64,000 nt of DNA, from the NCBI RefSeq assembly GCF_000423225.1, contig NZ_AUHO01000010.1, positions 1-64,000 on the forward strand, in the 5' to 3' direction. The notes under the pieces are model-generated. The model was not told the DNA's origin and did no database searches. It was given only the letters and a program-made list of their open reading frames with translations. This document shows, piece by piece, positions 1 to 64,000 of the stretch; position 1 is the first letter of the stretch, and every line of letters starts with the position of its first letter. The stretch comes from Kaistia adipata DSM 17808 (GTDB lineage Bacteria > Pseudomonadota > Alphaproteobacteria > Rhizobiales > Kaistiaceae). A program made the translations under genes and the position numbers.

Positions 1-125
1 TCCCGCTCGAAACGATGTGGCTGTCGGCATTGCAGGATCCGACCGCGAACAGAACCTTGTTGATCCGCGCCTGCGCCGCAAGCTGGTCCGCGATGCGTTC
101 GACCCGAACGGGTTCGAGGGCCGCG
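1..125. other. Left-edge sequence, no assignable gene
   Basis: This is sequence between the window edge and the stop codon of the GntR regulator. Reading the minus strand, one frame stays open to the edge and gives a protein-like stretch containing KVLFAVGSCNADSH, which faintly recalls the N-terminus of PfkB/ribokinase-type sugar kinases. A stop lies just upstream in that frame, and no ATG, GTG or TTG follows it before the edge. I therefore do not call a gene. Confidence 0.3.
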
Positions 126-857
126 CTACTCCGCCGCGTCGACCGTCAGCGGCAGAAGCCGCTCGCGCGACGCCGCCAGCAGGCCCGTCATCGCCGCCGC
201 CGCATCGTCCGGCCGGCGCGATACGATCGCCTGGCACACCGCCGCATGCAGCGCGATGTCCTCGGCCGGCTGCGTGGCGTTGCGCTGCAGCATCTCCGAA
301 GACACCCGCAGCGCCGACTTCACCGCGCTGCCGATCGTCACAAACAGACCGTTATGCGACGCGTTCAGGATCGCCAGGTGGAAGCCCAGCGCCGATTCCG
401 ACGTCGCCTTGATCGGCAGCTTCTGATCATACGCCGACACCAGCTCGTCAAAATAATGCTCGATCTGCGCAAGGTCCTCCGACGTGCCGTCGCGGGCCGC
501 AAGATACGAAGCGCGAGGCTCGAAGCACAGCCGCATCTCGAAGATGTCCTCGACGATCTTGTGGTCGAACTGCGCCTGCAGGCGCCAGGCGAGCACGTCG
601 CGGTCGAGCAGGTTCCATTCGGCGAAGGGCAGGACCCGCGTACCAACCTTCGGGGACACCTCGATCAGCCGCTTGCCGGCGAGGCTCTTCACCGCCTCGC
701 GGATCGTCGTGCGGCTGACGCCATAGGTCTGGCAGAGCTCGCTCTCGATCGGCAGCGAGGTTCCGGGCGCGAACTCGCCCGACACGATCCGGACGCCAAT
801 GTGATTGGCGACCTGCGCGCTCATCGTGCCGACCGATAGAAGCTCACGCTCCAGCAT
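126..857 (-). CDS. GntR-family transcriptional regulator (FCD/FadR subfamily)
   Basis: A 243-residue DNA-binding regulator. An N-terminal winged helix-turn-helix covers roughly residues 10-75, with the recognition-helix segment YGVSRTTIREAVKSL. A helical FCD ligand-binding domain fills the C-terminal two thirds. The start at 857 is preceded by GGGAGAGG eight bases upstream; a longer reading from 995 lacks a site and adds low-complexity sequence. It diverges from the arabinoside ABC transporter operon, so it is the likely local repressor, with a sugar or sugar acid as effector. The effector is inferred from context only. Confidence 0.9.
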   Translation of the reverse strand: MLERELLSVGTMSAQVANHIGVRIVSGEFAPGTSLPIESELCQTYGVSRTTIREAVKSLAGKRLIEVSPKVGTRVLPFAEWNLLDRDVLAWRLQAQFDHKIVEDIFEMRLCFEPRASYLAARDGTSEDLAQIEHYFDELVSAYDQKLPIKATSESALGFHLAILNASHNGLFVTIGSAVKSALRVSSEMLQRNATQPAEDIALHAAVCQAIVSRRPDDAAAAMTGLLAASRERLLPLTVDAAE

Positions 858-988
858 TACGCCCTCTCCCGCCAAGCTCGTTCCTTTACGCGGTTTCCGA
901 TGCGCTGGCCAAGTCCCCGCATGCGGCTGCGGCTCGCTTTCCGAACCGGGGACCCTTTCCGAAGCGGAAATGCGGCCCGAAAGTCGGA

Positions 989-1017
989 TTGACAAAGCCT
1001 CGGATCAAAATCATGAT
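989..1017 (+). promoter_or_regulatory. Candidate sigma-70 promoter of the arabinoside operon
   Basis: A perfect TTGACA (989-994) is followed after 17 bases by CATGAT (1012-1017), which matches the -10 consensus at four of six positions. It lies in the 451-base gap between the divergent regulator and binding-protein genes and points toward the transporter. The leader to the start codon would be close to 290 bases. Confidence 0.5.
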
Positions 1018-1025
1018 CGATGCAT

Positions 1026-1038
1026 ATGATAATACCAT
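1026..1038. promoter_or_regulatory. Candidate GntR operator
   Basis: The 13-base near-palindrome ATGATAATACCAT pairs with its own reverse complement at all but the central base and one symmetric pair. It lies just downstream of the candidate -10 hexamer, where a bound repressor would block transcription. FadR-type GntR proteins typically bind short palindromes of this size. The assignment to the adjacent regulator is inferred. Confidence 0.45.
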
Positions 1039-1308
1039 TAGCGGTCTCTGGGGAGGGGCCACGGTGGGAAATCGTATGGGGCCGAAATCGGGGGAGATCC
1101 GGTAGCAGGCCAGAATCGGGATCGCGCACCGAGCGCGGCGTGAGCCGGCGGTGGCGGCGCGGATCTGTGGCGCCGGTCGGCGGCACGGGTTCGTGTCGGC
1201 CGGGCGATGCCGGAAGCGCCCGGCTTGGGCGGGCGAACGAGACGGAATGTCGCCGGAGGACAGGCCTTGTTGGGAGGCCTGAGGCGCGACGAAAAGCGGA
1301 GGAATCGC

Positions 1309-2589
1309 ATGATGCGGAAGCTGATGACGAAGGCGCTCGCCACGGCGGCGCTGCTGGCCCTGACCGTTGGGGCGCAGGCCAAGGAAACCGTGGTCTGGTG
1401 GGACTTCCTGTCCGGCGGCGACGGCGTCCGGATGAAGGCACTGATCGACGAGTTCAACAAGACCAACCCGGATATCGAGATCCAGGCGACGACGCTCGAG
1501 TGGGGCGTGCCGTTCTATACCAAGGTCCAGACCTCCGCCGCCGTCGGCGAGGCCCCTGACGTCATGACCTATCACCTGTCGCGCCTGCCGCTCGGCGTCG
1601 ATTCGGGCGTCTTGCGCGAGCTGTCTGCGGACGAGCTGAAGGCGGCCGGCATTGACGGCGCCAACTATGCGCCGGCCAACTGGAAGGCCGCCCAAGTCGA
1701 CGGCAAGCAGTATGCCGTGCCCTTCGACATCCATTCGATCGTCCTCTACTACAACAAGGACGCGCTGAAGAAGGCCGACCTGCTCGGCGAGGACGGCAAG
1801 CCGAAGGGCCTCGACGGAATCGAGAATTTCGACGCCGCGCTGAAGAAGCTGAAGGATTCCGGCTCCGAATACGGCATGACGTTCCAGACCGCCGGTGACG
1901 GCGGCGTCTGGCGCATCTTCTACTCGCTCTTCAACCAGCAGGGCGGCGAGTTCTTCAAGGACGGCAAGTTCCTCGACGGCGACAATGTCGACAAGGCCGC
2001 CAAGGCCGCCGGCACGATGGCGAAGTGGGTCTCGGACGGCGTCGTGCCGAAGCAGACCGACTACAACCCATCGGTCGCGCTGTTCACCTCGGGCAAGGCC
2101 GCCACGATGATGAACGGCGTCTGGGAAGTGCCGACGATGGCCGACCTCGCCAAGCAGGGCAAGCTCGGCTTCGAGTGGGGCGCGGTGCAGATCCCGACGC
2201 TGTTCGACAAGCCGGCGACCTGGGCCGATTCGCACGCCTTCGCGATTCCGGACCGCAAGGGCAAGGAAATCTCGCCCGAGAAGCTCAAGGCCGTTCTTGC
2301 CGTTATCAAGTGGATGAACGAGCACTCGATCAGCTGGGCGAATGCCGGCCACATCCCGGCCTATCTGCCGGTCACCCAGACCGAGGCGTTCAAGACGATG
2401 GAGCCGAACGCGACCTATTCGTCGCTGGCCGCCACGGCGGTGTTCGATCCGTCCTCGAAGCTCGCCGGCGTCGCTTCGCCCGTCTATGAGGCGACCGCCA
2501 ACAACATCACCACCACGGTGAACGGCGACATGGACCCGCAGGAAGGCGCCGAGGGTCTGCGCGACGAACTCCAGGGCCTCGTCGACTAA
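1309..2589 (+). CDS. Sugar ABC transporter substrate-binding protein (CUT1)
   Basis: A 426-residue periplasmic binding protein of extracellular solute-binding family 1. It begins with a cleavable signal peptide (MMRKLMTKALATAALLALT, cleavage probably after AQA) and has no lipobox cysteine. The mature part starts TVVWWDF, typical of the family. GGAGG at 1298-1302 supports the ATG at 1309 or the adjacent one at 1312. It is first in an operon with two permeases and a GH51 arabinofuranosidase. Arabinose or arabino-oligosaccharides are therefore the inferred ligand. Confidence 0.92.
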   Translation: MMRKLMTKALATAALLALTVGAQAKETVVWWDFLSGGDGVRMKALIDEFNKTNPDIEIQATTLEWGVPFYTKVQTSAAVGEAPDVMTYHLSRLPLGVDSGVLRELSADELKAAGIDGANYAPANWKAAQVDGKQYAVPFDIHSIVLYYNKDALKKADLLGEDGKPKGLDGIENFDAALKKLKDSGSEYGMTFQTAGDGGVWRIFYSLFNQQGGEFFKDGKFLDGDNVDKAAKAAGTMAKWVSDGVVPKQTDYNPSVALFTSGKAATMMNGVWEVPTMADLAKQGKLGFEWGAVQIPTLFDKPATWADSHAFAIPDRKGKEISPEKLKAVLAVIKWMNEHSISWANAGHIPAYLPVTQTEAFKTMEPNATYSSLAATAVFDPSSKLAGVASPVYEATANNITTTVNGDMDPQEGAEGLRDELQGLVD

Positions 2590-2610
2590 GTCGAGCGACT
2601 GCCGCTTCTC

Positions 2611-2636
2611 GACCCGGCCGGTTCGCCGGCCGGGTC
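2611..2636 (+). promoter_or_regulatory. Intercistronic stem-loop after the binding-protein gene
   Basis: A perfect 11-base-pair stem, GACCCGGCCGG against its complement, is closed by a TTCG tetraloop and has no following T-run. Such hairpins after a binding-protein gene commonly stabilise the upstream message and lower downstream permease expression. That role is inferred here. Confidence 0.6.
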
Positions 2637-2653
2637 ATCCGTCTGACGCCCGG

Positions 2654-3535
2654 ATGCCGCCCATGCAAAGCTCATCGCGCGAAAACTGGATCGCGGCCGC
2701 CTTCGTCGGCCCCTTCGTGATCGCCTATCTCGTCCTGTTCCTGTACCCGACCGTGCGGATGGTCATCCTCACCTTCACCGACGCTCCGCTGATCGGCGAG
2801 GGTGCGTGGGTCGGATTCAAGAACTATGTCAGGCTCTTCAACGACAAGGCCTATCTCAACGCCGTCTGGCACACTTTCTATTTCGTGCTCTTGACGGTGA
2901 TCCCGAACACCTTGCTCGGCCTGGTCTTCGCGATGATGGTCAACCGCCAGAAGGGCTACATGCAGAGCCTGATCCTGGCGGCGTTCTTCCTGCCTTACAT
3001 CCTGCCGGTCTCCGTGGTCTTCCGCATCTGGGAATGGATCATGGACTACCAGTTCGGCATCGCGCAGTACGCGTTCGACGCCGTCCTCGGCGAGCGGATC
3101 GCGGTGTTCCGCAACAAGTACTGGGTGATGCCCATGATCGCCTTCGTGACGATCTGGTGGACGATCGGCTTCAACGTGCTGTTGTTCATCGCCGGGCTGC
3201 GCAACATCTCGCAGGACATGTATGACGCGTCGGCCCTCGATGGCGCCGGCCGCTGGAAGCAGTTCCGCTACATCACCTGGCCGCTGATCTGGCCGGTCAC
3301 GGCGCTCGTGCTGACGATCCAGCTGATCCTGCAATTGAAGATCTTCGACCAGCTCTACCTGCTGACGCTCGGCGGCAACGTCAACAACTCCATGGTGCTG
3401 GTGCAGTACATCTACAAGCAGGCCTTCCAGCTCAACAAGGGCGGCTATGGCGCGACGGTGGCGTTCTCGCTCTTCGTCATCATCGTCGTCGTGTCCGTGC
3501 TGCAGTACCAGGCTCTGAGGGCCAAACCCCGATGA
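2654..3535 (+). CDS. Sugar ABC transporter permease, MalF/UgpA type
   Basis: A 293-residue inner-membrane permease with about six hydrophobic segments. The EAA-loop equivalent (SALDGAGRWKQFRYITWPL, about residues 194-212) contacts the ATPase. There is no strong ribosome-binding site; ATG at 2654 or 2663 is possible. It overlaps the next permease by four bases (ATGA), so the two are translationally coupled and should form a heterodimer. No ATPase gene lies in the operon. Confidence 0.92.
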   Translation: MPPMQSSSRENWIAAAFVGPFVIAYLVLFLYPTVRMVILTFTDAPLIGEGAWVGFKNYVRLFNDKAYLNAVWHTFYFVLLTVIPNTLLGLVFAMMVNRQKGYMQSLILAAFFLPYILPVSVVFRIWEWIMDYQFGIAQYAFDAVLGERIAVFRNKYWVMPMIAFVTIWWTIGFNVLLFIAGLRNISQDMYDASALDGAGRWKQFRYITWPLIWPVTALVLTIQLILQLKIFDQLYLLTLGGNVNNSMVLVQYIYKQAFQLNKGGYGATVAFSLFVIIVVVSVLQYQALRAKPR

Positions 3536-4365
3536 ACATCCAGAAGATCGATTTCGCGGGTAGGCTGTTCTCGCTGCTGACGCTGGCGCTGGCCATCATC
3601 TGGGCCTTCCCGCTCTACTGGGCCCTCGTCACGACGCTGAAGCCCGAGTTCGAGGTGGTCCAGCCGGGCTTGAACCTGCTTCCCAAGACCTGGACGCTCG
3701 AGGCCTACACCCATGTGCTGACGACCACCAAGATCGGCGTCTGGTATGTGAACTCGATCGTCGTCTCGCTGGTGGTGACGTTTCTGGTGGTGCTGATGGG
3801 CGCGCTTTGCGGCTATGCCCTGTCGCAACTGCGCTTCCGCGGCCGCACCCTGCTCTGGTTCACCGTGCTCGCCAGCTTCATGGTGCCGATCCAGGCCCTG
3901 ATCGTCACCCATTTCGTGCTGATGAGCCAGTTCGGGCTGATCAATACGTGGCTCGGCATCGTCCTGCCGCAGCTGATCGTCCCGGTCGTCGTCATCGTCT
4001 ACAAGCAGTTCTTCGACAGCGTGCCGAAGGACTTTCGCGAGGCGGCGCGTGTCGACGGTGCCAGCGAGCTCAACATCTTCCTGCGCGTCTACCTGCCGAT
4101 GAACTGGGGCGTGACCACCGCGCTCGCGATCATCACCTTCATCGGCGCCTGGAACAGCTTCCTCTGGCCCTTCCTCGTGTCCACCTCCGAGGAGACGATG
4201 ACGATCACGGTCGGCATCACCCAGGTGAAGGAGAATTTCGGCGTCCAGTACGCCCGCAATCTGGCCGCCGCGGTGCTCGCGGCGCTGCCCGTCGCCATCG
4301 CCTACCTGATCTTCCAGCGTCGCGTGACGCAGGCGATCATGCTGTCCGCCGGCATCAAGGGCTAG
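3532..4365 (+). CDS. Sugar ABC transporter permease, MalG/UgpE type
   Basis: A 277-residue inner-membrane permease, the second half of the CUT1 channel. It has about six membrane segments and a well-formed EAA loop (EAARVDGASELNIFLRVYLP). Its ATG overlaps the stop of the preceding permease. The operon continues into the arabinofuranosidase 85 bases downstream. As in many rhizobial CUT1 systems without their own ATPase, a shared MsmK/UgpC-type ATPase elsewhere is the probable partner. Confidence 0.92.
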   Translation: MNIQKIDFAGRLFSLLTLALAIIWAFPLYWALVTTLKPEFEVVQPGLNLLPKTWTLEAYTHVLTTTKIGVWYVNSIVVSLVVTFLVVLMGALCGYALSQLRFRGRTLLWFTVLASFMVPIQALIVTHFVLMSQFGLINTWLGIVLPQLIVPVVVIVYKQFFDSVPKDFREAARVDGASELNIFLRVYLPMNWGVTTALAIITFIGAWNSFLWPFLVSTSEETMTITVGITQVKENFGVQYARNLAAAVLAALPVAIAYLIFQRRVTQAIMLSAGIKG

Positions 4366-4379
4366 CGGCGCCGTTCACC

Positions 4380-4408
4380 GCCGCCGCCCGGCTCTGGCCG
4401 GCGGCGGC
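4380..4408 (+). promoter_or_regulatory. Intercistronic hairpin between permease and abfA
   Basis: GCCGCCGCC (4380-4388) pairs perfectly with GGCGGCGGC (4400-4408) around an 11-base loop in the 85-base gap between permease and arabinofuranosidase. It has no T-run, so it is more likely an mRNA-processing or stability element than a terminator. Confidence 0.4.
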
Positions 4409-4450
4409 TCCCCCACGACCCTCCGAAGACCAATCCGAGAGCTTTCGTCC

Positions 4451-5977
4451 ATGTTGAATGCCAAACTCATCGTCGACCGCGACTTCGTCGTCTCCGATCT
4501 CGACAGGCGCATGTTCGGCACCTTCGTCGAGCATATGGGCCGCTGCGTCTATGGCGGCATCTACGAGCCCGGCCATGCCACCGCCGACGAGGACGGCTTC
4601 CGTGGCGACGTGCTGGAGCTGACCAAGGAGCTCGGCACCACCATCGTCCGCTATCCGGGCGGCAATTTCCTGTCCGGCTACAATTGGGAAGACGGCGTCG
4701 GCCCGGCCGACAAGCGCCCCGTTCGCCGCGACCTCGCCTGGTTCTCGACCGAGACGAACCAGTTCGGCACCAATGAATTCATGAAGTGGGCCGCGAAGGC
4801 CGACATCGAGCCGATGTTCGGCGTCAATCTCGGCACCAAGGGCCCCGACGAGGCGCGCCAGTTCCTCGAATATTGCAACCACGAGGGCGGCTCGGCGCTG
4901 TCGGATCTCCGCAAGGAGCACGGCTACGAGAAGCCGCACGACATCAAGTTCTGGTGCCTCGGCAACGAGATGGATGGCCCCTGGCAGATCTGCCACAAGA
5001 CGGCCGAGGAATATGGCCGCGTCGCGCTCGAAACCGCCAAGGTGATGCGCTGGGTCGATCCGACCATCCAGCTCGCCGCCTGCGGCTCGTCCCACCGCAA
5101 CATGCCGACCTATGGCTCGTGGGAGTACCAGGTCCTCGATCATTGCTATGACGAGGTCGACTTCATCTCGCTGCACACCTACTTCAACAACCACGCGGAT
5201 TCGACGGCCGAGTATTTCGGCGTCATCGAGCTGCTCGACGCCTTCATCAAGGAAGTGGCGGCGATCTGCGACGCGGTCGGCGCCAAGCGTCGCTCGCACA
5301 AGAAGATCATGCTGTCGCTGGACGAATGGAACGTCTGGTACAAGACCCACAAGATCGAGAACATGCGCGTGCCCGGCTGGCCGGAAGCGCCGAAGCTGAT
5401 CGAGGAGGTCTACAACACCGAGGACGCGCTGATCGTCGGCGGTGCCCTGATCGCCATGCTCAACAATGCCGACCGCGTGAAGACCGCCTGCCTGGCGCAG
5501 CTCGTCAACGTCATCGGCCCGATCATGACCGAGACCGGCGGCGCCGCCTGGCGCCAGACGATCTTCCATCCCTTCGCGCTCGCCTCGAAGTACGGCCATG
5601 GCCGCGTGCTGAAGAGCGTGGCGGAGTCCGGCTCCTACAGCGCCAAGACCTTCCCGGAGATCCCGTATCTCTACGCCACGGTGATCGATAATCCGGCCGA
5701 TGGCACGACGACCGTGATCGCGCTGAACCGCAGCCTGTCGGATTCGATGGAGGTCGAGGTCGAGCTGCGTGGCCTCGGCAAGGATCGCGAGCTGGTGCAC
5801 GCGACGGAGCTGCACCATTCGAACCTCAAGGCCGTCAACACCAAGGACGCGCCGAATACGGTCGCGCCGAAGGAAAACAAGGACGTCAAGATCGACGGCG
5901 AGCGGATGACCATCCGCCTGAAGCCCGCCTCCTTCAACGTCATCACCACCAAGGCGACGCCGGCCGGCAACGCCTGA
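4451..5977 (+). CDS. abfA: Alpha-L-arabinofuranosidase, GH51
   Basis: A 508-residue retaining exo-glycosidase that releases terminal alpha-L-arabinofuranosyl units from arabino-oligosaccharides. The acid/base glutamate is Glu173 in CLGNEMDGPW and the nucleophile is Glu292 in LDEWNVWY. The fold is a TIM barrel followed by a C-terminal beta domain. There is no signal peptide, so it acts in the cytoplasm on imported oligosaccharides, which fits its place at the end of the ABC transporter operon. Length and motifs match the intracellular AbfA-type enzymes. A rho-independent terminator follows. Confidence 0.95.
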   Translation: MLNAKLIVDRDFVVSDLDRRMFGTFVEHMGRCVYGGIYEPGHATADEDGFRGDVLELTKELGTTIVRYPGGNFLSGYNWEDGVGPADKRPVRRDLAWFSTETNQFGTNEFMKWAAKADIEPMFGVNLGTKGPDEARQFLEYCNHEGGSALSDLRKEHGYEKPHDIKFWCLGNEMDGPWQICHKTAEEYGRVALETAKVMRWVDPTIQLAACGSSHRNMPTYGSWEYQVLDHCYDEVDFISLHTYFNNHADSTAEYFGVIELLDAFIKEVAAICDAVGAKRRSHKKIMLSLDEWNVWYKTHKIENMRVPGWPEAPKLIEEVYNTEDALIVGGALIAMLNNADRVKTACLAQLVNVIGPIMTETGGAAWRQTIFHPFALASKYGHGRVLKSVAESGSYSAKTFPEIPYLYATVIDNPADGTTTVIALNRSLSDSMEVEVELRGLGKDRELVHATELHHSNLKAVNTKDAPNTVAPKENKDVKIDGERMTIRLKPASFNVITTKATPAGNA

Positions 5978-6002
5978 TCGGCCTGCTCGGTCCCGAAATC
6001 GA

Positions 6003-6036
6003 CGCCCGCATCCTCTCGATGCGGGCGTTTTCTTTT
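6003..6036 (+). terminator. Rho-independent terminator after abfA
   Basis: CGCCCGCAT and ATGCGGGCG form a perfect nine-base-pair stem with a seven-base loop, followed by TTTTCTTTT. It closes the arabinoside operon and separates it from ccmC. Confidence 0.88.
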
Positions 6037-6092
6037 GGCGCGGCTCAATCGGTCGCGTTGCGAAGTTCACCACCTGACCCTATGACATCGGC

Positions 6093-6836
6093 ATGGCCCT
6101 GCTCGACCTCGCCAATCCGACGCGCTTCATGTCGCTCACCGACCGTCTCCTGCCCTGGCTGTGGGCGGCGACGGCGATCGTGCTCGGCGCGGGGCTCTAT
6201 CTCGCCTTCTTCGTCGCGCCCGCTGACTACCAGCAGGGCGAGACGGTCAAGATCATGTTCATCCATGTCCCGGCCGCGTGGCTCGCCATGTTCGGCTACG
6301 GCATGATGGCGGTGTCGGCGCTCGGCACGCTGGTCTGGCGCCATCCGCTCGCCGACGTCGCGGCCAAGGCGACGGCGCCGATCGGCGCCGCCTTTACGCT
6401 GGTGGCGCTGATCACCGGTTCGCTCTGGGGCAAGCCGATGTGGGGCACCTGGTGGGAGTGGGACGCGCGCCTGACCTCGGTGCTGATCCTGTTCCTGATG
6501 TATCTCGGCCTGATCGCGCTCTGGAACGCGATCGAGGATCCGAACAAGGCCGGCCGCGTCGCCGCCGTTCTGATCCTGGTCGGCTCGATCAACATCCCGA
6601 TCATCAAGTTCTCGGTCGACTGGTGGAACACGCTGCACCAGCCGGCCAGCGTCTTCCGCATGGGCGGCTCGACCATCGCGCCGAGCATGCTCTATCCGCT
6701 GCTGATCTGCGCCGTCGGGGCGACGCTCCTGTTCCTGGCATTGAGCCTGATGGCGATGCGCAACGAGATCCTGCGCCGCCGTATCCGCGCGCTGCGCCTC
6801 GTCGCCGCCGCGAGCCCTGCGGGAGCCGCCGCATGA
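6093..6836 (+). CDS. ccmC: Heme exporter/chaperone-loading protein CcmC
   Basis: A 247-residue inner-membrane protein with six membrane segments. It loads heme onto CcmE during cytochrome c maturation. The tryptophan-rich WWD motif (WGTWWEWD, residues 117-124) faces the periplasm and binds heme. Two flanking histidines, His58 and His182, are the expected axial ligands. It overlaps ccmD by four bases. ccmA and ccmB, normally directly upstream, lie instead at 47-48 kb on the other strand. Confidence 0.96.
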   Translation: MALLDLANPTRFMSLTDRLLPWLWAATAIVLGAGLYLAFFVAPADYQQGETVKIMFIHVPAAWLAMFGYGMMAVSALGTLVWRHPLADVAAKATAPIGAAFTLVALITGSLWGKPMWGTWWEWDARLTSVLILFLMYLGLIALWNAIEDPNKAGRVAAVLILVGSINIPIIKFSVDWWNTLHQPASVFRMGGSTIAPSMLYPLLICAVGATLLFLALSLMAMRNEILRRRIRALRLVAAASPAGAAA

Positions 6837-7030
6837 TCGAAATGCTCGGGCCGCATGCCGGCTTCATCCTCGCCGCCTATGGCGTGACGATCGCGATCGT
6901 GCTGGCGCTCGTCGCCTGGATCCTGCTCGACGGTCGCACCCTGCGCCGCCAGCTCGCCGATCTCGAGACGCGCGGCATCCGCCGCCGTTCGGCGCGCAAG
7001 GCCGGCATCGACCGGACCGCGACGCCATGA
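6833..7030 (+). CDS. ccmD: Heme exporter protein CcmD
   Basis: A 65-residue protein with a single N-terminal membrane helix (about residues 9-32) and a basic cytoplasmic tail rich in arginine. CcmD associates with CcmABC and aids release of heme-loaded CcmE. Sequence conservation in the family is low; the call rests on size, topology and position between ccmC and ccmG. Its ATG overlaps the ccmC stop (ATGA). Confidence 0.88.
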   Translation: MIEMLGPHAGFILAAYGVTIAIVLALVAWILLDGRTLRRQLADLETRGIRRRSARKAGIDRTATP

Positions 7031-7037
7031 GGACGCC

Positions 7038-7631
7038 ATGAGCGAGACGAAGGTTCCTGGCGAAACGAAGCCGCCGCGCTCGATCGGGCGCCGCCTTGCC
7101 ATTCTCGCGCCCGCCGCCATTTTCGCCGCGCTGGCCGTGATCTTCATCATCCGGCTGGAGCAGGGCGGCAATTCCTCGCTGATCCCGTCGGCCCTGATCG
7201 ACCGGCCCGTGCCGGTCACCGTGCTGCCGCCGCTCGCCGGCCTCGACAGGCCGGGCATCGACAGCGCCGACTTCCTCGGCAAGGTGACGCTCGTCAACAT
7301 CTGGGCGTCCTGGTGCGGCCCCTGCCGCGAGGAGCATCCCTTCCTCGAGCAGCTCGCGACCGACAAGCGCATCAACCTCGTCGGCATCAACTACAAGGAC
7401 CAGCCGACCAATGCGCGGGCCTTCCTCGGCCAGCTGGGCAACCCCTACGCGGCCGTTGGCGTCGACGAGAAGGGCCGCAGCTCAATCGACTGGGGCGTCT
7501 ATGGCGTGCCGGAGACCTTCGTCGTCGGGCGCGACGGCACCATCCGCTACAAGTTCGTCGGCCCGCTGAGCGCGGAAAGCCTCGAAAAGGTGATGATGCC
7601 CGAGATCGAGAAGGCGCTCGCCGGATCGTGA
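7038..7631 (+). CDS. ccmG: Thiol:disulfide interchange protein CcmG/DsbE
   Basis: A 197-residue membrane-anchored thioredoxin-like protein. An N-terminal helix (about residues 20-37) anchors it in the inner membrane. The periplasmic domain carries the WCGPC active site within NIWASWCGPCREEHPF, and the family's cis-proline region GVPETFV. It keeps apocytochrome c cysteines reduced for heme ligation. It starts seven bases after ccmD with GAGG upstream and is the last gene of the ccmC-ccmD-ccmG unit. Confidence 0.95.
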   Translation: MSETKVPGETKPPRSIGRRLAILAPAAIFAALAVIFIIRLEQGGNSSLIPSALIDRPVPVTVLPPLAGLDRPGIDSADFLGKVTLVNIWASWCGPCREEHPFLEQLATDKRINLVGINYKDQPTNARAFLGQLGNPYAAVGVDEKGRSSIDWGVYGVPETFVVGRDGTIRYKFVGPLSAESLEKVMMPEIEKALAGS

Positions 7632-7674
7632 TCGGGTTGCGTCCTGCAGCCTAAGGGCGCATTCGCAGGATCGC

Positions 7675-7783
7675 GTCGCCCCGGCGGAGGCCGGGGCCCA
7701 TGAACACCCGGCCAGGCAATTCCGGCTCAGCCTTCAGGCCTACGGGCCGGTGGGTCTGGATCCCGGCCTTCGCCGGGATGACG
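7675..7783. repeat. Dispersed inverted repeat, family A, copy 1
   Basis: Two GC-rich palindromic arms, one containing CCCCGGCGGAGGCCGGGG and one containing GGATCCCGGCCTTCGCCGGG followed by ATGAC, face each other across about 55 bases. The same architecture recurs at 13985-14083 and 40041-40189. It lies in the gap after ccmG. Confidence 0.75.
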
Positions 7784-7837
7784 ACCGAGGGGTGGCACGG
7801 CCTGAGCCGCTCATCGACGGCGTGGGTCGCACTGCGT

Positions 7838-7873
7838 GCTTCGAGACCGCCCTTCGGGCCTCCTCAGCATGTT
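7838..7873. repeat. Partial dispersed repeat, family B-like
   Basis: GCTTCGAGACCGCCCTTCGG followed by CCTCCTCAGCATGTTGAG resembles one arm of the family B elements at 46801-46958 and 55185-55310. The partner arm is missing, so this looks like a decayed half. Confidence 0.45.
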
Positions 7874-7930
7874 GAGAGCGATGTTGCGTGAAGGTCTGCT
7901 CAGGAAGACGTGAAGAGCAGTGCCCGCCCC

Positions 7931-8575
7931 TCAGCGGGTCGGCTGCGTGCCCGTCTCGTCTTCCGCAATCGTCGTGCGGGTGATCAGCGGCAGCTGGAAC
8001 AGGGTGAACAGGAAGGTCAGCGGCATGATGCCGAACACCTTGAAGTTGACCCAGAGATCCGTCGCTGCCTTGGCGTCGGCCGTGTAGTAGGCGTCGGCGC
8101 CCTTCCAGACGACGATGTTCAGCACCGCCAGCGCCAGGAAGAACAGGCCCCAGCGGAAGGTGAGCTTGTGCCAGCCCTCATTGGTCAGCCGGAACACCGA
8201 GTCGAAGACATAGCCGAGCAGCGGCCGGCCGAAGGCGAGGCCGCCGAGCAGCACAGCGCCGAACAGCGTGTTGACGATGGTCGGCTTCAGCTTGATGAAG
8301 GTGTCGTCGTGCAGCCAGAGCGTCAGCCCGCCGAACACGACGACGACGATGCCGGTGACCAGCGGCATGATCGGCAGCTTGCGCGTCATCGCGTAGGAAA
8401 CGGCGAGCGCCACCAGCGTGGCCCCCATGAACAGGCCCGTCGCCCAGTAGATGTCGGCGCGCGCATTGGCGAAGAAGAAGACGCCGAGCGGTCCGAGCTC
8501 CAGCGCCAGCTTGAGGAGCGGGTTGAGCTCCTTGCGGGCGGGGTCGTTGGGGGCGCGTTCGATTTCGATGGTCAT
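7931..8575 (-). CDS. yciB: Inner-membrane septation protein A (YciB/IspZ family)
   Basis: A 214-residue polytopic inner-membrane protein with about five or six hydrophobic segments. The segment [17 protein letters not shown] and the following aromatic region are typical of YciB, a protein linked to cell-envelope synthesis and septation. It is the most distal gene of a minus-strand cluster with ftsY, mtaB and dapF and converges on ccmG. This neighbourhood is usual in Hyphomicrobiales. Confidence 0.93.
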
Positions 8576-8650
8576 GATCGGCTTTCGGTGCTGGTCGCCA
8601 ACAGATAGGGCCCATAAGGCGGCTGATCTATGGCGTCGGTCACGCGATCG

Positions 8651-9976
8651 TCACGCCGCGATACCGGCGATGGCACGGGCGAAGTCGTCTGCGGCGAACG
8701 GTTCGAGGTCGTCGATGCCCTCGCCGACGCCGATGAAGTGGATCGGCAAGCCGTATTTGGCGGCGATGGCGACGAGGATGCCGCCGCGCGCCGTGCCGTC
8801 GAGCTTGGTCATCACGAGCCCGGTGACGCCGGCGACGCGGCCGAAGATCTCGACCTGCTGCAGCGCGTTCTGGCCGGTGGTGGCGTCGAGCGTCAGGAGC
8901 ACGCTGTGCGGCGCGGTCGGGTCCTGCTTCTTGATGACGCGAATGACCTTCTCGAGCTCCGCCATCAGCTCGGTGCGGTTCTGCAGGCGGCCGGCGGTGT
9001 CGATCATCAGCACGTCGGTGCCGTTCGCCTGCGCGTCCTTGAGCGCGTCGAAGGCGAGGCCGGCGGCGTCGGCGCCGATCGAGCGCGCCACGACGGCGGA
9101 GCCGGTGCGCTGGCCCCAGATCTTCAATTGTTCCACCGCCGCGGCGCGGAACGTGTCGCCGGCGGCGAGCATCACCTTTCGGCCCTCGGCGCTGAGCTTG
9201 GCGGCGAGCTTGCCGATCGTCGTCGTCTTGCCGGTGCCGTTGACGCCGACGACGAGCACGACATGCGGCTTGCGGGCGGGATCGATGGTGAGCGGCTTCG
9301 CCACCGGCGCAAGGACCTTGGTGACCTCCTCGGCGAGGATCGCCTTGACCTCGTCGCCGTCGATCTCCTTGCCGAAGCGGCCCTTCTTCAGCGCCTCGAT
9401 GATCGCCGATGACGTCGTCAGGCCGAGATCTGCCTGGATCAGCACGTCCTCGAACTCTTCCAGCGTGTCGGCATCGAGCTTGCGCTTGGTGAAGACCGAG
9501 ACGATGCCGTCCGAGATCGCGTTGGACGAGCGCGACAGGCCGGCCTTGAGGCGCTGGAACCAGTTCTGCTTCGGCGCCGGCTCGGGGGCAGGGGCGGGCG
9601 CGGAAGGCGCGGCGAAGAATCCGGTCGGGCGCGGCGCGCTGACGGGCGCCGGGATTGGCGCGGGCGCGGGTTCGACGACCGGCTCGGCCGGCGCAGGAGC
9701 GACAGCGACTTCCGGCTCGGCCGGCGTCGGCCCGGGCTCGGGTTCGACCTCGACCACCGGGGCAGCCGGCGCGACGGGCTCCGGCGCTTCGGCGGGGGCG
9801 TCGACGACGGTCGCCGGGCTCGCGGGCTCGACGACGGCCAGCTCAGGCTCGGCGGCGACCGGTTCGGGCGCCGGGGCCTGCGCCGGCTCCGGCGCGACAG
9901 CCTCTTCGGCTTCCGCCGGCTTCGGGGTGTTGCCGCCGAACCAGCGACGGAACAGGCCCTTCTTTTCTTCTGCCAT
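8651..9976 (-). CDS. ftsY: Signal recognition particle receptor FtsY
   Basis: A 441-residue SRP receptor GTPase that docks ribosome-SRP complexes at the membrane. After the membrane-binding start MAEEKKGLFRRWFGG comes a long acidic Ala/Pro/Glu-rich A domain (to about residue 135). The N and G domains follow, with the P-loop GVNGTGKTTTIGKLA, DTAGR and TKLDGTARGG. It starts only three bases after mtaB. The A domain is longer and more proline-rich than in many species, which is common in alphaproteobacteria. Confidence 0.97.
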   Translation of the reverse strand: MAEEKKGLFRRWFGGNTPKPAEAEEAVAPEPAQAPAPEPVAAEPELAVVEPASPATVVDAPAEAPEPVAPAAPVVEVEPEPGPTPAEPEVAVAPAPAEPVVEPAPAPIPAPVSAPRPTGFFAAPSAPAPAPEPAPKQNWFQRLKAGLSRSSNAISDGIVSVFTKRKLDADTLEEFEDVLIQADLGLTTSSAIIEALKKGRFGKEIDGDEVKAILAEEVTKVLAPVAKPLTIDPARKPHVVLVVGVNGTGKTTTIGKLAAKLSAEGRKVMLAAGDTFRAAAVEQLKIWGQRTGSAVVARSIGADAAGLAFDALKDAQANGTDVLMIDTAGRLQNRTELMAELEKVIRVIKKQDPTAPHSVLLTLDATTGQNALQQVEIFGRVAGVTGLVMTKLDGTARGGILVAIAAKYGLPIHFIGVGEGIDDLEPFAADDFARAIAGIAA

Positions 9977-9979
9977 GGT

Positions 9980-11245
9980 TCAGGCGGCCTCTGCGAGTGG
10001 GGTGGCGAGGAGGCCCGAAGCGGTCCGTCCAACGATGTGGGCCGGAACGATCGTTCCGGCCGCGAGTCCCGGCATGGAGACCGGGGTGAAATGCTCGGTG
10101 CGGCCGACGCCGCCCTTTTCCATCAGCACGCGCCGGGTGGTGCCGATCTCGCGCGCGAGATGCGCCTCGAGCGTCGCCTTGCCCTTTTCGCGCAGGCGCG
10201 CGGCGCGGGCCTTGATGGTCGCGTGGTCGAGCTGCGGCATGCGCGCGGCCGGCGTGCCGGGGCGCGGCGAGAACGGGAAGACATGCAGATGCGTCAGCCC
10301 GCACTCATCGACGAGGGCGAGCGAATTCTCGAACATCGCCTCGGTCTCGGTCGGGAAACCGGCGATGATGTCGGCGCCGAAGACGATGTCGGGCCGGAGC
10401 CGCCGGGCCTCGGCGCAGAAGCGGATGGCATCGGCGCGGCCGTGCCGGCGCTTCATCCGCTTCAGGATCATGTCGTCGCCGGCCTGCAGCGACAGGTGCA
10501 GATGCGGCATCAGCCGCTCGTCCTCGGCGATCGCCCGCATCAGCGCATCGTCTACCTCGATCGTGTCGATCGAGGAGAGTCTTAGACGCGGCAGTTCCGG
10601 AACCAGTTTCAGGATCGTCGCGACCAGCGTGCCGAGCGTCGGCTTGCCCGGCAGGTCGGCGCCATAGGCGGTCATGTCGACGCCGGTCAGCACGATCTCG
10701 GCATGGCCGGTCTCGACGAGCTGGCGGATCTGCTCGACGATGGCGCCCATCGGCACCGAGCGGGAAGGGCCGCGGCCATAGGGGATGATGCAGAAGGTGC
10801 AGCGATGGTCGCAGCCGTTCTGCACCTGGACGAAGGAGCGCGTATGCCCGTCCATGCCGCCGACGAGGTGTCCGGCGGTCTCGCGCACGTCCATGATGTC
10901 GGCGACCTTGACGCGCTCATGCTCGGCGATGGCAAGTCCGAGCGGGCGGTAGGCGGCGGCGGTCAGCTTTTCCTCGTTGCCGAGGATGAGGTCGACCTCG
11001 GCCATCGCCGCGAAAGTGTCGGGGTCCGTCTGAGCGGCGCAGCCGGAGACGACGATCTTGACGTCCGGCCGCTCGCGGCGGGTCCGGCGGATCGTCTGCC
11101 GCGCCTGGCGTACCGCTTCGGCGGTCACGGCACAGGTGTTGATGATCACCGCGTCGGCAAGCCCTGCCTCCGCCGCTTTCGTCCGCATTACCTCGGTCTC
11201 GAGCGTGTTCAGGCGGCAGCCGAAGGTGATCGTCTCGATCGTCAT
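9980..11245 (-). CDS. mtaB: tRNA t6A37 methylthiotransferase MtaB
   Basis: A 421-residue radical-SAM enzyme that converts t6A to ms2t6A at tRNA position 37. The N-terminal MTTase domain begins ITFGCRLNTLETEV with its cluster cysteines. The radical-SAM motif CDHRCTFC lies near residue 150, and a TRAM-like C-terminal region follows. The GCRLN signature separates MtaB from MiaB and RimO. Its ATG overlaps the dapF stop (ATGA), so the two are coupled. Confidence 0.94.
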   Translation of the reverse strand: MTIETITFGCRLNTLETEVMRTKAAEAGLADAVIINTCAVTAEAVRQARQTIRRTRRERPDVKIVVSGCAAQTDPDTFAAMAEVDLILGNEEKLTAAAYRPLGLAIAEHERVKVADIMDVRETAGHLVGGMDGHTRSFVQVQNGCDHRCTFCIIPYGRGPSRSVPMGAIVEQIRQLVETGHAEIVLTGVDMTAYGADLPGKPTLGTLVATILKLVPELPRLRLSSIDTIEVDDALMRAIAEDERLMPHLHLSLQAGDDMILKRMKRRHGRADAIRFCAEARRLRPDIVFGADIIAGFPTETEAMFENSLALVDECGLTHLHVFPFSPRPGTPAARMPQLDHATIKARAARLREKGKATLEAHLAREIGTTRRVLMEKGGVGRTEHFTPVSMPGLAAGTIVPAHIVGRTASGLLATPLAEAA

Positions 11246-12126
11246 GCGCGGCGGGCAACCGTGTCCGGTGCGACCTCGATCCGGATGTCGTCGCCGAGGC
11301 GGATGACGCCTTCGTGCTCGAATTCGGCTGCGCCGGTCATCCAGATGTGGTTGTCGGGTCGCCATTCGATGTTGAGCACGCCGCCGGGCAGGCGGACGTC
11401 GACGGTGCGGCCGGTCTTGCCGAGCCGGGCGGCCGAGACGGCCGTGGCGCAGGCGGCGGTGCCGCAGGCGAGCGTCAGGCCGGCGCCGCGCTCCCAGACG
11501 CGCAGCGTGATCGAGCGGTCGGAGGTGACTTCGGCGATCGAGATGTTGGCGCGCTCCGGGAAGATCGGGTCGTGTTCGAGGATCGGGCCGATGCGGCCGA
11601 GATCGATCGCCGCGACGTCGTCGACCCAGTAGATCACGTGCGGATTGCCGATGCTGGCGGCGGACGGACGCGACAGGATCGGCGCGTCGACCGGGCCGAA
11701 GCTCAGATCGATGGCGGTCGTGTCCTCGAACGGGATCGCGAGCGGGATGTCGGCCCAGCCGAAGCGCGGCTCGCCCATGTCGACGGTGATGGCGTCGGCA
11801 TTTTCGACGCGCACGTCGAGCAGGTCGGCGGAGGTCTCAAGCTTCAGCGCGTCGCGGCCGCTCTCGCGGTTCAGCACGAGCGCGACACAGCGCGTGCCGT
11901 TGCCGCAGGCGCCGGCCAGCGAGCCGTCGGTGTTGAAGATCGTCATGAAGGCGTCAGTGCCGGCGGTCCTCGGCGACTCGATCACCATCAGCTGGTCGAA
12001 TTCCGTGCGCGGATCCTCGGCGAGGGCGCGCGCCTGCGCGGCGTTCAGCCGCGTCTCGGCGCCGCGCATGTCGAGCACGGTGATCCGGTTGCCGATGCCG
12101 TTCATCTTGGCGAAGGGGGCGTTCAT
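11242..12126 (-). CDS. dapF: Diaminopimelate epimerase
   Basis: A 294-residue cofactor-free epimerase that interconverts LL- and meso-diaminopimelate in lysine and peptidoglycan synthesis. Both catalytic cysteines are present, in GACGNGTRC and in LACGTAACA, one per half of the pseudo-symmetric protein. It is the first gene of the dapF-mtaB-ftsY-yciB run. The gap to pncB upstream must hold its promoter. Confidence 0.96.
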   Translation of the reverse strand: MNAPFAKMNGIGNRITVLDMRGAETRLNAAQARALAEDPRTEFDQLMVIESPRTAGTDAFMTIFNTDGSLAGACGNGTRCVALVLNRESGRDALKLETSADLLDVRVENADAITVDMGEPRFGWADIPLAIPFEDTTAIDLSFGPVDAPILSRPSAASIGNPHVIYWVDDVAAIDLGRIGPILEHDPIFPERANISIAEVTSDRSITLRVWERGAGLTLACGTAACATAVSAARLGKTGRTVDVRLPGGVLNIEWRPDNHIWMTGAAEFEHEGVIRLGDDIRIEVAPDTVARRA

Positions 12127-12511
12127 GACGTTCCGTTCATCACGCGGCGGGCCATGTCGGCGGCTCGCTCTTTCGGCGCATATATGGCGGAAAGATCAGA
12201 GAAATTCCATACTGCCGCGCGGTTTCCGGCATGGGCGCGCAGGCAGGCGCCGGTCGCGGGCCCGATCGAGCCCGGCGACCAGCCGCGGCTCGCATCGCCG
12301 GCAGTGAAAAACAGGCCGCAAAACAGGGGGGAAGTGACGTAAACTGCCAGCCGGTAACGGCTTCTCTGCACAGCCGACTTGCGGGCGGACGCAGGGGCTG
12401 CTTCATTGGCGGGCCACGTTGCAAGGATTTCGCCCGCCTCTCGACCGCCCCGTCATCCGATCGCCCGTATGAGGGCCGAGACCGGGCCCGTCTTCCGCTA
12501 CGGACATTCAC
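12127..12511. other. Intergenic gap between dapF and pncB
   Basis: A 385-base gap between two divergent genes must carry promoters for both. I see no convincing hexamer pair, hairpin, RNA motif or small gene. A GGA five to eight bases before the pncB ATG is the only ribosome-binding signal. Confidence 0.5.
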
Positions 12512-13828
12512 ATGTCGCTCGATATCGCCACCCGCGTGTACAACCACGGCTTTCGCATCGACCCGATCGTGCGGACGCTGCTCGACACGGACTTCTACAA
12601 GTTCCTGATGTTGCAGCTGATCCGCGCCAGGTCGCCGGACGTGCGGGCGACCTTCGGGCTGATCAACCGCACCAAGTCGGTGCGGCTCGGCGAGGTGATC
12701 GACGAGCAGGAGCTGCGCGACCAGCTCGACCATGCGCGGACACTGCGCTTCCAGAAGAACGAGCTGATCTGGCTGGCCGGCAATACGTTCTATGGCGTGA
12801 AGCAGATCTTCAAGCCGGACTTCCTCGACTGGCTGGAAGGCTTCCAGCTGCCGGAATACGAGCTACGGCGCACCGAGGACGGGCAATACGAGCTGCTCTT
12901 CGAGGGGCTCTGGTCCGAGACGACGCTCTGGGAGATCCCGGCGCTCGCCATCGTCAGCGAGCTGCGCGCCCGCGCCGCGATGAAGGGCATGAGCCGGTTC
13001 GAGCTCGACGTCCTCTACGCCAAGGCCAAGGCCAAGCTCTGGGGCAAGATCGAGCGGCTGCGCCTGCTGGCGCAGGAGGGACCGCTCAAGGTCTCGGATT
13101 TCGGCACCCGTCGCCGCCATGGCTATCTCTGGCAGAAATGGTGCGTCGAGGCGTTGCAGGAGGGTCTCGGCGAGAACTTCGTCGGCACCTCCAACGTCAA
13201 GATGGCGATGGCGGCCGGGCTCGAGGCGGTCGGCACCAACGCGCATGAGCTGCCGATGGTCTATGCGGCGCTGGCCGAGGGCGACGAGGCGCTGCGCGAC
13301 GCGCCCTACCAGGTGCTGCGCGACTGGCAGGAGATGTATGACGGCAATCTGCTCGTCATGCTGCCGGACACCTATGGCACGACGCAGTTCCTGCGCAACG
13401 CGCCCGACTGGGTGTTGAACTGGAAGGGCCTGCGCCCGGATTCGAAGCCGCCGATCGAGGGCGCCGAGGAGGCGATCGCCTGGTGGCAGCTGCATGGCTG
13501 CGACCCGCGCGAAAAACTGATCGTTCTGTCGGACGGCATGGACATCGACACGATCGAGGAGGCGGCGCGCCATTTCCGCGGCCGGGTCAACCTGTCGATC
13601 GGCTGGGGCACCAACGTCACCAATGATTTCCGCGATTGCGCGCCGGACGGCAAGAATGATCGCCTGCAGGCGATCTCGCTGGTCTGCAAGGTTGTCTCGG
13701 CCAATGGCCGGCCGGCGGTCAAGCTCTCCGACAACGCCAACAAGGCGACGGGGCCGGCCGAGGAGATCGCCCGCTACCGCCGCGTCTTCGGCCACCAGGA
13801 CCTGATGGCGCAGCCGCTTCTGGTCTGA
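12512..13828 (+). CDS. pncB: Nicotinate phosphoribosyltransferase
   Basis: A 438-residue enzyme of NAD salvage that joins nicotinate and PRPP to give nicotinate mononucleotide with ATP hydrolysis. The substrate-tunnel segment [11 protein letters not shown] near residue 27 and FGTRRRHGY near residue 199 are family hallmarks. Length agrees with the family. It is monocistronic and followed by an intergenic repeat. Confidence 0.95.
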
Positions 13829-13984
13829 ACGAAGGGAGGCACCCGAGCGGGTGTCGAAGACGCCTTCCGTCTGAATGACTACGGCGCGTGTGCTTCGCCT
13901 CTCCCCGAGGGAGTAGACCGACGGCCGTGTCCGGAGTGGCCCAGTCATTCGATACATTGGCTCCGACCGAGCCCCCCGCTCGCC

Positions 13985-14083
13985 GTCATCCCGGGCTTGA
14001 CCCGGGATCCATTCGGCCGGGTTGTCGGTCGGTCGAACCTCCCGAGGCGCGGCTGTATGGATCCCCGCCTGCGCGGGGATGAC
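13985..14083. repeat. Dispersed inverted repeat, family A, copy 2
   Basis: One arm contains the palindrome CCCGGGCTTGACCCGGG flanked by GTCAT and ATCC. The other contains GGATCCCCGCCTGCGCGGGG followed by ATGAC. The arms point toward each other, so the whole element is bounded by GTCATCC and GGATGAC. It sits between the convergent pncB and the PF10091 glycosidase gene. Confidence 0.8.
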
Positions 14084-14117
14084 GGGGAGGGGTATGGCCG
14101 CTGAAGCCGCTTACCTT

Positions 14118-15467
14118 CTACGCCACTGGCGCCCCCAACAGATGCGGGCTCTTGAAATCGAGCCTCTGGAGGCCGCGCCGGATCTCGGGGTCGCGCATGA
14201 CGAGGTCCCAGACGAGGCCGCTGCGGTGGTTCTCGATCATCACGACCTGCGGGCCCTGGTCGATGGCGAGGTGGGTCTTCGCCGTCCAGTTCGCGCTGTC
14301 GCTGAAGGCGTCGAAGAAGCCGTATTCGCCGAACAGCTGGTCGCCGCGATCGTCGTGAAAGTGGCGGAGCACCGGCATGATCAGCTCCGGCGCATAGGGC
14401 AGGCTGGAAATGGCGGCCGTCGGCGCGATGACGCCGCGGTCGTTGTCCGGAGAATGGGCCGAATAGCCCTCGGGCCCGTCGCTCGCCGTCAGCCCCCAGC
14501 TCTTCGGACCGTAGCCCTCGAAGCCGCCGGGATTGGCGATGCAGTGCGCCCGGTTCAGCCGGGTATGGGCGACGTTCTGGGCCCAGTAGTCGGCATAGCG
14601 GTCGGCCAGGCCGCGCGGATCGAGCCCCAGGAACGAGTAGTGCGCGAAGAACAGGGGGCCGCCGCCATCGGGGCCGAGCGGCAGCAGGATGCCGCGCTGC
14701 GGGCGACGATTGTCGAAGGTCCGGCCCTGGGCGAAGCCGTTGTGGTAGGCGGCCGGGCGGATCGAATGTTCTTCGGCGCCCGCCGCCAGCACATAGGCGA
14801 TCAGGCACTCGTTCCAGCCGCGCAGCTCGAGGTTCATGGCGAAGCCGTTGTTGGGGCTCCAGTGCCAGGTCAGCACGTCGCGGCCGTCGCGGGTGAACCA
14901 GTCCCATTCGACCGCGCGCCGCATCTGTTCGATCCGGCCGCGCAGCCAGGGTTCCTTGCCGTCGGCGCGATCGAAGAAGTGCTGCGCCGCGATCAGGCCC
15001 TGGATCCAGAGCGCCGTCTCGACCAGGTCGGCGCCATCGTCCTTGCGGCTGAAGCGCACCGTCGCGCCGGTCGCGCCATGCATGAAATGCGGGAAGGCGC
15101 CGTGATAGCTCGGCGCCCGCTCCAGGAAGCCGATCATCCGGTGCAGCCGGTCGACCGCCTCGTCGCGCGCGATCCAGCCGCGCGCCACGCCGACGACGAT
15201 CGCCATGACGCCGAAGCCGGAGCCGCCGAGCGTGACGACGTCGTCATTGCCGAGGGTGCGGTCGCGGGCGAGGCCGCTCGTCGGATGGCCGAAATCCCAG
15301 AAATAGCGCAGCGTCCGGCGCTGGACGCGATCGAGCAGGTCCGCGTCGGAGAGGCGCGCGGCCGGCCGGGGGGCCTCGCCGGCGGCCTGCGTCGTCGCGC
15401 CCTTCTCGCGCGCGGACGCGCTAATTCGCCTCGGCGATGCCTGCCGCGTCGGTGTTCTGGTTGTCAT
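14118..15467 (-). CDS. Glucoamylase-like glycosidase (PF10091; GH144-like)
   Basis: A 449-residue soluble protein of the glucoamylase-like family. It shows the alpha/alpha-toroid pattern with RRTLRYFWDFGHPTSGLARD near residue 50, GFGVMAIVVGVARGW, a TWHWSPNNGF loop, and SWGLTASDGPEGY toward the C-terminus. Characterised GH144 relatives cleave beta-1,2-glucan, and a related domain sits in the cyclic beta-1,2-glucan synthase NdvB/ChvB, so a glucan role is plausible. No clear signal peptide is visible; the first 40 residues are basic and disordered. Its start overlaps the preceding ABC gene by 47 bases, implying coupled translation. Confidence 0.82.
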   Translation of the reverse strand: MTTRTPTRQASPRRISASAREKGATTQAAGEAPRPAARLSDADLLDRVQRRTLRYFWDFGHPTSGLARDRTLGNDDVVTLGGSGFGVMAIVVGVARGWIARDEAVDRLHRMIGFLERAPSYHGAFPHFMHGATGATVRFSRKDDGADLVETALWIQGLIAAQHFFDRADGKEPWLRGRIEQMRRAVEWDWFTRDGRDVLTWHWSPNNGFAMNLELRGWNECLIAYVLAAGAEEHSIRPAAYHNGFAQGRTFDNRRPQRGILLPLGPDGGGPLFFAHYSFLGLDPRGLADRYADYWAQNVAHTRLNRAHCIANPGGFEGYGPKSWGLTASDGPEGYSAHSPDNDRGVIAPTAAISSLPYAPELIMPVLRHFHDDRGDQLFGEYGFFDAFSDSANWTAKTHLAIDQGPQVVMIENHRSGLVWDLVMRDPEIRRGLQRLDFKSPHLLGAPVA

Positions 15468-17292
15468 CCGCTGCCGCTCGCTTGCTGTCCGCTGGTTCCG
15501 CGGCTTCCGTCCGGGCCGCCGCCGCTTCTGGTTCCGCGCCGGAATCGTCGAGGACGAGATTCACGGTGCGCGTATAGAAATCCGTCGCCGAGGCCCGGCT
15601 CGAGACCGTGACGAGCCCCGCCTTCGCCAGCTCGTCTCGCAGGATCGAGGTGAAGATGGCGCGCTGGTCCTCGTCCATTCCGTCGATGGTCTGCTCGGTG
15701 AAGATCCATTGCGGCTTCAGCAGCAGTAGCCGGGCGAGCGTCAGCCGCACCTCGTCGTCATAGGAGATCTCCTTGGCCCAGCGTGCGCGGCGATCGAGCG
15801 AGGCGCCGAGCCGCGGCAGGCCGACCCGCTTCAACGAGGCCGTCAGCTCGTCTTCGCTGAAGGCGGTGGACGCGAGCGGATAGGTGAGGGCGGCGCGCAG
15901 CGAGCCGTCGGGCACATAGGGCCGTTCCGGCATGAACATCACCTTGGCGCGCGGCGGCAGGCTGATCTTGCCGGCGCCCCAGGGCCAGAGGCCGGCGAGC
16001 GCCGAGAACAGCGCGCCATGGGCGGAATCGGTTCGGTCGACGATCAGCACGCGGTCGCCGGGCGAAACCTCGACGAGCGGCGCGTCGAGGCGGGCGCGCT
16101 CGCCCATCCACGTTACCGCGACGTTGTCGAGCTCGAGATGGCCGAGCGGCTCGAGGTCGTATTCGATCCGCTCGCCGCTGTCGCGCGGCTGCTCCAGCGT
16201 GGTCAGCGCCTCGCGGAAGCTCATGACGCGGGCCAAAGTGGCGCGCCAGTCGGCGATGGCGCTGAAATTATCGACGAACCAGCGCAGGCAGTTCTGCACC
16301 TGGTTGAAGGCGCCGACCACCATCATCAGCTCGCCGAAGGAGAGTTTGCCGCCGAAATAGCCGGGAGCCGCGATGACGATCGGCGCGACGATGCCGATCC
16401 AGCCATAGCCGGCCGTCACCCAGGTGAGGCGCGCCACCGCGTTGACGAAGCGGCGCATGACGTCGAGCACGCGGTCGAGCTCTTCGTTGAGGCGCTTCTT
16501 CTCGTCGGTCTCGCCGGCGTTCAGCACGATGCCGCTGGCGTTCTCGCTGACCTGGACGAGCGCGAAGCGGAGGTCGGCCTCGCGCGCATAGCGCTCGACG
16601 CCGAGGCCGATCAGCGGCCGGCCGACGCGCCAGCTGACCCAGGATCCGGTCATGGCGAAGACCAGCGCGCACCACACCATGTAGCCGGGGATGACGAAGC
16701 TGTAGCCGCCGAGCGTCAGCACCACGCCGCTCGACAGCACCCAGAGCACGCCGACGAAGCTGAACAGCAGCAAGGTCGACTGGAACAGGCCGATGCCGAG
16801 CCCGGTCGAGAGCTCGGCCAGATGCTTGGCGTCCTCGTGCACGCGCTGGTCGGGGTTGATGCCGATCTCGCCGGCATCGCCCAGCATGACCAGGCGGCGC
16901 GGCGCCAGCCATTGCTCGATCAGGTCGCGCGTCAGCCATTTGCGCGTCTGCTGCGTGATCATCTGGGCCAGCCAGGTCTGCGCTACGTTGAGCGCGAGCA
17001 GGATGCTGGCGATGCCGCCGAAGATCATCAGATAGTAGAGGAAGGACGAGACGTTCTTGGTCTCGATGGCGTTGTAGAACGGCTTGTTCCAGGCGTTCAG
17101 CACCACCTGCATGCCCGACGTCGCGATGATGACGCCGATGATCGAGACGGTCAGCAGGATGAAATTTCGGCGGCCGGACGAGTTCCACAACGCGGCGATG
17201 AAGGCGCTGAACTGCTGCACGAGCGCTGCGAAGGATTCTCTCGTGCCGAACTCGATTTCCGATTCGGCCGCGTCATCGGGTCTTTCCGTCAT
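15421..17292 (-). CDS. BacA/YddA-type ABC protein with degenerate ATPase domain
   Basis: A 623-residue fusion of a membrane domain of the ABC_membrane_2/SbmA-BacA family (about residues 40-370, with segments such as [15 protein letters not shown]) and a C-terminal ATPase-like domain (about 385-585). The fold of the second domain is recognisable ([35 protein letters not shown]). However, Walker A reads [10 protein letters not shown], the LSGGE signature reads ISYDDE, and Walker B reads WIFTEQT. It therefore looks unable to hydrolyse ATP. A low-complexity acidic tail follows. It overlaps the glycosidase gene downstream. Confidence 0.85.
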
Positions 17293-17582
17293 CGCCTCGA
17301 TTATCCGGCTTCGACGACGACAAGCATATCAACCGGCCGGTCAAAGTTCCGCATCATTCCATCCGCATCCGTCTCGCGCATCCTTTCCCGATCCAACTGT
17401 TGCAGATCGACATCAAGTCAAGGCGGCGGCTCCCTCGCGCTCGGAGCGGCGAATCGTTAGCATCGTTTCGAAAACGGGTTCCGGACGTGTTCTTGCGATG
17501 GCCCGCTGGCGCGTCACCTGGGTGGCGGCAAGCGGCGGGTCGCGCGCTCAGATCGGCCCGCAGGCAGTTCGGGGAGGACCCA

Positions 17583-19070
17583 ATGAGCAGTTTCATCCTG
17601 GCGATCGACCAGGGCACGACGTCGACGCGCGCGATCGTCTTCGACGGCCACTACCAGGTCTGCGGCGTCGGCCAGCAGGAGTTCCCGCAGCATTTTCCCC
17701 GTTCCGGCTGGGTCGAGCACGACCCGGAGGACATCTGGCGCACGGTGCAGGAGACGATCCGCTTCGCGCTCGCCAACGCCAATCTGGCGCTGACCGACAT
17801 CGCCGCGATCGGCATCACCAACCAGCGCGAGACGACGATCGTCTGGGACCGCGCGACGGGCCGGGCGATCCACAACGCCATCGTCTGGCAGGATCGCCGC
17901 ACGGCGGATCTCTGTGCCGAGCTGAAGGCGGCCGGCGCCGAACCGGGGCTGACCGAGAAGACGGGCCTGCTGCTCGATCCCTACTTCTCCGGCACCAAGA
18001 TCGCCTGGATCCTCGACCATGTCGAAGACGCGCGGGCGCGGGCGGAGCGGGGCGAGCTGGCTTTCGGTACGGTCGACAGCTTCCTGCTCTGGCGGCTGAC
18101 GGGCGGGCGCGTGCATGCGACCGACGCCACCAACGCCGCGCGCACGCTGCTCTTCAACATCCGCACCGGCGAATGGGATCGCGACCTGCTCGAACTGCTT
18201 CGCGTGCCGGAGGCGGTCTTGCCCGAGGTCCGCGATTCCGCCGCCGATTTCGGAGTCACGGACGAATCCGTGGTTGGCGCGGCGATCCGCATCGCCGGCA
18301 TCGCCGGCGACCAGCATGCCGCGGCGCTCGGCCAGGCCTGCTTCAAGCCGGGCATGCTGAAATCGACCTATGGCACCGGCTGTTTCGCCCTGCTCAACAC
18401 CGGCGCGGACTTCGTGCCGTCGCAGAACCGGCTGCTGACGACGATCGCCTACCGGCTCGACGGCAAGACGACCTATGCGCTCGAGGGCTCGATCTTCGTC
18501 GCCGGCGCGGCGATCCAGTGGCTGCGCGATGGGCTGCGCCTGCTCGATCGGGCCGACCAGTCCGGGCCGATGGCCGAGGCGGCGGATCCGCATCAGGAGG
18601 TCTATCTGGTTCCCGCCTTCACCGGGCTCGGCGCGCCGTGGTGGGACGCGGAGGCGCGCGGCGCCCTGTTCGGCCTGACCCGCGCCACCGGCCCGAACGA
18701 GTTCGTGCGCGCGGCGCTCGAATCGGTCTGCTTCCAGACGCGCGACCTGCTCGACGCGATGCGGCGCGACTGGGCGCAGGCTGGCGAGACGGTGCTCCGG
18801 GTCGATGGCGGCATGGTGGCGAGCGACTGGACCATGCAGCGCCTGGCCGACATTCTCGACGCGCCGGTCGACCGGCCGGTGGTGCTGGAGACGACGGCGC
18901 TGGGCGCGGCGTGGCTGGCTGGCCGGCAGGCCGGCGTCTGGCCGGCCGAGGACGGTTTCGCGGCGAGCTGGCGGCTCAATCGCAAGTTCCTGCCCGCCAT
19001 GACCGCGGCGACGCGCGAGGCCAAGCTCGCCGGCTGGCGCGACGCGGTGCGGCGGACGCTGACGCACTAG
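17583..19070 (+). CDS. glpK: Glycerol kinase
   Basis: A 495-residue FGGY kinase that phosphorylates glycerol to glycerol 3-phosphate. The N-terminal phosphate-binding motif [13 protein letters not shown] and the segment GITNQRETT are diagnostic, with ATP-site glycines TYGTGCF in the second half. GGGGAGG about six bases upstream fixes the ATG at 17583; upstream in-frame sequence is low quality. It stands alone, with no glpF or glpD adjacent. The 290-base gap upstream presumably carries promoters for glpK and for the divergent ABC gene. Confidence 0.96.
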
Positions 19071-19092
19071 GTCCGCACCAGGTTCGCACTTG

Positions 19093-19120
19093 GGCGGCGG
19101 TGACTGATGTCACTGCCGCC
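19093..19120 (+). terminator. Strong hairpin after glpK, no T-run
   Basis: GGCGGCGGTGAC pairs with GTCACTGCCGCC (one G-T pair) around TGAT, 23 bases after the glpK stop. No T-tract follows, so termination would need another factor. It may instead be an mRNA-stabilising end. Confidence 0.4.
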
Positions 19121-19166
19121 GTCGCGCGGCGGGGCGTATGCTGCGGCGATCGGTCAGGAGGTCGCC

Positions 19167-19376
19167 ATGCCCCACGGGATCGCAGCCATCGTCGTCGCCA
19201 TTACAGCGGTCTTCGTCGCCGGCGAGGCCGGCGCCGAGCGCGCGCAGACGCCGCCGCAATGCCGGAAGTCGGATCGCTGCACGCCGCCGGGCGGCGAAAC
19301 CGATGACAAGGCCGGCCAGCCGGGCGGCAAGGCGCGGCACGACACCGTCAAGAACTCGATCGGGAATGTGCGATAG
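19167..19376 (+). CDS. Small secreted hypothetical protein
   Basis: A 69-residue product I do not recognise. A near-perfect AGGAGG five bases before the ATG argues that it is translated. The N-terminus is a hydrophobic signal-like segment (IAAIVVAITAVFVAGEAGA). The remainder is polar and glycine/proline-rich with two cysteines (QCRKSDRC). This suggests a small periplasmic protein with one possible disulfide. An upstream ATG at 19107 is in frame but has no site. Confidence 0.55.
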   Translation: MPHGIAAIVVAITAVFVAGEAGAERAQTPPQCRKSDRCTPPGGETDDKAGQPGGKARHDTVKNSIGNVR

Positions 19377-19455
19377 CGCGGCGCGAAAGCGGCCGGCGCG
19401 ATGACGATCGGGTGCGGCCGCGACGCATGACGTCTACGTCAGCGGAAATTTGGGC

Positions 19456-19494
19456 AAAGAAAAAGGCCCGTCGGGGAGGAGGTCGACGGGCCTT
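19456..19494 (-). ncRNA. Cuckoo/CcsR-type sRNA hairpin 3 and terminator
   Basis: AAGGCCCGTCG (19463-19473) and its perfect complement (19484-19494) form an 11-base-pair stem. On the minus strand the 10-base loop is ACCTCCTCCC, an anti-Shine-Dalgarno sequence. The stem is followed on that strand by a T-rich tract, so this hairpin also acts as the rho-independent terminator of the DUF1127 transcript. The loop is identical to those of the two preceding hairpins although the stem differs. Confidence 0.85.
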
Positions 19495-19503
19495 CTAGTT
19501 GAT

Positions 19504-19536
19504 GGCACCGCGCGAGGGAGGAGGTTCGCGGGTGCC
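19504..19536 (-). ncRNA. Cuckoo/CcsR-type sRNA hairpin 2
   Basis: GGCACC-G-CGCGA pairs with TCGCGGGTGCC (one bulged base) around the loop ACCTCCTCCC on the minus strand. It is the middle of three tandem hairpins with the same loop and unrelated stems, downstream of the DUF1127 gene. This matches the published cuckoo RNA (CcsR) pattern in alphaproteobacteria. Confidence 0.85.
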
Positions 19537-19544
19537 TAATCGCA

Positions 19545-19570
19545 GGGAACGAGGGAGGAGGTTCGTTCCC
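19545..19570 (-). ncRNA. Cuckoo/CcsR-type sRNA hairpin 1
   Basis: GGGAACGA (19545-19552) and TCGTTCCC (19563-19570) form a perfect stem whose minus-strand loop is ACCTCCTCCC. It begins 18 bases after the DUF1127 stop. Part of its stem can alternatively join a hairpin between 19561-19567 and 19572-19578, so two structures compete. Confidence 0.85.
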
Positions 19571-19588
19571 CAACGAACTCGGAATTTC

Positions 19589-19738
19589 TCAGTATCCAGC
19601 GGCCTGCTTGGCGATCGCCTTGATGTCGGCGCGGTTGATGCCCAGATCGCGGAGCTCACGGTTGTCGAGGCGCGACAATTCGCTGCGGGTCTCGCGATAC
19701 TTCATCCAGGTCTTGTAGGAGGCAACGAGGCTGACCAT
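19589..19738 (-). CDS. DUF1127 small protein (CcaF1-like)
   Basis: A 49-residue arginine-rich protein. The DUF1127 signature is clear: SELSRLDNRELRDLGINR, followed by ADIKAIAKQAAGY. AAGGAA lies seven bases before the ATG. Short DUF1127 proteins in alphaproteobacteria bind RNA or affect RNA turnover; in Rhodobacter one (CcaF1) is co-transcribed with the CcsR sRNAs. The same order is seen here, with three anti-Shine-Dalgarno hairpins directly downstream. Expression under stress sigma factors is known for relatives; I could not identify the promoter here. Confidence 0.93.
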   Translation of the reverse strand: MVSLVASYKTWMKYRETRSELSRLDNRELRDLGINRADIKAIAKQAAGY

Positions 19739-19916
19739 CGTCTGTTCCTTTCCACGCCGGTCATCGGACTTATCAGCGGCGCCGGATTTCTCTGTCGCCG
19801 TTCTGATGAGCTGAATTTAGTCGGCGTCCGCAGGAATGAGCAGTGCGAAAAAACTCATGCCTGCCCTGCGCTGGATGCAGAGCAGCATTCGACCCTAACG
19901 TCATGGTGCGATGCAC

Positions 19917-19943
19917 AAAAACGAGCTGACGTTCACGTCAGCT
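19917..19943 (-). terminator. Terminator overlapping the yoaK-like stop codon
   Basis: AGCTGACG and CGTCAGCT form an eight-base-pair stem (19924-19931 with 19936-19943) around a four-base loop. On the minus strand it is followed by CG and five T residues. The stop codon of the upstream DUF1275 gene lies inside the stem, and the terminator insulates that gene from DUF1127. Confidence 0.82.
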
Positions 19944-20570
19944 GCGCTTGTGCGAGGCGATCGCGAGGCTGGCGGTGATGGCGCAGGCGAACCACAGCCC
20001 CGGCAGGCCGATGGCGCCATAGGTGACGGCGCCGAGCAGGGCGCCGAAGCAGAGCGACGCCCAGAGCAGCAGCACCGGCAGGAAGGCCCAGCGATCGCCG
20101 CCGCGCAGCGCCGACGCCAGGCGGTGGCCGACCTTGACCAGCGCGCCGGTGACATAGGTCAGCCCGATGCCGGGCACGCCGTTCTTCTGGAACACAGCGT
20201 TCTCGACGCCCATCGCCAGCGCCATGGCGACCGTGCCGATCACGGCGATGCTGAAATGGCCTGCCAGCGCGGCGATGGCGAGCAGCGCCGTTTCCGTCCA
20301 CAGGATGGCGGCGCGGCGGCTGCGCTGGCCCTCGTTGCCGATCAGCGCGCCGAGGGTGGCGCCGCCGACGAAGACGGCGATGATGCCGACGATCTCGGCC
20401 GCGCGGTACCAGTCCGCCATGGCGACATCGACGCCCAGGCGGGTCGTGTTGCCGCTCATGAACGAGACGAACAGGCCGCCGAGATGGCGGAAGCCCATGG
20501 CGTCGACAAAGCCTGCGGTGCCGGCCAGCACATAGGCGAGCGCCTTCTGACGATGGGTATAGTCCTTCAT
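19938..20570 (-). CDS. YoaK family membrane protein (DUF1275)
   Basis: A 210-residue inner-membrane protein with about six hydrophobic segments. The N-terminal family pattern is clear: GTAGFVDAMGFRHLGG followed by FVSFMSGNTTRLG. The molecular function of this family is unknown. It ends in its own terminator. Confidence 0.92.
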   Translation of the reverse strand: MKDYTHRQKALAYVLAGTAGFVDAMGFRHLGGLFVSFMSGNTTRLGVDVAMADWYRAAEIVGIIAVFVGGATLGALIGNEGQRSRRAAILWTETALLAIAALAGHFSIAVIGTVAMALAMGVENAVFQKNGVPGIGLTYVTGALVKVGHRLASALRGGDRWAFLPVLLLWASLCFGALLGAVTYGAIGLPGLWFACAITASLAIASHKRS

Positions 20571-20712
20571 GCGGTCGATCCGGAAACGAGGGCCGCGGGC
20601 AAGCCGATGCTCGCCATGCGGGAGGCGGTGAAGGATTGTTAACCCTGTTTTCCTAAAATTCGGTCAATGACAGTCGCCTGATGCCGCGTCGTTTCTGGCA
20701 TGGAGTCCCGCC

Positions 20713-22032
20713 TTGTTGGTCGTCCTTTCCCGCATGATGCTGACGTCGTCGCTGGTCGTGCTCTGCACCGCCGCGCCAGTCCTCGCGCAGCAATGGCGCG
20801 AGCAGCCGGACTACGGCTACGAGCCGTCGCCGGCCTATGACCAGCGCGGCTACTATCCCGAGCCGCAGGCCTATGAGCGGCCGCAGCCCTATTCGCGCGA
20901 TCCCTATGAGGTGCCGCCGCCGGCCGGCTATGCGCAGCCCCAGGCCGCGCCGGCGCCGGTCGCGTCCACGCCCGCCCCCGCCGCGACCGTGGCCCGCCGC
21001 GCGCCGGTCGCGCCGCTTCCGGCCGATTTCATCGAGCAGGTCAATTCGGCGCCGCATGGCGCCCTGCCGGCGAAGACCGACAAGCCCGATCCCGTCATCG
21101 TCATGCTGCAGGTGCTGCTCGACCGCGCCCATGTCTCGCCGGGCGTCATCGATGGCCGCCAGGGCGGCAACCTGACCAAGGCGATCTCGGCGTTGCAGTC
21201 GATGCACAATCTGCCGGCGACCGGAAAGCTCGGGCCCGACATCTGGGATATCCTGCAATCCGTCGCCGACCGTCCGGTGATGACGGACTACACCATCACC
21301 GCCAAGGACGTGGCCGGACCGTTCGTGCCGGACATGCCGAAGGACTATGCCGAGATGGCGAAGCTGCCGGCGCTGTCCTACCGCGACCCGGTCGAGGCGC
21401 TGGCCGAGCGCTTCCACATGGACGAGACCTTCCTGCGCCGCCTGAACCCGGAAGCCGACTTCAACCAGCCCGGCACGATCATCGCCGTCGTCGATGTCGG
21501 CGCCAACGCCAAGGCCAAGGTCGCGCATCTGGTGGCGGATGCGAGCACCCGGCAGCTGCTCGGTTACAACGAGAACTGGGACGTCGTCGTCGCCTATCCG
21601 GCGACGATCGGCAGCGCCGCCCTGCCGTCTCCATCCGGCATCCACGCGGTCAAGGCGGTCGCCGAGAATCCCGACTACTGGTACCGGCCGCAGGTCAATT
21701 TCCAGCAGGGCGACAACACCAAGGCGCTGCGCCTGCCGGGCGGGCCGAACAATCCCGTCGGCACGGTCTGGATCGGCCTCGACAAGCCGACCTATGGCAT
21801 TCACGGCTCGCCAGAGCCGAGCAAGATCGACAAGACCAACAGCCATGGCTGCCTGCGCCTGACCAACTGGGATGCGCAGGAGCTGGTGAAGCTGGTGAAG
21901 GTCGGGGTCGATGTCGAGTTCGTCGACCAGACGCCGACCGCCTCGGTCGCGCCGGCCGCTCCCGCCGCGCCGCGACCCGCGCCCTACCAGGCGGCCGACG
22001 GCTATCAGGAGATGCCGCCGGCGCTGCGCTGA
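20713..22032 (+). CDS. L,D-transpeptidase with peptidoglycan-binding domain
   Basis: A 439-residue exported cell-wall enzyme. A TTG start is favoured because GGAG lies seven bases upstream; ATG at 20734 has no site. After the signal peptide comes a Tyr/Pro-rich linker, a peptidoglycan-binding helical region (about 125-185), and a YkuD catalytic domain (about 270-400). The YkuD domain carries HGSPEP and the nucleophile motif SHGCLRL. It should form 3-3 peptidoglycan cross-links or attach proteins to peptidoglycan in the periplasm. A proline/alanine-rich tail ends the protein. Confidence 0.93.
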   Translation: MLVVLSRMMLTSSLVVLCTAAPVLAQQWREQPDYGYEPSPAYDQRGYYPEPQAYERPQPYSRDPYEVPPPAGYAQPQAAPAPVASTPAPAATVARRAPVAPLPADFIEQVNSAPHGALPAKTDKPDPVIVMLQVLLDRAHVSPGVIDGRQGGNLTKAISALQSMHNLPATGKLGPDIWDILQSVADRPVMTDYTITAKDVAGPFVPDMPKDYAEMAKLPALSYRDPVEALAERFHMDETFLRRLNPEADFNQPGTIIAVVDVGANAKAKVAHLVADASTRQLLGYNENWDVVVAYPATIGSAALPSPSGIHAVKAVAENPDYWYRPQVNFQQGDNTKALRLPGGPNNPVGTVWIGLDKPTYGIHGSPEPSKIDKTNSHGCLRLTNWDAQELVKLVKVGVDVEFVDQTPTASVAPAAPAAPRPAPYQAADGYQEMPPALR

Positions 22033-22152
22033 CGCGGGTCGATCGGGCGGCGCGGCCACACCGCGCCGCAAAATCCACCCCTGCCGGCCGCCGGGCTTGA
22101 AGCCGGCCGCGACCTCTTGATAGCTATCCCGATCATTTCCCGAGGATTCCGC

Positions 22153-22551
22153 ATGAACCGTTCCGCACTGACGCTGGCCCTGGCCGCCTTTTCCGCCGCG
22201 ATCGCCCTCGGCCCGAGCGCCGGCCTCGCCAAGACCAAGGCGGCGGCGCCGGCCGGCGATCCCGCCTGCAAGCAGACGCGTTGGGACCTGAAGGGCGCCG
22301 GCGCCAAGACGATCGTCGATGGCAGCGTCGACCGCGTCTGGCGCGTTTCGATCGGCGGCGTGCCGCCCAAGGCGTCGGTGGTGCTCGAATACACCCGCAG
22401 CAACGGCACCAAGGGCGAGGTCGGCATGCCGTCCGGCTACGCCACGCTGGTCGAGGGCTCGTCGGTCCGCATGATCCTGCAGTCGCCGGGCTTCGCCAGC
22501 GGCGTCGCGGTCGCGGGCACGATCAACGCCCAGTGCGGCAAGGCGCGCTAA
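22153..22551 (+). CDS. Secreted hypothetical protein
   Basis: A 132-residue product that I do not recognise. The ATG at 22153 follows GAGG with suitable spacing. The N-terminus is a signal peptide (SALTLALAAFSAAIALGPSAGLA). The mature part is probably beta-rich, with two cysteines near its ends (DPACKQ and NAQCGK), so one disulfide is possible. It is closed by a good terminator, so it is probably its own transcript. Confidence 0.75.
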   Translation: MNRSALTLALAAFSAAIALGPSAGLAKTKAAAPAGDPACKQTRWDLKGAGAKTIVDGSVDRVWRVSIGGVPPKASVVLEYTRSNGTKGEVGMPSGYATLVEGSSVRMILQSPGFASGVAVAGTINAQCGKAR

Positions 22552-22579
22552 GGCGCAACCGCCCGAACGGATCGGTTTC

Positions 22580-22615
22580 GGCCCGGCGCCCGCATGGACG
22601 CCGGGCCTTTTTCTT
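22580..22615 (+). terminator. Rho-independent terminator after the 22.2 kb gene
   Basis: GGCCCGGCG and CGCCGGGCC form a perfect nine-base-pair stem with a ten-base loop, followed by TTTTTCTT. It lies between convergent genes. Confidence 0.88.
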
Positions 22616-22624
22616 GAGGTGGGC

Positions 22625-23725
22625 CTAGCCTTCCAGGAAATGCCCGAGCGGGTTGAGCGGGCGGACGCCGTCGCAGATGATCTTGGCGATGGCGAGCATC
22701 GGTACGGCGAGGATCGCGCCGGGAACGCCCCACATCCAGAACCAGAAGATCAGCGAGATGATCACCAGAACGGGGTTCAGCGTGAACCGCCGCGCCAGCA
22801 GCATCGGCGTGATCGCCTCGCCCTCGAGGATGTGGATCAGCAGGTAGAGGCCGGCCGGCAGCAGCGCCTGCCAGAGCGGGTCGATGGTGAGCAGGCCGGC
22901 GAGCAGGAACAGCACCACGCCGGCGAGCGGTCCCATGATCGGCACGTAGTTGAGCAGGAAGGCGACCGTGCCCCAGAGCACGGGATCGCCGAGGCCGCAG
23001 GCCCACATCACGAGGCCAGTGGCGACGCCGACGGCGAGGTTCATCAGCGTGATCGTCACCAGATAGGCCGAGACGTTCTCCTCGACCTGCTGCGACAGCT
23101 CGACGACTCGGCGCTTGTCGCTGAAGCTCGGCACGATCTCGACCATCCGCCGCAGGAAGGTGTCGCCCGAGACGAGCAGGAAGAACAGGATCAGGATCGT
23201 CTCGAAGAAGCCGCTGGCGAAATGCTGCGTGCCCTTCATCAGCGTTTCCGCCAGCGTCGGCCCCGAGGCGCCGCCGCTGGCGCCGGCCACGCCGTCGAAC
23301 TGGTGCAGGAATTTCTGCAGCGCGCCGATCGGCTGGCTCAGGAAGCGCAGCCGCTCCTCCAGCCGCTGCACGCCGCCGGGAAGCTTCTCCGCCCAGGCCG
23401 TCGCCGGCCCCGACAGGGCCGCGCCGACGCCGACGATGAAGCCGAACACGGCGAAGATCAGCAGCAGCGCCGCGAGGCTGCGCGGCACCCGCAGGCGCTC
23501 CAGCAGCCGCATGCCGGGCTGGAACAGGAGCTTCAGGATGATCGCCAGGATGATCGGCAGGATGATGCTGGCGGCGACATAGCAGACCACCAGCACCGCG
23601 ATCGCCAGCAGGCAGGCCTGGATCACCAGCTTCGGGTCGGAGGCGAGGGGCCCCCGCATGGTCTCGGGCGGTTCCAGCGCCTCGGTCTCGGTGGTGGGGA
23701 TCTCGATGCGGAGGGGATCGGCCAT
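22625..23725 (-). CDS. AI-2E family transporter (PerM/TqsA family)
   Basis: A 366-residue polytopic inner-membrane protein of the UPF0118/AI-2E exporter family. It has two N-terminal membrane helices, a periplasmic or amphipathic middle with SLAALLLIFAVFGF, and conserved C-terminal helices including NYVPIMGPLAGVVLFLLAGL. The family contains autoinducer exporters and Na+(K+)/H+ antiporters, so the substrate cannot be stated. The start is uncertain: an in-frame ATG at 23758 would add 11 residues, and neither has a clear ribosome site. Confidence 0.88.
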   Translation of the reverse strand: MADPLRIEIPTTETEALEPPETMRGPLASDPKLVIQACLLAIAVLVVCYVAASIILPIILAIILKLLFQPGMRLLERLRVPRSLAALLLIFAVFGFIVGVGAALSGPATAWAEKLPGGVQRLEERLRFLSQPIGALQKFLHQFDGVAGASGGASGPTLAETLMKGTQHFASGFFETILILFFLLVSGDTFLRRMVEIVPSFSDKRRVVELSQQVEENVSAYLVTITLMNLAVGVATGLVMWACGLGDPVLWGTVAFLLNYVPIMGPLAGVVLFLLAGLLTIDPLWQALLPAGLYLLIHILEGEAITPMLLARRFTLNPVLVIISLIFWFWMWGVPGAILAVPMLAIAKIICDGVRPLNPLGHFLEG

Positions 23726-23801
23726 GGGCGATATCGCTTTCTGCGTCTGGCGTTCCATCGAAACGCCGGCCACGCGATTTCGTTGCCTCGTGCGCGGACG
23801 G

Positions 23802-24830
23802 TCAGTCGACCAAGGGACCGATCGAATCGGCGACGCTGGCGCCGCGCTTGCCGAGCGGCTTCGCCGGCCCGGTGGTGGAGTCGCGCGCGGTCTGATGCTC
23901 CATCTCGGCGTTCAGCTCGGCGCCGATCAGGATCACCGTCGCCGACAACCAGATCCAGGTCATGAAGCCGATGATCGCGCCGAGCGCGCCATAGTTTCGG
24001 TTGTAGCTGCCGAAGCTCGACACATACCAGGAGAAGCTGATCGAGGTGATGATCCAGAGGATCGCCGCGACCGTGCTGCCCCAGGTCACCCAGCGCCATT
24101 TCGGCTGCGCCCGGCAGGGGCCGAAGCGGTAGAGGATGGCGAGCGCGATCCAGACGAAGAAGCCGAGCACCGGCCAGCGCAGCCACTTGATCCAGGTTTC
24201 CGAGGTACTGCCGACCTCGAGGACCTGGAAGGCGATCGGCACGGCGACGATGAACACGATCGCGCCCATCCCGGCCGCGATTCCGAGGAAGGTGAAGATC
24301 AGGCTCTCGACGTTCAAGGCGATGAAGCTGCGCGTCTCGCGCTCGCCATAGGCGACGTTGAGGCCGTCGATCGTCGCCTTGATGCCGGCATTGGCGCTCC
24401 AGAGCGCGAACAGGAAGGAAAGCGCGAAGCTGAAGCTCAACGTGCCGCTCGAGGCCTTCACCGCCAGGTTGACCTGGTCGGCGATCAGTTCGAAGGCGCC
24501 GGCGGGCAATACGAAGGCGAGGCCGGAAAGATGGTTGTTGATGGTCGAACTGTCGGCGATCAGCCCGTACAGCGTGACCATGGCGCTGAGGCCGGGGAAC
24601 AGCGCCAGCAGGCAGAAGAAGGCCATGCCGCCGGCCAGCGACAGGACGCGGTCCTCGAGCGAACTCTCGAACACGCGCCAGAGGATGTCGCGCCAGCCGC
24701 GCGCCGGAATGTCGGCCGGGGCGTCGGCGAGCCGGCCCCTGCCGGGTTCGGCGCGCTCGATCGCCTGCTCGACGAGGTGCGGAGGCAAGCTGCCGTCCAG
24801 GAGTTCGGGGGGAAGTTTCGCGGTCGCCAT
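23802..24830 (-). CDS. YihY/BrkB family inner-membrane protein
   Basis: A 342-residue protein with six membrane segments. The family signature is present as LEDRVLSLAGGMAFFCLLAL near residue 63, with NYGALGAIIGFMTWIWLSA toward the C-terminus. YihY/BrkB proteins have been called ribonuclease BN in error; their role is unknown. It lies 28 residues' worth of sequence upstream of the AI-2E gene on the same strand. Confidence 0.92.
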   Translation of the reverse strand: MATAKLPPELLDGSLPPHLVEQAIERAEPGRGRLADAPADIPARGWRDILWRVFESSLEDRVLSLAGGMAFFCLLALFPGLSAMVTLYGLIADSSTINNHLSGLAFVLPAGAFELIADQVNLAVKASSGTLSFSFALSFLFALWSANAGIKATIDGLNVAYGERETRSFIALNVESLIFTFLGIAAGMGAIVFIVAVPIAFQVLEVGSTSETWIKWLRWPVLGFFVWIALAILYRFGPCRAQPKWRWVTWGSTVAAILWIITSISFSWYVSSFGSYNRNYGALGAIIGFMTWIWLSATVILIGAELNAEMEHQTARDSTTGPAKPLGKRGASVADSIGPLVD

Positions 24831-24917
24831 CGGCCCTGTCTTCGTCTCGATGTCCAGCGGGGCTGGTGGTTTCCCGGCCTCGGGAGGAAGCCCGTGGCGC
24901 GTCGCGCCGCCCGGCGG

Positions 24918-25256
24918 CTATTTGCCGGAGCCGGGCCGGGTGCTCAAGCCGCTGGTTCCCCCGAAGGACGTGCCGAACTTAACATAGCCGCCGATCTTCA
25001 GGCAGGCGCCGGTCGCCGGGGAGTAGGTGAATCCCTCGCCGAACGCGTCGCACATCCGGGCATAGACGGCATCGTCCGCCGTTTCCGGCTCGAGCTGGCG
25101 CGAATCCGGCGCGGCCTTGTCCTTGCCGGCGACCGGAGGCGGATCCAGCCGGAGCGCGTCGGCTTGGGCAGGGACGGTCGCGATCAGGCCGATCATGGCG
25201 GCCACCGCCAGTCCCGGCCGGGCTCTGCCCGCGATCGTCCTCCCGTTTGCTCGCAT
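24918..25256 (-). CDS. Short porin-like secreted protein
   Basis: A 112-residue exported protein. It has a signal peptide (PGLAVAAMIGLIATVPAQA) and a short linker. The segment CDAFGEGFTYSPATGACLKI followed by GGYVKFG is the N-terminal signature of Rhizobiales porins (Porin_2), including the two cysteines. A full porin would continue for about 250 more residues as a barrel; this one stops after GLSTRPGSGK. GGGAG about eight bases upstream supports the start. It is either a stand-alone paralogue or a remnant. Confidence 0.75.
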   Translation of the reverse strand: MRANGRTIAGRARPGLAVAAMIGLIATVPAQADALRLDPPPVAGKDKAAPDSRQLEPETADDAVYARMCDAFGEGFTYSPATGACLKIGGYVKFGTSFGGTSGLSTRPGSGK

Positions 25257-25439
25257 CCGGAAACTCCCTGTCAACGACGTGTCGCGGCTATGATAGCGGA
25301 GCCGGGCCCCGCATGTCATGGCGCGCAAGCGCTTTCCCGCCAGCCAATGTTCCGGCGGGCCGCATCCGGGATTTGTGTCACGCAGCACCATCCCCTACGC
25401 TTCGCGCGGGCAGTGGGATCGACGAGGGAGGTGCCGCGG

Positions 25440-27164
25440 GTGCGCAATCCCCCGGCAAACGCAGCCAACGCCATCCGCGCGAGCCTGCTCTTGCTGGCGC
25501 TGGTGGGGAGCGCCGGCCTCTCCGGCGTGCCCGCGCGCGCCGACGGCCCGCTCGATTCCTGGGAAAACGCGACCATCAGCGCCGTCCGGATCGCGATCCC
25601 CGACATGGCCGATTCCCCCGCGCGGCGGGCGCTCGAGGATCGGGTGCGCAAGACGCTGGATCTCTATCCGGGTTCGCCCTTCCACAACCTGATGCTGGAC
25701 TGGGGGCTGGGCCGGGTTCGCGCGCTTCCGGGGATCCAGTCGGTCACCCCGCAGATCACGCCGGGCGATACCGGCGGCGTCGTCATCGACCTCTCCGTCA
25801 CGGTTTCGGGCGCCGCGGTCGGTGGCGGCGAACCGGGCCCGCGCTTTCCCTATCTCTCCCAGAGGGCGGATTCGCTCCTCAAGCTCAAATTCGAGGCGGC
25901 GGGACTCGCCTACGCCAATCGCGACGCGTGGTACGGCGATCCCGACGCCTTCGTCGGCGCCAATCCGCTCGCCGACAGTCCGTCCGGCGCCGGCTGGGGG
26001 CCGTCCGTCGAAGGCTATGCCGAGCTCGGGCTGCAGGGCATCGCGCCGATCGCGCCCTCGACCTATGTCTATGGCAGCCTTTCCTACCTGCTCGCCGGCA
26101 CGCTGGGGCAGGAGCTGTTCACCGACGAGACGCGCGGGTCCGGCGGGCTCGAGGATGCGTTTGTCGGCCTGGTCACCGGCAAGACCTGGGAGGATGGTTC
26201 GCGACTGGTCGTCAATCTGACGACCGGCCGGCAGCCGTTCCAGATCGCCGACGGCATGCTGATCCGGCTCGACGCCGGCAACGGCTTCGATCGCGCCGCG
26301 CTCCAGCTCAATCCCCGCATCGCCGCCGACAATCTCTCGATGGTGGAGGCGCGCTACAACACGACCCGGCTGCAATTGTTCCAGCTCGATCCGGACGAAC
26401 TGCCGGACCTCGACAGCGGCACGATCATTCGCGGCCTCAATCTGGAAACGGGGCTCGGGCGGGTCTGGCAGGCGGGCGTCACCTATCTCCACGTGCCGGA
26501 ATCGAGCTTCGGCTACTACACGCGCACCGCGGCCGGCACGCGCGCCGGGCTCAACGTCATCGATGGCCGCCTCGCCTGGATGCCGACCGTCGAGGGGCGG
26601 TCCGGCCCCTATGCGCGGGCCGAGCTCGGCTATCAGTGGAATGACGAGAACAGTTTTCCGATGCGGGCGTGGGGTGGCTATGGCGAGCTCGGCTACACCT
26701 TCGCCGATCTGCCCTGGCGCCCGACCGTCAGCTACCGTCTGTCGAGCTTCTCGGGCGACGATCCCGATACGGCGACCTATGAGCGCTGGGATCCGCTGCT
26801 CTCCGGCGGCACGCCCGAGGAATGGGTGCAGGGCATCAACCACTACAAGATGTTCCAGGACACGAATCTGACGGCGCATCGCCTGCAGCTGCGGCTGCGG
26901 CCGGCGTCGCGCTGGGAGCTGGTGCCGCAACTCTGGCTGTTCGAGGCGAACCAGCGAAACAATCTGGGCGGCACGCTGAGCACGCTCGCCGACGGTCCGC
27001 TCGGCTACGAGGCCAATATGACCGCGAAATATTTCGCGAGCCGCAATGTCTATTTCCAGATGAGCGCCGCCGCGACCTTCCCCGGTCCCGGCGTCGCCGA
27101 CGCCGTCAACGACGCGCTGGAGCCCTGGTACAGCCTCAGCGCACTGCTGCGGATCGCCTATTGA
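25440..27164 (+). CDS. Outer-membrane beta-barrel protein with POTRA-like domain
   Basis: A 574-residue exported protein starting at GTG with GGGAGG eight bases upstream. After the signal peptide ([20 protein letters not shown]), residues about 45-125 show a POTRA-like pattern with [20 protein letters not shown] and [11 protein letters not shown]. The remainder is a series of amphipathic beta strands rich in Tyr, Trp and Leu, ending in an aromatic C-terminus (LLRIAY) suited to outer-membrane insertion. It may resemble alginate-export porins. It is followed ten bases later by a Tat-exported dehydrogenase, so the two may share a substrate. Confidence 0.7.
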
Positions 27165-27174
27165 GGAGGAGACG

Positions 27175-28194
27175 ATGGTGAGACGAAGGACCGTGCTTCA
27201 AGGCATCGCGGCGGGCGCCGCGACGTTGCCGTCGTTGCAGGCCGTTTCGGCCCAGGCGGCCACGACCGAGACCGGCGAGATCGCGGCGGCGCCGGAGAAC
27301 CACAATCTCGCGGTCCCGCCCGTGGACCCCGCCTATTTCGTGCCCGACCGCTTCAAGGGCAAGACGCTCGTCATCACCGGGTTCGCGCGTGGCATGGGGC
27401 GGGCGGCGGCGATCCGCGCCGCGCGCGAGGGCGCCAATGTCGTCGGCATGGACTGGTTGCCCGACGAGGCCGCCAGGACGGCGGCCGAGATCGAGGCATC
27501 CGGCGGCCGCATCGCCTTCCGGGTCGGCAACGTCGCCAGGACGGCGGATTGCGACGCGCTGGTCGAACTCGCGGTCGCGCGCTTCGGCCGGCTGGACCTC
27601 GCGCTCAACAATGCCGGCGTGATGGACGGCGTCTATTCCGGCGACCCGATCGACTACGCCAAGCAGAAGGACTTGGTCTTCGCGCGGATCGATCGCGCCA
27701 CCGACGAATATTGGGACAACGTCTTCGCCACCAACGCGACCGGGGTCTTCAAGTCGATGCGGGCCGAGCTCCGCCAGATGGTGGCGCAGGGGCAGGGCGG
27801 CGCCATCGTCAACGTCGCCTCGATCGCCGGGCTGACCGGGCTCGCCGGCAATCCGGCCTATGTCGCCAGCAAGCATGCCGTGAACGGGCTGACGGCGAAT
27901 GCGGCGATCGACTACGCGCCCCACGCCATCCGCGTGAACTCCGTGAACATGGCCGCCACCGACACGCCGATGATCGCGCGCGCCGGTGAGCTGGTCGCCA
28001 TCATGAACCGGGAGGGCCAGGGCGACAGCATGGGCCGGATCAAGACGCAGTCGATCCTCTCCTATGCCGATCCGAAGCATCGCCCGGCGACGGTGTGGGA
28101 GCAGGTGGCGGTCATGCTGTTCATGCTGTCGCCGGAAGCGTCGAACCTGACCGGCGCGACCTACGCCACGGATGGCGGCTGGACGGCCTATTAG
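27175..28194 (+). CDS. Tat-exported short-chain dehydrogenase/reductase
   Basis: A 339-residue SDR. The Rossmann motif TGFARGMG (about residue 69), NNAG, the serine region NVASIAG and the catalytic YVASK are all present, so it should be an active NAD(P)-dependent oxidoreductase. Unusually it begins with a twin-arginine signal ([10 protein letters not shown], hydrophobic stretch, AQA), implying export in folded form with its cofactor. GAGGAGGAG lies just before the ATG. It is coupled to the barrel protein upstream. The substrate is unknown. Confidence 0.88.
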
Positions 28195-28224
28195 GAAGCC
28201 GGCGGCCCTGAAGGGCGGTCCGGG

Positions 28225-28794
28225 TCAGGAGCTTGGATAGCCGAGCCAGGGCTCCAGCGCCTCGAAGGTGGCGTCGATCGGCCAGGTCGGTCCGAAGGGA
28301 ATGGAGAAGTGGCCGTAGCGCAGCGCGATCTGGTCTTCGGCCGCCTCTTCGCCCAATTTCGCCACAGCGGCGACATAGAGCGCCGCGGCGAGGCCGGTGC
28401 GGTCGCTGCCATCGGCGCAATGGATGAGGACGGGCTTGGCCGCGGTCTTGAAGATATCGACCAGCGCGGCCGCCTCGTCCTGGGTCAGCTCGGTGCGCGA
28501 CGACATCCGGAAATCGACATGGGCGATGCCGCGCCGCGCGGATTCGGCGATCTCGCCGTCATACCAGGGCGCGCCCGGATTGGCGCCGCGCAGGTTGATG
28601 ATGGTGCGGATGCCGTAGTCGCGCGCATATTGGTCGATGCGCTGCGGCGAGGGCTGCGCCGAACGATAGAGGGTGCCGGCGATGACGGTGTGGAAATTGC
28701 CCGTCAGCAGCAGCATCCCGACATAGAGCAGCACGGCGAGGAGGGGAACGGCGAGCAGCGTGCCGCCAAGGGCCAGGATGCGCTTGCGATTCAC
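28225..28794 (-). CDS. Membrane-anchored dual-specificity/tyrosine phosphatase-like protein
   Basis: A 189-residue cysteine phosphatase. An N-terminal hydrophobic helix (about residues 6-30) is followed by a DSP/PTP domain. The loop HCADGSDRTG contains Cys126 and Arg132, and NLRGANPG and LYRSAQPSP are typical upstream elements. The orientation suggests a periplasmic domain. GTG at 28794 places the anchor at the N-terminus; an ATG at 28878 has no ribosome site. Relatives act on phosphotyrosine, phosphoinositides or polysaccharides. Confidence 0.82.
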   Translation of the reverse strand: MNRKRILALGGTLLAVPLLAVLLYVGMLLLTGNFHTVIAGTLYRSAQPSPQRIDQYARDYGIRTIINLRGANPGAPWYDGEIAESARRGIAHVDFRMSSRTELTQDEAAALVDIFKTAAKPVLIHCADGSDRTGLAAALYVAAVAKLGEEAAEDQIALRYGHFSIPFGPTWPIDATFEALEPWLGYPSS

Positions 28795-28901
28795 GTTCGG
28801 TCCAATCGCCCCGTATCGAGCCGGAGAATGCCGGCGCCACTTGCCCGCACGCGGACTGTGTCCGGCCAGACGGGTCATTCTATATCGAATATGGGGGGAA
28901 G

Positions 28902-28977
28902 TGGTGCCGCTTACAGGATTCGAACCTGTGACCCCATCATTACGAATGATGTGCTCTACCAGCTGAGCTAAAGCGGC
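28902..28977 (-). tRNA. tRNA-Thr (anticodon CGT)
   Basis: The 76-base minus-strand sequence folds as a full cloverleaf. The acceptor stem is GCCGCTT/AAGCGGC, the D arm contains AGCTCAGCTGGTAGAGC, the anticodon loop is TTCGTAA with anticodon CGT, and the T loop is GGTTCGAATCC. The discriminator is A, and CCA is encoded. It reads the threonine codon ACG. It lies downstream of hemY. No integrase or duplicated 3' end is seen beside it. Confidence 0.97.
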
Positions 28978-29083
28978 GTACCCGGGACTTCACGAGGCGC
29001 CGCGCGGGGCAGCGGTGAAATCGAGGGGGTTCATAGCCATATTCCCGGAGCGTTTCAAGCCTTAGTCGCGCTTCTCCACCGGC

Positions 29084-30652
29084 TCATTGCAGGCGCAGCC
29101 GATCTGCGGCCGCGGGCTCGGGATCCTCGATGCCGGGATCGTCGGGAATCGGCGGCACCGCGACGGCCTCCGCCACGCCGCCATTGACCGGCGCCGGCGA
29201 CGCTGCCCGGGCTTCCGCCGCGGCGGGGCGAGGTGGTGCCGGTTCCGAGGGGCGCGGCGAGACATCGGCCGGCTTCGGCACCGGGTTCGCCTCGATCACC
29301 AGCGGCTCGGGCGCATCCTCGTCTTCTTCTTCGACGACGAGGTCGATCGCCGGGCGCTGGTCGTCGGCGAGCGCCACGGTCGGCGTGCGCCATTCGAACG
29401 CGTCGAGCCGGCCGGTGATCGGCGAGATCGGCGCCCAGGCCGGGAAGACGTAGCCGTCGGCCATCCATTGCGGATCGCGCGGCGCGCGGACGGCGCGCGA
29501 GAGCCATTCGCGGACATGGCCGCGATTGCCATCAGGCCCCTCCTCGATCTCCGCCATCAGCAGGCAGAAGCGCTCGGTGCGGTCCTTCTCGTCGATGGCG
29601 GCGAGTTCGCGCCGGGCAAGCGGCCAGTCGCGCGCGTCGATCGCGGCGCGGGCGACGGCGAGGCGGCTTTCGAGATGGCCGGGGCGGAGCGTCGCGAGGC
29701 GCTGCGCCCGCTTCAGCCGGTCAAGCGCCGAATCGCCGGCGCGCACCGCGCCATAGGCCTCGGCGAGCTCGGGATGTGGCTCGTGCCGCCAGGCGGTCTC
29801 GATCAGGCGCACGGCGCGCTTGATGTCGCCCTGACGGGTGAGGAGCCGCGCCGCAAGCGTCGTCGCCGGCACGAGGCCGGGGGCGAGCTTGGCGGCCTCC
29901 TGCGCCGCGGCGCGCGCCTCTTCGGGACTGGCGGCTTCCTGCTCCATGCCGCGCGCCGTCAAAAGCACGGCCCGCAGGCGGTGGGCGCGGCCGCGCTCGA
30001 TCAGCTTGGCGTGCAGGTTGGCGCCGAGCGTCGTCAGCGCCGCCTGCCATTCGCCATGCGCGGCCTGGTCGTCGAACAGCGCCGTGCCGGCCCAGGCGAC
30101 GCCCGGTGCCGCCTTGGCGGCTTCCTCGGCATAGTGGCGGGCCGCCTCGTGCTCGCCGCTCCGCTGCGCCTCGACATAGAGGCCGCGCAGGCCGAGCAGC
30201 CGGGTTTCCGGCTCGTCCAGCATGGTCTCGAAGGCGGCGCGGGCGCCGGCGCCGTCGCCGGAGAGCTGAGCCGTCTGCGCGGTAAGCAGCAGCGTCAGCG
30301 GCTCGCCTTTCAGGATCTTCTGCGATTCCGTCGAGAATCGCTTGGCGCGCTTCAGGTCGCCGGCGCCGATGGCGATCATGCCGCGCGACAGCGCGCGGTA
30401 GCCGCGGTCGCGCTTGCGGCCCGAAAGCCAGCCGCCGAACAGGCGCGGCGCCCGCACGGCGGCGAGGATCAGCCAGAGCACGATCGCCAGCGCGACGAAC
30501 AGCACGGCGAGCGCGACCGCCGCGACCATCAGGCTGGTCTGGATCTCGTAGCCCTGCCAGGTCAGCGCGATGGCGCCCGGCCGGTCGGCGAGCCAGGCGA
30601 AGCCGGCCGCGATGGCGAAGACCAGGGCGACATAGACCAGGATGCGGATCAT
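29084..30652 (-). CDS. hemY: HemY-type TPR protein of the heme operon
   Basis: A 522-residue inner-membrane protein. Two N-terminal membrane helices (about residues 4-20 and 42-68) with RALSRGMIAIGAGDLKRA are the HemY_N signature. A long TPR region (about 90-400) and a disordered Pro/Ala-rich tail follow. This is not protoporphyrinogen oxidase but the alphaproteobacterial/gammaproteobacterial TPR protein that travels with heme genes; its exact role in heme supply is unsettled. It is last in the hemC-hemD-mic60-hemY operon. Confidence 0.93.
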   Translation of the reverse strand: MIRILVYVALVFAIAAGFAWLADRPGAIALTWQGYEIQTSLMVAAVALAVLFVALAIVLWLILAAVRAPRLFGGWLSGRKRDRGYRALSRGMIAIGAGDLKRAKRFSTESQKILKGEPLTLLLTAQTAQLSGDGAGARAAFETMLDEPETRLLGLRGLYVEAQRSGEHEAARHYAEEAAKAAPGVAWAGTALFDDQAAHGEWQAALTTLGANLHAKLIERGRAHRLRAVLLTARGMEQEAASPEEARAAAQEAAKLAPGLVPATTLAARLLTRQGDIKRAVRLIETAWRHEPHPELAEAYGAVRAGDSALDRLKRAQRLATLRPGHLESRLAVARAAIDARDWPLARRELAAIDEKDRTERFCLLMAEIEEGPDGNRGHVREWLSRAVRAPRDPQWMADGYVFPAWAPISPITGRLDAFEWRTPTVALADDQRPAIDLVVEEEDEDAPEPLVIEANPVPKPADVSPRPSEPAPPRPAAAEARAASPAPVNGGVAEAVAVPPIPDDPGIEDPEPAAADRLRLQ

Positions 30653-30662
30653 GGTCTCTCCG

Positions 30663-31874
30663 TCAGTTCACGGGATTGCCGGCGGCGGCGAGGCCGCCGA
30701 GCGCGGTGTCGATGGTGATGCGCGAGGCCGCTTTCGCGGCCCAGTCGGCGAGCGGGGCGCGGGCGATCGCGTCGAGCGCCTCGCTCTCGCGCAGTGCCTC
30801 GGCGAGGTCGCCCGCCTTCACGGCGGCTTCCATGCGCGAGACGATCGCAGTCGCCGAGCTGCCGGCCATCGGACCGGCCGGCTTGACCGAGACGAGCGAG
30901 CCGGCCGAGGCGGCAAGCCGGTCGATCAGGCTGGAGCCCGGATCGACCTTGGCGGCGGCGAGGCGGATCTGTTCAGCGACGGCCGGGAAGGCGGCGATCA
31001 GATCGGCCTTCGACGGCGCGCCGCTGCCGGCGATCGGTTCGAGCGCGGCAAGGCTGGGGCCGGTTTCGCCGAGCGCGGTCACCGCCGCGAGCTCGGTGGC
31101 GAAGGGGCCGGAACCGGTCGCGGCCTGGCGCAGCGCCGTCACTGCGATGACGCGGGCGGCGGCCTCCGTCTTCGGATCGGCCGGCGGATGCGCCTCGACG
31201 GCGTCGAGGCGGGTGGTCAGCGCGTCCAGCCGCGATTGCAGCGGCGACAGGTCGACCGGCGCCTCGGCGGTCGGCGCGGGGCGCGATTCGAGCGCGGCGA
31301 GCCGGTTCTCCAGCGGCGCGAGATCGACCGGCGGCGCGGATACGGCCGGAGCGGCGGGTTCCGGGGTGGGCCGGCTCGCCGCCTCCTTCAGCGCCGCGAT
31401 CTCCTTTTCGAGACCGGCGAGGCGGACGGGATCGATCGTGGGGGCAGACACCTGGGTTTCGGCTTTCTCGAGCCGGTCGAGCCGCGCCGCGACGGCGGCG
31501 AAGCGCGAATCGAGGCTGGCGCTCGTGACCGGATTGGATCCGGTGGAGCTCGACAGCAGGGCGACGACCAGGCCGCCGACAACGCCGCCGCCAATCGCGG
31601 CGAGGATGGGAATGACGAAGCGGCCAGCGCTCGGACGGTCGGCGGCTTCAGCGGCTTCGTTTGCCGTCACGCCGGCCTCCGGCTCGTAAGGGGGGGAAAC
31701 TGGCGGTTCCGGAGCAGCGTCCGCGACCGGCGCTTCGGCCGCGCTCGCCGCCGCCGGCTCGGCAGGCGGCGTCGCGCTGCTCGATTCGGCCTCGAGGTCG
31801 ATGGTGACCGGCGGTCGCTTGCGGCGCTGTCCGGGCTTGTCGCCTGTCGGATTGAAGGTGTCGTCTTCGGCCAT
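30663..31874 (-). CDS. Mitofilin/Mic60-like membrane protein
   Basis: A 403-residue protein: disordered N-terminus, one membrane helix (VIPILAAIGGGVVGGLVVAL, about residues 87-106), a long coiled coil with repeated LE/LD heptads (about 115-255), and a C-terminal helical mitofilin-like domain. Alphaproteobacterial Mic60 homologues, relatives of the mitochondrial crista-junction protein, typically lie in the heme operon beside hemY as here. It probably shapes or tethers the inner membrane to the outer membrane. Confidence 0.85.
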   Translation of the reverse strand: MAEDDTFNPTGDKPGQRRKRPPVTIDLEAESSSATPPAEPAAASAAEAPVADAAPEPPVSPPYEPEAGVTANEAAEAADRPSAGRFVIPILAAIGGGVVGGLVVALLSSSTGSNPVTSASLDSRFAAVAARLDRLEKAETQVSAPTIDPVRLAGLEKEIAALKEAASRPTPEPAAPAVSAPPVDLAPLENRLAALESRPAPTAEAPVDLSPLQSRLDALTTRLDAVEAHPPADPKTEAAARVIAVTALRQAATGSGPFATELAAVTALGETGPSLAALEPIAGSGAPSKADLIAAFPAVAEQIRLAAAKVDPGSSLIDRLAASAGSLVSVKPAGPMAGSSATAIVSRMEAAVKAGDLAEALRESEALDAIARAPLADWAAKAASRITIDTALGGLAAAGNPVN

Positions 31875-31955
31875 GTCCCCTCGATCTCGTCGGTCGCTTG
31901 CGACCCAGTATAGACGATTGCGTTAACGGACGCCTCTCCGGGATGTTCCCATGCC

Positions 31956-32654
31956 TCAGCCGATCAGCGCCAGCAGCGCGTCCTCGGTCGGCTCATTCGC
32001 CGCAAGCACGCGGTCGAAATCGAGCGCGGCCGCGACGTTCGGCGACAGGGCATAGAAAGCCACGTCGGCGAGCGGCAGTGGCGGCTGGACGGCCTTCAAG
32101 GCCCGCGACAGCGTGCTCGCGGTGCGCGGCGAATAGGCGAGGATGCCGTCGATCGTCTCTTCGCGCAGCGCGGTCACGACCGAATCGGCCAGGTTCGTCA
32201 CCGGATCCATGCGATAGGCCTCGACGAGCCGCACAGTGAAGCCGGCGGCGATGAGGCGGTCCGGCCAGTTGCCGGCGCGATCGGTCGCCGCGGGATAGAA
32301 GAGCGGTCCCCGCTTCGGATCGAGCGACGCGATCGCCAGCGTGGCGAGCGCCTCGCCGTCGCCGTCGGCGGAGCGGACGTCCCGGAAGCCGGCGTCACGG
32401 GCCGCCTCGGCCGTGCGGTCGCCGACGGCGAGCACCGGCAGAGCGAACCAGCCGGCCGGCAGGGTCCAGCGCGTCAGGCTGCGCACGCCGTTCAGGCTGG
32501 TGACGAGGATCGCGGCCGGATCGATCGCCGGCAATTTCGGGTCGAGGAAGACGGTTTCGAGCATCGGCGCGATCACCGGCTCGTGGCCGAGGGCGCGCAG
32601 GCGTTCCGCCGTGCGCGTCGCTTCGGGTTCTGGCCGGGTTACGAGCAGCCGCAT
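31956..32654 (-). CDS. hemD: Uroporphyrinogen-III synthase
   Basis: A 232-residue enzyme that cyclises hydroxymethylbilane with inversion of ring D to give uroporphyrinogen III. The N-terminal RLLVTRPEPEATRTAERL, the ILVTSLNGVRSL segment and ILAYSPRTASTLSRAL in the second domain are typical of this divergent family. It starts eight bases after hemC ends, in the same operon. Confidence 0.93.
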   Translation of the reverse strand: MRLLVTRPEPEATRTAERLRALGHEPVIAPMLETVFLDPKLPAIDPAAILVTSLNGVRSLTRWTLPAGWFALPVLAVGDRTAEAARDAGFRDVRSADGDGEALATLAIASLDPKRGPLFYPAATDRAGNWPDRLIAAGFTVRLVEAYRMDPVTNLADSVVTALREETIDGILAYSPRTASTLSRALKAVQPPLPLADVAFYALSPNVAAALDFDRVLAANEPTEDALLALIG

Positions 32655-32662
32655 CGCGTGCC

Positions 32663-33601
32663 TCAGCCGGTCGTGAAGAAGGTCTTGCCGCCCCGTGCGA
32701 TCAGCGCGTCCGCCGCCGCCGTGCCGAGCTTTTCGGCATCGGCGATCGGCGCGGTCATGCGGGTCTCTTCCGATTTCCGGCCGTCCGGCGACAGCACGAT
32801 GCCGCGGAACAGCAGGTCGCCCCCTTCGAGCGTCGCCAGCCCGCCGATCGGCGTCCGGCAGGAGCCGTCGAGCCGGGTCAGGAAGGCGCGCTCGGCGCGG
32901 AGCGCGATCTCGGTCGCGGGATCATTGATCGCGGCCAGCAGCTCGCGGACGCGGACATCGTCGGCCCGGCCCTCGACCGCGACGGCGCCCTGGCCGACGG
33001 CGGGGAGGAAATCGTCGAGCTCGATGATCGACGTGGCGAGGTCGGCGCGGCCGAGCCGGCGCAGGCCCGCGAGCGCCAGCAGCGTGCCGTGCGCGACGCC
33101 GCTTTCGAGCTTGGCGAGTCGGGTCTGCACATTGCCGCGGAACTCTACGACGACGAGATCGGGACGGACGCGCAGCGCCATGGCGCGCCGGCGCAGTGAC
33201 GAGGTGCCGAGCAGCGCGCCCTGCGGCAGCTCGCGCAGCGAAGGAGCGACCGGCGACAGGAATACGTCGCGTACGTCCTCGCGCGGCAGATAGGCGATCA
33301 ACGTCAGCCCCTCGGGGAGGAAGGTCGGCACGTCCTTGGACGAATGCACGGCGATGTCGATGCGGCCGTCGATCAGCGCCTCTTCCAGCTCCTTGGTGAA
33401 GAGCCCCTTGCCGCCCGCCTCCGACAGCGAGCGGTCCTGGATGCGGTCGCCGGAGGTCTTGATGACGACGATCTCCATCGCAGCCTCGTCGAGGCCGTGT
33501 GCGACGGCGAGGCGGGCGCGCGTCTCATGCGCCTGGGCGAGCGCCAGCGGGCTGCCGCGCGTGCCGATGCGGAGGAGGGGAAGCGAGGCTGCGGATTGCA
33601 C
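32663..33601 (-). CDS. hemC: Hydroxymethylbilane synthase (porphobilinogen deaminase)
   Basis: A 312-residue enzyme that polymerises four porphobilinogens. The dipyrromethane-cofactor cysteine is present in [11 protein letters not shown], and the start [14 protein letters not shown], the catalytic aspartate region HSSKDVP and GTSSLRRRA are all intact. A GTG start at 33601 is chosen because it begins just before the conserved fold; the ATG at 33691 would add an atypical extension. It heads the heme operon and diverges from tsaD across 122 bases. Confidence 0.95.
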
Positions 33602-33723
33602 GGGATCGGGTCCGGATGTTAGGGCCTGTCGGGAGACGCCCGTCAGGGCAAAATTTCGGCGCCAGTCTAGCCACGACGCGCCCATCCGCAAGCAAGCCGC
33701 GAAACGCGCGGCGAAAGGCCCCG

Positions 33724-34818
33724 GTGACAGGTTCTTCCGTTCTGGTCCTCGGTATCGAGACGAGCTGCGACGAAACGGCGGCGTCCGTGGTGGCGCGCGA
33801 CGCCGACGGGCGCGGCACCATCCGTTCCAATGTCGTGCTGTCGCAGATCGACGATCACGCCGCTTTCGGCGGCGTCGTGCCGGAGATCGCCGCGCGCGCC
33901 CATGTCGAGGCGCTCGACCGGGTGGTGCAGGCGGCGATGGACGAGGCAGGCGTAGGCTTCGCCGATCTCGACGCGGTGGCGGCGACGGCCGGGCCGGGCC
34001 TGATCGGCGGCGTCATCGTCGGGCTGACGACGGCGAAGGCGCTGGCGCTCGCCGCCGGCAAGCCGTTGGTCGCGGTCAATCATCTCGAAGGGCACGCGCT
34101 GACGGCGCGGCTGACCGATGGCGTCGCCTTCCCCTATCTGCTGCTGCTCGTCTCCGGCGGCCACACCCAGATCCTGCTGGTGCGCGGCATCGGCGAGTAC
34201 GAACGCTGGGGCACGACGATCGACGACGCGCTGGGCGAGGCCTTCGACAAGACGGCGAAGCTGCTGGGGCTGCCCTATCCCGGCGGCCCGGCCGTGGAAC
34301 GCGCCGCTTCGCGCGGCAATCCCGACCGCTTCGCGCTGCCGCGGCCGATGGCCGGCCGGCCCGGCTGCGATTTTTCCTTCTCCGGCCTGAAGACGGCGCT
34401 CCGCGTCGAGGCCGAGGCGGTCGCTCCGCTCTCCGACGCCGATGTCGACGATCTCTGCGCCGCCTTCCAGCGCACGGTGACGGCCGTCGTGCGCGATCGC
34501 GTCGGCCATGCGCTCGACCGCTTCCGCTCCGAGTTTCCCGATATCACCGAACCGGTTCTGGTGGTCGCCGGCGGCGTCGCCGCCAACAAGGCGCTGCGCG
34601 CCGGTCTCGATGCCGAGCTTTCGGCGCGCGGCTTCCGGCTGATCGCGCCGCCGCATGCACTCTGCACCGACAATGGCGCGATGATCGCCTGGGCCGGCGC
34701 CGAGCGATTGGCGCTGGACATGGTCGACGATCTGTCGGCCCCGGCGCGGCCGCGCTGGCCGCTCGACCAGCTCGCCGCGCCGATGATCGGCTCGGGCCAG
34801 AAGGGAGCGAAGGCGTGA
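33724..34818 (+). CDS. tsaD: tRNA N6-adenosine threonylcarbamoyltransferase TsaD
   Basis: A 364-residue metalloenzyme that transfers the threonylcarbamoyl group to A37 of ANN-reading tRNAs. Motifs include [15 protein letters not shown], the metal-binding HLEGHA, and LVSGGHTQ. The start is GTG. The t6A it makes is the substrate of MtaB, also in this window. The stop overlaps the nudix gene (GTGA), and gpsA follows, so tsaD-nudix-gpsA form one unit. Confidence 0.97.
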
Positions 34819-35273
34819 GCGACGCCGCCATCATCCGCAAGAGCAAGGTCGTGCTCTACGCGACCTGGCGCGGACGGCTCTTGGTCTTCCGCGAGCCCGA
34901 TTTTCCCGAATACGGCATCCAGGTGCCCGGCGGCACGATGGAGCCGGGCGAGACGCCCGAGCAGGCGGCGCGGCGTGAATTCCTGGAGGAGACCGGGCTG
35001 GTCGCGCCGGATCGGATGGTCCTGCTCGGCGAGCGCGCCTATGGCTATGCGCCGCCGGACGGCCCGGAGCGGCAGCATCGGCGCTGGTTCTTCCACCTGC
35101 CGCTCGAAGGCGACTTCGCCGAGACCTGGGAACAGATGGAAATGCATCCCGATGCGGGCGGGCCGCCGATCCGCTTCGCGCTGTTCTGGCTGAGGTTGCC
35201 GCTCGGCGAGGCGCTGTTCGGCGAACTGGACGCGCTGCTCGACCATCTGCCGGCGCTGGAGACTGCAGGATGA
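34815..35273 (+). CDS. NUDIX hydrolase
   Basis: A 152-residue pyrophosphohydrolase with a complete Nudix box ([20 protein letters not shown] followed by TGL). Its substrate cannot be deduced. The GTG start overlaps the tsaD stop and its own stop overlaps the gpsA start, so it is tightly coupled to both. Confidence 0.92.
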
Positions 35274-36238
35274 CGATCGACCACATCGCCGTCGTCGGCG
35301 CGGGTGCCTGGGGCACGGCGCTGGCGCTCGCGGCGCACCGCGCCGGAAGGCAAGTGACGCTCTGGGGCCGCGACGTCGCCGGGATGGTGGAACGGCGCGA
35401 GAACGTCGTGCATCTTCCCGGCGTCGCGCTGCCGGAAGCGATGCGCGTCACCGGGCGGATCGCCGACGTCGTCACCGCCGACGCGATCCTGCTCGCGACG
35501 CCGGCCCAGACGGTGCGCGAGGTTGCCGGCCATCTCGGCGCGATCGCCGAGGACACGCCGGTCGTGCTCTGCGCCAAGGGGCTCGAGAAGGGCACGGCCC
35601 GGCGCATGAGCGAGGTGCTGAGCGAGGCGCTGCCGCCGGCGGCGCCGGTCGTGCTCTCCGGCCCGAGCTTCGCCACCGACGTGGCGCGCGGCCTGCCGAC
35701 CGCCGTCACCGTCGCCGCGCCGGATCTGAGGCTCGCCATGGCGCTCTGCCATGCGCTCGGCTCGTCGAGCTTCCGCCCCTATGCCGAGACCGACGTGCTC
35801 GGCGTCGAGATCGGCGGCGCCTTCAAGAACGTGCTGGCGATCGCCGTCGGCGTCGTCGCCGGCCGGGCGCTCGGCGCCAGCGCCAGCGCGGCGCTGATCG
35901 CGCGCGGTTTCGCCGAGATCCGCCGCCTCGGCGAGGCGATGGGCGCGCTGCCGGAGACGCTGATGGGCCTTTCCGGCCTCGGCGACCTGGTGCTCACCTG
36001 CTCGTCGCTGCAATCGCGCAACTTCGCCTATGGCCATGCGCTCGGCAGCGGTGCGCCGCTGCCGCCGGCGCTGGCCGAGGGCGCCGCCACCGCGCCGGTG
36101 GCGCGCGATCTCGCCCGCAGTCTCGGCGTGCCGATGCCGATCACCGAGGCGGTCGCCGCCATTCTCGAGGGGAAGCTCTCGGTCGATGCCGCCGCCGAGG
36201 CTCTGATGCTGCGGCCGCTGAAGCGCGAGGTCGACTGA
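35270..36238 (+). CDS. gpsA: Glycerol-3-phosphate dehydrogenase [NAD(P)+]
   Basis: A 322-residue cytoplasmic enzyme that reduces dihydroxyacetone phosphate to sn-glycerol 3-phosphate for phospholipid synthesis. It has the dinucleotide motif VGAGAWGTALA at the N-terminus, LSGPSFATDVARG in the middle, and the catalytic lysine in EIGGAFKNVLAIAVG. Its ATG overlaps the nudix stop. A weak hairpin follows. Confidence 0.97.
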   Translation: MTIDHIAVVGAGAWGTALALAAHRAGRQVTLWGRDVAGMVERRENVVHLPGVALPEAMRVTGRIADVVTADAILLATPAQTVREVAGHLGAIAEDTPVVLCAKGLEKGTARRMSEVLSEALPPAAPVVLSGPSFATDVARGLPTAVTVAAPDLRLAMALCHALGSSSFRPYAETDVLGVEIGGAFKNVLAIAVGVVAGRALGASASAALIARGFAEIRRLGEAMGALPETLMGLSGLGDLVLTCSSLQSRNFAYGHALGSGAPLPPALAEGAATAPVARDLARSLGVPMPITEAVAAILEGKLSVDAAAEALMLRPLKREVD

Positions 36239-36247
36239 CGGTTGACG

Positions 36248-36266
36248 GGGCCGCTCGCGGCCCTTT
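36248..36266 (+). terminator. Weak terminator-like hairpin after gpsA
   Basis: GGGCCG and CGGCCC pair around CTCG and are followed by TTT, ten bases after the gpsA stop. The short T-run makes it a weak candidate. Confidence 0.45.
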
Positions 36267-36446
36267 CAACGTCTGCGTTCAGCCATACCCTTTACGCGCG
36301 GAGGCACGCCGCCTAACGTGCCGCCGCAATTCCAGAACCGCTCCGTGCTTCCTGGAAACGCGGAACGACGCCAACTCTTTGTTCGATCGCGTTTTCTTCA
36401 CGCGAACCGGTATCCACTTCGCTCGAAAACGCTTCAGGAGGATTTC

Positions 36447-36725
36447 ATGCATTTCGTCGCCATTCTCACCGACAAGGACGACGGCCTGCCGGTTCGTATG
36501 GAGAACCGTCCCGCCCATATCGAGTGGCTGAAGGAAGCCGGCGTGGCGATCGCCGGACCGTTCCTGGACGCGAGCGGCGACATGTGCGGCTCGCTGCTGA
36601 TCGTCGAGGCCGAGGACGAGGCCGCGGCGCGCGCCATCCTCGCCGGCGATCCCTATGCCAAGGCGAACCTGTTCAAGGAAACCGTGGTGCGCCCGTGGCG
36701 CTGGGCCGTCGGCAAGCCGGCCTGA
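36447..36725 (+). CDS. YciI family protein
   Basis: A 92-residue ferredoxin-fold protein. It has the family pattern MHFVAILTDKDDGLPVRMEN, a conserved histidine in PAHIEWLKEAG, and the motif AGPFLDASGDMCGSL. AGGAGG lies six bases before the ATG. YciI proteins are small enzymes or binding proteins of uncertain function. In Hyphomicrobiales the gene is often found between gpsA and the EVE gene, as here. Confidence 0.92.
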   Translation: MHFVAILTDKDDGLPVRMENRPAHIEWLKEAGVAIAGPFLDASGDMCGSLLIVEAEDEAAARAILAGDPYAKANLFKETVVRPWRWAVGKPA

Positions 36726-36770
36726 TCCGGCCGCGTCAGCCTTCTTTCCAATTTCGACCCGGAGCGTCCC

Positions 36771-37199
36771 ATGGCCTACTGGCTCTTCAAGTCCGAACCC
36801 GACGTGTTTTCCTTCGACGATCTGACGAAGAAGGGCGCCGCCGGCCAGGAATGGGACGGGGTCCGCAACTACCAGGCGCGCAACAACATGCGCGCCATGC
36901 AGCTCGGCGATCGCGGCTTCTTCTATCATTCCAACATCGGCAAGGAGATCGTCGGGATCGTCGAGGTGGCCAAGCTGGCCCACCCCGATTCGACCGATGA
37001 TTCGGGCCGCTGGGAATGCGTCGACCTGCGCGCCGTGCGGCCGGTGCCGAAGCCCTACACGCTGGAGGCGGCCAAGGCCGAACCCCGCCTCGACGGCATG
37101 CCGCTGGTCAGCAATTCGCGCCTTTCCGTGCAGCCGGTGAGCGATGAACACTGGAAGCTCATCTGCGAATTGTGCGGCCTCGACCCGGCCGCGATCTGA
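36771..37199 (+). CDS. EVE domain protein
   Basis: A 142-residue single-domain EVE (PUA-like) protein related to thymocyte nuclear protein 1. It has the start YWLFKSEPDVFSFDDL, then WDGVRNYQARNNMRAM and FYHSNIGKEIVGIVEV. EVE domains recognise modified bases in nucleic acids. It sits directly before a methyltransferase gene (seven bases apart), so a functional pairing is possible but unproven. Confidence 0.94.
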   Translation: MAYWLFKSEPDVFSFDDLTKKGAAGQEWDGVRNYQARNNMRAMQLGDRGFFYHSNIGKEIVGIVEVAKLAHPDSTDDSGRWECVDLRAVRPVPKPYTLEAAKAEPRLDGMPLVSNSRLSVQPVSDEHWKLICELCGLDPAAI

Positions 37200-37206
37200 G
37201 CCCGGC

Positions 37207-37869
37207 TTGATCGCCGACCCCGCGCGCTTCATCGAAGAGCAGACCCGGCTTTCGCCGGTCGCGTTCGTTCCGGAGATTCGCCTGCACCAGGCCGACGAGG
37301 CGACCGCGCTTTGGCACCTGACCGAGGCGACGCTCGACCGGGAAGACCTGCCGCCGCCCTTCTGGGCCTTCGCCTGGGCCGGCGGGCAGGGGCTGGCGCG
37401 CTACATCCTCGATCATCCGGAAACCGTGCGCGAAAGGCGCGTGCTCGATTTCGCCTCCGGCTCCGGGCTGGTGGCGATCGCCGCGGCCCAGGCCGGTGCC
37501 CGTCATGTCGCGGCCGTCGACATCGATCCCTTCGCCGTCGCGGCGATCGCGTTGAACGCGGCTGCGAACGGCGCCGCGATCGAGGCGCAGCGGGCCGACC
37601 GGATCGGCGACGACCTGGCGGATGTCGACGTGCTGCTCGCTGGCGACGTTTTCTATGATCGCGGCTTCGCGGTTCGATTGCTGCCCTGGCTGGAAAGGGT
37701 TGCCCGCGCCGGCGTGACGGTCATCGCCGGCGATCCGGACCGTGCCTATGCACCTGTGACGGGTCGCCGCGACCGCGCTGTCTACGATGTTCCGGTCCAT
37801 CCCGCGCTGGAGGACGCGGCGACGAAACGGGTGCGCGTGCTGCAGCTCGGCTTTTCCGAACTTTTCTAG
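37207..37869 (+). CDS. Class I SAM methyltransferase (METTL20/ETFB-lysine-like)
   Basis: A 220-residue methyltransferase starting at TTG. The SAM motif is [20 protein letters not shown], with AVDID as motif II and LLAGDVFYD as the post-I catalytic region. The start region ([12 protein letters not shown] followed by [18 protein letters not shown]) resembles the bacterial METTL20 group, which methylates the electron-transfer flavoprotein beta subunit in Agrobacterium. It is often annotated as a ribosomal L11 methyltransferase, which is less likely. Confidence 0.8.
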
Positions 37870-37960
37870 TCTGCCTTGCCCGGCCGCCCGGGATTCGCAT
37901 AATGCGCCGCGGTATCACGGCGCGCTTCGCTTCGCGCGGCGCTGCCAGGGAGGAAAGACG

Positions 37961-39901
<1,941 letters not shown>

Positions 39902-39913
39902 CCGCACGATAAC

Positions 39914-39950
39914 CATCCGCCGGCCCATCGAGGCCGGCGGATGCGCCTTT
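39914..39950 (+). terminator. Terminator-like hairpin after acsA
   Basis: CATCCGCCGGCC and GGCCGGCGGATG form a perfect 12-base-pair stem with the loop CATCGA, then CGCCTTT. The stem is strong but the T-run is short and offset. Confidence 0.6.
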
Positions 39951-40040
39951 GGCGACATTGTGATCAGGCCGGTCGCGAAGCCTCGCCTCGGAATCCCGAC
40001 ATCCAGGCCCTATGGATCTCTTGCACGGCGCGCATGACAC

Positions 40041-40189
40041 CCTCGCCGTCATCCCGGGCTTGACCCGGGATCCGTCCCTCAACGGACTCGGTGGTCGTTC
40101 TTGGTCACCGACCTATGCGCCGACGGCCTCAGGCCGTTGCGACATGGATCCCGGATCTTCGCTTCGCTGCGTCCGGGATGACGGCGAGG
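40041..40189. repeat. Dispersed inverted repeat, family A, copy 3
   Basis: The element is bounded by CCTCGCCGTCAT and its exact complement ATGACGGCGAGG. The left arm contains CCCGGGCTTGACCCGGG, identical to copy 2. The right arm contains GGATCCCGGATC, then GCTTCGCTGCG, then TCCGGGATGAC. It lies between acsA and the DUF1674 gene. Confidence 0.82.
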
Positions 40190-40250
40190 GTGTGGAGGCC
40201 CCAGCGGCAAGCTGGCGGGGCCGTCGAGCTCGGGCGAGCTGTCGGAAACC

Positions 40251-40448
40251 TCAGAAATCGCTGGCGATGCCCTTGTTCTCCCAGTCGCCATAGCGGACCG
40301 GTTCGGGGCCGGATCGGCCGAGGATCTCGCGCGGGCGCTTCGTCGCGGCGTCGATCTCGGCGCGGCGGGCCTCGGCCTCGGCGAGCGCGCGGCGCGCGGC
40401 CTCGCTCAGCGGGCGAGGGGCGGGCGGTGGGGTTGCTTCTTCGGTCAT
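40251..40448 (-). CDS. DUF1674 protein (SDHAF4-like)
   Basis: A 65-residue protein. The C-terminal signature [14 protein letters not shown] is that of DUF1674, the bacterial relative of succinate dehydrogenase assembly factor 4. The N-terminus is Pro/Ala-rich. In mitochondria SDHAF4 binds flavinated SdhA before complex assembly; a similar role here is inferred. It is divergent from htpX. Confidence 0.88.
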
Positions 40449-40657
40449 GGGCCTTGGATGTCTGGAGCCGGAAGGGAGCGGAAATCCGGTCGAGGGGGCC
40501 GAATGGCGCGGGAGCCGATGCCCCGACCGCAACTTGCAGGTCGACCTGCATCTTCCCATCATATAGGTCGATCCCGCGCGGCATCGCAATGCGCCGTCCG
40601 CGCCCCGCCCGAACCGGAGCGGCCCAAGTCTGGAGTGACTCAAGTCTGGAGCGACCG

Positions 40658-41674
40658 ATGAACATTATGCGCACTGCCATGCTGATCGCGGCGATGACCG
40701 CCCTCTTCATGGGAGTCGGCTATCTGATCGGCGGTTCGAGCGGCATGATGATCGCCTTCCTGATCTGCGCCGGCATGAACATCTTCAGCTACTGGAACTC
40801 CGACAAGATGGTGCTGCGGATGTACGGCGCCCATGAGGTCGACGAACGCAGCGCGCCGGAGTACTACGGCATCGTCCGCGATCTGGCGCAGCGTGCCGGT
40901 CTCCCCATGCCGAAGGTCTACGTCATCGATTCCGCCCAGCCCAACGCGTTCGCGACCGGCCGCAATCCGCAGAACGCCGCCGTCGCGGCCTCGACCGGCC
41001 TGCTGCAGGTGCTGAACCGCGACGAGATCGCCGGCGTGATGGCGCATGAGCTGGCGCATGTGAAGAACCACGACACGCTGACCATGACGATCACGGCGAC
41101 GCTCGCCGGCGCGATCTCGATGCTGGCGAATTTCGCCTTCCTGTTCGGCGGCAACCGCGATCGCGAGGGTGGTGGCGGCCTCGGCATGATCGGCACGATC
41201 GTCATGATGATCGTCGCGCCGATGGCGGCCATGCTGGTGCAGATGGCCGTGAGCCGGACGCGCGAATATTCGGCCGACCGCCTCGGCGCCGAGATCTGCG
41301 GCAATCCGCGCGCGCTCGCCTCGGCGTTGAACAAGATCGCTCGCGGGGCCGAGCACATTCCCAATGAGGCGGCGGAAGCCAATCCGGCTTCCGCCCATCT
41401 CTTCATCATCAACCCGCTTTCCGGGCAGCGCATGGACAATCTCTTCTCGACCCACCCCGACACGGAGAACCGCATCGCGGCCCTGATGGCGATGGAGGCC
41501 GAATTCGGCGGCTCCGCCTCGGGCTTCGGCGGCGGCGCTTCCGGCCGGCCCCAGTCCCGCGTCGACCTGCCCGGCGGCTTCCGCGCCGCGCCGCGCCCGA
41601 CGCGGTCGCAGGGCCCCTGGGGCCAGGGCGGCTCCGGCTCGAACGGCGCCTCCGGCCGGGGGCCATGGGGTTGA
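40658..41674 (+). CDS. htpX: Membrane protease HtpX
   Basis: A 338-residue zinc metalloprotease of the inner membrane involved in membrane protein quality control. It has N-terminal membrane helices, the zinc motif HELAH (residues 130-134), and the third-ligand helix [15 protein letters not shown] Gly/Pro-rich C-terminal tail of about 45 residues is typical in rhizobia. Just upstream a 14-base unit (AAGTCTGGAGYGAC) is repeated in tandem, each copy with GGAG. The stop overlaps rsmB by ten bases. Confidence 0.96.
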
Positions 41675-43044
41675 GTGAGAAGCCGAAGTCCGGAAAGGCT
41701 ACCGGAAACCGCCCCGCCCGCAACGCGCCGCGCAAGCCGCGTCTCGGGCCCGGCGTCGCAGCCCGCATGGCGGCCACCACCGCCTTGATGGCCGTCCTGG
41801 CCGAGCATCGCCCGCTCGACATCGCGATCGACGCGACGGACGGTCCGTTCGAGACGCTCGATCCGCGCGAACGCGGGCTGGCGCGGGCGATCCTCGGCAT
41901 CTCGCTGCGCCGGCGCGGCCAGATCGAGGATGCGCTCGGCCGCTTCCTCGACAAGGCGCTGCCGCGCAAGTCGGGTCCGCTGCCGGCGATCCTGCATGTC
42001 GCCGCGGCGCAGATCCTGTTCATGGACGTGCCGGATCATGCCGCCGTCTCGATCGCCGTCGAGAGCGCCGAGGCGGATCGTGACGCGCGTCATTTCAAGG
42101 GGCTGGTCAACGCCGTGCTGCGCCGGTTGACCGAGCAGCGCGACGCCATCCTCGCCTCGCAGGACGCGGCGCGCCTCAACGTGCCGGATTGGCTCTACGA
42201 ACGCTGGCTGGCGGACTATGGCGCCGCGACGACCGAAGCCATCGCCAACGCCCATCTCCTCGAGCCTTCGCTCGATCTCTCGGTCAAGTCGGATCCCGCC
42301 GGCTGGGCCGAGAAGCTCGGTGGCGTCGTGCTGCCGACGGGCAGCGTGCGGCTGATCGCGCATGGCCCCGTCGACGGCCTGCCCGGTTTCGCCGAGGGCG
42401 AATGGTGGGTGCAGGACGCCGCCGCCGCGCTGCCGGCGAGGCTGCTCGGCAAGGTGGAGGGGCTCGACGTCGCCGATCTCTGCGCCGCGCCCGGCGGCAA
42501 GACCGCGCAGCTCGCCGCTTCTGGCGCCAAGGTGACGGCGGTCGACATCTCGGATGCCCGTCTGGCCCGCGTTAGCGAAAACCTCGCGCGACTGAAGCTT
42601 TCCGCCGAGACGGTCGCGGCCGATGTCGAGAGCTTTGAGCCGGGTCGGCAGTTCGACGCCATCCTGCTCGACGCGCCGTGCTCGGCGACCGGAACCATCC
42701 GCCGCCACCCCGATGTCGCCGTCTTGAAGCGGCCGGGCGACGTGACGGCGCTGGCGGCCCTGCAGGCGCGGCTGATCGCACGCGCGACGGCGATGCTGAA
42801 GCCGGGCGGTGTGCTCGTCTATTGCACCTGTTCGCTGGAGCGGGCCGAGGGGGAGGACCAGGTGGCGCCTGCGCTCGCGAGCCTGCCGCTGGCGCTCGAG
42901 CCGATCCGGCCGGACGAAGTCGGCGGCGTCGAGGCGATCTGCCGCGACGGTTTCCTGCGCACGCTGCCGTCGGACCTGCCCGATGCCGAGCCGCGGCTCG
43001 GTGGCCTCGACGGCTTCTTCGCGGCCCGGTTCCGTCGACTCTAG
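41665..43044 (+). CDS. rsmB: 16S rRNA m5C methyltransferase RsmB/Fmu family
   Basis: A 459-residue SAM-dependent RNA cytosine-C5 methyltransferase. An N-terminal NusB-like domain (about residues 30-160) is followed by the Sun/NOL1 catalytic domain. Motifs include [13 protein letters not shown], the cysteine motif [15 protein letters not shown] and the second cysteine in [13 protein letters not shown]. It overlaps htpX. Confidence 0.94.
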
Positions 43045-43274
43045 GGGCCGGCGGCACCAGCAACCATGCGTTTGCCGGAGGTGGGCCACTACACCAAAGC
43101 CGGGCGTCCCGCGCCGATTCCCTTGGGATGGAGCATGGCGGGGGCGTCCGGAAACGGTTTCCATTTCCGCCAAGGCGCAATTAGATGGGGCCGAAAGGCC
43201 GGTGGACTGATTCGTTCGCCCCGTCGAATGACAGATCAGAGAAAAATCAGCGGCAGATGAGGGAGCGAGACGGT

Positions 43275-45038
43275 ATGGCGTTCGGAGCAGGATCCGGCAG
43301 GGGTCGGCTCGTCCGCTTCGCACTCGCGTCCGCGTGGCGCCGCGCGCGCTATGCGTTCCATTCCAGCCCGTTCTATCGCTGGCGCTATTATGGCCAGGTG
43401 CCGGAGCGGCTACTGATCGCGCCGACCGACCTCAGGACCGCCGATCCCACCATCGCCAACGACATCTATGCCGGCCGTTTCGTGTTCGCCGGCGAGGTGG
43501 TCGACGTCGCCGGCTTCTCCGTGTTCGAGGTCGAGGCGCCGTCGCGCGCCTGGGCCGAGCGGCTGCACGCCTTCGGCTGGCTGCGGCATCTGCGCGCCTC
43601 CGACCTCGCCGTCTCGCGCTCGAACGCAAGGGCGCTGGTCGACGAGTGGATCCGTTTCCAGAAGAAGCACGACCCGGCGGCGCGCGATCCCGACGTGACC
43701 GCGCGGCGGATCCTGTCCTGGCTGGCGCAGACGCCGCTCTTGCTCGAGGGCTGCGACCACGGTTTCTACCGCCGCTTCATGGGCACGCTCACCCGCCAGG
43801 TGCGGCAGCTGCGCCGCGTGGCGCGCGACGTCACCCCCGGCCTGCCGCGTCTCCGCGTGATGATGGCGCTGGCGGCCGCCGGCCTGTCGCTCTCCGACCA
43901 GCCGCGCCTGGTGCGGCAGGCGTCGCGCTGGCTCGACCTGGAACTGCAGCGCCAGATCCTGCCCGATGGCGGCCATGTCGGCCGCAATCCCGGCGTCATC
44001 CTCGAAGTTCTGGTCGACCTGTTGCCGCTCCGCCAGGCCTTTACCGCCCGCGGGCAGCAGCCCTCGGCCGTGCTGCTCGGCGCCATCGACCGGATGATGC
44101 CGATGCTGCGCTTCTTCCGGCACAGCGACGGCTCCTTCGCCAAGTTCAACGGCATGGGCGAGACGCAGCTCGGCCTGCTCGCCACCGTGCTCGCCTATGA
44201 CGACGCGCGCGGCTCGGCCGGCCGCAACGCGCCCTATGTCGGCTATCAGCGGCTCGACGCCGGCGACACGGTGATCCTGATGGATACGGGCGCGCCGCCC
44301 GCGCCGGTCCTGTCGCTCGACGCGCATGCCGGCTGTCTCGCCTTCGAGATGAGCGTCGGCCGCCAGCCGCTGATCGTCAATTGCGGCGTGCCGGGTCCCG
44401 GCGCCACGGCGCTCCGCCGCATGGCGCGCACCACCGCCGCGCATTCGACCGTGACGATGAACGATTCCTCGTCCTGCCGCTTCCTGACCGGCAACTATCT
44501 CGCCGACAAGCTGGGCGAGGCGATCATCGCCGGCCCGAGCCCGATCACCGTGGCGCGGGAGGAAGACCGCGGCCAGATGAGCGTCTCGGCCGCGCATGAC
44601 GGCTATGTCGCCCGTTTCGGCATCCGCCACGAGCGCAAGCTGGTGCTGGCGCCCTATGGCGACCGCCTCGACGGCGTCGACGCCTTCACCGGTCCGACGG
44701 GCGGCACGATCGCACGGGGCGGGCGCGACGCCTTCGTCCTCCGCTTCCACTTGCATCCGGCGGTGGCCGCGCAGCGCTATGGCAGCGGCGATGCCGTGCT
44801 GCTGTCGCTGCCGGACGGTTCGGCCTGGGAGTTCGCGGCGCCGGGCATCGAGGTCGGGCTGGAGGAGAGCATCCGCCTCTCCGACATCCGCGGCAACCGG
44901 CGCGCCGAGCAGATCGTCATCTATGGCCGCGCGCTCACCCATCCGATGGTGCAGTGGCATCTGCAATGCGTCGTCGAGCCCGGCGGCCGGCCGCGTCATC
45001 ACGACGATGATGGCGGCGATCTGCCGCTCGGGGCGTGA
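43275..45038 (+). CDS. Heparinase II/III family protein
   Basis: A 587-residue protein with an N-terminal alpha/alpha barrel (about residues 40-320) and a C-terminal heparinase II/III-type beta-sandwich (PF07940, about 325-560; [34 protein letters not shown]). No signal peptide is obvious. Homologues between rsmB and purH are a fixed feature of Hyphomicrobiales, yet their substrate, presumably an acidic polysaccharide, is unknown. GGGAG lies nine bases before the ATG at 43275; ATG at 43257 is an alternative. Confidence 0.9.
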
Positions 45039-45106
45039 AGCGGGCTGCATCGCTCCAAAATTCGTGCTATCGCGCGGGCTTCACCGACAACCCCCGCGAG
45101 GATGCC

Positions 45107-46723
45107 ATGGCCGTTCCGCCGTCAAAGGTCGCCCTTCCCGAACTAGTTCCGATGAAGCGGGCGCTTTTTTCGGTCTCCGATTCCACCGGCCTGATCGACT
45201 TCGCGCGGGCGCTGCATGCGCGCGGCGTCGCCCTCGTCGCGACGGGATCGACCTGCAAGGCGCTGCTTGACGCCGGCCTGCCGGCGACCAACGTCGCCGA
45301 CGTGATCGGCTTCCCCGAGATCCTCGGCGGCCGGGTCAAGACGCTGCATCCGAAGATCCACGGCGGCCTGCTCGGCATCCGCAACGATCCCCAGCACGCG
45401 GCCGAGATGGAAGAGCACGGCATCGAGGGCTTCGACCTCGTGGCGGTGAACCTCTACCCGTTCGAGAAGACCATCGCCGCGACCGAGGACTACGCCACCG
45501 CCGTCGAGAACATCGACATCGGCGGTCCGGCGATGACGCGTGCCGCCGCCAAGAACCACGGCTTCGTCTCGATCGTCGTCGACCCGGCCGACTACGCCTC
45601 GGTGCTGGAGGCGCTCGACGCGAATGGCGGCTCGACCCCGCTCGCCTTCCGCAAGCGCCTCGCCGCCAAAGCGTTTGCCCGCACGGCGGCCTACGATGCG
45701 GCGGTCTCGGGCTGGTTCGCCCGCGTGCTCGAGGAGCCGGCGCCGGCCTGGCGGTCGTTCGGCGGTTCGCTCCGCGAGATCATGCGCTACGGCGAGAACC
45801 CGCATCAGCAGGCGGCCTTCTACGCCACCGGCGAGGTCCGCCCCGGCGTGTCGACGGCGAAGCAGCTGCAGGGCAAGCAGCTCTCCTACAACAACATCAA
45901 CGACACCGACGCCGCCTTCGAGCTGGTCGCCGAGTTCGATCCGGCCGAGACGGCGGCCGTCGCCATCATCAAGCACGCCAATCCCTGCGGCGTGGCGACC
46001 GGCGCGACGCTGGCCGAGGCCTATGACAAGGCGCTGCGCTGCGATCCGGTCTCGGCCTTCGGCGGCATCGTCGCGCTGAACCGCACCCTCGACGCGGAAG
46101 CGGCAAGCAAGATCGTCGAGATCTTCACCGAGGTGATCATCGCCCCGGACGCGACCGACGAGGCGGTGGCGATCGTCGCCGCCAAGAAGAACCTGCGCCT
46201 GCTCGTCACCGGCGGCCTGCCGGATCCGGCGGCGAAGGGCACGACGGTCAAGACGGTGGCCGGCGGCCTTCTGGTGCAGGACCGCGACGCCGGCCGCGTC
46301 CAGAAGTCGGATCTGAAGGTCGTCACGAAGCGTGCTCCATCGGACGCCGAGCTCGACGATCTCCTGTTCGCCTTCCGCGTCGCCAAGCACGTCAAGTCGA
46401 ATGCCATCGTCTATGTGAAGGACGGCGCCACGGTCGGCGTCGGCGCCGGCCAGATGAGCCGCGTCGATTCCTCGACCATCGCCGCCAAGAAGGCGGCTGA
46501 TGCGGCCCGCACCGCCGGCCTGCCCGAGACGTTCGCCAAGGGCTCCGTCGTCGCCTCCGACGCCTTCTTCCCCTTCGCCGACGGCCTGCTGGCCGCGGCC
46601 GAGGCCGGCGCGACGGCGGTGATCCAGCCGGGCGGCTCAATGCGCGACGACGAGGTGATCGCCGCCGCCGACGAAGCCGGCCTCGCCATGGTCTTCACCG
46701 GCATGCGCCACTTCCGCCACTGA
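45107..46723 (+). CDS. purH: Bifunctional AICAR formyltransferase/IMP cyclohydrolase
   Basis: A 538-residue enzyme of the last two steps of de novo IMP synthesis. The N-terminal MGS-like IMP cyclohydrolase domain ([25 protein letters not shown]) is followed by the AICAR transformylase domain with KHANPCGVA and the C-terminal [14 protein letters not shown] precedes the ATG. A strong terminator follows. Confidence 0.98.
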
Positions 46724-46750
46724 GCGGAGCGGGTCTTCTGCAGGATAAGA

Positions 46751-46774
46751 ACGCGGCCTCCGGGCCGCGTTTTT
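46751..46774 (+). terminator. Rho-independent terminator after purH
   Basis: ACGCGGCC and GGCCGCGT form an eight-base-pair stem with loop TCCG, followed by TTTTCGTTTTT. Confidence 0.88.
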
Positions 46775-46800
46775 CGTTTTTGAACGGCCACCGGGCCTCG

Positions 46801-46958
46801 ACCATCATCCTGAGGTGCCCGGCATGGCCGGGCCTCGAAGGAGGGTCCAGGGAACGCCCCGGATATGGGGAGATTTCGTCGGACTTTGTCTGCGCCCTGG
46901 AGCGTCCGTTGGATCCTCCTTCGAGGCTTCGCTTCGCGAAGCACCTCGGGATGATGGC
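46801..46958. repeat. Dispersed inverted repeat, family B, copy 1
   Basis: The element runs from ACCATCATCCTGAGGTGC to GCACCTCGGGATGATGG. The inner arms contain GGCCTCGAAGGAGGGTCC and GGATCCTCCTTCGAGGC. It lies between the terminator of purH and the end of ccmB, at a probable inversion breakpoint. Confidence 0.8.
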
Positions 46959-46988
46959 GGAGATGTCGAAGGCGGAGCCGAGGGGCTC

Positions 46989-47660
46989 TTAGTCCATCCC
47001 GGCGCGCAGCGCCGCGGCGGCGGCGACCGGGCCGATCACGGCGCTCGCCATGGAAAGCGCGACCAGGATCAGGAGCGGCGGCATCACCGGCAGGCCCGTC
47101 GTCGTCACCGCCGTGATCGTGCTGACGCCGAAGATCAGCACGGGAATGGTGAAGGGCAGCACCAGCACGGCGACGAGCAGGCCGCCGCGCCGGAGCGCCG
47201 TGATCAGCGCCGCGCCGATCGCGCCGATGAAGATCAGAGCCGGCGTGCCGATCAGCAGCGTCAGCGTGACGAGGCCGATCGCCGTGGCGTCGAGGCCGAG
47301 GATCAGGCCGAAGACCGGCGCGCCGAGCACCAGTGGCAGGCCGGTCGCCAGCCAGTGGCCGATCGCCTTGGCGAGCGCCACCAGCTCGAGCGGCAGGCCG
47401 GAGAGCATCAGCTGGTCGAGGCTGCCGTCGTCGCGATCGTCCTGGAACAGGCGGTCGAGGCCGAGCAGGGTGGCGAGCAGCGCCGCGATCCAGAGCATGG
47501 CCGGGCCGATGCGGGCGAGCAGCTTCATGTCCGGACCGACGCCGAACGGCACGACCGCCACTACCGACAGGAAAAAGATCAGCCCGACGAAGGCGCCGCC
47601 GCCGGCGCCGAGCGAAAGCTTCACGGTGCGCCCGACCAGGGCCAGGAACAGGCCCGTCAT
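46989..47660 (-). CDS. ccmB: Heme exporter protein CcmB
   Basis: A 223-residue inner-membrane protein with six hydrophobic segments, the permease partner of CcmA in cytochrome c maturation. [20 protein letters not shown] after the second helix is the family's conserved cytoplasmic loop. Its ATG overlaps the ccmA stop (ATGA). ccmC should follow but is 41 kb away on the opposite strand; instead an intergenic repeat follows directly. Confidence 0.95.
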
Positions 47661-48277
47661 GCGGCACCGATGCGAAGCGTCGCGGCGGTCGCGACGGGGA
47701 GGGGGCGATGGGTCGCGGCGATGGCCAGGCCGCCGGCGCCAAGATGCGCCGCGAGCAGCGCGCCGAACACGGCTTCCGAGCGCGCGTCGAGCGCCGAGGT
47801 CGGCTCGTCGAGCAGCCAGAGCGGCCGGCGCACGACGAGTAGCCGCGCCAGGCTCGCCCGGCGCCGCTGGCCGGCCGAGAGATAGCCGGCCGGCATGTCG
47901 TCGAGATGGTCGAGCTCGACCTCTTCCAACGCCTCGATCACGGAGACGCCGGGGACGCCCATGACGCGGGCCCAGAGCGCCAGGTTGTCGTGCACGGTGA
48001 GCGACGGCTTGAGCCCGTCGAGATGGCCGAAATAATGAGCGCTTTCGCTGACCGGCCTCGGCTCGGTATCGGCGGTTTCGAGGCGGATGGAGCCCGCCGC
48101 GAGCGGCAGCAGTCCGGCGACGGCGCGTAGCAGCGTCGATTTGCCCGCCCCGTTGGCACCGGTCACCGCAAGCAGTTCGCCATCCTGCAGACGGAACGAA
48201 ATATCAGAAAAAATGCTTCTGCCACCGCGATTTACGGCAATTTCTCTCGCCGACAGCTGGCTGGACGCACGATTCAT
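47657..48277 (-). CDS. ccmA: Heme ABC exporter ATP-binding protein CcmA
   Basis: A 206-residue ABC ATPase that drives release of holo-CcmE. Intact motifs: Walker [10 protein letters not shown], signature [15 protein letters not shown], Walker [13 protein letters not shown]. It diverges from acnA across about 295 bases, the standard arrangement in Hyphomicrobiales. It is coupled to ccmB. Confidence 0.96.
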
Positions 48278-48571
48278 GCGCAGCCCCGGCCCGGAGCTGA
48301 CGTCGGGTTCGGTTGCGGTTGAGCAGCTTTGAAAGATTCCAAGCGCGGCGACTTTCGTTGATCTGGCTTCTCCTTACGAAATTCATTATAAGGCCTGCAA
48401 CCCGGCGCGCCGGTCGCGCCGCGGTCGAGACCTGCGTCACCACCCCAGGGATGGACCGCGTGCCGAGCCATACTCCGCCGCCTCCTTGGGTGCGCCTGAC
48501 CGGGTCGGGCACGCTTCGTGCTTCGACTTCGGCTAGGCGTTTCCGCGACTGAACCGAGGACGAATCCTACC

Positions 48572-51262
<2,691 letters not shown>

Positions 51263-51300
51263 GCGTTTCGCAGACCCCTGCGATCGCATTTTCGTGATCG

Positions 51301-51340
51301 ACCGCGCCGCTGCCTTCCCGGGCCGCGGCGCGGTTTTTTT
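51301..51340 (+). terminator. Rho-independent terminator after acnA
   Basis: ACCGCGCCGC and GCGGCGCGGT form a ten-base-pair stem with a 14-base loop, followed by seven T residues. Confidence 0.9.
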
Positions 51341-51484
51341 GTATGGACATCTGTCGGAGGGCGCCGAATCCTCACGTGTGGTCACCGCGATTTGAATGGC
51401 TTGGCGGCGGGGGCGGATCTAAGGTTTGAAGCGACACGCGCCGCGCGCCGCGCGCGCTGCAATGCTCAGGACAAGTTGCGGGGC

Positions 51485-52282
51485 ATGTTCATTCCAAGAT
51501 CCGGCCTGATCGTCGCTGCTATCGGCGCGTGCCTTCTGACGGCGATCTCGGCCTGGGCGGCCGAGACCGTTCCAGCCCCGGCGACGCCGGTGACGGCGGT
51601 CCTGGAGCTCTTCACCAGCCAGGGATGCGCGTCCTGCCCGCCGGCCGACGAGGTCCTGGAGGATTTCGCCAAGCGTCCCGACATCGTCGCGCTGTCGCTG
51701 CCGGTCGACTACTGGGACTATCTCGGCTGGAAGGACACGTTGGCGCGCAAGGAGTTCACGCTGCGGCAGAAGGCCTATGCCAATGCCCGCGGCGACCGCC
51801 AGATCTACACGCCGCAGATGATCGTCAATGGCCGCACGCATGTGGTCGGCAGCGACCGCGCCGCGATCGACGCCGCGCTCAAGGCGGAAGTGCCACTCGG
51901 CGTGCCGATCGAAATCGGCATGACGGCCGATGCCATCAAGGTCGCGATCGGGGCGACCAGGGATCCGTCGACGCCGAAGGCGCGCAAGGGTACGATCTGG
52001 CTGGCGCTCTACAAGCGCCATGTCGACGTGCCGATCCGCAAGGGCGAGAACCAGGACCGGACGCTCACCTACTACAATGTCGTCACCAAGCTCCGGCCGA
52101 TCGCCATGTGGCGCGGCGACGCGACCACGGTCGACCTGCCGATGAGCGAATACCGCCAGGCGCATGCCGATGGCTGCGCCGTGCTGCTGCAGGCGGAAAC
52201 CGTCAATGGCGAGCCGGGCGAGATGCTCGGCGCCGCCTTTTTCGAGAAGGACGCGGAATGGGTGAGCGCGCCGGCCCCGTAG
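51485..52282 (+). CDS. DUF1223 secreted thioredoxin-fold protein
   Basis: A 265-residue exported protein. The signal peptide (LIVAAIGACLLTAISAWAAE) is followed by a thioredoxin-like DUF1223 domain with the motif FTSQGCASCPPAD and PVDYWDYLGWKDTL. The CASC pair suggests redox activity, though the family is uncharacterised. It follows acnA in the order usual for Hyphomicrobiales and converges on htpG with an 10-base gap. The ribosome site is weak (GGGG before ATG). Confidence 0.9.
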   Translation: MFIPRSGLIVAAIGACLLTAISAWAAETVPAPATPVTAVLELFTSQGCASCPPADEVLEDFAKRPDIVALSLPVDYWDYLGWKDTLARKEFTLRQKAYANARGDRQIYTPQMIVNGRTHVVGSDRAAIDAALKAEVPLGVPIEIGMTADAIKVAIGATRDPSTPKARKGTIWLALYKRHVDVPIRKGENQDRTLTYYNVVTKLRPIAMWRGDATTVDLPMSEYRQAHADGCAVLLQAETVNGEPGEMLGAAFFEKDAEWVSAPAP

Positions 52283-52292
52283 CCGCGGCGCG

Positions 52293-54191
52293 TCAGGCCG
52301 CTCCGGAAAGCGTCTTTTCCATCAGGCTCGCCAGCGCCTTGGCGAAGGCGGCCGGATCGTCCGGCGCCTCGCCGTCGAGGATGCGCGCCAGGCCGAAGAT
52401 CAGCGGCGCCGCCGCATCGACGCTCGCCGCCGCCGCGCCGCCTTCGGCCGCCTGCGCCGCCAGGCCGGCGATCAGCGGATGCGACGGGTTCAGCTCGAGG
52501 ATCGCCGCCATGCGGCCGCCGGCGCCGTCACGGCTCGCCAGGATCTTTTCCAATTGGCGGTCGGGACCGAATTCCGGCGCCACCAGGCAGGCCGGGCTGG
52601 TCGCCAGCCGGGTCGAGCCGCGCACCTCCGCCACCTTGTCGCCGAGCGCCTGCTTGAGGCGGGCGGCGAGCGCGGCGAGCGCCGCGTCGGAGGTCTTCTC
52701 GTCGGTCGCCGAGGCGTCGTCGAGGGCGGGGATCGCGTCGAGCTGGGCTGCGCCCTGCGTGACCGATTCGAACGGCTTGCCGTCGAAGCCGAGCGCCGTG
52801 CGGACCCAGAAGGCGTCGACCGGATCGGCGAGCATCAGCACCTCGATGCCGCGCTTGGCGAAGCCTTCGAGATGCGGACTGGCGGCGATCGTCGCGGCAT
52901 CGTCGCCGAGCGCGTAGTAGATCGCTGTCTGGTTCGGGCGGAAGCCGGCGACGATGTCGGCCAGGCTGCGCCAGGCGTCGCCGCCCGTCGTCGTCTTGAA
53001 GCGGGCGAGCTTGAACAGCGCGTCGCGGCGGTCGGGCGCCTCGTAGAGGCCTTCCTTCAGCACGGCGCCGAAGGCCTCCCAGACCTTCGCGAAGCGCTCG
53101 GGATCGTCTGTGGCGAGCTTGTCGAGATCCGTCAGCACGCGGTTGGTGACGCCCTTGCCGATCGCCTCGATGACCGGGTTCTTCTGCAGCATCTCGCGCG
53201 ACAGGTTGAGCGGCAGGTCCTCGGAATCGATCACGCCGCGCACGAAGCGCAGCCAGGGCGGCAGGATCTCCGCCTCGTCGGTGATGAAGACGCGGCGGAC
53301 ATAGAGCTTGACCTTGCCGCGCCGCTCCGGCTCGAACAGGTCGAACGGCCGCGACGAGGGCACGTAGAGCAGCACGGAATATTCGGTGCGGCCCTCGGCG
53401 CGATAGTGGATGGTCACGGCCGGGTCGTCGAAGCGGCCGCCGACATGGCCGTAGAACTCCTTGTATTCCTCTTCCGTCACGGCCGATTTCGGCTTGCGCC
53501 AGAGCGCGCTGCCATCGGCGAGCTGCTCCTCCTCGCCGTCGGCAAGCTTCAGCACGATCGGCACGGGCACATGCGCCGAATAGGCGGTGACGATGCGCTC
53601 GATCGTCTCCGTCTCGGCATAGGCGGCGCTCTCCGCGTTGAGATGCAGCACGATGCGGGTGCCGCGCGCCGGCGCGTCGGCGAGGTCGACCGGCTCGACC
53701 TCGTAGGCGCCCTTGCCGTCGGAATGCCAGCGCCAGGCCTCGTCGGTGCCGGCCTTGCGCGAGGTCACGGTGACGCTGTCAGCGACCATGAAGGCGGAGT
53801 AGAAGCCGACGCCGAACTGACCGATCAGCGCCGAACCCTTGGCGCCTTCGCCGGCCTGCTTGAGGAAGGCCCGCGTGCCCGACTGGGCGATGGTGCCGAG
53901 ATTGTCGATCAGTTCCTGCCGGCTCATGCCGATGCCGTTGTCGGCGATGGCGAGGCCCGGCGCGGCCTTGTCGGCCTCGATCTCGATTTTGAAGGCTTCG
54001 TCGCCCGCGGCTAGCGCCGGCTCGGCCAGCGCCAGCGTGCGCAGCTTCTCGCAGGCGTCGGCGGCGTTGGAGACGAGCTCGCGCAGGAAGACGTCGCGGT
54101 TGGAATAGACGGAATGCACCATCATGTGCAGCAGGCGCGAGACCTCGGCTTCGAACGAGCGGGTCTCCGCGGCGGGCTTTGGATCGGACAC
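52293..54191 (-). CDS. htpG: Molecular chaperone HtpG (Hsp90)
   Basis: A 632-residue cytosolic Hsp90. The GHKL ATPase domain shows ELVSNAADACEKLR, IADNGIGMSRQELIDNLG and GQFGVGFYSAFMVAD; middle and C-terminal dimerisation domains follow. The GTG start at 54191 has GGAGGAAAAGC directly upstream. Upstream in-frame sequence is low-complexity and is rejected. It lacks the charged linker of eukaryotic Hsp90, as expected. Confidence 0.97.
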   Translation of the reverse strand: MSDPKPAAETRSFEAEVSRLLHMMVHSVYSNRDVFLRELVSNAADACEKLRTLALAEPALAAGDEAFKIEIEADKAAPGLAIADNGIGMSRQELIDNLGTIAQSGTRAFLKQAGEGAKGSALIGQFGVGFYSAFMVADSVTVTSRKAGTDEAWRWHSDGKGAYEVEPVDLADAPARGTRIVLHLNAESAAYAETETIERIVTAYSAHVPVPIVLKLADGEEEQLADGSALWRKPKSAVTEEEYKEFYGHVGGRFDDPAVTIHYRAEGRTEYSVLLYVPSSRPFDLFEPERRGKVKLYVRRVFITDEAEILPPWLRFVRGVIDSEDLPLNLSREMLQKNPVIEAIGKGVTNRVLTDLDKLATDDPERFAKVWEAFGAVLKEGLYEAPDRRDALFKLARFKTTTGGDAWRSLADIVAGFRPNQTAIYYALGDDAATIAASPHLEGFAKRGIEVLMLADPVDAFWVRTALGFDGKPFESVTQGAAQLDAIPALDDASATDEKTSDAALAALAARLKQALGDKVAEVRGSTRLATSPACLVAPEFGPDRQLEKILASRDGAGGRMAAILELNPSHPLIAGLAAQAAEGGAAAASVDAAAPLIFGLARILDGEAPDDPAAFAKALASLMEKTLSGAA

Positions 54192-54757
54192 GCTTTTCCT
54201 CCGGCGTCGGACCGTCCCGGGCGGCGGATCGCCGTCGCGGGGGCGGTTGGTGGGCGGGCGCCCCGCGCAGGGGGCGGCGCTGATATCGCCGGTCGGCGTC
54301 GCAGTTTCAAGACGATCGCGGTCGTCGAAGCGTTTTCGGGCGAATTGGAGGCCGGTTCGGGCGCAGGCGCGCGCTCCGCCACGCGGGCCGCGTGGCGAAA
54401 GAAAATGGCCGGGCGGGACCGGCCAGAGGGCAATTTTGGGAGGGGAATGCGCTTCGGAAGCCTTGGTTCGAAGGTGGTCCGACCCAACCGAGGACCCCGG
54501 GGGGCTGGGGGGCTGAGAAATTCCGAAGCCTTGATCAGGCCGGACCGTTCGAAGCGATGGTGATGTTTTGCCAGTCCAATGCGGCCGGTGCCGGGCCGAA
54601 AAAGGGCGGAATAGTGAATTTTTCGAAAGGTCCTTCACGCCTTCGTGAGCTGCCGCAGCGGAATGGCCGGCCGCCGGCGGGGCCGGCTTGCCACGCCCGG
54701 TCATCGGAGCGATCATGACGGTTTGACGACGGTGCAAACTGGCAACGGGAGGCGCCT
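54192..54757. other. Intergenic gap between htpG and the DUF2794 gene
   Basis: A 566-base gap between divergent genes. It has G- and C-rich runs (for example CCCCGGGGGGCTGGGGGGC near 54500) and an AT-richer patch around 54610-54630 that could hold a promoter. I see no gene, RNA or clear repeat. Confidence 0.45.
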
Positions 54758-55141
54758 GTGAGCGACGGAGAGGAAAAGGCGATAGCCGGTGGCGGCGCGA
54801 TGCTTCTGTCGCTCACCCCACCGGAAACGGCCAAGGCCGTTCCCTTGATCAGCTTCAACCGGCTCGAACTGAACGAGATCCTCAGGGTGTATGGCCGCAT
54901 GGTCGCCGCCGGCGAATGGCGCGACTATGCGATCGATCACCTGCGCGACAAGGCCGTGTTCTCGATCTTCCGGCGCTCGTCCGAGATGCCGCTCTACAAG
55001 GTGATCAAGGACCCGGAGCTGCGCAACCGCCAGGGCGCCTATTCGGTGGTGGCGGCGGGCGGCTATGTGATGAAGCGCGGCCATGACCTGCGCCAGGTGC
55101 TCGCCGTGCTCGACGGCAAGCTGAAGCTGGTGCATGGCTGA
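54758..55141 (+). CDS. DUF2794 protein
   Basis: A 127-residue conserved alphaproteobacterial protein of unknown function. It has the pattern ISFNRLELNEILRVYGRMV, then ALFSIF-like AVFSIFRRSSEMPLYKV. The start is GTG with GGGAGG upstream. No signal peptide or membrane helix is present, so it is probably cytoplasmic. Confidence 0.85.
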   Translation: MSDGEEKAIAGGGAMLLSLTPPETAKAVPLISFNRLELNEILRVYGRMVAAGEWRDYAIDHLRDKAVFSIFRRSSEMPLYKVIKDPELRNRQGAYSVVAAGGYVMKRGHDLRQVLAVLDGKLKLVHG

Positions 55142-55184
55142 GGGCATTCCGGACGCCTAGGAAGGCAGACGGGCCGACATCCTG

Positions 55185-55310
55185 CATGATCCTGAGGTGC
55201 TCCGCATGAGCGCAGCCCCGAGGGACGAGCGCCCTCTAGGTTCGACGTTGGCGGTGTTTCCCCGACGATCCTTCGAGGCCCGGTTTCGCCGGGAGCCTCC
55301 ATGAGGGTCG
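55185..55310. repeat. Dispersed inverted repeat, family B, copy 2
   Basis: The element starts with ATGATCCTGAGGTGCTCCGC and ends with GGATCCTT-like CGATCCTTCGAGGCCCGG and CCTCCATGAGGGTCGA. It shares both arms with copy 1 (46801-46958), with more divergence. It fills the gap between the convergent DUF2794 and GNAT genes. Confidence 0.7.
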
Positions 55311-55331
55311 AGTCTCGGACATGCGCCAGCT

Positions 55332-55886
55332 CTACAGGCTCGGCGGCGTATCGCTGCCGGTGCCGAGGGTTCGCTGCATCATCACGCAGTCGAGCCAGCG
55401 TCCGTGCTTCCAGCCGACATTCTCCAGGATGCCGACATGGCGGAAGCCGAGCGCGGCGTGCAGCCGGATCGAGGCCTCGTGGCGGGAATCGCCGATGATG
55501 CCGACCATCTGGCGGAAGCCCGCTTCGGTCGATGCCTCGATCAGCGCGGTCAGCAGCAGCCGGCCGATGCCATGGCCCTGCGCGTCGGCGGCGAGATAGA
55601 TCGAATCCTCCACCGTCGAGCGGTAGGCGGCGCGCAGCCGGTAGGGGCCGGCATAGGCATAGCCGACGACCCGTTCCCCGCTCGTCGCCACCAGATAGGG
55701 ATGGCTCGCCGCCTTCAGCATGGCGTGCCGCCGCCGCATCTCGTCCTCCGATGGCGGATCGAGCTCGAAGCTCGCCGTGCCGTGGTGGACGGCGTGGGCA
55801 TAGATGGTGGTGATCGCGGCCAGATCCTCCACCGCGACGGGGCGGATCAGGATCGCATCCGGGGCGGTCGGCATCGCATTCTCCAT
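55332..55886 (-). CDS. GNAT N-acetyltransferase (phosphinothricin/methionine-sulfone type)
   Basis: A 184-residue acetyltransferase. The start IRPVAVEDLAAITTIYAHAV, the acetyl-CoA motif AQGHGIGRLLL and C-terminal GFRHVGILENVGWKHGRWLD fit the Pat/MddA subgroup, which acetylates phosphinothricin or methionine sulfone and sulfoximine. The natural substrate is uncertain. ATG at 55874 is an alternative start. Confidence 0.9.
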   Translation of the reverse strand: MENAMPTAPDAILIRPVAVEDLAAITTIYAHAVHHGTASFELDPPSEDEMRRRHAMLKAASHPYLVATSGERVVGYAYAGPYRLRAAYRSTVEDSIYLAADAQGHGIGRLLLTALIEASTEAGFRQMVGIIGDSRHEASIRLHAALGFRHVGILENVGWKHGRWLDCVMMQRTLGTGSDTPPSL

Positions 55887-55936
55887 GGCGGGGCGGGCAA
55901 GCCTAGCAGCGCTGCGGAGCGCGGCAAGAACCGCCG

Positions 55937-55967
55937 AAACAAAAAGGGCGCGGCCTTGGCCGCGCCC
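55937..55967 (-). terminator. Rho-independent terminator of the Bax-inhibitor-like gene
   Basis: GGGCGCGGCC and GGCCGCGCCC form a perfect ten-base-pair stem with two central bases. On the minus strand it is followed by TTTTTGTTT. It lies 26 bases after the gene's stop. Confidence 0.9.
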
Positions 55968-55992
55968 TCCGTCTCGTCGCTGATGCCCCGCC

Positions 55993-56745
55993 TTAGCGGC
56001 GGTCGCCGAACAGGCGCAGCAGCATCAGGAACAGGTTGATGAAGTCGAGATAGAGCGTCAGCGCGCCCATGATCGCCTTCCGGCCGGCGACGGTACCGTC
56101 ATCGCCGACATAGTACATTTCCTTGATCTTCTGCGTGTCATAGGCGGTCAGGCCCGTGAAGATCAGCACGCCGAGGACCGAGATCGCGAAGCCCATCGCC
56201 GACGAGCCAACGAAGATGTTGACGATCGAGGCGATGATGATGCCGATCAGGCCCATGAACAGGAACGAGCCCATTCCGGTCAGGTCACGCTTCGTCGTGT
56301 AGCCATAGAGGCTCATGGCGCCGAAGGTGGCGGCGGTGATGAAGAACACCTGCGTGATCGACTGCGCCGTGTAGGCGACGAAGATCGTCGTCAGCGAAAC
56401 GCCCATCAGGGCCGAATAGCCCCAGAAGGTCATCTGCGCGGCGGGGACCGACATGCGCTGGATCCCGAAGGACAGCACGAACACCAGCGCCACCGGCGCC
56501 AGCACGATCACCCACATCAGCGGGCTGCCGAACAGCACCTGGCCGAGCGCCGTCGGCTGCAGGCCGGCCGCCGTCTCGACGAAGGCCAGCTTGAACATGC
56601 CGATCGAGGCCGCGCCGGTGATCAGCAGGCCGATCGCCATGTAATTGTAGACCTGCAGCATGTGGCTGCGCAGGCCCTGGTCGACAACACCGGTTTCGGC
56701 ACGCGCTGCGCCAAACGGTGAGACGCGATTGTCGAAATCTGCCAT
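55993..56745 (-). CDS. Bax inhibitor-1/YccA family membrane protein
   Basis: A 250-residue inner-membrane protein with seven hydrophobic segments. Family features include FFITAATFGAMSLYGYTTKRDLTGMG and the C-terminal YLDFINLFLMLLRLFGDRR. Homologues (YbhL, YccA) include pH-sensitive calcium leak channels and FtsH modulators. GAGAGGA lies before the ATG at 56745. A structured leader of about 220 bases separates it from the upstream gene. Confidence 0.95.
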   Translation of the reverse strand: MADFDNRVSPFGAARAETGVVDQGLRSHMLQVYNYMAIGLLITGAASIGMFKLAFVETAAGLQPTALGQVLFGSPLMWVIVLAPVALVFVLSFGIQRMSVPAAQMTFWGYSALMGVSLTTIFVAYTAQSITQVFFITAATFGAMSLYGYTTKRDLTGMGSFLFMGLIGIIIASIVNIFVGSSAMGFAISVLGVLIFTGLTAYDTQKIKEMYYVGDDGTVAGRKAIMGALTLYLDFINLFLMLLRLFGDRR

Positions 56746-56966
56746 CGAAGTCCTCTCCGAACCAAAAAATCCGCGGACGTTCTGCCGCGAAACCCCCGTT
56801 TCCACCGCCCGGCGTCAGGAACCATTTCGGTTCCGCCCGGCGACAAACCCTCGGGTGCTCATGCGATATGGGCATCCCGACTGTACCCCGCAAGTGACCC
56901 GCCCGATGATTTCGGACGGTTGCGTGACCCAATTATCGCGATGGTAATCGATGACCGTTTCTGCGC
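56746..56966 (-). promoter_or_regulatory. Structured leader, candidate ybhL motif
   Basis: The 221 bases upstream of the Bax-inhibitor-like gene contain several stems on the minus strand. CGGGATGC pairs with GCACCCG (56852-56879, one bulge). GGAACC pairs with GGTTCC around GAAAT (56818-56834). The ten-base CCGCCCGGCG occurs twice in direct orientation, flanking that hairpin. A ybhL leader RNA motif is known upstream of this gene family in Rhizobiales. I infer that this is an instance but could not score it. Confidence 0.4.
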
Positions 56967-59540
56967 CTACAGGTTTCTGAGCACCGGCGCGGCCTTTTGG
57001 CCGAGCAACCGCCAGGTTCCGGCGAGGCCGAGGCCGATGGTCAGCGCCACCGCGATCAGCGCCGCCGCCGCGGCGGTCACCGGGAAGACGGTGAAGGGCT
57101 GGTTCATCACGCCCGAGACCACGCCCCAGGCGGCGAGCGAGCCGGCGATGACGGCGAAGACGGCGGTCGCGAGGCCGAGAAGGCCGTATTCGAGCCCGAA
57201 GGCGAAGAGCAATTGCCGCCGTGTCGCGCCCAGCGTCTTCAGGATGACCGCGTCGTAGAGGCGCTGCCGGTGGCCGGCGGCGAGCGCGCCGGCGAGCACC
57301 AGCACCGAGGCGGCGAGCGCGATCGACGAGGCGACGCGGATCGCCAGCATCAACTGGTCGAGGATCGACGAGATGCGCTCGAGCGCCTCGCGCACGCGGA
57401 TCGCGGTGACGGCGGGAAAATCCTTGCCGACGTCACGCATCAGCGCCGCCTCGCGCGCCGGATCGGCGCCGCCCGGATAGGACAGCGTCGCCAGCATCGA
57501 ATAGGGGGCGCCGGCGAAGGTCGAGGGCGAGAACACCATGACGAAGTTGATAGCCAGGCTCTCCCAGGCGACCTCGCGCAGATTGGCGATCGTCGCCGTG
57601 ATCTCGCGGCCGAGCACGTTCACCGTCACCGTGTCGCCGGGGCCGACGCCGAGGCCGCGCGCGACGCCGGCCTCCATCGAGACGAGCGGCGGGCCCGCAT
57701 AGTCGGCCTTCCACCATTCGCCCGCGACGATGCGCGAATTCTTCGGCGGCTCCGTCGAAAAGGTGATGCCGCGATCGCCCTTCAGCGCCCAGGCGACGTC
57801 GGGCGCCGGCGTGACCTGCGCCGCAGGTGTCTGGTTGAGGGCGATGATACGGCCGCGCAGCATCGGCACGCTCTCGACGGTGCTTCCCGGTACTTCCTTG
57901 TTGAGGAAGTCGAGGAAGGCGGGCGCCTCGGAATTCTGCACGTCGAGGAAGAAGAAGCTCGGCGCCCGTTCGGGCAGCGATTGCGTCAGCTGCCGGTGCA
58001 GATTGCCGTCGATCAGCGCGATCGTCACCAGCACGGTGAGGCCGAGGCCGAGCGACAGCACGACCGAGCCGGTCAGCGCGCCGGGGCGGTGGATGTTGCC
58101 GATGGCGAGGCGCCATTCGGTCGAGCGGGCGCGCGGCGCGCGGCGGGCGAGCGCCGTCACCACGAAGGCGACGACGCGCAGCAGCAGGAAGGCGCCGGCG
58201 ACGCCGATGACGAAATAGAGCGCGATGCGCCGGTCATAGGCGAGCAGGATGGCAAGCCCGGCCAGCGCCGCGGCGGAAAGGATCGCGAGCCCGAGGAAGG
58301 CGAGGCGCGGCCTCGACGCGCCGAAGGCGGCGGCGTCGCGGAACAGCGCCGTCGGCGCGATGTCGCGGGCGCGGCCGAGCGGCACCAGCGCGAAGGTGAG
58401 CGCCGTCATCAGCCCGTAGAGCGCGGCATAGGCGAGCGCGCCGGGATAGAAGCCCGTCTCGGCCCCGACCGGCAGCACGTCGGCGAGGAACTGCAGCGCC
58501 AGGATCGGTACCAGCGCTCCGATGGCGAGCCCGATGCCGACGCCGATCAGCGCGATGACGAGGATCTGGATCAGATAGAGCTGGGTGACGAGGCGGCCCG
58601 GCGCGCCGAGCGAGCGCAAGGTCGCGATGACGGGGCGCTTCACCTGCATGAAGGCACCGACCGCGTTGGCGACGCCGACGCCGCCGACGATCAGGGCGGC
58701 GAGGCCGACCAAGGTCAGGTACTGCGCGAACTGGCCGATGTTGCGCTTCAGGCCCGGCGAGGCGTCGTCGCGGCTGCGGATCTGCCAGCCGGCCTGGGGC
58801 AGGGTGGTGTTGGTGGCCTCGGTCAGCGCGGCGACATCGGCGTCCGAGGTGCCGGGCGGCAGGCGCAGGCGGTAGCTCCACTGCACCAGGCTGCCCGGCT
58901 GGACGAGGCCGGTCTGTTCGAGGGTCGCCTTCGAGATCAGCAGGCGCGGGCCGAAGCCGAGCCCGGTCGCGAGCTTGTCCGGCTCGTCGGCGATGATGCC
59001 GGCAAGCGTCAGCTGCGTCTCGCCGACATGGATGCTGTCGCCGGGCTTCAGGCCGAGGCGGCTGAAGAGCTCGGGATCGGCGAGGGCTCGGCCGGCATCG
59101 AGCACGGCGTCGGCGTCGACGCCGTCCGTCGCCTTCAGGGTTCCGTAGAGTGGATAGGCGCTATCGACCGCCTTGATCTCGACCAGCGTCTGGTCGGAAC
59201 CGTCGGGAAGCCGCGCCATGCCGCGGATCGCGGCGATCTCGGAAACTGGGCCGTGGCCCTCCAGGACGGCGCGCTCCTCCGCCGTCGCCTGGCGCTGCAC
59301 CAGGGTGAAGGCGATGTCGCCGCCGAGGATCGCCTGGCCCTGGCGGGCGAGGCCGTCGGTCATGGCGCGCGATACGGAACCGACAGCGGCGATCGCCGCG
59401 ACGCCGAGCGCGATGCAGGCGAGGAAGACGACGAAGCCGCGCAGGCCCCCGCGCAGCTCACGCAGCGCGAAACGCAGTGGCAGCGGCAAGGCGACTGACG
59501 GGCGGGGCGGGGCGGGCGTGGCGGCGGTCCCGGACGTCAT
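56967..59540 (-). CDS. ABC transporter permease, YbbP/FtsX type
   Basis: An 857-residue permease of the YbbP class. It has an N-terminal membrane helix, a large periplasmic MacB-like domain, a central FtsX block (LVGLAALIVGGVGVANAVGA), then a second periplasmic domain and a final FtsX block near the C-terminus. Its ATG overlaps the ATPase stop. With YbbA and a divergent TesA-like esterase it matches the conserved ybbA-ybbP-tesA group, thought to handle lipids or lipoproteins without a known substrate. Confidence 0.93.
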   Translation of the reverse strand: MTSGTAATPAPPRPSVALPLPLRFALRELRGGLRGFVVFLACIALGVAAIAAVGSVSRAMTDGLARQGQAILGGDIAFTLVQRQATAEERAVLEGHGPVSEIAAIRGMARLPDGSDQTLVEIKAVDSAYPLYGTLKATDGVDADAVLDAGRALADPELFSRLGLKPGDSIHVGETQLTLAGIIADEPDKLATGLGFGPRLLISKATLEQTGLVQPGSLVQWSYRLRLPPGTSDADVAALTEATNTTLPQAGWQIRSRDDASPGLKRNIGQFAQYLTLVGLAALIVGGVGVANAVGAFMQVKRPVIATLRSLGAPGRLVTQLYLIQILVIALIGVGIGLAIGALVPILALQFLADVLPVGAETGFYPGALAYAALYGLMTALTFALVPLGRARDIAPTALFRDAAAFGASRPRLAFLGLAILSAAALAGLAILLAYDRRIALYFVIGVAGAFLLLRVVAFVVTALARRAPRARSTEWRLAIGNIHRPGALTGSVVLSLGLGLTVLVTIALIDGNLHRQLTQSLPERAPSFFFLDVQNSEAPAFLDFLNKEVPGSTVESVPMLRGRIIALNQTPAAQVTPAPDVAWALKGDRGITFSTEPPKNSRIVAGEWWKADYAGPPLVSMEAGVARGLGVGPGDTVTVNVLGREITATIANLREVAWESLAINFVMVFSPSTFAGAPYSMLATLSYPGGADPAREAALMRDVGKDFPAVTAIRVREALERISSILDQLMLAIRVASSIALAASVLVLAGALAAGHRQRLYDAVILKTLGATRRQLLFAFGLEYGLLGLATAVFAVIAGSLAAWGVVSGVMNQPFTVFPVTAAAAALIAVALTIGLGLAGTWRLLGQKAAPVLRNL

Positions 59541-60283
59541 CGGGCGGGGCTCCGCATCGCGTCGGATCCGGCCGCGTGGGCCTCGACCGCGCCGGTGTCG
59601 ATGACGCCGGAATGGATGCGAATCATGCGGTCGCAGCGGCCGGCGAGCGCGTTGTCGTGGGTGACCAGCACCAGCGTGGTGCCGCGCTCGGCGCAGGTCG
59701 CGAACAGGAGGTCGGCGATCTCGCGGCCGGTCTTCTCGTCGAGATTGCCGGTCGGCTCGTCGGCGAACAGGATGGCCGGGCTCGCGACGAGGGCGCGGGC
59801 AATGGCGACGCGCTGCTGCTCGCCGCCGGAGAGCGCGGAGGGGTAGTGCTCCATCCGGTGGCCGAGCCCGACCAGCTTGAGCTCCTCGGCGGCGCGGGCA
59901 AAGGCGTCGCGCGCGCCGGCGAGCTCAAGCGGCACGGCGACGTTTTCCAGCGCCGTCATGTTGGGGATCAGGTGGAAGGACTGGAAGATGATGCCGACAT
60001 GGCGGCCGCGGAAGCGGGCGAGGCCGTCCTCGTCGAGCGCGGCGAGATCGGTACCGGCGACCAGGACGCGGCCGCGATCAACCCGCTCCAGGCCTGCCAT
60101 CGTCATCAGCAGGGTGGATTTTCCCGAGCCCGACGGCCCGATCAGCGCGACGCTCTCGCCGGCCTCGACCGCGAGCGAGACGTGCTTCAGGATGTGGACG
60201 CGCGCCGCCCCCGATCCGAGCGCCAGTTCGACCGAGGAGAGTTCGATGACGGCGTCGGATGATTTCGGGGCTGTATCAAGCAC
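59537..60283 (-). CDS. ABC transporter ATP-binding protein, YbbA/LolD type
   Basis: A 248-residue ATPase of the MacB/LolD class. Motifs are intact: GPSGSGKSTLL, LSGGEQQRVAIARAL, ILFADEPTGNLD. A GTG start at 60283 is chosen from domain position; a much longer open frame upstream runs antisense to tesA. It overlaps the permease by four bases and diverges from tesA. Confidence 0.94.
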   Translation of the reverse strand: MLDTAPKSSDAVIELSSVELALGSGAARVHILKHVSLAVEAGESVALIGPSGSGKSTLLMTMAGLERVDRGRVLVAGTDLAALDEDGLARFRGRHVGIIFQSFHLIPNMTALENVAVPLELAGARDAFARAAEELKLVGLGHRMEHYPSALSGGEQQRVAIARALVASPAILFADEPTGNLDEKTGREIADLLFATCAERGTTLVLVTHDNALAGRCDRMIRIHSGVIDTGAVEAHAAGSDAMRSPAR

Positions 60284-60397
60284 GCGTTCGAACCCTATAT
60301 TCCCGCGACGGGCAGGCTCGTCGATCGGAGGAAGCCGTGAAACGCCGGCGTCCTGCCGATCGCGGCGCGTTCGGCTCAATATGGTGGCAAATCGCAG

Positions 60398-61033
60398 ATG
60401 ATAAAGACCCTGACGCTGGCAATCTCGCTCCTCCTGGCCGGCCTCGCCGCCGCACCGGGTCCGGCTCTTGCCGCGCCGCTGCGCCTCGTCGTGCTCGGCG
60501 ACAGCCTGTCGGCCGGCTACAATCTCGGGCCCGGCGAGGGCTTCACCGACCAGCTGCAGAAGGCGCTGGCCGCGAAGGGCCATGACGTCGTTGTCGTCAA
60601 TGCCGGGGTTTCCGGCGATACTGCCGCCGCCGGCCTCGCCCGGCTCGACTGGTCGGTCGGGCCGGACGCCGAGGCCGTGATCGTCGAGCTCGGCGCCAAC
60701 GACATGCTGCGCGGCTTCGATCCGGACAAGCCGCGCGAGGCGCTCGATGCCATCCTCACCCGCCTGAACGAGCGCAAGCTGCCGGTTCTGCTCGCCGGCA
60801 TGCGCGCCGCGCCCAATCTCGGCCCCGACTATGCCCGCCGCTTCGACGGGTTGTACCCCGCGCTGGCCGACAAGCACGGCGCGATGCTATATCCGTTCTT
60901 CCTCGACGGCGTCGCGGCCCAGCCGGCGCTGCTGCTGGCGGACGGGATGCACCCGAATGCCGATGGCATCGCGGTGATCGTCGAGAAGATCCTTCCCGCC
61001 GTGGAGGAACTGGTCGCGCAAGCCGCGCGCTGA
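60398..61033 (+). CDS. tesA: GDSL arylesterase/thioesterase I (TesA-like)
   Basis: A 211-residue exported SGNH hydrolase. It has a signal peptide (LTLAISLLLAGLAAAPGPALA), the serine block GDSLSAGY, glycine block NAGVSGDT, asparagine block ELGANDMLRG, and the histidine block DGMHPNADG. Family members hydrolyse acyl-CoA, lysophospholipids or aryl esters in the periplasm. It diverges from the YbbA/YbbP transporter. Confidence 0.94.
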   Translation: MIKTLTLAISLLLAGLAAAPGPALAAPLRLVVLGDSLSAGYNLGPGEGFTDQLQKALAAKGHDVVVVNAGVSGDTAAAGLARLDWSVGPDAEAVIVELGANDMLRGFDPDKPREALDAILTRLNERKLPVLLAGMRAAPNLGPDYARRFDGLYPALADKHGAMLYPFFLDGVAAQPALLLADGMHPNADGIAVIVEKILPAVEELVAQAAR

Positions 61034-61091
61034 CCTTCCTCCGCTCCCGCTGCTTCCCGCTTCCCGCCCGTCTTTCCCGGAGCTTTTCGCC

Positions 61092-62141
61092 ATGGAATAT
61101 CGTTCGCTCGGCCGGACCGACATCCGCGTGTCGGCCATCTGTCTCGGCACCATGACCTGGGGCCAGCAGAACACCGAGGCCGAGGGCCATGCCCAGATGG
61201 ACTACGCCTTCGAGAAGGGCGTGAACTTCCTCGACACGGCGGAGCTCTATTCGATTCCGCCGAAGCCCGAGACGCAGGGCGCGACCGAGCGCATCATCGG
61301 CAACTGGATGAAGGCGCGGGGCAATCGCGACAAGGTCATCCTCGCTTCCAAGGTGTGCGGCCGCAACGGCTTCACCTGGTTCCGCGACGGCGCGAAGTCG
61401 ACGCTGTCGCGCGCCCATATCCATGATGCGATCGACAAGAGCCTGAAGCGGCTGCAGACCGACTACATCGATCTCTACCAGTTGCACCAGCCCGACCGGC
61501 ACGTGTCGCAGTGGGGCTCCAACCCGACCGTCTACCGCCATCCCGCGCCGGCGGCCGACGAGGTGTCGATCGAGGAGACGCTTTCGGCGCTCGACGAGCT
61601 GGTGAAGGCGGGCAAGGTGCGCCATGTCGGTCTCTCCAACGAATCCGCCTGGGGCACGATGCGTTTCCTGGCCGGCGCCGAGGCCGGCAAGGGGCCGCGC
61701 GTCGTCTCGGTCCAGAACGCCTACAATCTCCTGAACCGCACCTATGAGGTGAACCTCGCCGAGGTGACGATGCGCGAGGAGGTCGGCCTGCTCGCCTATT
61801 CGCCGCTCGCCCAGGGCTACCTCACCGGCAAGTACCAGAACGGGGCGCGGCCGGCCGGCGCGCGCACGACGCTGTTCAATCGCGGCGACCGCTACGAGAC
61901 GCCGGGCGCGCACGAGGCGATCGACGCCTATCTCGGCATCGCCCGCGAGGCGGGCCTCGATCCGGCGCTGCTCGCCAACGCCTTCGTCACCAGCCGCGGC
62001 TTCGTCACCTCGAACATCATCGGCGCGACGTCGATGGAGCAACTCAAGGTCGCCATCGCCTCGGCCGACGTGGCGATCACGCCGGAGCTGGAGCAGAAGA
62101 TCAACGCCGTGCACCAGTGGCGCGGCAATCCGTGCCCCTGA
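61092..62141 (+). CDS. NADP(H)-dependent aldo/keto reductase (Tas-like)
   Basis: A 349-residue TIM-barrel oxidoreductase. The catalytic tetrad is visible: Asp and Tyr in NFLDTAELYS, Lys in VILASKVCG and His in YIDLYQLHQPD. The start YRSLGRTDIRVSAICLGTMT and LAYSPLAQGYLTGKY are typical of the Tas/YajO group. The substrate is unknown. CCCGGAG-type sequence precedes the ATG. Confidence 0.94.
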   Translation: MEYRSLGRTDIRVSAICLGTMTWGQQNTEAEGHAQMDYAFEKGVNFLDTAELYSIPPKPETQGATERIIGNWMKARGNRDKVILASKVCGRNGFTWFRDGAKSTLSRAHIHDAIDKSLKRLQTDYIDLYQLHQPDRHVSQWGSNPTVYRHPAPAADEVSIEETLSALDELVKAGKVRHVGLSNESAWGTMRFLAGAEAGKGPRVVSVQNAYNLLNRTYEVNLAEVTMREEVGLLAYSPLAQGYLTGKYQNGARPAGARTTLFNRGDRYETPGAHEAIDAYLGIAREAGLDPALLANAFVTSRGFVTSNIIGATSMEQLKVAIASADVAITPELEQKINAVHQWRGNPCP

Positions 62142-62220
62142 GGGGGCAGGAAAGGGCTTTACACCGGACCGGCAAACCGCGACGCTTGGCATTCCCGCCA
62201 CCCGAAAAAGGAGGGCGACC

Positions 62221-62775
62221 ATGCCGCGCCTGTTCACCGGTCTCGAGATCCCGGAGGACCTCGCCCAACGGCTTTCGTTCCTGCGCGGCGGCCTCGCCGG
62301 CGCGCGATGGATCGATGCGGAGAACTACCACGTCACCCTGCGCTTCATCGGCGACATCAACGACCGCACGGCCGACGAGGTCGCCGACGCGCTCGCGCGG
62401 GTCCGCCGCCGCGAATTCGACCTGCAGGTCGCGGGCCTCGATTCGTTCGGCAACGCCAAGCCGCATTCGCTGGTGGCGCGAATCGCCCCGTCGCGGGCGC
62501 TCTCCGAGTTGCAGGCCGAGCATGAGCGCATCCTGCAGCGCATCGGCCTGCCGCCGGAGGGGCGCAAATACACGCCGCATGTGACGCTGGCGCGGCTGCG
62601 CGGCACGCCGCATCGCGACGTGGCCGACTACCTCGCGTCGCGCGGCGGCCTGGCCAGCACGGCCGCCTTCCACGCCTCGCGTTTCGTGCTCTATTCGTCC
62701 AAGGCGTCGACCGGCGGCGGGCCCTATGTGATCGAGCAGACCTATCCGCTGGCCGAGTTCACGGAGGTGCGGTGA
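62221..62775 (+). CDS. thpR: RNA 2',3'-cyclic phosphodiesterase ThpR
   Basis: A 184-residue 2H-family enzyme, formerly called 2'-5' RNA ligase. Both HxTx motifs are present, HVTL in [11 protein letters not shown] and HVTL in [12 protein letters not shown]. The start [17 protein letters not shown] is typical. It probably opens 2',3'-cyclic phosphates on RNA ends. Its stop overlaps the next start. Confidence 0.95.
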
Positions 62776-63065
62776 TGTCGGGCAAGCTCGCGGAGGTCGA
62801 GCGCGCGACGGCGCTGGCCGGGCTCGATGGCTGGGCGCCGGTCGAGGGGCGCGACGCCATCACCAAGGTCTTCACCTTCGGCGATTTCCAGGAGGCCTTC
62901 GCCTTCATGACGCGCGCGGCGCTCCTCGCCGAGCGGATGAACCATCATCCGGAATGGTCGAACGTCTATCGCACGGTGACGGTCACGCTCACCACGCATG
63001 ACGCGGGCGGGCTGACGGAGCGCGACATCGAGCTGGCGGAAGCGATGGACCGCTTCGCCCGGTAG
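62775..63065 (+). CDS. phhB: 4a-hydroxytetrahydrobiopterin dehydratase
   Basis: A 96-residue pterin carbinolamine dehydratase. The histidine signature [19 protein letters not shown] and the ending [14 protein letters not shown] define the family. The ATG at 62775 shares a base with the thpR stop, with GGAGG nine bases upstream. No phenylalanine hydroxylase gene is in view. It may recycle pterin or have the DCoH-like role suggested for relatives. Confidence 0.95.
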
Positions 63066-63100
63066 GCAGGGCAGGCGGGGTAGGCGGAGCCGGATGCGCG

Positions 63101-64000
63101 TCAGCCCCAGGGCTCGGCTAGCCGGGCCTCGCCGCAGAGATGGCCCTGGATCCGGTCGACGCCCCAGCGGGCGAGAAGCGTGGCGGTGGCCTCGTCCTGC
63201 ACGAACTCCGCCACCGTCTCGATGCCGAGGTCGCGCGCCAGCTCGATCAGGCGGCGGACGAAGATCTGGTCGTCCGGGCTCGTCGGCAGCGCCTCGATGA
63301 AACTGCCGTCGATCTTGACCATGTCGACGCTCAGGGCGCGCAGGTTGCGGAACGAGGTGAAGCCGGCGCCGAAATCGTCGATGGCGAAACGGGCGCCGAG
63401 ATCGTGCAGCGCCGCGACGAAATAGGCCGTCTCGTTCAGGTTGCGGATGGCGCTGGTCTCGGTGATCTCGACGATCAGCCGGCCGCCGAGGTCCGGATGC
63501 GCGCCGACGAACTTGGCGAACTTCGCCAGCCAGTCGGGCCCCGTCGCCGTTTCCGGGGTCAGGTTGAGCGACAGCCGGGCCTCCGGGTGGCGCGCCAGGG
63601 TCTCCAGCACGCGATCGAGCACGGCGAGATCGAACAGGCGCGACAGGCCGAGCCGTTCGGCGATCGGCACGATCTGGCCGGCGGAGGCGATGCTGCCATC
63701 GGGCCTGGCGAGGCGCAGCAGCGCCTCGTGGAACACCGGCGACCGGCTGGTCACGTCGACCACCGGCTGGAAGGCGAGCCGCAGGCGCTGGTCGGACAGC
63801 GCGCCGATCAGCTGCTGCGACAGCGCGATGTTGGCGCGGCGCTCGGTCTCGTGCTCGGGCGAGGGCGCGTAGCCGACGAAACGGCCGCGACCGGCCTTGC
63901 GGGCCCGGCCGAGGCTGTCCTGTACCCGTTCCATGGCGAGCTCGCGATCGGTGGCGTCCTGCGGCAGGGCGATGCCGCCGATCGAGACGGTGACGGAGAC
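63101..64000 (-). CDS. GGDEF-EAL domain protein, C-terminal part
   Basis: A gene cut by the right window edge; its N-terminus is missing. The visible 299 residues start in the end of a GGDEF domain (VTVSIGGIALPQ, then RKAGRGRFVGY) and continue into a complete EAL domain. EAL residues for c-di-GMP hydrolysis appear intact: EALLR, SLNLTPE, IVEITE, IDDFGAGFTS, KIDGSF and ETVAEFV. It is probably a cyclic-di-GMP phosphodiesterase. Whether the GGDEF part is active cannot be judged. Confidence 0.9.
   Translation of the reverse strand, partial: VSVTVSIGGIALPQDATDRELAMERVQDSLGRARKAGRGRFVGYAPSPEHETERRANIALSQQLIGALSDQRLRLAFQPVVDVTSRSPVFHEALLRLARPDGSIASAGQIVPIAERLGLSRLFDLAVLDRVLETLARHPEARLSLNLTPETATGPDWLAKFAKFVGAHPDLGGRLIVEITETSAIRNLNETAYFVAALHDLGARFAIDDFGAGFTSFRNLRALSVDMVKIDGSFIEALPTSPDDQIFVRRLIELARDLGIETVAEFVQDEATATLLARWGVDRIQGHLCGEARLAEPWG

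Follow-up and report, generated by a model that had tools for sequence, protein, structure and literature searches.

A DUF1127 gene followed by an ar14/cuckoo RNA in Kaistia adipata, and a conserved upstream element suggesting LsrB as candidate activator

The RNA locus directly behind a 49-aa DUF1127 gene in the window (the whole 64,000-nucleotide stretch of Kaistia adipata DNA analysed here) is a real, selected and ordinary member of a known RNA family, ar14/cuckoo. We consider it probable that LsrB/VtlR activates a single transcript that would yield both the DUF1127 protein and the ar14/cuckoo RNA, with the loops of the RNA blocking ribosome-binding sites (RBSs). The features of the locus are as follows.

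19458..19581, minus strand: ar14/cuckoo small RNA (Rfam RF02344 match)
19462..19495, minus strand: hairpin 3, loop 19474-19483, T-rich tail to 19456 (RNAfold and loop search)
19504..19536, minus strand: hairpin 2 with a bulged C, loop 19516-19525 (RNAfold and loop-sequence search; compensated in relatives)
19540..19576, minus strand: hairpin 1, loop 19553-19562 (RNAfold and loop-sequence search)
19589..19738, minus strand: DUF1127 gene, 49 aa (ORF list and Pfam match)
19815..19820, minus strand: predicted -10 element CTAAAT (fixed offset across loci)
19856..19884, minus strand: 29-base LsrB/VtlR-like promoter element TGCNNTGCRTNNNNNGCANNNCWGSCATG (0 mismatches here)
19867-19879, minus strand: predicted T-N11-A box TGCATCCAGCGCA within the 29-base element
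19924..19943, minus strand: terminator-like hairpin where the upstream DUF1275 gene ends (consensus match; 1 found vs 0.6 expected in shuffles)

Three hairpins of the ar14 family behind DUF1127

The DUF1127 ORF runs on the minus strand from 19738 to 19589 and matches Pfam PF06568 (56.4 bits, E = 2.4e-15); its product is 98% identical to a protein from Kaistia granuli DSM 23481. Seven nucleotides separate its stop codon from a same-strand match to Rfam ar14, the family of NfeR1 and the cuckoo RNAs, so that DUF1127 lies directly upstream as in CcsR/CIN1 loci. The match is full-length (model positions 1-123 of 123) and scores 76.7 bits (E = 4.5e-12, cut-off 58.8). The initial annotation had read the locus as a 49-residue DUF1127 gene followed by three minus-strand hairpins with an identical 10-base loop, a cuckoo (CcsR) RNA that ORF-only annotation would miss. 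The ORF list and RNAfold agree on the gene and the hairpins, the loop ACCTCCTCCC is common to all three hairpins at the window locus, and the covariance-model scan that had been proposed as a check returns a cuckoo-type RNA directly behind DUF1127. The CcsR assignment needs refining to ar14, the NfeR1 type with three hairpins, and the RNA, while invisible to ORF-only annotation, is found by Rfam-based annotation, ar14 being already modelled. In each of the three hairpins CCUCCUCCC, by which ar14 membership is judged, is unpaired. The loop contains ACCTCCT, which we take to be the 16S anti-Shine-Dalgarno (anti-SD) core.

The three-hairpin region is unusually stable (z-score = -6.29; as stable in 0 of 200 shuffles). 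RNAfold gives 13 pairs with a one-base bulge for hairpin 1, nine of them unbroken beside the loop, 11 pairs with a one-base bulge for hairpin 2, and 12 pairs for hairpin 3 counting A/U pairs with the tail (9 otherwise); of the stem lengths first given (11, 11 with a bulge, and 8), only that of hairpin 2 is recovered. The stems had also been called unrelated in sequence, and they are variable, but those of hairpins 1 and 2 share CGA/TCG beside the loop. The window contains the nine-base CCTCCTCCC exactly three times, on the minus strand at 19553-19561, 19516-19524 and 19474-19482, all at the ar14 locus. With 0.90 copies expected in the window, and because 8 of 100 shuffles contain at least three copies anywhere in it, this count by itself is weak evidence; the non-chance feature is that the copies are clustered in ~90 nt, each nearly filling a 10-nt hairpin loop.

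A T-rich tail follows directly 3' of hairpin 3, as in the Rfam ar14 model, and hairpin 3 with this tail to 19456 would form a terminator. The tail fits the terminator role first assigned to hairpin 3, but the hairpin is absent from the output of a simple terminator scan, probably because that scan takes only loops of 3-8 nt. On the other side of the unit, the terminator-like hairpin at 19924-19943 probably separates the DUF1275 gene from DUF1127-ar14. Elsewhere in the window, an SbmA/BacA-like ABC transporter gene (15421-17292, minus strand) adjoins an FGGY-family sugar kinase gene (17580-19070, plus strand), and a weak Rfam BjrC174 match (54445-54638, minus strand; 48.0 bits, cut-off 45), with the 3' end of the model mostly unmatched, sits within the upstream end of a long frame (52293-54737) that is HtpG-like by eye.

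Selection on the fold, spread of the RNA, and a locus without the protein gene

Stem covariation, for which an alignment of sister genomes had been proposed, was assessed in 43 Kaistia loci drawn from 46 ar14 matches in 14 genomes (2-5 matches each); left aside were L050 (36.3 bits) and L074 (31.9 bits), both lacking DUF1127, and a further match of 34.1 bits at the edge of a contig (G007 C106). The consensus fold has 30 pairs, and 17 of these show changes on both sides. Paired cells make up 97.4% in the alignment vs 90.4% in shuffles, and neither the covariation score nor the count of double-changed pairs was reached by any of 500 shuffles, which bears out the expected covariation and rules out a chance origin of the loops. 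No slid version of the structure reaches the observed covariation, a comparison in which the structure, being derived from the same alignment, is favoured over the slid ones. One covariation measure, the number of further pair types, did not exceed that of shuffles (176 of 500). Compared by eye, hairpin 2 of the window and that of L054 (G003) differ at four pairs, all of them compensated, with the loop and the bulged C unchanged.

The exact loop ACCTCCTCCC is found in 31 (hairpin 1), 41 (hairpin 2) and 32 (hairpin 3) of the 43 loci, and the commonest variant is ATCTCCTCCC (14 in total). The loops are thus conserved but not frozen. The earlier argument from stem divergence and loop identity stands as to a conserved loop on covarying stems, but the identity is not absolute, with all three loops exact in 23 of the 43. 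One ar14 copy of this genome, L002 (C1:1538949-1539071, minus strand), has diverged loops 1 and 3 and an exact loop 2; L053, L056, L065, L077, L079 and L083 from other Kaistia resemble it and likewise have a longer C-rich loop 1. These loci are perhaps a paralogue with another role.

The genome (4.84 Mb, 12 contigs) holds three ar14 and five DUF1127 matches. Its three ar14 loci lie 7, 16 and 8 nt downstream of a DUF1127 gene; no ar14 match accompanies the other two DUF1127 genes, nor were such loops seen by eye in the sequence around them. In an even draw from the host's order (Infernal with stricter filters), 78 of 249 genomes match ar14 at E = 0.001 and 42 above cut-off. Of the non-Kaistia loci retrieved from part of the above-cut-off places, 61 form a chosen subset, with L135, L137, L139, L141 and L152 removed for overlapping other rows; for L175, L178 and L196 the anchor is the first, weaker copy in a tandem cluster. 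Many rows represent related species or one cluster, so that the loci are independent in neither the set of 43 nor that of 61. Tandem clusters of 2-4 DUF1127 frames and ar14 RNAs within 1-3 kb are seen at L102, L161, L163 and L172 in other families.

At L085 (G013 C3:137352-139073), one case in the 43, the promoter and the three hairpins are kept without an adjacent DUF1127 gene. This locus is colinear with L062 (G006), with 92% identity over 376 bp upstream, 86% over 114 bp of promoter and 72-80% in the RNA and downstream. Since 9 bases replace the 211 that hold the DUF1127 frame in L062, the -10 of L085 lies directly before the hairpins; the upstream intergenic stretches of the two loci also differ by ~100 bases. 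L085 bears on whether the hairpins merely end and stabilise the DUF1127 mRNA, as might be supposed from the terminator-like hairpin 3 and tail and from the DUF1127 gene directly preceding the RNA at the other 42 Kaistia loci. We regard this as very improbable: a single hairpin suffices for a terminator, with no need of a fixed 10-nt loop; the loop persists as the stems change; L085 retains promoter and hairpins without the gene; and at 15 of the 61 non-Kaistia loci no DUF1127 gene ends within the 300 nt upstream.

The upstream element and LsrB as candidate activator

The 29-base element TGCNNTGCRTNNNNNGCANNNCWGSCATG, read off the same Kaistia loci, themselves related by descent, is present with at most two mismatches upstream of all 43 (vs 0 of 860 dinucleotide shuffles). 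Exact copies occur at three places in the genome, all DUF1127-ar14 promoters (reversed control: 0). Two further places match with two mismatches, and these we take, from their appearance, to be a conserved coding motif of iron-sulphur subunits. Among the 61 chosen non-Kaistia loci the element is found at up to three mismatches in 32 (vs 0 of 1220 shuffles), 27 of them preceding DUF1127-linked RNAs and five preceding unlinked ones, at -70, -106, -109, -109 and -229. It is absent at that threshold from 29 of the 61, e.g., 13 of 15 in f23 and 4 of 6 in f11. Six above-cut-off G049 loci, omitted as being of the same genus as G208, have best element matches of 4-7 mismatches, and their inclusion would make it 32 of 67; at L153 and L155, where DUF1127 ends ~250 nt upstream, the promoter may lie outside the 420 nt searched.

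A TA-containing -10-like site lies 64 bases from the element start in all 43 Kaistia loci. If the start is placed 12 bases downstream of the first -10 base, transcription would begin near 19808, and the T-N11-A box would lie at about -71 to -59 (centre ~-65), from where LsrB/VtlR would probably activate transcription. No good -35 was found at the DUF1127-ar14 promoter. A scan with CTTGAC-N17-CTATAT, related to the NfeR1 CTTAGAC-N17-CTATAT, gave at best 4 mismatches of 12 (as good in 288 of 500 shuffles), and no good match to an ordinary sigma-70 promoter was found. Nor is an RpoH1 promoter supported by the S. meliloti consensus, whose closest fit within 19739-19937 is mismatched at 6 of 13 positions (equalled in 500 of 500 shuffles). 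The heat or singlet-oxygen setting first envisaged for the locus is not supported by this RpoH1 consensus, while the LsrB/VtlR-like element stands at all 43 Kaistia loci.

These results weigh on a CcsR-type reading as in Rhodobacter, by which an RpoH-driven DUF1127-cuckoo operon would be induced by heat and by singlet oxygen and the DUF1127 protein would aid RNase E in maturing the RNA. The gene order is alike, with DUF1127, then anti-SD hairpins, and the terminator last, but we judge this reading unlikely given the lack of an RpoH1-like promoter by the S. meliloti consensus, the LsrB-like element at every Kaistia locus, and a three-hairpin architecture that is the one described for NfeR1. L085, which keeps the RNA without an adjacent protein gene, also speaks against it, although the protein could be supplied in trans by three other DUF1127-linked loci retrieved from the genome that holds L085.

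We return to LsrB, a known regulator that senses redox state. In S. meliloti, LsrB binds the NfeR1 promoter, with a proposed motif TGCA-N6-GCAT, itself a T-N11-A box, at -72 to -60 (PMC10746234, accessible text), and the LsrB/VtlR consensus is given as GCAT-N3-TG-N3-T in the accessible text of PMC7486931 and PMC8844928. The second half of the 29-base element resembles the reverse complement of this consensus, and also the Brucella motif as quoted in the accessible part of PMC12595884. The window box has one mismatch to each published string. Exact TGCA-N6-GCAT occurs in 8 of 43 Kaistia loci (vs 15 of 860 shuffles) and exact GCAT-N3-TG-N3-T in 15 of 43 (vs 39 of 860); with up to one mismatch the counts are 41 of 43 (vs 228 of 860) and 35 of 43 (vs 514 of 860), respectively. 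At one mismatch the published strings are common by chance, so that what speaks for LsrB is the element in its entirety, the way it is spaced and what has been published; the 29-base element is stronger evidence than the published box string.

A LysR-type gene (L125 3495-4385) starts 36 bases behind trxB in this genome, and trxB followed by lsrB is the gene order reported for Rhizobiales. Its product matches PDB 9HH1, an Agrobacterium LsrB entry, with E = 4e-127 over all 296 aa (next PDB match: 3e-29); no NCBIfam family was above its own cut-off among the best 25 of 56. Judged by sequence, the gene behind trxB is an lsrB orthologue. Together with the conserved upstream element, it suggests LsrB as the proposed activator of the DUF1127-ar14 unit, a modest regulatory lead.

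Candidate targets, related systems and meaning

By our preferred reading, one transcript would encode the 49-aa protein and terminate in the ar14/cuckoo RNA, which would probably be freed by cleavage between the DUF1127 stop codon and hairpin 1 (3' UTR processing), possibly by RNase E as described for CcsR in the accessible text of PMC8625941. The three loops, each resembling the ribosome anti-SD, would then pair with purine-rich RBSs of other mRNAs and block their translation. They may act as redundant seeds by analogy with NfeR1 of S. meliloti, three loops of which serve as redundant seeds in silencing target mRNAs (PMC10746234, accessible text).

The perfect 9-base complement GGGAGGAGG followed by N3-10-ATG has four matches at three places in the genome (vs two for the control), and none opens a convincing gene. 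With perfect-match sites few and without a convincing gene, targets, if any, would pair over fewer bases. In S. meliloti, NfeR1 targets ntrB; in this genome the start region of ntrB (upstream of ntrC and, by eye, behind a dusB-like frame) could form a 6-bp GAGGAG pairing at -10.5 kcal/mol. Pairing of this strength is reached by 67 of 1000 random 38-mers from the window and 27 of 1000 random 25-mers, so that it is compatible with targeting, unexceptional, and no proof of it. Five of 95 window ORF starts, listed mechanically and not as curated genes, pair at -12.5 kcal/mol or stronger.

That no perfect-match targets stand out, and that the loop contains ACCTCCT, the 16S anti-SD core, would also suit loops that compete generally for strong SD sites against the free tail of 16S rRNA, lowering translation broadly with no choice of target. 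We doubt this, and hold it improbable, since the loop exceeds the ACCTCCT core and is conserved beyond it (hairpin 2 exact in 41 of 43) and NfeR1 acts on named mRNAs. The reading with selected mRNAs as targets remains the one we prefer.

The locus is closest to ar14/NfeR1 of Sinorhizobium meliloti (Rfam RF02344), a short, Hfq-independent RNA, in its three anti-SD-loop hairpins, variable stems and length of ~123 nt, and the T-N11-A box is at a similar distance from the start (-71 to -59 as placed here, -72 to -60 as published). It differs in that the RNA lies directly behind DUF1127, whereas NfeR1 has its own promoter in the accessible descriptions. It shares with the CcaF1-CcsR1-4 locus of Rhodobacter sphaeroides the order of DUF1127, anti-SD RNA and terminator; there, however, four RNAs, which depend on RNase E and CcaF1 for maturation, accompany a 71-aa protein under an RpoHI/RpoHII promoter, and here a single three-hairpin RNA accompanies a 49-aa protein without an RpoH1-like promoter (S. 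meliloti consensus). The predicted LsrB-type promoter before DUF1127 recalls the VtlR/LsrB-activated DUF1127 genes of Brucella and Agrobacterium, but the accessible text of those reports describes no cuckoo RNA behind them. AbcR1 and AbcR2 are likewise anti-SD sRNAs, and AbcR1 is linked to LsrB; unlike ar14, they bind Hfq, and their anti-SD motifs are similar, not identical. In Rfam they are modelled apart from ar14.

No paper naming NfeR1 and DUF1127 together was found in a search outside which most subscription journals fall, and an LsrB-driven DUF1127-cuckoo transcript may already have been published there; the accessible text of two papers that name a cuckoo RNA and LsrB (PMC10746234 and the review PMC7143759) has no mention of DUF1127. 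It is possible, and we offer it tentatively, that DUF1127-ar14 under an LsrB/VtlR promoter is an older two-output unit of the Hyphomicrobiales redox regulon, in which an activator would drive a small protein and an anti-SD RNA. On this view, free NfeR1-type RNAs would be one separated half of it and VtlR-driven DUF1127 genes without an RNA the other, and L085 would be such a separation in the act.

The results settle that the Kaistia locus is a genuine ar14 RNA, and suggest a link between two separately reported findings, the activation of NfeR1 by LsrB and that of DUF1127 genes by LsrB/VtlR, in that a single conserved promoter in Kaistia appears to stand before both outputs, carried by one transcript. 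Should this hold, studies of lsrB or vtlR phenotypes would need separate readouts for the protein and for the 3' UTR RNA, and the relative that lacks the ORF (L085) would offer a natural comparison.
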